From assembly GCA_013297655.1 (NCBI GenBank), contig JAAFHV010000051.1, forward strand, positions 1 to 41,961: 41,961 bases of DNA, in the 5' to 3' direction. Shown one piece after another: positions 1-41,961 of this stretch. The notes below the pieces were generated by a model that made no database searches, had not been told where the DNA came from, and worked only from the letters and a program-made list of their open reading frames with translations. Position 1 is the stretch's first letter. Each line of letters opens with the position of its first letter. The DNA is from Myxococcales bacterium (GTDB taxonomy: Bacteria; Myxococcota_A; Polyangia; Polyangiales; Polyangiaceae). The position numbers and the translations under genes are program-made.

Positions 1-184
1 CGACGAGGAGGGGGAGCCCGCTCCCGAAGAGGGTGAGCGCGACGAAGGTGGTCGAGAGGGTGGGGGAGACCTGCGCGACGAGCTTGGCGGTGCGGAGCGT
101 GTAACGTGCGCTCGTTCGCAGCCGTACGCCGAGCGGCTCGGGAGCGGGTGGCTCTTGGACGTGACGGCGCGAGGGTTTCGCCAA
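1..184 (-). CDS. Partial membrane protein, possibly ABC exporter N-terminus
   Basis: Reading leftward from a TTG at 184, two codons past the stop of the LolC/E-like gene and in the same frame, the sequence stays open to the window edge (about 61 residues). It starts LAKPSRRHVQEPPAPEPLGV and continues with a basic stretch, then a hydrophobic segment (VSPTLSTTFVALTLFGSG). A Pro-rich cytoplasmic lead followed by a first membrane helix resembles the start of an ABC exporter transmembrane domain, but too little is visible to be sure. No ATG or GTG is available in this frame, so the TTG start is inferred from the tight coupling to the upstream permease. Confidence 0.35.
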   Translation of the reverse strand, partial: MAKPSRRHVQEPPAPEPLGVRLRTSARYTLRTAKLVAQVSPTLSTTFVALTLFGSGLPLLV

Positions 185-187
185 CGC

Positions 188-1846
188 CTACTCGAAGCGA
201 AGGCCGTCGACGGGGCGGATCGACGACGCCGCGAGCGCCGGGTACACCGTCGCGAGCGTGCAGATGACGATCGCCGAGACGGCCACGAGCGCGAAGTCGC
301 TCGGGTTCACCGCGACGGGCAGACGATCGATGTAATACACGTCTGGATCGAGCCGCACGCCGAACCACTCGAGGCCCTTGAAGCTGGCGGTGGCCGAGCT
401 CACCCCGAGGAACGTGCCGAGCACACCGACGACCACGCCCTCCAAAATGAAGGTGCGCAAGATCATGCCGTCGCTCGCGCCGAGCGCCTTCAGCACCGCG
501 ATGTCTTTGGTCTTTTCGGTGACGAGCAGGAGCAGCGTGCAGATGATGCAGAAGCTGGCGGCGACCGTCATGAGGGTGAGCACGAGCACCACCACGAGCT
601 TCTCGACCTTGAGCGCGGAGAAGAGGTTCTTGTTGATGCCACGCCAGTCTCGGACGCGGAGCTCGCTCCGCCCGATGGTCTGCTCGAAGGCGACGAAGTC
701 GAAGTCTTGGAGGTCCGCGTCGTCGACCTTTACGTCGATCGCGGACACCTTCCCCGCCATCCCGAAGTACTCCCGCGCCGAATCGAGCGTGGTGTACACG
801 TGGCTCGCGTCGTACTCGTACATGCCGCTGAAGAACACCGCCGCGATGCGGAAGCGCTTCGTCTTGGGCATTACGCCCATCGGCCCCAAATCGCCGAGCG
901 GCGAGATGAGGGTGACCTCGTCCCCCACGTAGACGTGGAGCGTCTTGGCGAGCTCGCGGCCGACCACGATGCCGGGGCGAATCGGGGGCGGAGGCAGCTT
1001 CTCGCGCGTGATGGGATCGTACTCGAAGATGAACGACTCGGGCCCCTTGGTGTAGGGCTCGCCGCCGGGGCCGAGGCCGATGATCTCTTTTTCCGGCAAG
1101 TGGAGGAGCATGTCCGGCTTCTCCAGGTACTCGAGCTTTCCGACCTCGATGTTGACCGGCAGATCGATCACGGTGCCGATCGTCTTCGGCTCGATCCCGC
1201 GCACGACCACGCCGGCGAGGTTCGAGTTCGAGGTGATCATGACCTCCCCGTAGAGCACCGGAGACGCGCCGATCACGTGCGGCGATTTGCGGATCTTCTC
1301 GACGAGCGGCTCACCATCGGTGAACGGCGCTTGTGAGGTCTGATCGACCACGATGTGCGCGTTGTTCCCCAGGATTTTGCGCTTCAGGTCGGCCGCAAAG
1401 CCGCCCATGACGCTGGTGGCGCCGCACAAAACGAACGACGCGATCGCGACCCCGGAGATGGAGAGCACGCTGATGAGAGAGAGCGAGCCGGCCTTCTGCG
1501 AGCGCACGTGGCGGATCGCGACGAAGAGGGTAAACGAGCGCTTCTCGACCACGTCGAACAAGAACGGGACGACGATCGAGAGGCCGACCCAGAGGAGCAC
1601 GAGGCCGCTAAAGAGGGCCCCTGCGCGCACCGCCGCGTCTTTCACGCTCCAGGCCGAGCCGCGGAGCATGGGCAGCTTGGTGGTCCAGTACGTGAGGCGC
1701 ATGAAGCACCCCCCCGCGAGCGCCCCGAGCACGCTCGAGATCACGCGCCCCACCTTGCGGTTCCGCGCTTCGCGCACGGCGCGGCCGAGCAAGAGCACCG
1801 ACGCGACGCCGACGAGCACGAGGAGCACGAGGAGAGGAACGGACAT
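188..1846 (-). CDS. LolC/LolE-like lipoprotein-release ABC permease
   Basis: A 552-residue permease of the FtsX/MacB-like LolC/E family, which with a LolD ATPase extracts lipoproteins from the inner membrane for the outer membrane. After about 100 extra N-terminal residues with hydrophobic stretches (near 3-23, 35-55 and 75-98) comes the family-type start FVAIRHVRSQKAGSLSLISV. A long periplasmic MacB-type domain follows, then the C-terminal FtsX domain with three helices (about 415-440, 465-490, 515-540) and the typical TEKTKDIAVLKALGAS loop. The N-terminal extension makes it longer than standard LolC/E (about 400 residues). A 615-bp leader region lies upstream and a possible further transport gene starts 3 bases after its TAG. 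No LolD is visible in the window. It could instead be a general MacB-like permease. Confidence 0.85.
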   Translation of the reverse strand: MSVPLLVLLVLVGVASVLLLGRAVREARNRKVGRVISSVLGALAGGCFMRLTYWTTKLPMLRGSAWSVKDAAVRAGALFSGLVLLWVGLSIVVPFLFDVVEKRSFTLFVAIRHVRSQKAGSLSLISVLSISGVAIASFVLCGATSVMGGFAADLKRKILGNNAHIVVDQTSQAPFTDGEPLVEKIRKSPHVIGASPVLYGEVMITSNSNLAGVVVRGIEPKTIGTVIDLPVNIEVGKLEYLEKPDMLLHLPEKEIIGLGPGGEPYTKGPESFIFEYDPITREKLPPPPIRPGIVVGRELAKTLHVYVGDEVTLISPLGDLGPMGVMPKTKRFRIAAVFFSGMYEYDASHVYTTLDSAREYFGMAGKVSAIDVKVDDADLQDFDFVAFEQTIGRSELRVRDWRGINKNLFSALKVEKLVVVLVLTLMTVAASFCIICTLLLLVTEKTKDIAVLKALGASDGMILRTFILEGVVVGVLGTFLGVSSATASFKGLEWFGVRLDPDVYYIDRLPVAVNPSDFALVAVSAIVICTLATVYPALAASSIRPVDGLRFE

Positions 1847-1995
1847 GCGAGACCAAGACTCTTAGCGCTCCTTGGTTCTTCCAGGGAAGCCGTGAGGTAA
1901 GGAAAGCAGGGGGGATGGGCCTGGGGCGGGGTCTGCGGCGCGGCTTGGAAGCGGCGAGAGGCCAAGCGGACGGCGCGGGGCCCGCGGGGGCAGGC

Positions 1996-2068
1996 TTTTT
2001 GTGCGCGGCGCGCACACGGCTGTGGGTCGGCGCAGGTGAACGGATTTTTTGTGCGCGGCGCGCACACG
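1996..2068. repeat. Two copies of a 23-bp repeat with 7-bp palindrome
   Basis: A run of T followed by TGTGCGC-GGC-GCGCACA, a perfect 7-bp inverted repeat with a 3-base loop, occurs at 1996-2018 and again at 2046-2068, exactly 50 bp apart. The T-run precedes the hairpin on the plus strand, and becomes an A-run after it on the minus strand, so neither copy is an intrinsic terminator in either direction. They lie in the region ahead of the minus-strand LolC/E-like gene. A paired protein-binding site or leader-RNA structure is possible; no function is shown. Confidence 0.7.
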
Positions 2069-2165
2069 TCTGTGAGGCGGCGAGGCCGGAAGACTTGGAT
2101 GGAGGCCGAGGCGCGCGCGGGACCGGGCAGAAACCGGGGACAGGTAGGCCGGGGCCGTCACCGGT

Positions 2166-2314
2166 GCGGCTTTGGGATTGGGGGGTGGGTCCCCCCCGGA
2201 CTCGGCGGCCGACAGTTCTTCGAGGTCTTGCCGCAGACGCAGATGCTGGTTCCAGCCCGAACATACGCACGCGCCTCAGACACAGGACCCCCCACCCCCC
2301 AATCCCAAAGCCGC
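2166..2314. repeat. Perfect 24-bp inverted repeat with about 100-bp loop
   Basis: The 24 bases at 2166-2189 (beginning GCGGCTTTGGGATTGGGG) are exactly complementary to 2291-2314. The 101 bases between them have no good open frame. Transcription in either direction would give a long, very stable stem. It sits midway between the regulator ending at 2462 and the LolC/E-like gene starting at 1846, so it could act in processing or termination of the upstream unit, or be a non-coding RNA or a mobile repeat. Confidence 0.75.
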
Positions 2315-2352
2315 CCCCGTGCCGACCCCTCAACCCGCGGACGTCTCGTCGC

Positions 2353-2408
2353 AGGGAAGATGGGAGAGGAAGGAGAGGAGAGGGGAGAAGAGAGAAGAAG
2401 AGAGAAGG
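2353..2408. repeat. 56-bp nearly pure purine tract
   Basis: Fifty-five of 56 bases are A or G on the plus strand (one T at 2361). On the minus strand this is a pyrimidine tract beginning about 55 bases after the stop codon of the NtrC-type regulator. It might form unusual DNA or be a C/U-rich release region for rho; neither is demonstrable here. Together with the two repeats to its left it fills the 615-bp gene-free stretch 1847-2461. Confidence 0.6.
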
Positions 2409-2461
2409 ACGCGGGGCGTTCCGCGGTAGGGGGCTCGCGGGCGGTTGGTTCTCGCGGTCCG

Positions 2462-3826
2462 TCACGAAGCTCCGATGCGGTACCTCTCGAGCTTTCGGTA
2501 GAGGGTCGAACGATCGAGGCCGAGGATCTTCGCCGCCTCCGATTTGCTCCCGCCGACCACCTCCATCACCCTCGTGATGTAGCGCCGCTCGACCTCCTCC
2601 AAGCTGCATAGCTCGGTCGGATCGGTCGCGGTGACGAGCACGTGGGCGGGGGCGTGGTCCTTGATCCGTTGCGGCAGATCGTCGACCACGATCCGTGTGC
2701 CCTTCGCCAACGCGACCGCGCGCTCGATCGCGTTCTGAAGCTCGCGCACGTTGCCGGGCCACGGGTAACCGAGGAGGCGCTTCTCGACCTCGTCGGTCAT
2801 GCCCTCGAGCGTCTTCCCGTGGCGGTCGGCGAAGCGGGTGACGAACTCCCCGGCGAGGAGCAGCACGTCGTCGCCCCTCGCGCGGAGGGGCGGGAGCTCG
2901 ATGTGGACGACGTTGATGCGGTAGAGGAGATCTTCGCGGAATTTGCCCTCCGCGACGCGTGTCTCGATGTCGCGGTTCGTCGCCGCCACGATGCGCGCGT
3001 CGAAGGAGACCTCCTGGTTCGCGCCGACCGGACGCACCTTCCGCTCCTCGAGCGCGCGTAAGAGCTTGGCCTGCGTCGCGACCGGCATCTCGCCGATCTC
3101 GTCGAGGAAGAGCGTGCCGCCGGAGGCCTCGACGAAGAGACCCGTCTTCGTGGTCTTCGCGTCCGTGAACGCGCCGCGAGCGTGACCGAAAAGCTCGCTC
3201 TCGAGGAGCGCGTCCGGCAGCGCGGCGCAGTTGAGCGCGACGAAGGGCCCCTTCGCGCGAGGGCTCGCGTCGTGGAGCGCACGCGCGACGAGCTCTTTCC
3301 CGGTGCCGCTCTCGCCCGTCACGAGCACCGTCGCTCCCGTGGTCGCGACGCGGCCTACGATCTCCAACGCCTGCCCCATGACGGCGCTCCGCCCGAGGAT
3401 CCCGCGCGCCCCCGAGCGGCCGTCGACCCGCGACCGCAGCGACTGCACCTCGCGAGACAGCGCGCGATGACCGACGGCGCGCCGCAGGCTGAGCTCGAGC
3501 TGATCGGGAGAGAACGGCTTCGTCACGAAGTCGAACGCGCCGGCGCGCATCGTCTCCACCGCGGCCTCCATCGTGCCGAATCCGGTCATGACGACCACAG
3601 GCAGCTCCGGGCACGCGTCCCGTAGACGCTTGCAGAGATCGATCCCCGAGCGTGCGCCGATGCGGAGATCGGTCAACACCGCGGCGAAGTCCTCGCTCGT
3701 CGCCCTCGCGAGCGCGTCGTCCGGCGACGTGGTCGTCGTCACCGTGTATCCGCGCTTCGACAGCGTTCGTTCGAGCTCGACCAGGAGGTCGGCGTCGTCG
3801 TCCACGATGAGGATCGTCGGGCTCAT
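2462..3826 (-). CDS. NtrC-family sigma-54-dependent response regulator
   Basis: A 454-residue enhancer-binding regulator starting MSPTILIVDDD. The receiver domain shows the acidic pair D9-D10, phospho-acceptor D53, T81 and K103. The AAA+ domain has Walker A GESGTGKE (171-178), the sigma-54 contact loop as GAFTDA (218-223, a variant of GAFTGA), Walker B TLFLDEIGE and the arginine-rich second half. A C-terminal Fis-type helix-turn-helix ends in GSKSEAAKILGLDRSTLYRK. The ATG at 3826 is chosen over a longer frame because it starts the receiver fold and lies one base after the stop of the histidine kinase. Phosphorylated by that kinase, it should activate sigma-54 promoters; the candidate at 10705-10722 ahead of this same operon is an obvious possible target. 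Confidence 0.95.
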   Translation of the reverse strand: MSPTILIVDDDADLLVELERTLSKRGYTVTTTTSPDDALARATSEDFAAVLTDLRIGARSGIDLCKRLRDACPELPVVVMTGFGTMEAAVETMRAGAFDFVTKPFSPDQLELSLRRAVGHRALSREVQSLRSRVDGRSGARGILGRSAVMGQALEIVGRVATTGATVLVTGESGTGKELVARALHDASPRAKGPFVALNCAALPDALLESELFGHARGAFTDAKTTKTGLFVEASGGTLFLDEIGEMPVATQAKLLRALEERKVRPVGANQEVSFDARIVAATNRDIETRVAEGKFREDLLYRINVVHIELPPLRARGDDVLLLAGEFVTRFADRHGKTLEGMTDEVEKRLLGYPWPGNVRELQNAIERAVALAKGTRIVVDDLPQRIKDHAPAHVLVTATDPTELCSLEEVERRYITRVMEVVGGSKSEAAKILGLDRSTLYRKLERYRIGAS

Positions 3827-3827
3827 G

Positions 3828-5222
3828 TCAGGGGAGCGGAAGATAGACCGAAAACGTCGAGCCTCGGCCAATCTCGCTCGTCGCGGATAGCCAGCCCCCA
3901 TGGTCCTCCGCGATCCCCGTCGCGACGGTGAGACCGAGCCCCGTCCCGCGGCCTTCGGCCTTCGTCGTGTAGAACGGCTCGAAGATGCGGGCGAGGTTCT
4001 CCTCGCTCATGCCCTGGCCGCGGTCGACGATGTCGATCCGCGCCGCCCCGACGGCGTTCGCGAAGCCCGGGCGCACGGCGCTCTCCACGATCGCGAGGCG
4101 CATCGTGACGCGCGTTCCGGGCGGCGAAGCGGCGACCGCGTTCATCACGAGGTTCGTCACCATCTGCTCGAGTCGGAGCGGATCGGCGACGAGCGTCGTG
4201 TCTACCGCGGAGTCGGTCTCCAGCGTGACACCGTGCTTCTTCGCGAGCGGGCCCAAGAGGCGCTCGATTTCGCCGAGGAGCTCGCGGAGGGCGACCTTCT
4301 TTCGCTGCGCCTCGCTGTCGCGGGAAAAATCGAGGAGCTGACGTACGGTTCGGCTCATCTTCGCGACCTGCGCGACGATGACACGGACGGCCTCGGCCCG
4401 GTCCGTCTCGGTGGAGGAGGCGTCGGTGAGGCTCTCGGCGCGAAGCAAGACGACGTTGAACGGCGTGCCCAGCTCGTGGGCGACGGCGGAGGCGAGGGTG
4501 CCGACGGTGCGCAACCTGTCGAGATGGCGGAGCTGTTCGAGCGTCTCCACGTGCGCGGTGGCTTCGTCGGCGAGCCGCTTGCGCGCGAGGTCGAGCTTGT
4601 CGCACATCAGGTTGAGCTCGCGCTTGAGGAGGCCAATCTCGTCGGTGCGATCTTCGGGCAATCGCCCCGTGAAATCTTCGCTCGCGATGCGACGCGCTTG
4701 CGCCACGACGCGGCCCAAAGGTGCGCCGATGAGGAGGTGCCCGAGCCCGAAGACGAGCGCGCCGGCGACGAGGCCGAGACCGAGCGCGAACCCCACCTCT
4801 TCGGTCAGCGCCGCGCGCACGATCGCGGAACGGGTCGGCAGCCCGTGGGTCACTTCGAGGACACCGAGCACGCTCGCGTCGCGCGCGCGGACGGTACGAA
4901 CGTGATGCATCAGGCGTCGTTCGTTCGCCTCGTCGATCGACGAGGTGGAGGGGCGCGCCGCGACGCCGGTCACGAAGCGCGCCTCGAACGACGGGCTCCT
5001 CGCGCTCGCGGCTTCCACGACCCGGACCGCGTCGTCGACGCCACCGTGCCTCGCCTCCGAGACGATGCTCGCCTCGAGCACGTCGGCGAACGCGACGACG
5101 TCGTCCGCGGTGCGGGCCTCTGCCCGGCCCACCTCGCGCCTCGCCGCGAACCAGCTCGCGAGCAGCAAGCCGACCGAGGAGAGCACGAAGAAGAGGGCGG
5201 CGAAACGTGACACGACTTTCAT
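3828..5222 (-). CDS. Sensor histidine kinase, partner of the NtrC-type regulator
   Basis: A 464-residue membrane kinase. There is a first membrane helix at about 7-26, a periplasmic sensor region of about 110 residues with no recognised fold, and a second helix at about 143-165. A HAMP linker (about 165-215) leads to a HisKA dimerisation domain with the phospho-acceptor in AVAHELGTPFNVV (H249). The HATPase domain shows the N box NLVMNAVAA, the G1 box DRGQGMSEENL, the F box IFEPFYTTKAEG and the G2 box GRGTGLGL. It ends one base before the response regulator start, so the two are translationally coupled. It starts 106 bases after the TolC-like gene, suggesting that the exporter operon carries its own two-component switch. 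The signal sensed is unknown. Confidence 0.93.
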   Translation of the reverse strand: MKVVSRFAALFFVLSSVGLLLASWFAARREVGRAEARTADDVVAFADVLEASIVSEARHGGVDDAVRVVEAASARSPSFEARFVTGVAARPSTSSIDEANERRLMHHVRTVRARDASVLGVLEVTHGLPTRSAIVRAALTEEVGFALGLGLVAGALVFGLGHLLIGAPLGRVVAQARRIASEDFTGRLPEDRTDEIGLLKRELNLMCDKLDLARKRLADEATAHVETLEQLRHLDRLRTVGTLASAVAHELGTPFNVVLLRAESLTDASSTETDRAEAVRVIVAQVAKMSRTVRQLLDFSRDSEAQRKKVALRELLGEIERLLGPLAKKHGVTLETDSAVDTTLVADPLRLEQMVTNLVMNAVAASPPGTRVTMRLAIVESAVRPGFANAVGAARIDIVDRGQGMSEENLARIFEPFYTTKAEGRGTGLGLTVATGIAEDHGGWLSATSEIGRGSTFSVYLPLP

Positions 5223-5328
5223 GGTGGTCCTGGATACCGAGGTCGCGCTCTAGCGGTGCCGCGGCGCGGTCGGCTCCGAAGGTAGCAGCGAGACGCACCC
5301 GCGCGCGGGCGCTAGAGCGCTAGAGCGC

Positions 5329-6755
5329 TCAGCGGAGCCTGGCCGTGGCGGCGCGATAGAGCACGAGCGCGCGCTGGCACTCCGCCATCGCGTCCACCTC
5401 GCGTACGCGCGCGTCGAACGTCGCCTGCTCGCGCAGGTTCACGACGAGGAGCGTGGTGTCGCCGGCGGCGAAACGCGCCCACTCGGCGCGCTCGAGATCC
5501 TGCGAGACGGCAACCTCGCTCCGCGCCACGGCGAGGCGCGCGCGGGCCATGTCGATCGCGCTCGTCGCGTCGCGCACGTCGGCGCCGATGCGATCGCGCG
5601 CCCCGCGCTCTTGCTCGGCGATCTTGGCGAGGGCGGCCTCCGCGGCGACGGCGCGCCCCCGCGCGACGCGGTTCTGAATCGGGACGTCGAGGAACACCTG
5701 CGCTTCGAGCTCGACCGGCCGCCGTCGCCGAAATCTTTCGAGACGACGACTTGAAAGTCCAACGCAGGGAGGCGCTGGTTCTTTGCGAGCTCGACTTCCA
5801 CTTTTGCCTGCGCTTTCTGCAGCGCGAGGCGCTCGAGATCGGGGCGCCCGGAGTACGCCGCCGCGATGGCCGCGTCGAAGGTCTCGAGCGGCCAGCTCGT
5901 CGGCGCGTCGAGCACGGGGACCTTCGCCGCCCCGGGCACGATCGGCACGCCGCTCGCGGAGCGAAAGAACTGCGACAGCTCGATCGACGCTTGCTGGAAC
6001 GCGCGGTCCTGCGCGACCTTCTGCGATTGACGCTGGAGGATCGAACGCGCGTTCTCTTGCCGCTCGATCGGCGGCAGATCGCCTCGTTCGACCCGCTTCG
6101 CGATCTGCTCGTCACGGCGGAGCGCGACCTCGAGGAGCGCGTCGGCGATCTTCGTTCGCGTGCCGGCCGCGACCCACTCCCAATAGCGGAGCGCGCCGGT
6201 GCGCTTGGTGTCCAAGATCGCGGCGCCGATGCCCGCGTCGGCTCCTCTTTGGCCGATGTCGGCGCGCTCGATGTTCGCGCGCCGGCGATCGATCGATCCG
6301 TTCCTGAGCGCCGGCACCACGATGCCTGCGCGCGCTTCGCCGAGCTCGTTGGTGAGCAGCTTGCCGTCGTACACGGGTACATCCCCGCGCCCGATGCGAT
6401 AGCCCCCGAAGACCGTGCTGCCCCACACCGGGGTCGGCTGCTCGATCACGGCGTCGACGCGGAAGTTTCGGTAGTACCCGGCCGGTGCGCCCGCCGCGCG
6501 GGTGCGGAACGCGGTGTCGAAGCCGCCGGCCGACGCTTGGACCTCGGCCCGCGCTGCGTCGCCGTCACGACGGCTCGCCGCGATCGACGGGTGGGTTCGC
6601 TCGATTGATCCGAGCACGTCGACGAGGACGAGCGGTCCGTCGTTGGGGGTGGTGGTGGTGGTGGCGTTGGCGTTGGCGGCTTCGACCTCGGCGCGCGCGG
6701 CGCCGCTCGTCGCCGCCGTGAGGAGGAGAAGGCAAAGACTCACGACCCGCTTCAT
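5329..6755 (-). pseudogene. TolC-like outer-membrane efflux protein, frameshifted
   Basis: From ATG 6755 (signal peptide MKRVVSLCLLLLTAATSGAA, cleaved near ARA-E) the frame encodes an outer-membrane-factor type protein with long coiled-coil helices rich in Ala, Arg and Glu. Around 5715-5727 the frame breaks: after FQVVVSKDFGDGG it continues as unrelated Ser/Arg-rich sequence, while the adjacent frame resumes perfectly with PVELEAQVFLDVPIQNRVAR and runs to the stop at 5329. One missing base in a GGCGACGGCGG run explains it. Joined, the product would be about 475 residues, normal for TolC-family proteins. The start overlaps the stop of the HlyD-like gene by four bases (ATGA). Either a real inactivating frameshift or a sequence error. 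Confidence 0.85.
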
Positions 6756-8077
6756 TTGCCTTTTCCTTCGTTCACGGTGGTCTTCGGCGGCGCGTCCAGC
6801 GACGCGGGGAAGCCGTTGAGTTGGCGCCAGATTTCGTAGGCGAGGCTCACACGCCCGAGGATGACGAACCCCTGCGCGCGCACGCCTTGCCGCAGATATC
6901 GAGACTCGGGCCAGTGCTCGCCCTGGCCGGGGCGGACGACCACGCGGAACTTGCCCTTGCCGTCGTCGCTCGCGTCGACGAGCACGACCTCCCCGCCGAA
7001 CGTGCCGACCGCCACCTGCGGCCAGCCCGAGAACTGCACCGCCGGCCAACCCTCGAACTGGAGCCGCACCTTGCGACCGTCGGTCACGAGCGGCAGATCG
7101 TTTCCGTCGACGAGGAGCTCCACCGCGCGCTCCTCCGAGTCCGGGATCAGCACCGCGATCGGATCGCCGGCTTTCACCATCTCGGTGCCCTGCGCCACGA
7201 GGAGGTGGAGCACGGTGCCGTCGCGCGGCGCGACGATGCGCTGCGACGCCTGCCGCGAGAGGCGCGTGTCGATGCGCGTGAGCTCTGCCTGCGCGTTCGC
7301 GACCTCCGCCATCGCGTTCGCCCGGGCGGCCTCCGCGTCGCGGATCTGCGCGCTCGCGTCGGACTGAAACTTGTTTTGGTCGGACTTGAGGGCGAGCTCC
7401 TCGCTGCGTGCCGCGCTCGACGCCGCCTTCGCGCGCTCCACGTCGGTCGTCGTTCGAAGCATCTCGAGCTCGGCGAGCTCCACCGCGCGCGTCGACGTGA
7501 GGCCGTCTTTGGCGAGCGCACGTTGCCGCTCGAGGTTGAGCTTGGCGGTGCGCTCCGCGCCGATGGCGGCGTCGAGCGCGCGCTCGGCCGACACGATGCG
7601 GTCGCGCGCCATTCCAGCTCGGGAGCCGGCGGCCGAAAACCCGACCGTGCGTGATGTCTCGAGCGACGCCATGCGGTCCTCGAAGGAGCGCACCCTCGAA
7701 CGCGCAGCGAGCAGACGATCCTCGACCGCCGTTCGTTCGAGGCGCATCCGCGCCACGATGTCCGGGTCGTTGTCCGCGAGGATCGCGACGACCTCGCCCG
7801 CCTTCACTCTGGAGCCCTCGCGGACCTCCCACGTGACGATGCGACCGTCGATCGGGGCCTCGAGGTTCTGGCGGCGATCGAGGGGCGCGAAGGCGATCAC
7901 GCGACCGCGCCCGAACGACGACTGCTGCCAAGGAATGAAGAAGAGGGAGACGAACGCGCCGACGACGGTGAAGAGGACGAGGCGCGCGGTGGTGCGGCCA
8001 CGCAGGCTCGGGCGGACCATGTGCACGGCGCTACGCGTTCCCGCGTCGAGGCCGAAAGACGAACGATACGGGCTCAC
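6752..8077 (-). CDS. HlyD-family periplasmic adaptor (membrane fusion protein)
   Basis: A 441-residue adaptor linking an inner-membrane ABC exporter to a TolC-type channel. A short cytoplasmic lead is followed by one membrane helix (TARLVLFTVVGAFVSLFFIPW, about 28-48) and a lipoyl-like half motif (EAPIDGRIVTWEVREGSRVKAG). Next comes a long alpha-helical hairpin (about 100-270), then the second lipoyl half (QRIVAPRDGTVLHLLVAQGT) and a beta-barrel/membrane-proximal end. The GTG at 8077 is preferred because it overlaps the stop of the exporter gene by four bases (GTGA); an internal ATG 16 codons later is the alternative. No lesion is visible in this gene, unlike its two partners. Confidence 0.9.
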   Translation of the reverse strand: MSPYRSSFGLDAGTRSAVHMVRPSLRGRTTARLVLFTVVGAFVSLFFIPWQQSSFGRGRVIAFAPLDRRQNLEAPIDGRIVTWEVREGSRVKAGEVVAILADNDPDIVARMRLERTAVEDRLLAARSRVRSFEDRMASLETSRTVGFSAAGSRAGMARDRIVSAERALDAAIGAERTAKLNLERQRALAKDGLTSTRAVELAELEMLRTTTDVERAKAASSAARSEELALKSDQNKFQSDASAQIRDAEAARANAMAEVANAQAELTRIDTRLSRQASQRIVAPRDGTVLHLLVAQGTEMVKAGDPIAVLIPDSEERAVELLVDGNDLPLVTDGRKVRLQFEGWPAVQFSGWPQVAVGTFGGEVVLVDASDDGKGKFRVVVRPGQGEHWPESRYLRQGVRAQGFVILGRVSLAYEIWRQLNGFPASLDAPPKTTVNEGKGK

Positions 8078-10194
8078 GAGGCCTCCTGCGGAAACTGCGA
8101 CGGGACGTGGAGCGCGCGATCGCACGTAGAAGCAACGCTCGGCTGCTGCGTCGCGACGAGCACCGTGGTCCGCGAGCGGCGCACGTCGAGCTCCTGGACC
8201 ACGGCGTCGCGCACGCGCGGGGAGAGCCCGTCGAGCGTTCCGTCGAGGAGGAGCAGGCGCGGGCGGGCGGCGAGGGCGCGCGCGAGGGTGAGCCGCAGCG
8301 CCTCGTCTGGCGTGAGGGGAGCTCCGTGCGTCGCGACGCGCGTGTGCAGGCCCGCCGGGAAACGCTCGAGCGCTTCGTCGAGGAGCACGGCGCGGAGGGC
8401 CCGCCGCGCCTCCGCCGCGGACATGTCGCGGCCGGCGCGCACGTTGTCCAAGACGCTCCCGGCGAAGATCTCCGGCCCTCGCACCAGCTTCACCTCGTCG
8501 CGAAAGGCCCCGAGGGAAAGGTCGGTGAGGGGCACGCCGTCGACGCGGAGCGAAGGGTCGTCGGTGAGCCCGAACGCACGATCGAGCACCTCGGCGTCGC
8601 CGCGCAGGCTGCGAACGACGGCGACGCGCTCTCCGGACGCGGCGCAGCACGCTTGGCCGTGGATCGTGCAGGCGAGATCGAACGCGCCGTCGCCGTCGGG
8701 GGACGGCCCGCGCTCTTCGTACGTCTCGAGCTCCTCGATGTGCCCGAGCTTGTCGAGCGCGGCGGCGAGGTCGTACGACGTCTCCAGGTACTTCCCGAGC
8801 TTCGAGATCCCGGCGACCACGGTGTTGACCACGATCTCGGCCGCGACGAGCTGCCCGAGGGTGAGCTTCTGCTGAATGACGAGCGCCGCGCCGAGGCCGA
8901 GCACCGCCGCGCTCGCGAGCGTGTGGAGCGCGAGCACGCCCATCGTCTGGCGCAAGACGACACGAAAGTGCTTTCGGCGTGCGCCCACGTACGCGCGCAG
9001 CCGCTCGTCGAGCGTGTCGAGCGCGAACGCCTCCGCCGAGCGCGCGCGAAACGTGGTGCCGTGCCGCGCGAGCTCTTGAAGCCACGCGACGACGGCGTAC
9101 TTCGCCTTCTATTCGTCGATTGAGGTCGTGACCCCGCCCGAGCCCAGGCCGAGCAGCACGAGCAAGAGACCTACGATCAGGACGGCGTCGAACGCGAGGA
9201 GGAGCGGGTGATAAAACGCGAGGAGCGCGAGGCCCACGACGAGCTGGAGCGCGATCGCGAGGCCATCGAGCAACAGCGCCGAGGCCGCCTTTTGCACGGT
9301 GAGGATGTCGAAGAAGCGGTTGAGCTGCTCCGGCCCGTGCTCACCACCGAACGCGTCGACCCGCGCGCGCGCCGTACGTCGCCCGATGCGAACGGCCGCG
9401 TGGACGAAGAGCCGCTCTTGCAGGGCCTCCACGAGCTTCACCTGCACGACCCGCATCGCGGACGAGAACGTCAGCGCCGCGAGCAGGACCACGGTCATGA
9501 CGACGACCGGCTGGAGCAGCGTCCCCATCGCGATCGATCCGACGAGCGCCTGCGCGGTGACGGGGATCGCGAGCGCCGAGAGGCCGACGAGCACCCCATA
9601 AACCACGATGACCCCGATCTCTCCACGCTCGACCGAGACGAGCGCGCGCAGCCGGTCCCAAGGCGTGGCGTGGCCGTGGCCGTGGCCATGGTCGTCGTGG
9701 GGCGCAGCGCCTGGCTCGCTCGGCTCGAACGAAAAGAAGGTCGCTTCGTCGGAGGCGCGCGACAGGCCGAGGCGCTTCGCCGCCAAGTCCATCTCGAGCA
9801 CGCTCGCTTCGCCGTCGACCCCCACGACCCGCGCGCGTGTCCCCTCCACGCCCTCGAACGAGACGAACGCGTCCTCGCCGACCAACGCGAAGAGCGGAGC
9901 GTCCGTCGCCGCGCTCTCCGCCGCTTCTCGAACGGGCAACGTGATGACGGCGACGCGGAGACCGAGCGCGGAAGATGCGCGCACCAGCCGCTGACGGGTC
10001 GTCCCGGTCGCGTCGAGGAGGGCATCGCGGACGGCGGCCGGCGTCGCGCCGTGGGGTGCACTTTGCGCCGCGCGTACGAGCAGTTGCTCCAGCCGCGCGG
10101 ACGCGACCGCGACCGGCAGCGGCAGAGGGTTGCGCGCGCCGAGGTTGACGTCGCGGCTCGAGAGCGGAGGCGAGCCGACCATCCCGTTCACCAT
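8074..10194 (-). pseudogene. HlyB-like ABC exporter interrupted by in-frame TAG, degenerate ATPase domain
   Basis: ATG 10194 opens a frame of 361 codons: a region of about 165 residues at the position of a C39-like domain (no catalytic Cys/His seen), a His-rich linker HDDHGHGHGH, then membrane helices. It stops at TAG 9109-9111 and the same frame continues without a gap (KAKYAVVAWLQELARHGTTF...) to 8074. Relatives typically read ESKAKYAV here, so TCG to TAG is the simplest change. Joined length is about 706 residues, normal for the family. In the nucleotide-binding domain the Walker A position reads VAVVRSLRGDAEVL (no GxxGxGK), the signature position reads LTPDEALRL, and Walker B reads LLLLDGTLDG, without the catalytic Glu. 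It overlaps the receiver gene by 7 bases and the HlyD-like gene by 4. Probably non-functional as an ATPase even if the TAG is read through. Confidence 0.85.
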
Positions 10195-10667
10195 GGAGCC
10201 GAGGCCCTTCCGACCAACTTGGAGATGACGGCGGCGCTGAGGTCCGCGCGCGAAAACGGCTTCGGCAGCACAGTGGCGTCGAGCCCGGTCGCCTCGGCCT
10301 CGACCTCGGGTCCAGGGTAAGCCGTCATCAAGATCGCCGGCGTGGAGCGTTCGGTGCGCCGCAAACGTCGCAGCGCCTCGAGGCCGGTCATCCCCGGCAT
10401 CCGGTTGTCGATGACGACCAAGTCGACGCCGTCCATCGCGTGTTGCCCGCCGTCGATCGATACGATCGCGTCGAGGAACGCGCGCCCGGACGCGGCGACC
10501 CGCACGCGGTAGCCGTCGGTCTCGAGCGTGTCGGCGACCACGGTCCGCATGGCTGCGTCGTCGTCGGCGACCAAGATGCGCGCGCGCCCGAAGCGCATCG
10601 ATCGGACCGTGAGAGGCGCGTCGTCGTCGGGTTCCGGGAGGTCGAGAAAGGCGTCGCTCGGCGGCAT
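10188..10667 (-). CDS. Stand-alone receiver-domain response regulator
   Basis: 159 residues: a 28-residue acidic lead, then one CheY-like receiver with the acidic cluster VADDDAAMR, phospho-acceptor in VVIDNRMPGMTG, the conserved Thr in LMTAYPG and Lys in LPKPFSRAD. There is no output domain, so it probably acts by protein contact or as a phosphate sink. It is the first gene of the exporter/two-component operon and overlaps the exporter start. The ATG at 10667 is the natural start; the longer open frame upstream is low-complexity. The kinase of the same operon is the likely phosphodonor (inference). Confidence 0.9.
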   Translation of the reverse strand: MPPSDAFLDLPEPDDDAPLTVRSMRFGRARILVADDDAAMRTVVADTLETDGYRVRVAASGRAFLDAIVSIDGGQHAMDGVDLVVIDNRMPGMTGLEALRRLRRTERSTPAILMTAYPGPEVEAEATGLDATVLPKPFSRADLSAAVISKLVGRASAPW

Positions 10668-10704
10668 GGTTTGGCCCTTTCGCGCACGTGGCGCGGGGGG
10701 CCGA

Positions 10705-10722
10705 CTGCAGACGGCGTGCCGG
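10705..10722 (-). promoter_or_regulatory. Candidate sigma-54 promoter of the exporter operon
   Basis: On the minus strand the sequence reads CCGGCACG-CCGT-CTGCAG, against the sigma-54 consensus TGGCACG-N4-TTGC. The GG and GC pairs are separated by exactly 10 bases, the required spacing, and there is one mismatch in each half. The predicted start of transcription would lie near 10695, giving a short leader before ATG 10667. The operon encodes its own NtrC-type sigma-54 activator, which makes the match more credible. No enhancer repeats were identified. Confidence 0.4.
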
Positions 10723-11073
10723 GCGCGGTGGGGGAACGGGCCAAGCGAAATCTCGCTCGTTCGAGCGGCGTGGCGAGGGGCGCGCACGATCTTGCGACAC
10801 GCGCTGCGTCGCGATTTGCAAAATGCGACACGGGCGGGAGAGGCAGAGCGAGAAGAAGGAGAGGGCAAGAGGATGCCCCCACTCGCCAGGGGAGAGAAAG
10901 ACGGCGACACCGACGGGGCGCGCGGTCTCCCGAGGCCGCCGCGGCGCGCGCGATCTTCTTTCTCTCCCCTGTCGGTCTCCCCCAAAGATTTCGCTCAAAG
11001 CAGCGAAATCAGGGGGAGACGCAGAGCCCGCGCGCGTCGCGGGCGCTCGGGAGGGCCGGAGGCGCTCTGCGGT
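10723..11073. other. Gene-free upstream region of the exporter operon
   Basis: About 350 bases with no convincing coding frame. It contains a purine-rich stretch around 10839-10875 and two CG-rich inverted segments, and it lies between the start of the leftward exporter operon and the 3' end of the truncated Uma2-like gene. Any enhancer sites for the NtrC-type activator would be expected here, but no clear palindromic pair was seen. Confidence 0.4.
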
Positions 11074-11380
11074 CTAACGCTGGAGCGACCGGCGATACTC
11101 ACGCACTGCCGTGGTTTGGTCTTCGCGCTCGAGCAGGCTCGCGATCGCTTCGTGGTCGACACCCGGGAGAAGCTCACTCTGCGCCGCGCGTTCGTACGCT
11201 CCGTCGCGAAGTACGTTCGTCTCGATGCGGCCGTCTCGCCAGAGCCACACTTCGCGAATGCCGAGTCCGCGATAGACTTCCATCTTGTCGAGTAGGCCCG
11301 AAGTCCAAATGACCTCGAGCGCGAGGTCGGGGAGGGCGCGTGGCGATTCGCGAACGGCGCGGTGCGAGTAGGTCGACTTG
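11074..11380 (-). pseudogene. Uma2/DUF820 family nuclease, N-terminally truncated
   Basis: About 90 residues match the C-terminal half of Uma2-family (DUF820) proteins, PD-(D/E)XK-fold putative nucleases common in myxobacteria and cyanobacteria: PDLALEVIWTSGLLDKMEVY, then GIREVWLWRDGRIE and the Arg/Tyr-rich end TTAVREYRRSLQR. The N-terminal half expected in the family (about 90 residues) is absent; upstream the frame runs into the 22-bp tandem repeat array at 11381. The residual frame can start at 11433, but those codons come from repeat DNA. The E of LALEV and the segment after it are retained, but the fold is incomplete, so activity is unlikely. Confidence 0.75.
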
Positions 11381-11570
11381 GTGGTGCAAGTCGCGTCACC
11401 CGGCGGTGCGAGTGAGCTTACCGGGTGGTGCAAGTCGGCTTACTGGGTGGTGCAAGTCGCGAGCTGGGCGGTGCGAGTCGCCCTACTGGGCGGTGCAAGT
11501 CGGCTTACCGGGTCGTGCAAGTCGCGAGCTGGGCGGTGCGAGTCGCCTTACTGGCGGGTGCGAGTCGCAC
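11381..11570. repeat. About nine tandem copies of a 21-23 bp repeat
   Basis: A degenerate unit beginning GGTGCAAGTCGGCTTAC and ending GGGT is repeated head to tail. Copies are 21-23 bp long and vary mostly at the CGGCTTAC core (also CGCGAGCT, CGCCCTAC). Adjacent copies are in direct contact without spacers, so this is a minisatellite, not a CRISPR. It abuts the truncated end of the Uma2-like gene. The roughly 260 bases from 11571 to 11832 hold nothing recognisable. Confidence 0.85.
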
Positions 11571-11832
11571 AAGTGCTCGACACTACTGGTTAAATGCGCG
11601 AATCGCCGCGAGCGTCCTCTGGTTTGAAGGGCCGGGCGAACCCCTCGATCCACTTGTAAAACCTGAAGTGAAGGGCCGAGAGCGGGGCGTCGCGCTCTGA
11701 GCCGTCTCCGCCGGCGTCCGAGGTTCCTCGCGGTGCCGTTGCTGGCGAAAGTAAGCCCCAGCAGACAAGAACGCGCTCGTCGCGAGGAGCGCAGCGCTCC
11801 TAGGGGACTCGATTGAGTGGCGCCCGCGCGAC

Positions 11833-12483
11833 CTACGGTGCGGGCGACTGGCAAGTACCAAGGGCCGAGCACGTGCCGTTCGAGCAGAACCCGTCGCAGT
11901 CGGCGTCGGCGGAGCACGGCTTCGGAACGCACGTGCGGACCGCAGCGGTAGAGCACACGAGGTTTGCGCTGTTGCAAGCCGCGTCGGACGTGCACAACGG
12001 AGGACCGCAGACGCCCGATTCGACCTTGCAGTGACCCGCCGCGGAGCCTCCGCAGTTGCTGTCGTCTTTGCAGCGCGGCACACATCGAGTGCCATCGCAG
12101 CCCGCAGGAGGCAAACAGACGCCATCGGGTGCTCCGGCGTCGCCACCCGCGTCCGCGTCACCACCGCCGTCCGCGGCGGGCGGGGGGCCTGGCATAAATT
12201 GCCCAGGGGTGCACGCCGCGCCCAGCACGCACACGTCGCGAGGTGCGACCCCACAATTGACGCGACCGGGAAGATAACATTGTTGGCCAAGGCCGCACTC
12301 GGTGGCGGTGCGGCAGCTTCCTCCGGATTGCACCGCCGCGTCGCTGGCGTTGCCCGCGTCATCTGCGTCGGCCCCGACGGTCTTTCCGCTCGAGCATGCG
12401 ACGAGGACGATGAGAAACGGGACTGCGGCGAGGCCGAACCTGATGGACGCGGCGAACGTGCGGTGATCGCTGAAGACCTGCAT
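11833..12483 (-). CDS. Cys-rich secreted lipoprotein of unknown role
   Basis: 216 residues from ATG 12483, with an N-terminal signal sequence (about 10-30, SIRFGLAAVPFLIVLVACSS) whose lipobox LVAC predicts lipidation of the Cys. The rest is an Asp/Gly/Ala-rich linker (about 70-120) and two Cys-rich blocks with paired Cys such as CKDDSNCGG, CTSDAACNS and CSADADCDGFC. This style is typical of myxobacterial surface lipoproteins with many short disulfide-bonded repeats. A longer frame upstream lacks coding character. No enzymatic motif was seen. Confidence 0.8.
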   Translation of the reverse strand: MQVFSDHRTFAASIRFGLAAVPFLIVLVACSSGKTVGADADDAGNASDAAVQSGGSCRTATECGLGQQCYLPGRVNCGVAPRDVCVLGAACTPGQFMPGPPPAADGGGDADAGGDAGAPDGVCLPPAGCDGTRCVPRCKDDSNCGGSAAGHCKVESGVCGPPLCTSDAACNSANLVCSTAAVRTCVPKPCSADADCDGFCSNGTCSALGTCQSPAP

Positions 12484-12875
12484 GGAGGTGCAGAAGAGCA
12501 CCGACCGTGCCACCGGCTGGCACCGAGCTTTCTGCCGTAAAATCGCGGGTGCATGCCGTGTCATTCTGCGCCAGCCCCGCCGCCCGGTCCGGTCCACGTC
12601 GTCGCCCCGAGCTCAAGCGAAGAGGCCTCGAGCGTTTGGAGACATTCCGCGAGAGTCGAAGCCGGGGCGAAGCTCACGCGTATTCGCGCTAGCTTCTTCG
12701 GCGATTCAGGATCCGGCAATGAGAGACACGCTCTGAGCCGTCGTCGCGGCCGGGGTGCAAGGTGTCCGTCGTGTCCGTCGTGTCTCGCGAGCGACGTCCC
12801 GTTCTGACAAACCGCCGCTTCGCGAGAGCGCCACCGACTCCGGCCGTCATCTCCAAAAGGGCATACACTCCTCCG
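12484..12875. other. Divergent intergenic region
   Basis: About 390 bases between two divergent genes. No RNA gene, inverted repeat or clear promoter was recognised. The right-hand 100 bases contain a short direct repeat (GTGTCCGTC, twice in a row near 12763). Confidence 0.35.
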
Positions 12876-13511
12876 ATGCCCGCCATCGACCTCACCGGGT
12901 TGCGCATCTCCTCCCCGTGCCCGGCCGATGACGACGTGCTCGTCCAGACTGACCGCGGGTACTCGTGCTCTGCGTGCCAGCGCGAGGTCGTCGACGTGTC
13001 ACGCCATACCCAAGCCGAGGTGCGCGCGATCTTCGCCCACGCCGAAGCCACCGGGCAGCGCGTGTGCGTCGAGCTGCTCGTGCGCTCGGGCGACGGCGCG
13101 GTGCTCTACGCCGACGGGCACCTCGTCGCGCGGCGCGCAGAGCCGCGGCAGAAGCGCGTGCTGCCCATGCTCGCCGCGAGCCTCGCGCTCGCCGCGTGCA
13201 CGCCTCGCGAGGAGACAAAGCCGGACACCACGTCCGACGCCGCGAGCTCCGCGCTCGTGGCGCCCTCGGTCGCGCTTGCGCCATCCGCGCCGTCCGCGCC
13301 GACGGTCCCGTCTACCGCGCCGTCCACCGTCGCACTCGCGACGTCCGCCTCGTCCGAGCCCATCGCTCGCGACGGCGGGTGCGCGGAGAGCCAAGCCGAG
13401 CCCGCGTCGAGCAACAAGGCAAAGGCGAAGGCAAATGTACCACCGCATCACCAGCAGCTACGCGGCGGGCCGATGCTGCTTGAGCCGCACAACGGCCCGA
13501 AGGAGCTGTGA
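12876..13511 (+). CDS. Zinc-ribbon/anti-sigma-like membrane protein
   Basis: 211 residues from ATG 12876 (MPAIDLTGLRISSPCPADDD). The N-terminal 60 residues resemble a myxobacterial family that begins with PCP-containing leads and a CxxC pair (here YSCSACQREVVDVSRHTQAE), probably a small zinc ribbon or anti-sigma-like module. A mid-protein hydrophobic segment (VLPMLAASLALAACTPRE, about 92-108) is a membrane helix that ends in a lipobox-like AAC. The C-terminal 100 residues are Ala/Pro/Ser/Thr-rich and low in complexity, with no fold visible. The longer frame back to 12762 is not preferred because the family-type motif starts at MPAIDL. Confidence 0.7.
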   Translation: MPAIDLTGLRISSPCPADDDVLVQTDRGYSCSACQREVVDVSRHTQAEVRAIFAHAEATGQRVCVELLVRSGDGAVLYADGHLVARRAEPRQKRVLPMLAASLALAACTPREETKPDTTSDAASSALVAPSVALAPSAPSAPTVPSTAPSTVALATSASSEPIARDGGCAESQAEPASSNKAKAKANVPPHHQQLRGGPMLLEPHNGPKEL

Positions 13512-13704
13512 GGGGGAAGGGGAGAGGAATCACGTCTGGGGCGGAGCGCGAAGAGGAGCGCCCTTTCCATGCGGGGCGGGGAAGCTCGGGGGCCCTCGGC
13601 GGGCACCCGGAGTGGCCGCCGCATCGTCCCGAAGAGCCGGCGAGCGCCTCGCGACCGTCGTGGGCAGACAGAGCACTGCGATTCACGCTCAGAGCGTCGT
13701 TCGC

Positions 13705-14802
13705 TCAAGGCGTAAACGTAATGCTCGTGGGCGGCCCGTCCTTCTCCCAACAGGTGATCTGACCATCCGCGAGAATCGCGCACATCGCGTTCCAGCCGCC
13801 CGCGACGGTTTTCAGCGGTCCGAGAGGGGAGCCCACGACGATAGGACGCAACTCGCCAACCCCAGGCGCGTCCGTGCAACGGAGTGCACCGCCGAACAGC
13901 CCGCACATCTCTGTGTACGCGGCCACCATGGAAGTGCCCGCAGCGAACCGCGTTGGCTCCGGACGGCCACAATAAGCGTCAGTCGACATCGAGCCCCAGC
14001 ACACGGGCGGTCCATCGCGCCGCTCTGCGCAGTTGCAATTCAATCCACCCGTTAGCGCAGTTGCATCGGAGAGGCCCGCGACGGCGATCGGCTGGCGGCT
14101 ACAGGCGTCGGCGCCCACACAAACGGGATGTGCTCCCTCGGGTGCGTCGTCGCCTAGCTGCCCGCCCAAAGCGCGCCCCCAACACTTCACCGAACCACTC
14201 GAATCTCGCGCGCAGGTGCTGAATTCACCGGCAGAAATCTCCACGATCCCGCCGAGTCCTGCGACCAGGATCGGGCTCTCGCTGCGTGCTCCCTCGAAGC
14301 CAGAACCCAGTTGTCCCGACACATTCTCTCCCCAGCACGAGACGGTGCCCCCGCGGAGAAGCGCGCACACGTGGGCTCCACCCGCCGAAATCTGAATCAC
14401 GTCGGCGAGCCCCACCACGGCTTGCCCTTGGGCGCGGGTGTTGCGGGCAAAGAACCAGACGACCCGCCCGTCGCGAAGACGCGCGTAGACCTTGTGGTCC
14501 AAGAAGCTCGTCGACACGGCGATCTGAACTGCTCCGGATGCTCTCCCCACTTCGGTCACGGTATACGGTCGGTTATGCGTAAGCTCCCAGCAGCTTATGG
14601 TTCCCGCCTCACCAAGAGCGCACGCGCGACCTCCATTGACGGCGATTTGGGCAATCGCCTCCTTGGGGAGCTCGGAGCTCGTGCTGTTGCCCGTTGCGCT
14701 CGCGGCCGCGTCTGGGCCTCTGTTGGCAGCATCGAGGGTGGGCTCGGCCTCGGTTCGGCCGCCGCAACCCAGAGCCACGAGCAGTGGAAAATAACGCTTC
14801 AT
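13705..14802 (-). CDS. RCC1-repeat (beta-propeller) lipoprotein
   Basis: 365 residues from ATG 14802 with a short lipoprotein signal (MKRYFPLLVALGCGG; lipobox ALGC). It contains at least four RCC1-like repeats of the pattern HVCAL..GGTVSCWGEN..GQLG (for example GGAHVCALLRGGTVSCWG and CARDSSGSVKCWGRALGGQLG), which form a seven-bladed propeller in known relatives. Paired Cys in each blade (CAL...SCW) probably form disulfides outside the cell. Such lipoproteins are abundant in myxobacteria and usually of unknown function. It lies 72 bases downstream of the AraC-type regulator on the same strand and may be co-transcribed with it. Confidence 0.88.
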   Translation of the reverse strand: MKRYFPLLVALGCGGRTEAEPTLDAANRGPDAAASATGNSTSSELPKEAIAQIAVNGGRACALGEAGTISCWELTHNRPYTVTEVGRASGAVQIAVSTSFLDHKVYARLRDGRVVWFFARNTRAQGQAVVGLADVIQISAGGAHVCALLRGGTVSCWGENVSGQLGSGFEGARSESPILVAGLGGIVEISAGEFSTCARDSSGSVKCWGRALGGQLGDDAPEGAHPVCVGADACSRQPIAVAGLSDATALTGGLNCNCAERRDGPPVCWGSMSTDAYCGRPEPTRFAAGTSMVAAYTEMCGLFGGALRCTDAPGVGELRPIVVGSPLGPLKTVAGGWNAMCAILADGQITCWEKDGPPTSITFTP

Positions 14803-14874
14803 TCGCACACCCTGTACGCCTCGGGCCCCCTGCGTCTTGCTTCCGGGCGCCAACCGAGTGCAGCTTCGCGCCAA

Positions 14875-15759
14875 TCACGCCGTTGGACGCATCCGGTGGC
14901 GCCAGGCGCTCGGGGTCTCCCCCGTTGCCTTGCGAAACATGACGCTGAAGTGCTGGGCCGAGTTGCACCCGACTTCGAGTGCGATCGCCGTCAGGGTCAT
15001 GTCGCTCTCGGAGAGGAGCCGTTTTGCGATCCGGACGCGCGCAGCACTGGATTCGGCCCCAAAGCTCGTACCGAGTTCCGAAAGCCTTCGCTGCAAGCTT
15101 CGATCAGAGAGGCCAAGGGTTCGCGCAGCCGTGGCGACGGTTAGCTCTCCCGGTGCATTCTCGAGGAGCGCTTGAAGGCCATGGAGGAGCACATCGCGCT
15201 TCGCCAGCCGCTCGCGAAGCTCTTCGAGCGCGGTCACGGTGGCGGTGTCGACGACGCCGAGGAACTCGAGAGCAGAGGTGGTATTCGCGAAGAACTGCGC
15301 CGGGTACGGAATCGGCTGAACCAGCGGCAGACCGCCGAGGAACGCCCCCGTGAGGCCCTGCGGATGCACCCCGGCGATCCTCGTGAAGGACCGGCCCAGG
15401 TCGGACTCGTGGCGTGCGTAGAAGTCGTAGAGCGTTACGAACGACTCTCGATCGAACGATTGGATGCACGACAGATCCAAGTACGTGAGCCGATGCGACC
15501 CGTGCCGCTGCACCTCTTCGAGAACCAGGTCGAGGTACTCGCGAAGGTTGGAGTCGGACACGCAACCCCAGAAGATGCCGCCGACGAAGCCTTCAATCGG
15601 TGAAAAGCGCGCCCACGTGCGCCCCTCGTAGAACTGTCCCGCCGGGCGACGCAGATATGCTTCTCTAGTCGTCGCTCGCTCGAGCATCGCACGGACGTAG
15701 CACGGATCCCTGCCTGGGCACGTCGAGCAAGGGGGACCCGCCGACGCCGCGCGCGACAC
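14875..15759 (-). CDS. AraC-family transcriptional regulator
   Basis: 294 residues. The C-terminal 90 residues carry the two helix-turn-helix units of AraC regulators: VATAARTLGLSDRSLQRRLS, then the family end LTAIALEVGCNSAQHFSVMF and FRKATGETPSAWR. The first 200 residues are an unassigned sensing domain, with a Cys-containing lead (CSTCPGRDPC) and a segment similar in style to STAS-like folds (HRLTYLDLSCIQSFDRESF). Start uncertain: ATG 15759 keeps the Cys motif and ATG 15687 is the alternative. The neighbouring RCC1 lipoprotein is a possible target. Confidence 0.85.
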   Translation of the reverse strand: MSRAASAGPPCSTCPGRDPCYVRAMLERATTREAYLRRPAGQFYEGRTWARFSPIEGFVGGIFWGCVSDSNLREYLDLVLEEVQRHGSHRLTYLDLSCIQSFDRESFVTLYDFYARHESDLGRSFTRIAGVHPQGLTGAFLGGLPLVQPIPYPAQFFANTTSALEFLGVVDTATVTALEELRERLAKRDVLLHGLQALLENAPGELTVATAARTLGLSDRSLQRRLSELGTSFGAESSAARVRIAKRLLSESDMTLTAIALEVGCNSAQHFSVMFRKATGETPSAWRHRMRPTA

Positions 15760-15859
15760 GCCGTCGAACTATACGGATTTAATGCCTTTTCCGCCCCACG
15801 ACTACGCCAAAAGCGACGTCCTGGGATGGGATAGGGCGGTGATCGCTGGCGCGGCGGCG

Positions 15860-16074
15860 GGCCGCACTTCTCCTCGAGCCGAGCGACGCTGACGGGGAGG
15901 CCTCCCGGGCGGCGGATCAGCGGGCGAGGGTGCGCGCGCGCACGAGGCGTGGATCGTCGAGGTCGAGCTTCAGCTTCTTGGCGAGCTCGATGAGGCGCGC
16001 CCACTGCGTGTTCCACACCTTGGGCCGTTCGCCGGCGAGCCACGCATTTGCGGTGCGCCAAAGCTGCGCGCGTG
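15860..16074 (-). pseudogene. Displaced copy of the 3' end of the gene at 35341
   Basis: About 215 bases nearly identical (roughly 97 percent by eye) to 35283-35498. They comprise the last 53 codons of the unknown gene 35341-36537 (ending LDDPRLVRARTLAR and stop) plus about 57 bases of its downstream DNA. Homology ends abruptly near 16074, beyond which codons from unrelated DNA give an artificial start at 16102. Differences include a few substitutions and short indels, so the copy is recent. No transposase or terminal repeats accompany it. Confidence 0.85.
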
Positions 16075-16368
16075 TGGCTCCCAAGCGATGCCAGCGGGCC
16101 ATGGGGCGCCGCAGAACCCAGTCCCTAGGGCTCGGGACACGTGCAGCTCATCCAGTTCAACGACGCAGCGCGAAGGCGCGCCAAGCGGTCATGACCTCCG
16201 TTCCGCGTCGGAGCATCCTCCGACCATCGCAAAAAAGCAACGGAGCCCCGGGCGGGTTGTACGCCCCGACCCATGAGAGGTACGGAACCATCGTCAACGA
16301 CGCATAGCGGAGCCACGGGACCGGGGCGAGAAAGCCAAGAAGCATACAGAGCCGTGGGGTGCTCGAGT

Positions 16369-16824
16369 CTACGGCTGAGCAAACGTCCGCACGTTGTTGT
16401 CCTCGGCGAGCTCCGCGATCCGGCTGCGTGGATCGACCTCCGCCACGATCTTGTCCACCGGCCCGGTTTCCACGGAGACTTCCATGAACGACTGTCCCGG
16501 TCCGATACGCAGCCCCTTCGGGGCACCCGGCCCCGCGCCCGAAGAGAATGCGCTGATGCGACCCTCGGCTCCGTAGCGCGTCCTCAATTCGATCTCGTCG
16601 TAGAGAACGTCGCCGCACCCGATGTTTTGTACGGTCACCGAGACCTTCGCTCCACCGTCGCCGTCCGGGTCCACACGAATCTCGCTCACCGTCAGGTCGG
16701 GAAGGGTGGCCTGCCCGGCGCAAGCCGTGGGCGCCTCCTCCGGCGATTCGCCGCCCGAACCGCAACCCGCGATCCAAGGGATTGAGAGAGAAATCGCAAG
16801 CAATCCGAGAGCGAAACGTACCAT
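16369..16824 (-). CDS. CARDB-domain lipoprotein
   Basis: 151 residues with a lipoprotein signal (MVRFALGLLAISLSIPWIAGC, lipobox IAGC) followed by one CARDB-type beta-sandwich of about 110 residues. The family pattern is clear: LPDLTVSEIRVDPD, then VTVQNIGCGDV and the end VDPRSRIAELAEDNNVRTF. CARDB domains are adhesion or carbohydrate/protein-binding modules in bacterial surface proteins. It is one of four such lipoproteins in this window. Confidence 0.85.
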   Translation of the reverse strand: MVRFALGLLAISLSIPWIAGCGSGGESPEEAPTACAGQATLPDLTVSEIRVDPDGDGGAKVSVTVQNIGCGDVLYDEIELRTRYGAEGRISAFSSGAGPGAPKGLRIGPGQSFMEVSVETGPVDKIVAEVDPRSRIAELAEDNNVRTFAQP

Positions 16825-17777
16825 CGTCGTCCACCTGTCTTGGGCTCGGGTTCAGCAAAGTGCCTCCCCCACGTACTTGGAACGTCGCGACGCGGTGTGA
16901 TGCACGATGCGCCCACGCCCACGCACCCAGCGCAGAGCGCAGAGCGCACGCGCTTTCGAGCGCCGAAGCACTCCGTCCCGGGCCGTTGGTGCCCGCGCGG
17001 CCCGTTCGGACTAAGGCGGCGCGGGCGTGGTGGAGGGCGGCAGTCACGGCGACCCACGAAGAGGAAGCAACGAGCGGCGGCGGAACAACGCGACGTCGAA
17101 ACAAATGTCACATCACGGAAGCCGCTCATGTGCCAGAGCCAGGGGGTACCCGCCGGCGATGAAGGTGATCGAGCGCTTGTCCAAGGGGAAACTGGGGCTT
17201 GGGCCAACGGACAAGCACGTCGAGGTCGTGAAGCGCCCGGCCGATCCCGCTGATCGGCTCGTGACTACCATCGCGTCCGAACGGGACGCCAACGGCCACA
17301 GACCCGTGTGCCGCTGATGCGCCTCCGCATACTCTCGGGGCCCAACGCTGGCGCGACTTTGTCCTCCGCGTGCGATGGCGTCGTTATCGGCACCAGCGAG
17401 ACCGCCGCCGCCGTGCTGAATGCCCCCGCCTTCTCGCGAGCTCGCTCGAACGCGTTGCGCTGCCCTCGCCTCGCGGTATCGCGGCGACCACGCGTCGGGC
17501 GCGCTGAGCGCGTCACGCGGACCGATGGATCAGCGGGCCGATTCGAGACGCTCGACTGGCCGATCGTCGCTCGATTGGTAGTGCGCTGACGGCAAGCAGG
17601 TCGTCGTGCGCGACAACGAGGACGCATTGCGCGGCCGCTTTCTCCGGTGCAGAATTCGTTGGTTAGCTGAGCGACCGGAAGACCCGAAGATTGCAACGGC
17701 CCGGAGGGCGAGCCTGCAACCTGCACCAGCGGCCCGAGAAGAAGGGCACTTCATCGGGGCCGCGCCACGACCGCACG
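16825..17777. other. 950 bp without an intact gene
   Basis: Open frames here have irregular composition and no family match, and no RNA gene was seen. The only recognisable relic is an FHA-like start near 17317-17430. The stretch separates the leftward CARDB gene from the rightward AlaX-like gene. Confidence 0.4.
17317..17430 (+). pseudogene. Possible FHA-domain remnant
   Basis: The frame from ATG 17317 reads MRLRILSGPNAGATLSSACD, then GVVIGTSETAAAVLNAPAFSR. This resembles the first strands of an FHA domain as found at the N-terminus of myxobacterial sigma-54 regulators (RVVSGPDAG...VVGTSPEADLVL...VSRRH). The reading then loses the pattern and ends soon after. Weak evidence: about 40 residues, not confirmed by any second motif. 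Confidence 0.3.
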
Positions 17778-18464
17778 ATGACAAAGAAGACCTTCTGGGA
17801 CGAACCCTACCAACACACGCATGATACCACCGTCACGTCAGTGGTCGGCGACGACGTCACGCTCGACTCGACCATTTTCTTCGCGATGTCGGGCGGACAG
17901 GAGAGTGATCACGGCACGATCGGCGACTCGCGGGTCGTCGCAGCGCGGAAGGAAGGCCTCGAAATCATCTACACGCTGGCGAGTGACCATGGGCTCACCG
18001 TTGGGCAGCACGTCCGCATCGAGATCGATTGGGCGCGCCGGAACCGCCTCATGCGCCTTCACTTCGCTGCGGAGCTCGTGCTCGAGCTCCTCGTGCGCGA
18101 GCTCGCCTGCGTCGACAAGGTCGGCGCTCACATTGCTCCGCACAAGGCGAGGGTCGACTTCGCTTGGTCTTGCAATATCGCGCCCCTCTTGCCGCGAATC
18201 AGCACCGCTGCAAACTCCATCATCGCGTCCGACCTCGAGATCCGGACGGGCTTCGATGACCGGGTCGCTGAGCGGCGCTTTTGGGAGGTTCAAGGCTTCG
18301 CTCGGGTGCCGTGTGGCGGAACGCACGTCCGACGAACGAGCGAGGTCGGTGCGATCCGACTTCGCCGGGAGAACATCGGACGAGGGAAGGAGCGCGTCGA
18401 AATATTTCTGGAGGACGTCGGCGAACGCGGATTCCATACGGCCACTTCGCGAGCGCAAACTTGA
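17778..18464 (+). CDS. AlaX-like alanyl-tRNA editing protein
   Basis: 228 residues from ATG 17778 (MTKKTFWDEPYQH). The family pattern of the alanyl-tRNA synthetase editing domain is visible: MSGGQESDHGTIGDS (matching GGGQxxDxG), then RLMRLHFAAELVLELL at the HxxxH metal site, and the second metal motif PCGGTHVRRTSEVG (CxxxH). Such proteins hydrolyse Ser or Gly mischarged on tRNA-Ala, or related mischarged tRNAs. The first zinc motif reads HFAAE rather than HxxxH, so one His ligand is replaced by Glu. Stand-alone, with no synthetase nearby. The upstream open extension to 17691 lacks motif support. Confidence 0.8.
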   Translation: MTKKTFWDEPYQHTHDTTVTSVVGDDVTLDSTIFFAMSGGQESDHGTIGDSRVVAARKEGLEIIYTLASDHGLTVGQHVRIEIDWARRNRLMRLHFAAELVLELLVRELACVDKVGAHIAPHKARVDFAWSCNIAPLLPRISTAANSIIASDLEIRTGFDDRVAERRFWEVQGFARVPCGGTHVRRTSEVGAIRLRRENIGRGKERVEIFLEDVGERGFHTATSRAQT

Positions 18465-18636
18465 GCCGTCAAGGTCATCGCGAACTGCCGCAGACCCGAA
18501 TCGTCGTACTTGACGCTGCCGGATCGACTACCGAACATGTCTGGGAGCGCGCGTCGACTCCGTGCTGGCTGCGCGCGCACTCAGCCCTCAGCGCGAAAGC
18601 GATCGATTCGGTCATCCGCAGATCGGGTCTGAGCCG

Positions 18637-19245
18637 CTAAGGACACCGGGCGAACCGAATGGAACCGCCGCCGAACGTGTTGTCGCTCTCGTTGGTCTCC
18701 GGCACCGCCGCTCCGATGTCGACCCGCAAGGAGTAGGGGTGCGGAGTGTCCTTTGGGAGTGCCCCGATGTCGAGGTTGGCCAGGACATAGGTTCGCGTCG
18801 TCCCGTCCCCGATACCGCCAGGTATCGATGCGACGAACGTACTCGCCTCCACCGGCAGCGGATTGACGATTTTGAAGAAGTTGCTGAAGTTCGTCGCGGC
18901 GCCCGCCGCGATGCTCGAACTGTAGATCGCGTTCCTGAGCTTGTAGGTGACAGTAATCTTTCCGTCTATCGTGCATGGAATGCGCACGTCGTCGGTGGGC
19001 TCGGCGAACACGGAGCCAGAGCCTCCCGCGAGCGCTCGCCAGCTGAACTGGAGAACGCGCCGAAAGCTCGGGGTACCCCCGATCCGCGGGAGGACCTGCG
19101 ACATGTCGCCGACGTGAAGGTTAACCGGACCTCCAACAGCGAGCGCCTCCACTCCTTCGTCGGCAAGCTCCTCGTCGCCAGCGGAACCGCCGCAGGCAGC
19201 AACCAAAAGGAGGAACGCACCACAAAACGCCCGATGATGGCTCAT
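18637..19245 (-). CDS. CARDB-like lipoprotein
   Basis: 202 residues from ATG 19245 (MSHHRAFCGAFLLLVAACGG, lipobox VAAC). The mature part has alternating beta-rich segments, with the C-terminal signature of CARDB-like domains (LRVDIGAAVPETNESDNTFG) and an earlier VTYKLRN segment. The N-terminal 40 residues after the lipid anchor are acidic. The longer frame to 19446 has no coding features. Divergent from the GNAT gene to its right and convergent with the AlaX-like gene to its left (170 bases apart). Confidence 0.75.
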   Translation of the reverse strand: MSHHRAFCGAFLLLVAACGGSAGDEELADEGVEALAVGGPVNLHVGDMSQVLPRIGGTPSFRRVLQFSWRALAGGSGSVFAEPTDDVRIPCTIDGKITVTYKLRNAIYSSSIAAGAATNFSNFFKIVNPLPVEASTFVASIPGGIGDGTTRTYVLANLDIGALPKDTPHPYSLRVDIGAAVPETNESDNTFGGGSIRFARCP

Positions 19246-19605
19246 GACAGACTGAATCTCCAAGCACGCGTGAAGGGCGGCTCCGCCCGGGCAAGAATCC
19301 CCCGGGCGGGCCCGATGTGGGGTACCGACCCTTTGGAACTCCTGGCGCCGATGTGATGCACGGGAAAGTGTGCGAGCTGTCGAGGGAGTGCGAGGCCCGG
19401 CGGTCCGGTCTCCGGCTCCCAACGCGCCACTGACCGAGGAGTCCACGGTGTGCGACGTCGCACTCGCCGACGCGGCCTTCGTCGTGAGTGAGCCTCACGC
19501 AAACGAAGTGGGGTCGAACCGCACGATCGCAGAACAGCGGCCACGAGCGCAAAGGCGTCGGCCGCACGCGGTCGCAGGACTTTCGGTGCATCACCTTGTT
19601 CCGAC
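19246..19605. other. Divergent intergenic region
   Basis: About 360 bases between divergently transcribed genes. A short GC-rich inverted repeat (CCCGGGCG...CGCCCGGG type, near 19286-19312) lies about 50 bases upstream of the lipoprotein start. No promoter or RNA could be assigned with confidence. Confidence 0.35.
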
Positions 19606-20310
19606 ATGTGCCAGGCACTCGAGGCACAATCCACTATGCGGCGCTCCCCGTACGACCTCGATTCTTCCCCGTCTGCAGCTCAACCTTGTCGCGCGTTATG
19701 TGGACTTCCGAACGAAGAGTCGAAGTCGACGCCAACGAAGCTATCGAGAGCCATTTGTCGTGTCTTCGACTCGTTTCCCGTTCTCCTTACGGAGCGGCTC
19801 CTTCTTAGGCAAATGCAGGAATGCGACGCAGCGGCACTCTTTCGCATATGCAGTGATCGCGACTGGCTCAAACGCTGGGGATCCACCGTCCACGAAACCA
19901 AAGAAGACTCCCGTCGCACCATCGAACGCCTGCTGGAGTCTTACCGCGAGGGCCGAGAGCTTCGATGGGGGATCTGTCTTCGCAGCGACGGGTCGATGAT
20001 AGGAGCCGCTGGCTTCCTTCGGTTCGTCCCGGAGCACTTCCGCGGCGAAATCAGCTACGAGCAGGCGAAGGGCTGGTGCGGAAAAGGGTACATGACCGAA
20101 GCGCTGCGAGCGATTGTCCGCTTCGGTTTCGAGCACGTCGGATTGCATACGATCGAGGCCGGCATCGATCCGGAACACGCAGCCTCTATCAATGTAGCGG
20201 AGCGCCTCGGGATGAAGCGTGAAGGGTTCTTGCGCGAAAACTACTTTTTCGAAGGGCGGTTCTACGACACGCTCTTGTATTCACTCATCGGGGGCGTCAG
20301 TGCTGCGTAG
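19606..20310 (+). CDS. GNAT acetyltransferase, RimJ/RimL type
   Basis: The recognisable domain starts near codon 58 (FPVLLTERLLLRQMQECDAA). It follows the RimJ/RimL pattern: LTERLLLR, WGICLRSDGSMIGAAGF, the acetyl-CoA loop QAKGWCGKGYMTEALRAIV, and the end VGLHTIEAGIDPEHAASINV, AERLGMKREGFLREN. Relatives acetylate N-termini of ribosomal proteins or small amines. The first 55 residues are not conserved; ATG 19606 and ATG 19636 are both possible and the true start may be later. It stops 24 bases before the next gene and probably shares an operon with the N-acyltransferase and diiron-protein genes. Confidence 0.85.
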   Translation: MCQALEAQSTMRRSPYDLDSSPSAAQPCRALCGLPNEESKSTPTKLSRAICRVFDSFPVLLTERLLLRQMQECDAAALFRICSDRDWLKRWGSTVHETKEDSRRTIERLLESYREGRELRWGICLRSDGSMIGAAGFLRFVPEHFRGEISYEQAKGWCGKGYMTEALRAIVRFGFEHVGLHTIEAGIDPEHAASINVAERLGMKREGFLRENYFFEGRFYDTLLYSLIGGVSAA

Positions 20311-20334
20311 GCCATCTCGCGTCTGGGGCTCGCG

Positions 20335-21135
20335 GTGACGGAACAACCCAAGCCTGCCGAACGATTCTTCGTGCATCGCGCGCGTGCCGAAGGCGAGGCG
20401 AGTTCGGTTGTGAATCGCGATCAGGCGTTCTCTTTCGAGGTCTTGCATGACCCCCGGTTACTCCTGGAGTCGTATCGGCTTCGGTACGCTGTCTACGACC
20501 TGCTCGGCTACCTTCGCGCGCCATGCGCCACTGGGCTCGAGATCGACGAATACGACCGGTACTCCGTTCCGTTCGGAGCGATCTCGAAGGCCTCGGGCGA
20601 GCTCGTTGGAACGCTGCGCTTGGTGACCGACCATACCCAGTCTTATCATTCTCAATCGATGGGGAGCATCCTGGCTGAGCACGGAGATGCTGACCTGATG
20701 GAGCGTTCGTCGAAACGGCGTGCACGACCTCTTCCTTCACTCTTCTCTGCTGAGGTTACAAGCTTGGTGACCTCGCGGTCGCTGGTCTCACGGCGAGGAC
20801 ACGAGCGGAAGACGCCGTGCATCTACGAGATGAGCAGGATGATCGTTCGTCCCGATCTGAGGGGGATTGGTGTCTCGAGAGGCATGATGGACCTCGGTCT
20901 AGCGCATGCGCAGGCTCACGGGTATCCCCTCCTCGTAGGCTCGTGCGTTCCGGAGCATCTGTCTCTCTACGCGAAGTACGGGTTCGAGAGGCTCCCGCGG
21001 AGCCAAACATTCGAGAGCGACGTCGTGGGCCAACTGGCGAACACGGTCGTTTGTGACACGACGGCCCTTCCGTCTCCGACCGACGCCCGTGTCGCCGAGC
21101 TCCGTCGGGAGCTGCAAGGCCGAATGAAGCGGTGA
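20335..21135 (+). CDS. LuxI/FeeM-like N-acyltransferase (possible autoinducer or N-acyl amino acid synthase)
   Basis: 266 residues from GTG 20335, preceded by a weak GGGG site. Features of the acyl-homoserine-lactone synthase / N-acyl amino acid synthase superfamily appear in order. These are YRLRYAVYDLLGYL (cf. R..VF..LGW), GLEIDEYDRYSVPFGA (cf. G.E.D.FD), GELVGTLRLV (cf. G..RL) and YEMSRMIVRPDLRG (cf. E.SR..V). A GNAT-type end follows (GVSRGMMDLGLAHAQAHGY). The length exceeds LuxI (about 200) and fits FeeM-like enzymes, which join an acyl-ACP acyl chain to an amino acid. Substrate unknown; no LuxR-type receptor is encoded in the window. Confidence 0.65.
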   Translation: MTEQPKPAERFFVHRARAEGEASSVVNRDQAFSFEVLHDPRLLLESYRLRYAVYDLLGYLRAPCATGLEIDEYDRYSVPFGAISKASGELVGTLRLVTDHTQSYHSQSMGSILAEHGDADLMERSSKRRARPLPSLFSAEVTSLVTSRSLVSRRGHERKTPCIYEMSRMIVRPDLRGIGVSRGMMDLGLAHAQAHGYPLLVGSCVPEHLSLYAKYGFERLPRSQTFESDVVGQLANTVVCDTTALPSPTDARVAELRRELQGRMKR

Positions 21136-21252
21136 TGGGCGCGCAGTACGCAATCCGTCTTCTGGGCTCCCCGTGCGAGGGCTCACAGTCTTTCGGCCCC
21201 GGCAGTCCTTGCGCTCAGAAAGTATGGAATCGTTTAGGATAGGTGCACATTG

Positions 21253-21912
21253 ATGGAAATATTGCTCTTGACGGATTTTTGCGACATTGAGGCGCAGCAG
21301 CTCGAAGATGCCTTGCGTCAGCATCTTCTGCTTTCGCCGTTCTTCACGCACGACTTCGAGCCGGTCGGTGTGGACGACGTCCGCGAGCACTACCTGCGCT
21401 TCCTGAAGATGAGCGCCGACTACGTCGCGTTGACAGTCTCGATGCTCCGGTCCGCGGCGGACGCGCTGCGCGAGGGCGATGCCGAGGATCGCGCCTGGAG
21501 CGAGGTTTTGCTCGGTTACGCGACCGATGAGACCGAGACCGACGGCGACGCGAGCTATGACCATCACGTCTGGGCCACGAACGACATGGCCGCCCTCGGG
21601 GCTGATCGTGCGTGGATAGACGCCCCATCGCACCCTAGCGTCGCCCAGTACGGTCGGTACTTCATCGACGGGGCGGTTCAGCATCCGTATGCCGTGCTCG
21701 GAGTGAAGGGCGTGCTCGAGCACCTGTCCATCCGCGTGTGCGACGACTTCGTTCGTGGGGTCATCGAAAGCGGAATCCCGAACGGTGAAAATGCGACGAG
21801 CTTTCTTCACCATCACGGCGTGCTCGACGTTGACCATGTGCGCGCGGGAGACAAGAACCTCGAGCAGCTCCGCAGCCAGGCCAAGCGGGCCCAGGCCCCC
21901 CTGTGCCAATGA
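21253..21912 (+). CDS. Heme-oxygenase-like diiron oxidase (HDO superfamily)
   Basis: 219 residues from ATG 21253 (a TTG one codon earlier is possible; AGGATAGG lies upstream). The protein appears all-helical. A DETETDGDASYDHHVW segment is in the position of the first acid/His ligand pair, and GVLEHLSIRV supplies a helix-2 Glu. The C-terminal HGVLDVDH fits the H-x3-D-x2-H ligand motif of heme-oxygenase-like diiron oxidases (CADD, BesC, UndA relatives). Those enzymes perform oxygen-dependent cleavage or hydroxylation of acids and amino acids. The last three codons overlap the predicted left end of the IS3 element, so the C-terminus may have been altered by the insertion. Placement after an N-acyltransferase suggests that it modifies the acyl product (inference). 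Confidence 0.65.
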   Translation: MEILLLTDFCDIEAQQLEDALRQHLLLSPFFTHDFEPVGVDDVREHYLRFLKMSADYVALTVSMLRSAADALREGDAEDRAWSEVLLGYATDETETDGDASYDHHVWATNDMAALGADRAWIDAPSHPSVAQYGRYFIDGAVQHPYAVLGVKGVLEHLSIRVCDDFVRGVIESGIPNGENATSFLHHHGVLDVDHVRAGDKNLEQLRSQAKRAQAPLCQ

Positions 21913-21974
21913 GGCGTGAGACAGCTCCTTCCTGATATCTCTGTACCGATGGGCGGAGGAACTCTCTCAAGAAA

Positions 21975-22415
21975 ATGCCAAAACCACCCGTAACTCCCGG
22001 TGCTGCTCGGTCTGCCAACGGCACCGCTGGAGATCCCACCCCGGACACCGAGGCGGTGCACCTCTCCCTCGAGGTTACCCCCCGGAAGTCCCGCCGTCGG
22101 TTCACAGCGGCGGAGAAGGTTCGCCTGCTGAAGGCCGCCGACGCCGCGATAGCAAGCGGCGAGCGCGGAGCGCTCGAGGCGTTCATGCGCAAGGAGGGCC
22201 TTTACAGCTCGCACCTCGCGAGCTGGCGGGCGACCCTGGCGGCGCAGGGCGCGCAGGGCCTGGCGGCGAAGAAGCCCGGCAGGAAGCCGAAGCTCGACAG
22301 CACCGCGCGCCAGCTCCTTACGGCCCACAAGGAGAATGCGCGCCTCAAACACAAGTTGGCAGTCGCCAACGCAGTCATCGGCCTCCAAAAAAAGCCCATC
22401 AGGTATTGGGCTTGA
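21975..22415 (+). CDS. IS3-family OrfA (helix-turn-helix), frame broken in A7 run
   Basis: 146 residues as read. A Lys/Arg-rich DNA-binding part (RRRFTAAEKVRLLKAADAAI, then a helix-turn-helix around EAFMRKEGLYSSHLASWRA) is followed by the coiled-coil end ENARLKHKLAVANAVIGLQK. As read, it ends KKPIRYWA at 22415 after an A7 run (22387-22393). One base of slippage back (or one missing A) would instead give KKAHQVLGLTLPDLGELEEP and a stop at 22457-22459, overlapping the OrfB start as TGATG. That ending looks like authentic OrfA C-termini, so either natural -1 frameshifting or a single-base deletion is indicated. Confidence 0.75.
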   Translation: MPKPPVTPGAARSANGTAGDPTPDTEAVHLSLEVTPRKSRRRFTAAEKVRLLKAADAAIASGERGALEAFMRKEGLYSSHLASWRATLAAQGAQGLAAKKPGRKPKLDSTARQLLTAHKENARLKHKLAVANAVIGLQKKPIRYWA

Positions 22416-22458
22416 CGCTCCCGGACCTGGGGGAGCTCGAAGAGCCCGAGGAGAGCTG

Positions 22459-23592
22459 ATGGCCCTCATAGCCTCGCGAGACACCGCGCTCGTTCCGCTG
22501 TCGGTCGCGTGCGCGGCCCTAGGCATGAGCCGCGCGACGCACCATCGTCAGGGAAAACCAGCCGCCGCCGACGCGCGCACGGCAACGCGCCGTCGAGCGC
22601 CCAATCACCGTCGCCTTTCGGAGGTCGAGCGCCAGCGAATCCTGGATACGCTTCACCTTACGGAATATGCCGATCAGCCGCCCGCCGAGGTGTATGCGTC
22701 GCTCCTCGGCAAAGGCACTTTCATTGGCTCGATTCGCACGATGTACCGCGTGCTCAAGGAAGCCGGCGAGACGCGCGAGCGCAGAAATCAGCGGCCCCCG
22801 CACGCCTACGCTAAGCCTTCGCTCACCGCGACGGCGCCGAATCAAATCTGGACGTGGGACATCACCAAGCTCGCGACAATGAAAAAGGGCGTCTTCCTGA
22901 TGGCCTATGTCATTGTCGATCTTTTTAGTCGCTATGTCGTTGGATGGATGGTAGCAAATGCGGAGTCGCAGGTCTGGGCGACGAAGCTCTTCGCCGAAAC
23001 CATCGCCCGTCACGGAATCGAGCCTGGCCTCTGCGTCCATTCGGACCGCGGCGCGACGATGAAGAGCGACACACTCGCCCAACTCTTTGCCACGCTCGGC
23101 GTCACCCGGAGCTTCAACCGGCCGCACGTCTCGAACGACAACCCTTTCAGCGAGGCGCAATTCCGAACGCTCAAGTACCAACCCGACTACCCCGGCAGAT
23201 TCCAGGGAGAGCATGACGCCAAAAGCTACCTGACGAGCTTCTTCGACTGGCATAACAACGAGCACCATCACTCGGGCCTCGCGCTCTTCACGCCGGCCGA
23301 CGTCTTCCTCAAGCGCGTCGAGCAGACCACCGTCATCCGCCAGCGCGCGCTCGACGAGGCCTACGCGCTCCACCCTGAGCGCTTCCCGAACGGCCCGCCT
23401 CGTGTCCCTAAGCCGCCCGCTCAGGTCCACATCAAGCCGCTCACCAGCGAGGTGTTGACCATGGCCGTCGTACTCGACGATGAGCCCGCGCGAGGCCCCG
23501 ACGCCCCGCCTCTCGTCGACCCCGCGCAACACCGACCCTCCCCTCGCGACCATCGCGTCGAGCCACCCGTACTCGCCTCGAACGCTCCATAG
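22459..23592 (+). CDS. IS3-family transposase OrfB (DDE integrase)
   Basis: 377 residues from ATG 22459 with a good ribosome site (GAGGAGAG, 5 bases ahead). The HTH_21-type segment is about 52-105, and the rve core has D134 (WTWDITKL), D196 (HSDRGATM) and E232 (NPFSEAQFRTLK). The last two acids are spaced exactly 35 residues apart, the IS3 signature. The C-terminus is Pro-rich. The frame is intact, so this part is probably active if OrfA is made. Confidence 0.92.
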   Translation: MALIASRDTALVPLSVACAALGMSRATHHRQGKPAAADARTATRRRAPNHRRLSEVERQRILDTLHLTEYADQPPAEVYASLLGKGTFIGSIRTMYRVLKEAGETRERRNQRPPHAYAKPSLTATAPNQIWTWDITKLATMKKGVFLMAYVIVDLFSRYVVGWMVANAESQVWATKLFAETIARHGIEPGLCVHSDRGATMKSDTLAQLFATLGVTRSFNRPHVSNDNPFSEAQFRTLKYQPDYPGRFQGEHDAKSYLTSFFDWHNNEHHHSGLALFTPADVFLKRVEQTTVIRQRALDEAYALHPERFPNGPPRVPKPPAQVHIKPLTSEVLTMAVVLDDEPARGPDAPPLVDPAQHRPSPRDHRVEPPVLASNAP

Positions 23593-23861
23593 AACTCACG
23601 CACCCGCTGTCTCATCCGCGTTGACACGTACCGGGCGCTCGAGGGGGCGTACGTCGCCGGCGGAGCGTATCGAACCTTCTTGCGGGTCGCGATGTAGCCC
23701 GCATCGCCCGCCGCAGGTTCGCGTCGTCCATTTGGATGTAGGGCAACTGGCGCGAGTGTCCGCGCCAAACCGCCACGACCTGTTCCAACCAAGGAAGGCG
23801 CCGCGCGTGGTCACGCACACCGCGATGGCGTCACGGCGTTAAGGAACACAGCGAGGACAAG

Positions 23862-25310
23862 ATGAGGCGTCTTTTTAAACAGGGGTCGGTCGTGGCGGGC
23901 AGGGCTTGGTGGGTGCTCGGTCTCTCTCTCTTGGGAGGCTGCATCGACGCCCCTGCAGCGGACAAGGCCGGTAGGGGCCGGGGCACGTGGTTAGACCCCA
24001 TCGTGCTTCGGCGCGACAACCCTGCGCTCGGTGGGCAAGTTCAGGTCACAGGGAGCGCCGTGAAGGGGCGGCTAGGGTCCGATGGCACGACCCTCTCTAC
24101 CGCCAAGTGGGAGGGGGCCGAAGGGTATCTCGAGGTGAAGGAGCTTCGCGCGGACAACTCGCTGTACGCCACGTACAAGACCCCGCTCCTTCCTCGGGAG
24201 ACCTTCGATTCGCCAGGTACGGCCAAGTTCGGAACCCGCGGCATCACGATGGTCCACGGGAACAAGTACGCTGCGCGCGCGGTCGGCACTGGGGCCGGAA
24301 ACAGCGGCCAGGCGACCGATACGACGCACTACAAGCTCGCTGACGACGTGCTGGTCGTACCGCTGGTTGTCGTCAACTGGATACCACGCGGGCAGGGCGA
24401 CTTCATGGGCACGCGCGTCGCCGGCATGTTCGACTTCTACCCGGCGGTCGCTTCGTACCCGGTTACATTCCCGAACACGTGGCGAGCGGGCTACCCGAAG
24501 GTAGTGCCTAGCTTGACGCCTACGCTCTTCCAGGCCGACCTCACGGCGGCGAACTACAAGAACGGGAGCACGACGCTCGAGCGCTACAATCCATCCTACG
24601 GTGGCGCAACTCCAGACGATGTGTTCGCGGGATGTGGCGTTCAGTTTCAGGTAATCGCACGCGTCGACGTAAGCGAGCCGGTCGGGTTTCGGCCTGGCGA
24701 GCGATGCAACGATCAAGCGGAGAATTTACCCGAGAGCTCAGCTTTGACAGCAGCATGGAACAACAGTCCTATCGCGCAGTACATCTCACGAGTTGTCCAG
24801 CCGTTGACTGTGGGATACGCGAACTACGGGTGCGGCTATTGGAACGGTATGTACCACCCGAGTGGCGTCGAGATTGACGTCGGGCGAGCCCCGAACATTC
24901 TTGCCCACGAGCTCGGGCACCACTTCGGTGGTCCAGATGTCCCTAACCACCAGCGCGATCGCGAGCACGACCGCGACCCCGGGAACCTACTCCATGCGTC
25001 GTACTCCGGGACCAAGCTCACGCCCGGTCAATGCTCCGCGGCGCGGAGTAAGGCCGCCGACTACTCGGCGCGCTACGACGAGTACAGCCGGGTGACGGGT
25101 CGCACCTATACGACCACGCCTCCGGCGGATATCTGGGCAGCATCAGGAAGTGCAGGAGGCGACGGCGGCTTCTCGCCCGCGAGCGGACCGATTGACCTTG
25201 ACGGGGAAGTCTGCTGCGTGCGGCCGGGAACGTCAACGCCAGTTTTCGTGTCGCGGCTGGCGTGTGTGGCGCAAGGAGGCCGCCTGTGTCCGGTCGGGAC
25301 CCCTCGCTGA
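23862..25310 (+). CDS. Lipoprotein metallopeptidase, HExxHxxGxxD type (copy 1)
   Basis: 482 residues. Signal and lipobox GLSLLGGC (Cys27) predict an outer-membrane lipoprotein. A beta-rich N-terminal half of about 200 residues (GTWLDPIVLRRDNPALGG...) precedes a catalytic part with HELGHHFGGPDVPNH: H349, E350, H353, G356 and D359. This HExxHxxGxxD pattern is that of metzincin-like enzymes with Asp as third zinc ligand (as in snapalysin). Four Cys in the C-terminal tail (CCVRPG, LACVAQGGRLC) may be disulfide-bonded. A paralogue with about 55-60 percent similar sequence lies at 28695. Confidence 0.8.
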   Translation: MRRLFKQGSVVAGRAWWVLGLSLLGGCIDAPAADKAGRGRGTWLDPIVLRRDNPALGGQVQVTGSAVKGRLGSDGTTLSTAKWEGAEGYLEVKELRADNSLYATYKTPLLPRETFDSPGTAKFGTRGITMVHGNKYAARAVGTGAGNSGQATDTTHYKLADDVLVVPLVVVNWIPRGQGDFMGTRVAGMFDFYPAVASYPVTFPNTWRAGYPKVVPSLTPTLFQADLTAANYKNGSTTLERYNPSYGGATPDDVFAGCGVQFQVIARVDVSEPVGFRPGERCNDQAENLPESSALTAAWNNSPIAQYISRVVQPLTVGYANYGCGYWNGMYHPSGVEIDVGRAPNILAHELGHHFGGPDVPNHQRDREHDRDPGNLLHASYSGTKLTPGQCSAARSKAADYSARYDEYSRVTGRTYTTTPPADIWAASGSAGGDGGFSPASGPIDLDGEVCCVRPGTSTPVFVSRLACVAQGGRLCPVGTPR

Positions 25311-25566
25311 CGAAGTCGTGAGTGCACATCGCGGCGCCGGTCCCGACGCCTGCGAGTCGGAGGTAAACGGCGCCGCGTGCGTACCGAGCTACGAACGAGC
25401 GCATCTGGACAGAACGCAGTCTGCAGGCCGCAGAAGAAGAGCCGCGTCACTCGCGTCCCTCGGCTCGAATGACTTGAGCGCGCGCGCGACCGTTGAAGCT
25501 GTTTCCGTCAGGGTGGTATTTTCGCCGAGTACGACCTGATTGTTGTGTAACCGTTTGAGAGATCCT

Positions 25567-26538
25567 ATGCCCAAGCGTAAGTCGGTTCCATCGAGACCGG
25601 GACCTTTCCGCATACCTGTCCGCCGCATGGAACAAGCCTCCCGCGCGGACATTCGAGACCTTCTTCGAGTGAAGGAGCCGGTGGTTGTCGCGGCCGGCGG
25701 TGTCGCCGGCTGGGCCGTTCCCGAGTGGTCCCCAGACGGGCTGCGCGATTCACACGGCGACTGTGTGGTTCGTGCCGTCGTTCATGCGCCCAACGGCGCG
25801 CCCTGGGCGCACTCCGCTGTCGACCACGTGCGCAAGCTGAGGCTGCGCGACTACGTTGCTTTTCTTCGATCGAAAGAGCGAGACGCGCCGTGTTACATGG
25901 CGCTTGAGCCCATCGCTCATTTGCCGGGGCTCCGCGACGCAGCGAACATGGAAAGCCTCGCCCCGGACCCCAGCCCCGAGGTCAAGTTATCGATCGGTTC
26001 CGACCGCGTCCAAATTGGCCTGCACTTCGACTACGAAGACAACATCTTTGCCCAGGTGTACGGTCAGAAGCGGTTTTGCTTGGTGTCGCCTCGGCATTCG
26101 CATTTGGTGTACCCGAGCGACCACAACGTGACTCAGAGCGAGCTCAATGATGCGAGTGAGCCGGATTTGTCGCGGTTTCCACTTTTCGGTCAGGCGACGG
26201 TCATCGAGGGCATCATCGGCCCAGGCGAGCTGTTGGTTCTTCCACGCACCTGGTGGCATCATTTTCACTCGATAGACGAGACGATCTCGCTCGCATGCTT
26301 CTTCGGCAGCGCGAGCTTCGTCAGCGAGCTTGCGCCAATCATGGGGCAGCTCGGGCCGGGCTATTTGGTGAATGTGGCCAAGCAGCTCGTTGTTCACGGG
26401 CTCCTGGGGAGGAAGGAAGCGGGCAAGCTCTACAGCCATCCTCCGAATGGGCTCGTTCTCTATCGGTCCATCGTGCGCGCGTTGAAGGGGCAGTCCGACA
26501 GAACCGTTGGCTCCTTCTTCGACGCCGACCCCGATTGA
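25567..26538 (+). CDS. JmjC/cupin_8-like Fe(II)/2-oxoglutarate hydroxylase
   Basis: 323 residues from ATG 25567 (GAGAG site six bases upstream). Cupin-8/JmjC features are clear: a substrate-positioning region, then LHFDYEDNIFAQVYGQKRFC with the HxD iron motif, and GELLVLPRTWWHHFHSI supplying the distal His. The K/R of GQKRF is the usual 2-oxoglutarate contact. Relatives hydroxylate Asn, Asp or His side chains of proteins, or peptides made without ribosomes. It sits between metallopeptidase copy 1 and a CARDB lipoprotein; whether it modifies these neighbours is unknown. Confidence 0.82.
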   Translation: MPKRKSVPSRPGPFRIPVRRMEQASRADIRDLLRVKEPVVVAAGGVAGWAVPEWSPDGLRDSHGDCVVRAVVHAPNGAPWAHSAVDHVRKLRLRDYVAFLRSKERDAPCYMALEPIAHLPGLRDAANMESLAPDPSPEVKLSIGSDRVQIGLHFDYEDNIFAQVYGQKRFCLVSPRHSHLVYPSDHNVTQSELNDASEPDLSRFPLFGQATVIEGIIGPGELLVLPRTWWHHFHSIDETISLACFFGSASFVSELAPIMGQLGPGYLVNVAKQLVVHGLLGRKEAGKLYSHPPNGLVLYRSIVRALKGQSDRTVGSFFDADPD

Positions 26539-26744
26539 AGGTCGACTTTGCGCTCGTCGCCGTGGAGGAACGCCGGCCGCACAACTCCTCAGATACGGGG
26601 GGTTGCCTGAGCATCGAGTCTGGAGCGGCTGCTACTGCCTTCATCCGTAACATCGCTCGCATAGGCAGCCACGGTTATGTTGCTTTCAATTTGAATAGAG
26701 TCGTCGGCCTCGTCGGGGTCGTCCAGACGAAAGGAGTGATATCG

Positions 26745-27275
26745 ATGTTCGCCCGTTCTGTATGCTTGTCAATGTCTGTCGTGGTGTTTGGCGTGGCTTG
26801 CGTTGGTGCGGAAGGCATGGAGCCGGAGGGCGGGGAGGTGTACCCAGTCGGGAGCGGTGGTGTAGCGCCGGCGTCCTACGGGCTTCCGTCACGCCAGACA
26901 CGATGCCTCTTTCGGCCAGTCCTTCCAGACCTTGTCGTTGCGGGTCATTCTTTGGTTCCTGTCGCGGATGAATGGCGCGTGACGGTGACGCTAAAGAACA
27001 TCGGCTGTGGGCCTGCTCGCTACGGGGCGTTTGCTCTCAGTCATTCTCTGGTGGTAGGCGGTCGCGTCTACGGCGGTCGGTGGCTGCCGACCAGTGAAGC
27101 CGGGGACCCCGCTGGTGATGTGCCGGTCGATGGGAGCCAGGTCTTCTCGATGGTTATGGGTCGACCGTTGGTTGAGATGTTGGGTCGGGGTGGGGTGTGG
27201 CGCGTCGAGGTGGATCCTACAAACCATACGGCCGAGCTCGACGAGGCGAACAACGTGTCCGTGTTCGCGAATTGA
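26745..27275 (+). CDS. CARDB lipoprotein (copy A)
   Basis: 176 residues from ATG 26745 with a good ribosome site (AAAGGAGTG, 5 bases ahead). Signal MFARSVCLSMSVVVFGVAC ends in a lipobox. The linker (GMEPEGGEVYPVGSGG) is acidic. The single CARDB-type domain follows a Cys/Arg-rich lead (RCLFRPVLPDLVVAGHSL) and carries WRVTVTLKNIGCGPARYG and the end WRVEVDPTNHTAELDEANNV. It is clearly paralogous to the gene at 27782, which is on the opposite strand 500 bases away. The 205 bases before it (26539-26744) hold nothing recognised. Confidence 0.85.
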   Translation: MFARSVCLSMSVVVFGVACVGAEGMEPEGGEVYPVGSGGVAPASYGLPSRQTRCLFRPVLPDLVVAGHSLVPVADEWRVTVTLKNIGCGPARYGAFALSHSLVVGGRVYGGRWLPTSEAGDPAGDVPVDGSQVFSMVMGRPLVEMLGRGGVWRVEVDPTNHTAELDEANNVSVFAN

Positions 27276-27281
27276 GGTGTA

Positions 27282-27521
27282 TCACTGGGGAGTCAGGATG
27301 ACTGGGATCGCCCAAAGCGGAACGAAGGTAAATCGTCGCGGTGGCAGCGTGTCGTAGAGGGCGCGGCGCTTGCCGCAGCCGGAGCAGAAGGCTCGCGCGC
27401 CTTTGCGCGGTCGGACCTCGACCACGATAGTGCGAGCATCGCCCACGCCGCGCTCGTGAACCTTGCCGTAGACGAATCCGGCGTGCGGATAAACCCGACG
27501 GAGAATAGGCTGAAGCTGCAT
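27282..27521 (-). pseudogene. ISL3-family transposase N-terminal fragment
   Basis: 79 residues match the start of ISL3 transposases: MQLQPILRRVYPHAGFVYG, then the zinc-finger lead ARAFCSGCGKRRALYDTLPP and RRFTFVPLWAIPV. The frame then stops (27282) where a full protein would continue for about 350 residues, including a second Cys pair and the DDE core. Its remaining part is absent from the window, so this is a truncated relic that marks an old insertion between the two CARDB lipoprotein genes. Confidence 0.75.
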
Positions 27522-27710
27522 CGTGCTCGGACCTGGTGTGCAACCTTGCTACTTGCACGATGCACGTTTCCTGGCGCGCAGACGTCAGACGTCAATCGGA
27601 TGGGATCCGGGCCAGCGGGCCGGTGAGGCGCGAAGTCCCGCGGCCTCTTGCGTCACTACACTCGAGAGCCGTGCCGCGGCCGATGCTGTCACGCCCACTG
27701 ATTCTCCGGA

Positions 27711-27755
27711 GGAAAAAAAAGGATAGCCGCCGTTCTTCGCGAAGAAACGGCGGCT
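27711..27755 (-). terminator. Intrinsic terminator of CARDB copy B
   Basis: On the minus strand a stem formed by AGCCGCCGTTTCTTCGCG and CGAAGAACGGCGGCT (27725-27755, one bulged T) is followed by ATCC and a run of eight T (27713-27720). The structure begins 27 bases after the stop codon of the gene at 27782. This is the only textbook terminator noticed in the window. Confidence 0.85.
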
Positions 27756-27781
27756 CGCGAACATTGAATCAGGCGACTTCG

Positions 27782-28333
27782 TCAGTTCGGGTAGAGCGAT
27801 ACGTTGTTGCTCTCGTTGAGCTCCGGAGTCTGCCTCTGCGGGTCCACTTCGACGCGCCAGGTGCCGCCCCAGCTCCGCACGCGCGATAGAGAATTGCCGA
27901 GCAGCATGGTAAACGTTTGGGTGCCGTCGACTGGAATATCTCCCGCGGGCGTCCCCGCCCCGCTCGACGGAGTCCAGCCTCCGCCGTACACGCTGCTGCC
28001 CAAGAGCGAATGCGCGAAGGCGTACGTGCGACCCAACGCCGGCGCACAGCCGATGTTCTTGAGCGTCACCGTCACGCGCGTATCGCCATCCACGCCCACG
28101 ACGCTGTACCCCGACACCACGAGATCTGGGAGGGCCGGCTGAAGAAGACACCGAAGATGCCGCGGCGGGACTTGATAGCTACTGAGCTCAGCGGCCTCGC
28201 CGCCGTCCGGAAGGGACTCGGCGACAACGGAAGTTCCTTCGCCGTCAGGTGCCTCGTCTGTAGGCGCGGCGCAGGCCGCGACGGTGAACAAAACGGGGAA
28301 AGTAAACAAGATGCGAGGAAAACGAAGTAGCAT
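27782..28333 (-). CDS. CARDB lipoprotein (copy B)
   Basis: 183 residues from ATG 28333 (AAGGAACC site upstream). Signal MLLRFPRILFTFPVLFTVAAC ends in a lipobox. An acidic linker (DEAPDGEGTSVVAESLPDGG) leads to one CARDB domain with LRCLLQPALPDLVVSGYSVV, TRVTVTLKNIGCAPALGRTY and the end VEVDPQRQTPELNESNNV. The region CL.QPALPDLVV.G.S.V is shared almost exactly with copy A. A strong terminator follows. Divergent from metallopeptidase copy 2. Confidence 0.87.
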   Translation of the reverse strand: MLLRFPRILFTFPVLFTVAACAAPTDEAPDGEGTSVVAESLPDGGEAAELSSYQVPPRHLRCLLQPALPDLVVSGYSVVGVDGDTRVTVTLKNIGCAPALGRTYAFAHSLLGSSVYGGGWTPSSGAGTPAGDIPVDGTQTFTMLLGNSLSRVRSWGGTWRVEVDPQRQTPELNESNNVSLYPN

Positions 28334-28694
28334 TGATGGTTCCTTTTGACTGTGAAGCAGCCGCGCCCGTCGAGCTGGACACGGGCAATCCGGATGCAGG
28401 GTGACTGCGTTCGCTGTAACCTTTCTGGAACAACGGTTCATTGGGTGATGCGGAGCCTTTGCTCTCATTTCCGTACACCCAAGTCTGGCGCGCGAGTCTG
28501 CGATGGTCGGTCATTGCACCCCTCGCCGCTGGGAGCGACCGTCAGCTCGACAGCCGATTTTGCTGACGTGACCTTCCGATGTCGAAAGCCAGTGCATCAC
28601 CCGCCGATGATCCGTTCCTAGACTCGGGAGTCTCCTGGGTCGCGCTGCGTGCTTCCGCACAAATTATCTCGACCAGACCAACCGAGAGGATTGT
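28334..28694. other. Divergent promoter region of lipoprotein B and peptidase 2
   Basis: About 360 bases between the divergent CARDB lipoprotein and metallopeptidase genes. It presumably contains both promoters, but no -35/-10 pair or operator repeat was convincing. No coding frame of interest. Confidence 0.35.
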
Positions 28695-30125
28695 ATGTTC
28701 TATCGACGTTTTCATAGCAAGGTAGCGGGCGTCGCGATCCTTCCACTTGTTCTTGTGTTTGCTGGGTGTATCGACGCACCGGCTGATGAAACGACTGGGA
28801 GCGGTACGGGGACGTGGCTTCACCCTACAGTGCTTAAGCGCGACAACCCGGCTCTCGGGGGTCGAATCGTGGTGACCGGTACGGACGTGAAGGGGGTCGT
28901 GGGGAGTGACCGAACGACGTTGTCGACGGCCAAATGGGAAAAGGCTGAGGGTTACCTCGAGATGAAGGAGTTGCGTGCCGACAATTCCTTGTTTGCGACG
29001 TTCAAGTCGCCTCTTCTTCCTCGCGAAGACTTCAGCGCCCCGGGGCCAGTGAACTTCGGCTCGCGCGCGACTGCGATAGTTCACGGGAACAAATACGCAG
29101 TGCGCGCGGTAGGCTGGGGAACGGGCAACGGAACTCAAGTGACGGAGACGACCCACTACGCGCTATCGGACGATGTCCTGGTGGTCCCGGTCCTGGTCGT
29201 GAACTGGATCGCACGAGGCTCGCGCTCGGACAGCAGTCTCGACTCGTTCATCTCCGGTCTTTTTGACTATTACCCCACCACTGCCGACTACCCTTCGCTC
29301 TACCCTAACTCGTGGAGACCGGGCTACCCCAGGGTCATTCGTCCTCGAACGGGAACGCTGGGAATCCTCAATGCTACGAGTTTTCGCAACGGGTCCTCCA
29401 CGATCGAGTCCTTCAAGCCTACGATGATGGGGACGCCCCCTGACGACATTTTTGCCACGTGTGGAATTCAGTTTCAAGTGGTTGAGCAGATTACGGCACG
29501 AGAGCCTGAGGGCTATGTTGCCGGAGAGCGTTGCAACGAACAGCAAGATAACCTGCCGAACCCAAATGCGGTGCTCACCGCGGCTCGTGGCGATAATCCA
29601 CGTACCCACTACATCAACTACACGCTAAATCCAATTCGTGCGGCGTTCGCGAACTTTGACTGCCACTACTGGGCTGGACACACGACCGGCGCGCGTGGCA
29701 TCGAGGTGGACCGCGGTGGGAACCCAAGAGTGGTCGCGCACGAGCTTCTTCACCTCCTCGGCCATCCGAATCACGATCGAAGAGACCCAAGCCTTCTTAT
29801 TCATTTTAGCTATAGCGGCACCAGGATTACTCCTGGCCAATGCGAGACTGCCCGCACCTGGGCCCGCGACTACTCAGCCCGCTACGACGAATACAACCGC
29901 GTTGCCGGACGCACGTACTCGACTACGCCGGCGGTTGACATTTGGTCACAGGGTCCGACCATGCCCGAAGACGGTGGCTTTGGCTCACCGGAGATGCCTT
30001 CTGATCTCGACCGCCATGTCTGCTGCAAGAACAGCAACGACGAGGGATGGGTCGGGATGACAGCTCTCGCCTGCGCAGCTCAAGGGCGTAGGGAAGTGAG
30101 ATGCCCCATGAACGTTCCGCGCTGA
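28695..30125 (+). CDS. Lipoprotein metallopeptidase paralogue (copy 2)
   Basis: 476 residues from ATG 28695 (GAGAGGA site 5 bases ahead). Lipobox VLVFAGC (Cys25). It is collinear with copy 1 along its whole length (GTWLHPTVLKRDNPALGG, TLSTAKWEKAEGYLEMKELR, and the tail ARDYSARYDEYNRVAGRTYS). The zinc motif falls at the same residue number but reads HELLHLLGHPNHDRRD: H349, E350, H353, G356, then N359 and H360 where copy 1 has D359. The third ligand may therefore be His360, or the site may be altered. Four tail Cys are kept. No protein substrate is evident. Confidence 0.8.
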   Translation: MFYRRFHSKVAGVAILPLVLVFAGCIDAPADETTGSGTGTWLHPTVLKRDNPALGGRIVVTGTDVKGVVGSDRTTLSTAKWEKAEGYLEMKELRADNSLFATFKSPLLPREDFSAPGPVNFGSRATAIVHGNKYAVRAVGWGTGNGTQVTETTHYALSDDVLVVPVLVVNWIARGSRSDSSLDSFISGLFDYYPTTADYPSLYPNSWRPGYPRVIRPRTGTLGILNATSFRNGSSTIESFKPTMMGTPPDDIFATCGIQFQVVEQITAREPEGYVAGERCNEQQDNLPNPNAVLTAARGDNPRTHYINYTLNPIRAAFANFDCHYWAGHTTGARGIEVDRGGNPRVVAHELLHLLGHPNHDRRDPSLLIHFSYSGTRITPGQCETARTWARDYSARYDEYNRVAGRTYSTTPAVDIWSQGPTMPEDGGFGSPEMPSDLDRHVCCKNSNDEGWVGMTALACAAQGRREVRCPMNVPR

Positions 30126-30300
30126 CTACGTTGACGTGTAGGCGGGTAGCTGCAGAATGCGGATGCTCGCCACGTCCCGGCGCTCGTTGGGTGAGGGCGG
30201 CAAGATGAGATGAGTAAGGTGTCCGGCGGGACGACGAAGCTCCTGTGCCTTTTACGCAGCCTCGTACATGGTGGCCTGCTGTAGCGTGCCGAGTCGCCTA

Positions 30301-31793
30301 GTACCTCGACACAGGGGAGATGACCGTATTCATGCCGCGGCCCGATTGCCCCGTTGCGGTGCGGGCATCGGATAGGCCGAACCGAGCTTCGCGCGCGCTC
30401 GGTCGATCGTGAAGAGCCACGTTATTCCCGCTTTTTCACGATTGCGCCGTCGCTCCCACGCCTTCACCTCCTTCACGAGGATTTCTTTGGCCGGGATGCG
30501 ACGGTCGAGGCACTGCGACACCATCACGCCGATTTCGATCTCGACCATATTGAGCCAGCTCGCGTGCTTTGGGGTGTAGTGGATTTCGAGTCGCCGCACG
30601 ATCCGACGGGCCTCCGCGGCATCGAAGGTCTCGTAGAGCGCGGCTGCGGTGTGCGTCGAAAGATTGTCCATCACCACCCGGACGCACTCTGCATTTGGGT
30701 AGTGCACGTCGACGAGCTCGCGCATGCAATGGGCGAAGTCGGCGCTGGCACGGCGGTCCGTCACCTTGGCGTGGCGCCAAGGCCTATTCACGTCGACGAA
30801 CATGAAAATGTTCGCCGTGCCGTTGCGAACGTACTCGTAGTCGTACCTCGCCCGCTTTCCGGGCTTCGCCGCGACAGGCACGCGAGCCTCGCCGATGAGC
30901 TGTCGAGGAGTCTCATCAAAGCAGACGACAGGCCGCTTCTCGTCCGGCTCTTCGGCCTAGAGGTCGAGGACATCCTCCATTCGCGCGACGAATTCGGCGT
31001 CAACCTTGGGGATGCACCACATCTTCTTGTGCCACGGTTTGAGCTGATTTTCCGCGAGTCGACGACGAACCGTCTCCGTCGACAGAGACTTGTGGCTCGT
31101 CAGGCGAACCATCTCACCCGCAAGCAATTCGAGCGTCCAACGCGCGCGACCGCCGGGTGGTGCCGCGCAGGCCGTCGCGATCAATAGCGCCTCCTCCTTC
31201 GCCGCAAGCTTCCTGTCCGCGCCCGGGCGCGGCTCTTCACTCAGCGCCGCTTCGAAGCCCCCCTCGACGAAGCGACGCTTCGTCCGATACACCGTCGACG
31301 CGCCCACTGAGAGGCTCTTGACGATCGCCACGTCGCTCGTTCCCTTTTCCGCGGCGAGCAGGATCTGCGCGCGCCGCAGCCGACGAAACCCACCCTTGCC
31401 GGCTTGGATGGCGACTCGAAGCGTCTCCCGTTCCTCCGACGTCAGCGTGATGCGGTACCGTACGGTCATGATGGCTCCTTTCGAACCATCGATCATGGGA
31501 ACGTTCGCTTGTCGATCCTCAAATCCGAGTCGCGCTTCACTGAGAAACAGGGCCAGTACCTGGCGTTCATCTACACGTACGCGCTCGTCAACCGCCGGCA
31601 GCCGGCCGAGGCCGACATGCAGGCTTTCTTCGGCGTGACCCCGCCGTCCGTCCACCGAATGGTCGTGGAGCTCGAGAAGCTCGGCCTGATTCGGCGCACG
31701 CCGCGGCAGGCGAGGAGCATCGAAGTCTGCTTACCCCACGAGGAAATCCCCCGTCTCCTTCCCCAACCGTTCCATTCCTCTGTGTCGAGGTAC
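30301..31793. mobile_element. IS630-like element with intact ends
   Basis: Near-perfect terminal repeats GTACCTCGACACAG (left, 30301-30314) and its inverse (right, 31780-31793) bound 1493 bases flanked by TA on both sides (30299-30300 and 31794-31795), the IS630/Tc1 target duplication. It carries an interrupted transposase on the minus strand and a divergent small winged-helix gene. The insertion lies exactly in the TAG stop codon of the SnoaL-like gene to its right. The 175 bases to the left (30126-30300) hold no gene. Confidence 0.9.
30330..31469 (-). pseudogene. IS630-family transposase with in-frame TAG
   Basis: From ATG 31469 (AAAGGAG site 6 bases ahead) the frame shows an N-terminal helix-turn-helix (FRRLRRAQILLAAEKGTSDV, then VGASTVYRTKRRF) and runs to TAG 30957-30959 after MEDVLDL. 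The same frame continues without a gap as AEEPDEKRPVVCFDETPRQL and holds the DDE acids in VCFDE, VVMDNLSTH and NMVEIEIG, ending at 30330. Relatives read LDLYAEPYD, so Tyr to TAG is the likely change. Full length would be about 378 residues. The rest is well preserved, so inactivation is recent or the base is miscalled. Confidence 0.85.
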
Positions 31794-31796
31794 TAG
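31509..31796 (+). CDS. Small LexA-like winged-helix protein within the IS630 element
   Basis: 95 residues from TTG 31509 (no in-frame ATG nearby). The sequence SRFTEKQGQYLAFIYTYALV, then EADMQAFFGVTPPSVHRMVV and ELEKLGLIRRTPRQARSIEV, matches the LexA N-terminal DNA-binding fold (winged helix). There is no C-terminal protease domain, so self-cleavage is not expected. It is divergent from the transposase with a short shared upstream region, so it may repress it (inference). Its stop codon is formed by the duplicated target TA plus the next G. Confidence 0.7.
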   Translation: MSILKSESRFTEKQGQYLAFIYTYALVNRRQPAEADMQAFFGVTPPSVHRMVVELEKLGLIRRTPRQARSIEVCLPHEEIPRLLPQPFHSSVSRY

Positions 31797-32146
31797 ACGA
31801 TTGGCAGCCCGTGCATCTTGAGGAATGAGAGCTTGTCCCAATACCCGCGCTGGAAAGTAATCAAACCATTTCGAACCGTAAAGAATCCACAGCCGCGAAG
31901 GCCTTTCGGATCGCTCCACTCCAGGATTGCGACGTCACCTGCCTCGTGAATTTCCTCGATCTGGCAGACCATTGCTGCCCGAGCGAAGTCAGTCTCGAAC
32001 ATTTTGAGAAGCGCGGCGCGACCAATGACCGGAGCCGCCATGACCTGATGATTGACTGCAGTGTCTGCGTAGAGCCCGACGAGACCTTGCGCGTCTGCCG
32101 CGTTGAATCTCTCCACCCATGCCACGACCACGTCTTTTGGCTTCAT
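31793..32146 (-). CDS. SnoaL-like (NTF2 fold) protein
   Basis: 117 residues from ATG 32146. The SnoaL-like alpha+beta-barrel pattern is seen: VVAWVERFNAADAQGLVGLY, then YADTAVNHQVMAAPVIGR and the end ITFQRGYWDKLSFLKMHGLP. Such proteins are small-molecule isomerases/cyclases or have unknown roles; no reaction can be assigned. It is near full length. Its TAG overlaps the IS630 insertion site: T and A are the target duplication and the G is the first base of the element. The pre-insertion sequence (ending CTAG at 30298) would also have given TAG. Confidence 0.8.
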   Translation of the reverse strand: MKPKDVVVAWVERFNAADAQGLVGLYADTAVNHQVMAAPVIGRAALLKMFETDFARAAMVCQIEEIHEAGDVAILEWSDPKGLRGCGFFTVRNGLITFQRGYWDKLSFLKMHGLPIV

Positions 32147-32336
32147 AGGGTCCCTCTATTCGATACTATGGTGTGGGTCAAGCGAGCTTGTCTTCTCGAG
32201 TATTGTCGTCCGTGGTGTCCGCCGATATGGACACGGGCTCTACGAGAGTAGCAGTCGATGACTGGCGAGGTGAAAGTGGCAGAGACTGAAAAATGGTCCG
32301 TCGGCCGATGACGAGTGCCGAGCGCGCGTTGCATGT

Positions 32337-33998
32337 TCACAGTCGCTGTTTCGCTCGCGTCGGCAAGTAGTGGCTCGGTCGCGGAAAAAGTTCGTGGGAT
32401 CCAGCGGGTTCCTTCGAGCTCGCCGGGACCGTTGGCTCACGCCACACGTAGAGCGGAAGGCCAAGACCAAAGAAGAGTACGGCAGGGAAGCCTATGACCA
32501 CACGTTCGCCGAAGACCGCGAGCATGACCGCGTACACCAGGGCGACGACCGCCGTGAGGCCGAGCCACGGCTCGACGAGGAGCGCGCCTAGCGCCATAGC
32601 GACCGCGATCATCATGGTGTTCGCGAGGAGCACGAGGTCGACCTGGATGCCCCGAGGGATCGTGAGTAAGCACGTCAAGTTGAACGCAACAATCGGAAAC
32701 GTGAAAATTAGCCACACTGCCCGGTCGTACGCTGTGACAAACAATACGCGACGAAACAGCACGACAATCGCGACCATGAGGGAGAGGGCCCACAGCCCGT
32801 GGTAAAGCACCACCGGACCGGACAGCCGGAAGCCGTCCCGAAGGAACGTCGCGACGAGCGCCAGGACACCGCCCCCGAAGCCGATGGCTGCCGCACGCCG
32901 GCGCAAGCCGCGAGCGACCAGCGGATCAAAATCGACCCGCGGAGGCGCGAGCGCGCGGTCGATCTCGGCCACCACGGCGTCTACGCTCGGCAAGCGTCCA
33001 TTTGGGCTCGGGGCAAGCGCACGGAGGGTTGCTGCCACCACGGTATCGGGCGCCGAGCTCTCCGGGGGAGGCGGCTTTACCCTGCCCTGGCATACCGATC
33101 GGGCGAGAGCCTCCAGCGACTTTCCCTCGAATGGGGGCGTGCGAAACAGGGCGCGGTACAACGCGACGCCATACGCAAACTGATCGCTCTTGGCGTCGCC
33201 CATCTCCCCGCGATGCTGCTCCGGCGCCATGAAGGTCGGCGTCCCGACGACCATCCCTTCATCCGTAATCTCGAGATCGAACGCATTGGTACCGGCGGCC
33301 TTGAAGCGGCCCGATTCCCGGAGCCGCGCGAGCCCGAAGTCGAGCACGCGGACGCGCCCGTCGTCCCCGACGATCACGTTGTCGGGTTTGAAGTCTCGGT
33401 GGACCATCCCGGCGGCGTGCACGGCGGCGAGGCCGCGCCCAGCGTCGGCGAGCTTCTCGAGCACGTCTCGCGAGGACCTCTGCGTCCCTTCCAACCACTT
33501 CGTCAGCGTCTGCCCTTCGATGCGCTCCATGACCACGAACGTCTCGTCTCCATGGTGCCCGACCTCGTAGACGGTGACGACGTTCGGGTGGGCCACCTTC
33601 GCCATCGCCTGGGCCTCGCGGAGCAACCGTAGGCGGGCTTCAGTCTCGGCGGCGAAGCGAATCACCTTCACCGCCACCCGCCGGTCGAGCTGCGGATCGT
33701 ACGCGTCGTACACCGCGCCCATGCCTCCCTCGCCCAGCTTCGCGATCACCTCGAAGCGCCCGAGGAGCTTCGGCGCGGCGGGCGTCGCCGCGATGGTGCG
33801 AAGGTGCGTTGGCGGCGGTCGTTTGGCCACGAGGCCGGGGGTCGAGATCGCTGGGCTCGCGAGGGCGCCGAGTAAGGCGCAGCACGCGTTGCAGTTGGCG
33901 GCGTGGGCGAGCATCCCGAGCCGCCGGCCACTGTCGAGCTCCCCCGCGAGGAAGAGATGAACCTGCGAGTCGTCAGGACACTTCGGAGATTGCGTCAT
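32337..33998 (-). CDS. Membrane Ser/Thr protein kinase (PknB-like) with zinc-finger lead
   Basis: 553 residues. An N-terminal anti-sigma-type zinc finger (LAHAANCNACCALL, HxxxCxxC) is followed by a Hanks-type kinase domain from about 80. This has the glycine loop LGEGGMGAVYDAY, Lys in VAVKVIRF, catalytic loop VHRDFKPDNV, DFG as VLDFGLARL, and GTPTFMAPEQ in the activation region. C-terminal to it are five or six membrane helices (about 370-530). Its start overlaps the end of the sigma-factor gene by 26 bases, so the pair is co-translated; the zinc finger and kinase could bind or phosphorylate that sigma factor (inference). Confidence 0.92.
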   Translation of the reverse strand: MTQSPKCPDDSQVHLFLAGELDSGRRLGMLAHAANCNACCALLGALASPAISTPGLVAKRPPPTHLRTIAATPAAPKLLGRFEVIAKLGEGGMGAVYDAYDPQLDRRVAVKVIRFAAETEARLRLLREAQAMAKVAHPNVVTVYEVGHHGDETFVVMERIEGQTLTKWLEGTQRSSRDVLEKLADAGRGLAAVHAAGMVHRDFKPDNVIVGDDGRVRVLDFGLARLRESGRFKAAGTNAFDLEITDEGMVVGTPTFMAPEQHRGEMGDAKSDQFAYGVALYRALFRTPPFEGKSLEALARSVCQGRVKPPPPESSAPDTVVAATLRALAPSPNGRLPSVDAVVAEIDRALAPPRVDFDPLVARGLRRRAAAIGFGGGVLALVATFLRDGFRLSGPVVLYHGLWALSLMVAIVVLFRRVLFVTAYDRAVWLIFTFPIVAFNLTCLLTIPRGIQVDLVLLANTMMIAVAMALGALLVEPWLGLTAVVALVYAVMLAVFGERVVIGFPAVLFFGLGLPLYVWREPTVPASSKEPAGSHELFPRPSHYLPTRAKQRL

Positions 33999-34899
33999 CG
34001 TCGTACGCCTGCGAGCCCGCGAGGGGCGGAAGGAGCCGGCTTAGCGATAGATCGAGGTCCCCCACCACGGCGCGGGCGATGCTCTCGAATTCGTCGGGGG
34101 TGACCTTCAGGTCCTGCATGAGCGTCCGCTTCGTGGCCGCGAAAAGCTCCTGGCGCGCGCGCGCGAGCCGCCGCATGACCGTCGAACGGTCCACTCCCGT
34201 TACGCGAGCGATCTCCTCTCCGCGCGTTCCGACGGAGTGCAGGCGGAGAACGAGTCGATCGTCGTCTTCGAGCCTCGCGAAGGCTTCCTCCAGCGCGACC
34301 TTGAACGCGGCGCGATAGCGCTCCTTGAAGTACGCGAGCTCCACATCGAAGCCCGCGTCGAGGTCCGGGACGTCGCTCGACGTCGCCGGATCGCGCTTGC
34401 GGTTGGCGTTCAGCGCGATTCGCACGGCGACGACGCGAAGCCAGCCCCCAAGAGCACCTTTGCCTGAGTACTCGGCAATCCGCGCGGGGCGGCTCCCATC
34501 GGCGACGAGGAGCTGCGCCTCGACCGACCTCACGACGTCCTCGGGCTTCTCGCGATCATGCGCGAACGAGACGCGGGTGATGAAGGTAGGGATGAGCCCA
34601 AAGTGCTCTTTCGCGAGGAGCTCGGCCGCTCCGGGCACCCCCTCGGCACATGCAGAGGCGAGAAAAAAGTCCGCGGCGTGGAGCCCCTCGAGAAAGTCCG
34701 CGTTCGTCCCCGGAACGTGCAGCGAGAGCCTCCGGGCAAACGCCTCGAGCGGGAGCCCAATGCTCGGCCAGCGTGCGGCGCCCGCACGATGGTGCTCGGC
34801 GACACGCGCATCGAGGACCGCCGCGTCCATCCGCAATAGCCATTCCGGGACCCCTTCCGACTGAAACAAAATAGCGGAGACTGCAGCCATTTTCTGCAT
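33973..34899 (-). CDS. Myxobacterial gmx1-type RNA polymerase sigma factor
   Basis: 308 residues from ATG 34899 (ATG 34890 is equally possible). The C-terminal region 4 helix-turn-helix is clear (EEIARVTGVDRSTVMRRLAR, ending RARQELF), after a region-2-like AEYSGKGALGGWLRVVAVRI with the arginines that contact the promoter. The first 80 residues are a family-specific extension, as in gmx1-type sigma factors of large myxobacterial genomes. It is co-transcribed with the zinc-finger kinase gene it overlaps, a common pairing in these bacteria. Target promoters unknown. Confidence 0.85.
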   Translation of the reverse strand: MQKMAAVSAILFQSEGVPEWLLRMDAAVLDARVAEHHRAGAARWPSIGLPLEAFARRLSLHVPGTNADFLEGLHAADFFLASACAEGVPGAAELLAKEHFGLIPTFITRVSFAHDREKPEDVVRSVEAQLLVADGSRPARIAEYSGKGALGGWLRVVAVRIALNANRKRDPATSSDVPDLDAGFDVELAYFKERYRAAFKVALEEAFARLEDDDRLVLRLHSVGTRGEEIARVTGVDRSTVMRRLARARQELFAATKRTLMQDLKVTPDEFESIARAVVGDLDLSLSRLLPPLAGSQAYDDDAISEVS

Positions 34900-35340
34900 C
34901 TTGTCAAAAGTTGGCTCATCCGCAAGACGAGCCGCGCCCGCAGACCGTGTTGGCGCAGAAAGGCCCGGGTTTTGGCGCCCTCGTCGTCCATTTGCATTAC
35001 ATGACGCCCTCACCAAAATGCGACCCATCAAACACTCCGTCGGTACTGCCACCGCGACTCGGCCACAGTCCCAGACTTCCGGATTCGCATGGCGGACTGC
35101 GTGTCGTTCCTCCGGCGTCAGTTGTGCCGAAGGAGGTGAACGCGCGGCTCCTCGTGTTCTCTCCCGCGGCGGGCGGCTTCTACGCACTCGGCGGTACCCA
35201 GGCCTGGTCGGCCCTACTCGGGCTGGGGCGTCGGCTGCGGTTACATCGCAACAATGGGCGCCTACGCCGCTCACTACAGAGAGGCCGCACTTGACCTCGA
35301 GCCGAGCGACGCTGACGGGGAGTGGCCTCCCGGCGGCGGA
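34900..35340. other. Gene-free stretch with the second copy of the displaced repeat
   Basis: About 440 bases with no convincing gene. Its right end (35283-35340) is the downstream half of the segment that is duplicated at 15860-16074. The rest may hold the promoter of the sigma-factor gene, but no -35/-10 pair was certain. Confidence 0.4.
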
Positions 35341-36537
35341 TCAGCGGGCGAGGGTGCGCGCGCGCACGAGGCGCGGATCGTCGAGGTCGAGCTTCAGCCT
35401 CTTGCCGAGCTCGATGAGGCGCGCCCACTGCGTGTTCCACACCTTGGGCCGTTCGCCGGCGAGCCACGCATTTGCGGTGCGCCAAAGCTGCGCGCGTGCG
35501 TCTTCGGAGCGCCCGAGGCGACGCAGGAGGTCGATGTGGAGCAGCTCGGCGAGGAGGCCGTGGGAGCCGTCCTTGACGGCGAGCGGGATCAGCGAGAGCG
35601 CCTCTTCGAGCCGCTGTTCGGCCGCCGCCTCGTCCGCCATGCGACGCGCCTCGAACGGGTGGAGCGGCTCGGTTTCGTCCACCTCGGGCGCGGCGAGCGG
35701 CGCGAAGTTGGGGACCAGCTCTTCGAGAAAATGCAGCGTCGTCGGGCCGAGCACGAGCGGGCCGCTCTCGGTATCTCGCGAGAGGCCTTCGAGCGCCGCG
35801 GCACCGAGCCCTACCCGGAGCCGCCCCTCTTGGAGCTCGACGACGTCGGCGCCTGCCGGCTCGATGAGCACGACCCACCTCGGTCCGCGCAGGCGGAGGC
35901 CGAGGCCGTGCACGAGGCGCGCGCGGAGATGCGCGACGAGCGTCGGTCGGAGACGCGCAGGCTCGACGTCGATCCGCGCGCCGGCGCACGAGACCTCGAG
36001 CGTAGGGACATCGTGGCCTTCGCTGCGCGGCGCCCCAACCGGCGCGGGCAAGACGAGCGCTTCGCGGTGGGCGAGCGTGACGAGCTGCGGATCGTGCGCC
36101 GCGAGGGCAGCCACGAGGGGCTCGCTCGACGAGAGCGCGGCGTCTCGCGCCTCGACCGAGGTGATTCCCACGGCCTGGAGCACGGACGCGCCGAGCTCGC
36201 GGTCGGCGACCAGCACGACTCCCCCGAGCACCGCGCCGCCGAGCACGGGGGGCGAGAGCGCCACCGTGTGCAGCGGCGCGAGCCGTCGCCCCGCGAGCTC
36301 CGCGACGAGGCGCTGAAGCAGCGCGAGCGCGGCGTGCAGAGGCACGTCGGGACCAATAGGCACTCGCAGCGAGAGCTCGTGGCCAGTCCTACCGTCCGTC
36401 ACGAGGTGGTGGTGACCGGCGCGGTGGGCATAGGCGTGAACGCGTACACCTTCGGGCAGCTCGTAAGTCGCGACGCGCCGATCGACCGAGGCGCTATCGG
36501 CGTGCGCGGAGAGGATGCGTTGGCGGCGTGTGATCAT
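35341..36537 (-). CDS. Conserved protein, possible Suppressor-of-fused-like domain
   Basis: 398 residues from ATG 36537. The N-terminal 200 residues (ELPEGVRVHAYAHRAGHHHL, then TDGRTGHELSLRVPIGPD) resemble the Suppressor-of-fused-like domain of bacterial proteins, a guess based on the HHHLVTDG..G.EL pattern. The C-terminal 100 residues are helical and end in RAQLWRTANAWLAGERPKVW and LDLDDPRLVRARTLAR. Its last 53 codons exist as a second copy at 15860. It follows the gene at 36551 with 13 bases between, so both are probably one operon. Role unknown. Confidence 0.6.
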   Translation of the reverse strand: MITRRQRILSAHADSASVDRRVATYELPEGVRVHAYAHRAGHHHLVTDGRTGHELSLRVPIGPDVPLHAALALLQRLVAELAGRRLAPLHTVALSPPVLGGAVLGGVVLVADRELGASVLQAVGITSVEARDAALSSSEPLVAALAAHDPQLVTLAHREALVLPAPVGAPRSEGHDVPTLEVSCAGARIDVEPARLRPTLVAHLRARLVHGLGLRLRGPRWVVLIEPAGADVVELQEGRLRVGLGAAALEGLSRDTESGPLVLGPTTLHFLEELVPNFAPLAAPEVDETEPLHPFEARRMADEAAAEQRLEEALSLIPLAVKDGSHGLLAELLHIDLLRRLGRSEDARAQLWRTANAWLAGERPKVWNTQWARLIELGKRLKLDLDDPRLVRARTLAR

Positions 36538-36550
36538 CGCGCTCCGCTCG

Positions 36551-37312
36551 TCAGAGCGGGTAACCCGCCGCTTCGAGCACGGGAATGAGTGCGCCGAAGT
36601 TGCCGAGCTCGATCCCGGCGACCTCGGGCGAGCCCCCGAGCGCAGGTGTAACGAGGACACGACCGTTGTGGATATCGAGGCGATGCACGTCGCGGCGGGC
36701 GAGCGAGCGCATGACTCCGCCAGGGTAGCCGGCAGCGAGCTCGTGCTTCGCCACGCGGACGATGTATCCGCGCAAGCTACGAAACACCACCACGCCGGTG
36801 CGGGCGAGCTCGGCGAGGAGGCGCGGAGTCATCCACGCGTTCCAGGCGCGCTCGGTGGCTTGGAAGAACTGCACGGTAGCGTCTCGAGGCACGGCCTCGG
36901 CCTTCGGATCGTAGTGCTCGGCCTCGAACCGCGCGATGGGCTCGTCGTCGCCTTCGCTGTAGGCGTCTTCTTTGGCGGGCGCGCGCAGGAAGGCGATTGA
37001 CGCCTTCGTGATCGCGTAAGAACCGGCTCGTGAGATGCGCGTGCGTCCGACGCTGAGCCGATCCACGTCCGTGAAGCGGACGACGACCTCGGTGGGTGCG
37101 CCAAACGAGCCTTGTGTCCAGCGCTGGATCCCCTCCCGGCCGACGTACGTGGCCACGCTCCCCGAGCCCATACCCCGGAAAAAGCGCCCGAACGCGCCGT
37201 CGCCGGCGGGGACGTTGGTGTCGGCGCTAAGTACGTCACCGATCGCGGGAGAGGGGGCGATAGGGAACGCGAGCCCTGCGGCAAGCGTGGAACCATCGTG
37301 TCGGGGAAACAT
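36551..37312 (-). CDS. Conserved protein of unknown function
   Basis: 253 residues from ATG 37312, not recognised. The protein has no signal sequence or membrane helix. It is balanced in composition, with beta-rich segments (TEVVVRFTDVDRLSVGRTRI) and a Trp/aromatic patch (TVQFFQATERAWNAWM). It is the first of the two-gene unit with 35341-36537. The two proteins may act together, but nothing shows how. Confidence 0.6.
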   Translation of the reverse strand: MFPRHDGSTLAAGLAFPIAPSPAIGDVLSADTNVPAGDGAFGRFFRGMGSGSVATYVGREGIQRWTQGSFGAPTEVVVRFTDVDRLSVGRTRISRAGSYAITKASIAFLRAPAKEDAYSEGDDEPIARFEAEHYDPKAEAVPRDATVQFFQATERAWNAWMTPRLLAELARTGVVVFRSLRGYIVRVAKHELAAGYPGGVMRSLARRDVHRLDIHNGRVLVTPALGGSPEVAGIELGNFGALIPVLEAAGYPL

Positions 37313-37418
37313 GACGAGGTAAGTTACCCAAAAGCACTAGGGAGTCACGCGTCCCGCGGCTGGGCCGTTCGCGCGTGAAGAGCCTGGGCACGTGCGGGAC
37401 CTCGGCGGCAGGGATCGC

Positions 37419-38213
37419 TCAGAGCTCGAAAGCGAGGCCGACTGCCCACGTCGTGGCGCCCACGCGCAGCGCTTCGGATTGGCCGAGCCCGTTCAGGTTG
37501 CTCATGTAGTACTCGAAGAACACGTAGCTGCTATTGATTCCGACGGACTGGTCGAGGGTTACGGACGAGTGGGGGTCGAGCCAGTCGAGGGCGAGCGCGG
37601 CGCCGGCAGCGAGGTGAGTGCCGAAGGTGTAACCGCGCCCCTCGACCGGCCCCGATGCGGTCTTCGAGATCGAGAGCCCGCCGGTGGTGCTCGCCTGCCA
37701 GAACCCGAGGCCGAGCCCGGCCTTCACATAGGGCACGATCGGCACCCGGAAGTCGTGCCACAAGGCGTCGAATCGAACGACCGCGACCATGTAGCTCTGC
37801 CAAATATCGAGTGAGGTCTCGTCTCCTGATTCGCACGTGCTCTTCGGTTTGTCGTTCGCGAGCTTCGCGATGCAACGCTTCAAATAGGCGCGCTCGGACA
37901 TGTTGGTGTAACCGACGCCGACACCGGGCCCCACCGTGCCGAGATGGGGAATGCGGAACGCCTGCCAATCGGCTTCGCCTGCGATCATGAGGCGAGGCAT
38001 CGTGCCGAACGTGGACTCGTACGGCTTGCCTTCGAGCCCCGGCTCGGAGTCGATGTCCGGACGAAAGGGAGAGAACCTCAGCTCCAACGCGAGGGTCTGC
38101 GGCGAGCGCGTCGTCTTGCCTGCGTGCCAGCGAGGCTGCGCATAGGCCGGCAGCGACAGCGCCACGAGCAACGGAAGAAGGAGCACGATGGCGGCTCGCG
38201 ACGGGGAGGTCAT
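37419..38213 (-). CDS. MXAN_2562-like outer-membrane beta-barrel protein
   Basis: 264 residues from ATG 38213. The signal peptide (IVLLLPLLVALSLPAYAQPR) is cleaved after AYA. The mature part has alternating aromatic/hydrophobic strands typical of an outer-membrane barrel and the family-style start LALELRFSPFRPDIDSEPGL. It continues with EADWQAFRIPHLGTVGPGVG, VPYVKAGLGLGFWQ and a final aromatic-rich strand ending in GLAFEL. Matches the MXAN_2562 family of myxobacterial barrels as remembered. Its ATG overlaps the stop of the upstream gene (ATGA). Confidence 0.8.
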   Translation of the reverse strand: MTSPSRAAIVLLLPLLVALSLPAYAQPRWHAGKTTRSPQTLALELRFSPFRPDIDSEPGLEGKPYESTFGTMPRLMIAGEADWQAFRIPHLGTVGPGVGVGYTNMSERAYLKRCIAKLANDKPKSTCESGDETSLDIWQSYMVAVVRFDALWHDFRVPIVPYVKAGLGLGFWQASTTGGLSISKTASGPVEGRGYTFGTHLAAGAALALDWLDPHSSVTLDQSVGINSSYVFFEYYMSNLNGLGQSEALRVGATTWAVGLAFEL

Positions 38214-39439
38214 CGATTTCCTCCCTTTCGCTTGCGGCGACGCAAGACGCCGACGACGAGCGCGGCGCAGGGCAAAATGCAGGTGATGGTGGAGATTGGC
38301 GCGGCGTCGACCGAGCAACCACCGGCCCCGCCTCCTCCGTCGCGATACGTCTCCCAGAAGTCGGTTGTCTCGCCGGGCATGACGCATAGCGGAGCGCCCA
38401 CGGCCCCGACGTTGCCGTACGAGTCGACGGCCGCGATGGCCACTGCGTAGCTCTTGTCGTTGACGAGCGGCTCGTCGCCTATCTTCTCGACGACCACCCG
38501 GCTCCCCAACGCTCCGCCGATCTCTGCGCATTTGTATCTATCGTCGGGGAGTGGCGGGCTCGCACCGCTGTCGCCCGCGTCGGCGGCAGCGCCGGACAAG
38601 ACGGTGGACGAGCACTCCGAGCTGGGAGTCACGACCTCCGTTCGCTCGACGCAACCTGCGTCGCTCGGCTGTTCCGCGGCCGCGTCGGCCGCGCCGGTGT
38701 CGCTCGCGTCGCCGCTCGTGCTTGCGTCGGCGCACACGAGCACCTGCTTGGTTACGGCGATCGTGGCCGCGGGGTTGGCGTCGCAATACACCCTTAGGCT
38801 TGTTTGGTCGGTGACGCCTCCCTCCCCGGCCGCACCGTACGTCACGATGATTCGTGCGTTTCCCGGCGCGACCGAGAGCCCCGTCACCGCCCCCGGACCT
38901 TGCGTTTTGACCGAGACGTCTACCTGGTCGGTCGAGATGGGCAGGGTGCCGTTTCCCTGGAACCACATGAAGTACAGACTGAACGTCGACAGGGGGATGC
39001 CGGAGCAAACCGACGGGTCGCCCGTGCTGTCGACGACGCTCGAGCCGGTGCGCTTCTTGACGATATTTCGGACCGGGATCTCGACGGTGCCGACCTCCTG
39101 CCGCGGCAGGTCGCCGTGCGGGCGCCAGCATTGTTGGGTGGTGCCGTTTCGGGCTTCGATCGGCTTACAATCCTGCTGACCGGCCCACACCTCGAGCGTC
39201 TGATTCGGGTCGAAGCCGCTGGCCTTGTAGGCGATACGGATGCGCTGATTGTCGACGCAATCGGCGTAGTTGACGGCCTTGCCGTTGACGGCGCGGGGGG
39301 TGACGGTATCGCCGCCCGGCGTCAGCCGAACGAGCGAGTCCTTGTTCGTGATCTCGATGGTCTGCGCGGAGGCGAGCCGTGGGGCTCCGATCACGACGAG
39401 GAGCATAGAGACGACCCATAAGAGCTTGGCTAGCTTCAT
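38210..39439 (-). CDS. MYXO-CTERM-type anchored surface protein (MXAN_2561-like)
   Basis: 409 residues from ATG 39439. N-terminal signal (LLWVVSMLLVVIGAPRLASAQ), several Cys-containing beta-rich segments, and an Asp/Ala/Gly-rich linker (SGDASDTGAADAAAEQPSDA). At the C-terminus is a MYXO-CTERM-type sorting tail: a Cys (GGCSVDAAPIS), a hydrophobic stretch (TITCILPCAALVVGVL) and a basic end (RRRKRKGGNR). Such proteins are anchored on the myxobacterial cell surface. It is directly upstream of, and overlaps, the beta-barrel gene, the same order as the MXAN_2561/2562 pair. Confidence 0.8.
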   Translation of the reverse strand: MKLAKLLWVVSMLLVVIGAPRLASAQTIEITNKDSLVRLTPGGDTVTPRAVNGKAVNYADCVDNQRIRIAYKASGFDPNQTLEVWAGQQDCKPIEARNGTTQQCWRPHGDLPRQEVGTVEIPVRNIVKKRTGSSVVDSTGDPSVCSGIPLSTFSLYFMWFQGNGTLPISTDQVDVSVKTQGPGAVTGLSVAPGNARIIVTYGAAGEGGVTDQTSLRVYCDANPAATIAVTKQVLVCADASTSGDASDTGAADAAAEQPSDAGCVERTEVVTPSSECSSTVLSGAAADAGDSGASPPLPDDRYKCAEIGGALGSRVVVEKIGDEPLVNDKSYAVAIAAVDSYGNVGAVGAPLCVMPGETTDFWETYRDGGGGAGGCSVDAAPISTITCILPCAALVVGVLRRRKRKGGNR

Positions 39440-39788
39440 GGTGGGCGCCGATTGCAACGCAGGTGCCACGCATGGATTCGCGAGACTCGCGTTTTTATTC
39501 CAATAACAAAATGTCAGACTGGCACCGCGGCTCGCGAAGTGGGTCGCGCGGGCTCGCCAAGTTGACAAATGCTCTCGTCGCTGGCGCCCATGATGGCCAT
39601 TTTCGTCGTGGTGCCAAACGAGGGAATAATCGCCACGCGGCCTACGGGGAATGGCCCCGAACGCGGTGGGAGGGGCAGGTGCCCGCAACGCGGCGCTGAC
39701 GCGGATCTTCGTGAAGACGGTGCTCGGGTTCTACCGCGAACGGGGTGGTGGACCTTCACGCGGACAGAGCGGTGCAATGGTCGCGGTT

Positions 39789-39815
39789 TACCCCTTCGGG
39801 TATCACAAAGCGCGT
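39789..39815 (+). repeat. 27-bp in-frame insert, copy 1
   Basis: Reads YPFGYHKAR in the frame of the IS91 transposase, between VAV and QRTSSD, where relatives have continuous sequence. Differs from copies 2 and 3 at four positions. Contains CCCCTTCGGG, which can form a short UUCG-loop hairpin. Confidence 0.7.
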
Positions 39816-40282
39816 CAGCGAACCTCTTCCGATCTGAAGCTGGACCCCCACATCTACGCGGTGTTCCTCGACGGCGCATATCGGGACAAGGGCGACGAGC
39901 TCGACTTCCGAGCCGTTGGGCACCTGTCGACGCGCGACGTGGCGGCGGTGCTCGAGAGTACGCGCGACCGGATGGTGAAATACCTACGTCGTCACGGACT
40001 TCTCCAGGACGGCGACTCGGAGGATGAGGGCGACGGTCTGGCCGTGCTCGCGGCATCGGCCGTCTTGGGCACGACGCCACCGTCCGGTGCCTCGTTGAGG
40101 GCGGCGCCGAGGCGCGCTGCCCTTCGAAAGACGTCCGATGGTGTTCGAGCGCCCGCTGTGCGCCGCTCTCGACGGCTTCACGCTTCACGCCGCGACGCGC
40201 GCCGGCGGGCACGACGTGGCGGGCAGGGAGGCGCTGCTGAAGTGCGCCTACTTGGCGAGCGCGGCCCGCGGTCGCGCAGGAG

Positions 40283-40309
40283 TCCCCCTTCGGGGATCAC
40301 GAAGCGCGT
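40283..40309 (+). repeat. 27-bp in-frame insert, copy 2
   Basis: Reads SPFGDHEAR in the transposase frame (between PAVAQE and RVTRGPDG). Identical to copy 3 over all 27 bases plus the next C. Length is a multiple of three, so the frame is kept on both sides. Confidence 0.75.
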
Positions 40310-40444
40310 CGGGTGACACGCGGGCCGGACGGTCTGGTACGGATCACCCTCAAAAAGCCATTCTCGGACGGCACGGTAGCGGTGGACATGGATCCACTCT
40401 CGCTCCTCAGCCGTCTCGCGGCGTCGGTGCCAGCCCCCCGCTTC

Positions 40445-40471
40445 TCCCCCTTCGGGGATCACGAAGCGCGT
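40445..40471 (+). repeat. 27-bp in-frame insert, copy 3
   Basis: Reads SPFGDHEAR between VPAPRF and HTVRYAGVL. Identical to copy 2. Neighbouring bases share no target duplication longer than one base (C following in all copies). Confidence 0.75.
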
Positions 40472-41059
40472 CACACAGTTCGCTACGCGGGCGTCCTTGC
40501 CTCGGCGCGCAACCGGAGCCCCGTCTCGCGCCAAAGCCCGCGGTGGTCCCGCCGGAGATCGCGGCGGACATGCCCGAGAGACCGCGCCGAGGCTGCTATC
40601 GCGCGTGGGCCGAGCGGCTCAAGCGAACGTTCGGGTTCGACGTTCTGACGTGCGCCTGCTGCGGGGGGAGGATGAAGCTGCTGGCGATCGTCACCGACCC
40701 GCAGAGCGTCGCTCGGTACCTCCAAGGCATCGGCGAGCCGACGGAGGTGCCGGAGCGAACGCCGCTCGTGGACCTCCATACTGGCAGAGTCGCGTGCTTC
40801 GGCGAGGAGCCGGCAGCGTCGAGGCTGCCGAGTAAGACGTGCGCAAGGCGGCGCGAAGCCGCGTTGCGTCCGCATCCATCTTGCTCGGGTTCGGCAACCT
40901 CCGTGCCTGGGTCGAATCGCCTCGGCAAAGGCCATCGGGCACCGTGCAAGTGCACGGCGCCACGCTCTCCCGACATCCGCCAGCTTGTGAAAAGTGGCTT
41001 GATTCGCTTACGCGTCCAAGGACGCCGAGCGCGCGAGCGTCGTTCACGGAGAGCTCAAG

Positions 41060-41215
41060 ATGCAGAAGAAGAAGAAGAAGAAGAAGAAGAAACTGGACGA
41101 GAACGAGGAGACCCGAACCGCTGGTCGTGGATCAGAAGTAGAAGTCGAAGTAGGATGTCGGTGTGGCGACGTCGAACAAGCTGTCTATCTACGTTACTGG
41201 ACGGCCTACGGTTGA
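41060..41215 (+). CDS. Small polylysine-start ORF over an (AAG)8 microsatellite
   Basis: 51 codons from ATG 41060 (GGAGAG seven bases ahead). The first residues are MQ followed by nine Lys encoded by (AAG)8-AAA (41066-41092), then an acidic stretch and GCRCGDVEQAVYLRYW. The stop at 41213 lies inside the next gene. The repeat length could change by slippage without breaking the frame. It may be only a chance frame; the ribosome site is the main support. Confidence 0.3.
   Translation: MQKKKKKKKKKLDENEETRTAGRGSEVEVEVGCRCGDVEQAVYLRYWTAYG
41064..41092. repeat. AAG trinucleotide microsatellite
   Basis: Eight uninterrupted AAG units plus AAA, within otherwise high-GC DNA. Trinucleotide slippage would change the encoded Lys tract by whole residues. 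Confidence 0.85.
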
Positions 41216-41961
41216 GATTCTTGAAGCCCTTGCGGCAACCACCTACTTCGACAGTCCTCCTCCCAAGCTCGCCATCGAAGGTGTTGTTAGCAAGGCGCCC
41301 ACGAAGTGGGTCGTTAGGCTCGCGGGTGCGGACACGATGACGCAGGCGTTCTGGCCGGATGAGCCCGACGACGACTACGGTCTCAAGGCCATCACAGTGA
41401 GCCCACGGCACGAGTCTGTGACCGTCAACGTCCCCGACGCTTTCAAGACACGCGATGAAGCGATCTCGATCATCGAATCGCTTCCATTCTCGTTACTCAC
41501 GTTCGGACCTGTTCGCGGGGCACTCGACGTGGAGTCACAGTCGTTCGTTGGTCATATATCGCTTGGTTGGGGCTGCGCGTTTCGGGGTGGTGGCCACAAT
41601 GCCGTCGTGTCACGACGATGGTTGGAGTTCGGTCCATGGAAGCTGATCAAGCGCCCAGACGACCTATCGATCGTCTTCTTTCACGATCTGAACGCGACCA
41701 AGGACACGGCCGCGAAGCAGGCAGCTCCGGGACATGAGTTCATGGCGTCACGGGAAACGGGCGGGTACGTCCGAACACCGAATCCGGTCAAGGGCCTCTA
41801 CGAGGCCACAGAACGAAAGCTCGAGATCGTCGTGGACCCCGGAGACGAAGTTTCGGAAAAGGAGATGACCAATGCTGCATGGATGCGAGCCCAGAAGCGG
41901 ACCGGCAAGGATCGCATCGATCATCTCGCATTTGTCTTCATGAAGCAGAACGACGCGCAGC
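41163..41961 (+). CDS. Unrecognised protein, runs off the right edge
   Basis: The frame is open from GTG 41163 to the end (about 266 codons, VATSNKLSIYVTGRPTVEIL). Just ahead, TAGGA at 41151 gives both a stop in the same frame and a possible ribosome site. Visible segments are mixed and soluble in character (EGVVSKAPTKWVVRLAG, SLGWGCAFRGGGHNAVV, IVFFHDLNATKDTAAK, RTGKDRIDHLAFVF), with no signal or membrane helix. No family was recognised. Codon use looks less GC-biased than the MXAN-like genes, so it may be part of an accessory region that continues beyond the window. Confidence 0.6.
   Translation, partial: MATSNKLSIYVTGRPTVEILEALAATTYFDSPPPKLAIEGVVSKAPTKWVVRLAGADTMTQAFWPDEPDDDYGLKAITVSPRHESVTVNVPDAFKTRDEAISIIESLPFSLLTFGPVRGALDVESQSFVGHISLGWGCAFRGGGHNAVVSRRWLEFGPWKLIKRPDDLSIVFFHDLNATKDTAAKQAAPGHEFMASRETGGYVRTPNPVKGLYEATERKLEIVVDPGDEVSEKEMTNAAWMRAQKRTGKDRIDHLAFVFMKQNDAQ

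Follow-up and report, generated by a model that had tools for sequence, protein, structure and literature searches.

A probable 27-bp mobile element with two hairpins, found three times in a degenerate IS91-type gene and dispersed among myxobacterial genomes

Introduction

The closest known systems to the element reported here are the small dispersed repeat (SDR) elements of Nostoc and its relatives, followed by the Rickettsia palindromic elements (RPEs) and the REPs. The SDR elements, described from Nostoc by Elhai et al. (2008), are reportedly 21-27 nt long, and an RNA route was reportedly proposed for them in cyanobacteria. To our knowledge, how elements of about 25 nt move has yet to be explained, and evidence that they are mobile has usually been indirect. 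Hairpin inserts of similar size, the byp elements, also occur inside coding genes of Magnusiomyces mitochondria. SDRs have been mentioned in the literature (PMC3116915). RPEs are hairpin repeats of ~150 bp that lie in frame in unrelated protein-coding genes (PMC10969869). The GTAG- and CGTC-tagged REPs are short stem-loop repeats, some of them intragenic; CGTC REPs have no known transposase and are defined by a CGTC that immediately precedes an 8-9-bp stem on its 5' side and by a 3-bp tail (PMC3733652).

We analysed a stretch of 41,961 nucleotides from a Myxococcales bacterium (contig JAAFHV010000051.1), referred to below as the window, where a sequence-only reading had noticed a 27-bp repeat inserted three times into an IS91 transposase gene. 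Like the SDRs, this element was very small and dispersed (~81 distinct sites), kept its structure through compensatory changes, nested in its own copies, was confined to one bacterial group and had no known enzyme. It differed from them in phylum, and it showed exactly empty sites, in-frame copies within conserved enzymes, unequal pairing on the two strands and a preferred C(A/G) target. The earlier reading had likened it to the RPEs while stressing its much smaller size, and the comparison by description agreed: the insert was a precise, frame-neutral hairpin sequence found in frame in unrelated ORFs, but of 27 bp rather than a ~150-bp palindromic unit, and in myxobacteria. It was not a GTAG REP, since the consensus lacked GTAG and the RAYT family (PF01797) was absent in 9 of 13 carriers, nor a CGTC REP, since its stem had 5 bp and no CGTC stood 5' of the stem on either strand; two hairpins and an exact 27-nt unit further set it apart from the REPs. 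It resembled MITEs in being non-autonomous and presumably moved in trans, but had neither terminal inverted repeats nor a target duplication and was several times smaller. In the one IS91 lineage examined, that of G084, the right end showed no similarity to it. Because the SDR features matched while the RPE size and the REP definitions did not, we call it a myxobacterial very small mobile element.

Results

Copy 1 of the element (TACCCCTTCGGGTATCACAAAGCGCGT) occupied positions 39789-39815 of the plus strand and was inserted at GTT^CAG. Copy 2 (TCCCCCTTCGGGGATCACGAAGCGCGT) was found at 40283-40309 in GAG^CGG, and copy 3, exactly the same as copy 2, at 40445-40471 in TTC^CAC, both also on the plus strand. 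Thus, the three 27-bp copies, two of them identical, were as first described, and no match to the repeat appeared in any of 100 shuffles. Together with the C that followed each copy the repeat unit was 28 nt long, and the first copy was 89% identical to the other two. A paralogue on another contig of the same genome (L032), 83% identical with the inserts left out, aligned by BLAST with three exact 27-bp gaps at TTC^CAC, GAG^CGG and GTT^CAG, and a partial second paralogue (L033) was also empty at the first site. Since these sites were exactly empty, the window insertions were 27 bp long, precise and without target duplication, in line with the earlier statements that the inserts were missing from relatives of the gene and that no flanking duplication beyond one base was visible. 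Most simply, to judge from these alignments, the insertions would postdate the split from L032.

The host was a degenerate IS91-type (Y2) transposase gene with several frameshifts, extending approximately from 39651 to 40835 on the plus strand according to ORFs in different frames, BLAST against the paralogue and a BLASTP cluster. The IS91 assignment made from the sequence stood, as the gene clustered by BLASTP with an intact transposase carrying Y2_Tnp and Zn_Tnp_IS91 (L068), but the ORF was not intact and no Pfam family scored in the window gene fragments. Because the IS91 homology passed through several reading frames in the ORF list and in the alignment to the paralogue, we regard the host as a pseudogene, and a frame-neutral insert was therefore without consequence in this copy. 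The claim that each insert kept the frame was thus correct locally, in a gene that was itself frameshifted.

Fifty-four distinct 27-mers aligned without gaps. Read on the minus strand relative to the window, they followed the pattern A-CGCG-CTT-CG(T/C)G-A-NNCCC-N4-GGGNN, for which both RNAalifold and single-sequence RNA folding gave the structure.((((...)))).(((((....))))). In copy 3 the hairpin H1 (CGCG CTT CGTG, its second pair being G.U or G-C) lay at 40460-40470 of the minus strand, with equivalents at 39804-39814 and 40298-40308, and the hairpin H2 (TCCCC GAAG GGGGA, with a covarying 5-bp stem) lay at 40445-40458 of the same strand, with equivalents at 39789-39802 and 40283-40296. The UUCG loop proposed earlier gave way to the register backed by covariation, a TCCCC/GGGGA stem with the loop CTTC. 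A pseudoknot between this loop and the tail GAAG was considered and dropped, as the loop variants CGTC and CTCC did not covary with the tail. No Rfam family matched at the element. In G085, an 8-bp expansion inside the hairpin produced 37-nt matches at two loci (L088, 1549-1585, and L089, 1470-1506).

The outer stem pair was UA in 18 variants, CG in 17 and UG in 17, the next pair was AU in 29, CG in 20 and GC in 2, and a further CG pair had become UA in four. The observed covariation score was not reached in any of 500 shuffles. Kinship of the sequences inflates such counts, so the strength of the covariation is best judged from the three pairs that changed on both sides, and the stem covariation could partly mirror a few ancestral subfamilies. 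Moreover, compensatory and G.U changes preserved both neighbouring hairpins on the bottom strand (97.1% of cells paired), whereas the top strand kept them less well (87.2%): read on the top strand, 17 outer pairs turned into C.A and 33 of the 54 variants lost a pair of the second hairpin. This asymmetry is the main ground for proposing that one folded strand is recognised, and a folded single strand was probably the active form. The asymmetry was compatible with DNA and RNA alike, because G.T in single-stranded DNA and G.U in RNA both fit it.

Among 184 genomes of the window's order, 19 matched the 27-mer with up to two mismatches, some single two-mismatch matches possibly being due to chance, and the reversed pattern matched none. 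The presence of the 27-mer in related genomes, which the sequence-only reading had left as a question, was thereby established. A covariance model recovered up to ~30 copies per genome in some carriers. When 379 genomes sampled more widely from the phylum were searched, 7 matched, including a genome from outside the class that held a single copy. Outside the class, a single good copy was seen in G214 (L183, C187:587-615, E 6e-10), and the other ten searched members of that family had none. An exact scan of ~85,000 species found the sequence in 21 stretches. Every one lay in a myxobacterial-type MAG, with titles naming Polyangiaceae, Sandaracinaceae, Nannocystis, Myxococcales or Proteobacteria, and the record titled Proteobacteria matched the assembly of G057, a member of the window's order. 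Viral contigs gave no match. Congeners differed: G084 and G085 were carriers and G086 had no match at two mismatches, while G097 and G099 had high copy numbers and their congener G098 had nothing even by the covariance model. The spread of the element among myxobacterial genomes was thus patchy. Nearly all carriers were MAGs, mostly draft; G084 was near-complete in five contigs and G096 was less complete.

At ~81 distinct sites the first base after the insertion point was C in 81% and T in 14%, the second was a purine in 80%, and the upstream bases were nearly free. Insertions occurred in both orientations, mostly before C(A/G). In nested copies, a whole element separated the 17-nt left part of an outer element from its right part, and the nesting reached up to three or four levels. 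Such self-insertions were found at L003, L064, L066, L071 and L073, where homologous sites with a single element served as empty controls. In 18 of 75 empty sites the insertion point fell in a hairpin loop closed by a stem of 5 bp or more, whereas local C(A/G) positions predicted 9.7 such cases (P 0.005). This excess came from G084 and G085 (8 of 14, against 2.3 expected), and outside these two genomes the preference was not significant (10 against 7.3). At several G084/G085 sites (L105, L117, L118, L088 and L090), copies lay in the loops of terminator-like hairpins such as GCCGGC...GCCGGC.

Many copies were antisense to genes or intergenic. Pfam-supported frames, used because codon-usage frame prediction was too noisy, ran through the element in an M3 peptidase, LysR, protein kinases, G6PD, TruA and A2M, as well as in RsmE, a TPR protein, SCO1, IS66 and IS91. 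For inserts close to the N-terminus (G6PD, RsmE, TruA and an FAD oxidoreductase) a misplaced start could explain part of this support. With copies in so many unrelated genes and in intergenic DNA, the special tie to IS91 suggested by the window was not supported. The question whether copies always sit in frame inside genes was partly trivial, since 27 is divisible by three; copies lay in frame in conserved genes, and others lay in non-coding DNA. The clearest case was the M3 peptidase, in which the insert lay inside the catalytic domain (QSRIPPVGDHEARDGD being the peptide that spans it). Five orthologues, the nearest of them 82% identical, lacked exactly those nine residues, which answered whether orthologues would be without the insert, and the solved homologue 5l43 had the same gap, which fell immediately before the HEFGH motif. 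Ribosome bypassing, the other parallel drawn from the sequence, left no sign: five of the six frames were open, many copies were antisense or intergenic, and the codons before the inserts (GTT, GAG and TTC) did not match the last insert codon (CGT), so the element differed from byp elements in having no matching take-off and landing codons.

Discussion

Copies of the element were dispersed, and homologous sites differed in whether they held one; insertion was precise, without target duplication and in either orientation, and copies nested in one another. Mobility by insertion is well supported by these comparisons of sites, more clearly than we know of for its analogues, and at 27 bases the element is among the smallest known mobile DNA. 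With good confidence, we consider it a non-autonomous mobile element that is dispersed by precise insertion, its mobile form probably a folded strand that would be served by an enzyme in trans. The mobile form would be the bottom strand, as single-stranded DNA or RNA, which the enzyme supplied in trans may recognise, copy and insert into DNA, perhaps favouring exposed hairpin loops. Insertions in genes would add nine residues and may often survive, because 27 nt make nine codons and five of the six frames are free of stops.

As for the enzyme, a single-stranded DNA element moved by an HUH transposase, either a Y1/RAYT enzyme as for REPs or the Y2 enzyme of IS91, was a possible but tentative reading. 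The folded strand, the strand specificity and the lack of target duplication, which are typical of HUH transposition, fitted this reading, and IS91 genes frequently carried copies. Among genes neighbouring the copies, only IS91 recurred widely across carriers. On the other hand, of 13 carriers searched, 9 gave no match to Y1_Tnp (PF01797), the near-complete G084 among them, and in G121 and G096 Zn_Tnp_IS91 gave no match and no Y2_Tnp was among the matches listed. The constant right end of IS91 in G084, the one IS91 lineage examined, was unrelated to the 27-mer. Accordingly, RAYT/IS200, absent from most carriers, was set aside as the mobiliser, and so was IS91 as source or obligate mobiliser, given its right end in G084 and the lack of an IS91 match in G121 and G096. 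Since most carriers were draft MAGs, such absences weakened each enzyme family without excluding it.

Several IS91 copies on contig C2 of G084 (L144-L155) shared one constant right end (...GATGGAAACTCCTACGCGC) and had differing left ends, as expected for rolling-circle transposition that terminates at variable points. At L154 the left boundary fell inside a 27-mer copy, but this was a single duplicated event and was therefore left out of the evidence.

Somewhat less likely still was an RNA-mediated retro-element, in which a 27-nt bottom-strand RNA would insert into RNA or DNA and a reverse transcriptase would copy it. The strand specificity of the structure, with G.U pairs present in many variants, pointed in this direction, as did the comparable route reportedly proposed for cyanobacterial SDRs. 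However, G.T pairs in single-stranded DNA would give the same signature, and none of the carriers G085, G097 and G107 matched the reverse transcriptase family (PF00078); the less complete G096 gave no match either. On this ground the enzyme was set aside as the mobiliser. Insertion into mRNA alone was excluded because gene insertions occurred in both orientations.

It was quite improbable that the element was a peptide-coding module kept for its nine added residues (SPFGDHEAR or TRFVTPEGV). Over 28 supported sites, orientation and phase were distributed as +0 in 13, +1 in 2, +2 in 2, -0 in 7, -1 in 4 and -2 in none; only the -2 frame through the element has a stop, and the absence of -2 insertions was not significant by itself (P 0.07). 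With the window excluded, 9 of 13 sense insertions were in phase 0, against 22% predicted from target sites (P 4e-4), which would favour such a module. We read this preference as tolerance of the peptide SPFGDHEAR rather than as a property of the mechanism, since insertions were found in five frames, in both orientations, in pseudogenes and in non-coding DNA, and conservation tracked the bottom-strand pairing and not the codons, the stem covariation being independent of the encoded residues. Finally, an assembly artefact or a chance repeat in one transposase, which the confinement of the 27-mer to this gene within its own genome might suggest, could practically be dismissed, as the element occurred with exact ends in independent MAGs from several studies, including the five-contig G084, and reversed controls gave no match.

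This element family offers exact empty sites, nested insertions, a strand-specific structure and carriers together with non-carrier relatives. Because related genomes of both kinds are at hand, the mobilising enzyme can be searched for by comparison of gene content. Short peptide cassettes enter conserved enzymes by insertion and could feed protein evolution. It is conceivable, though we hold this loosely, that a free-living lineage harbours an active 27-nt element with a two-hairpin strand that is moved by an enzyme other than Y1, Y2 or reverse transcriptase and brings nine-codon cassettes into working enzymes.

The window organism itself was probably not an active host, because its copies sat in only one IS91 gene: its 9.9-Mb genome had no copy beyond the three of the window at up to three mismatches, and a reversed control pattern gave none. 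These copies possibly arrived together with this one IS91 copy. Downstream of the pseudogene, at 41060-41092, the window also contained a run of AAG repeats that would encode polylysine, or polyglutamate in another frame.
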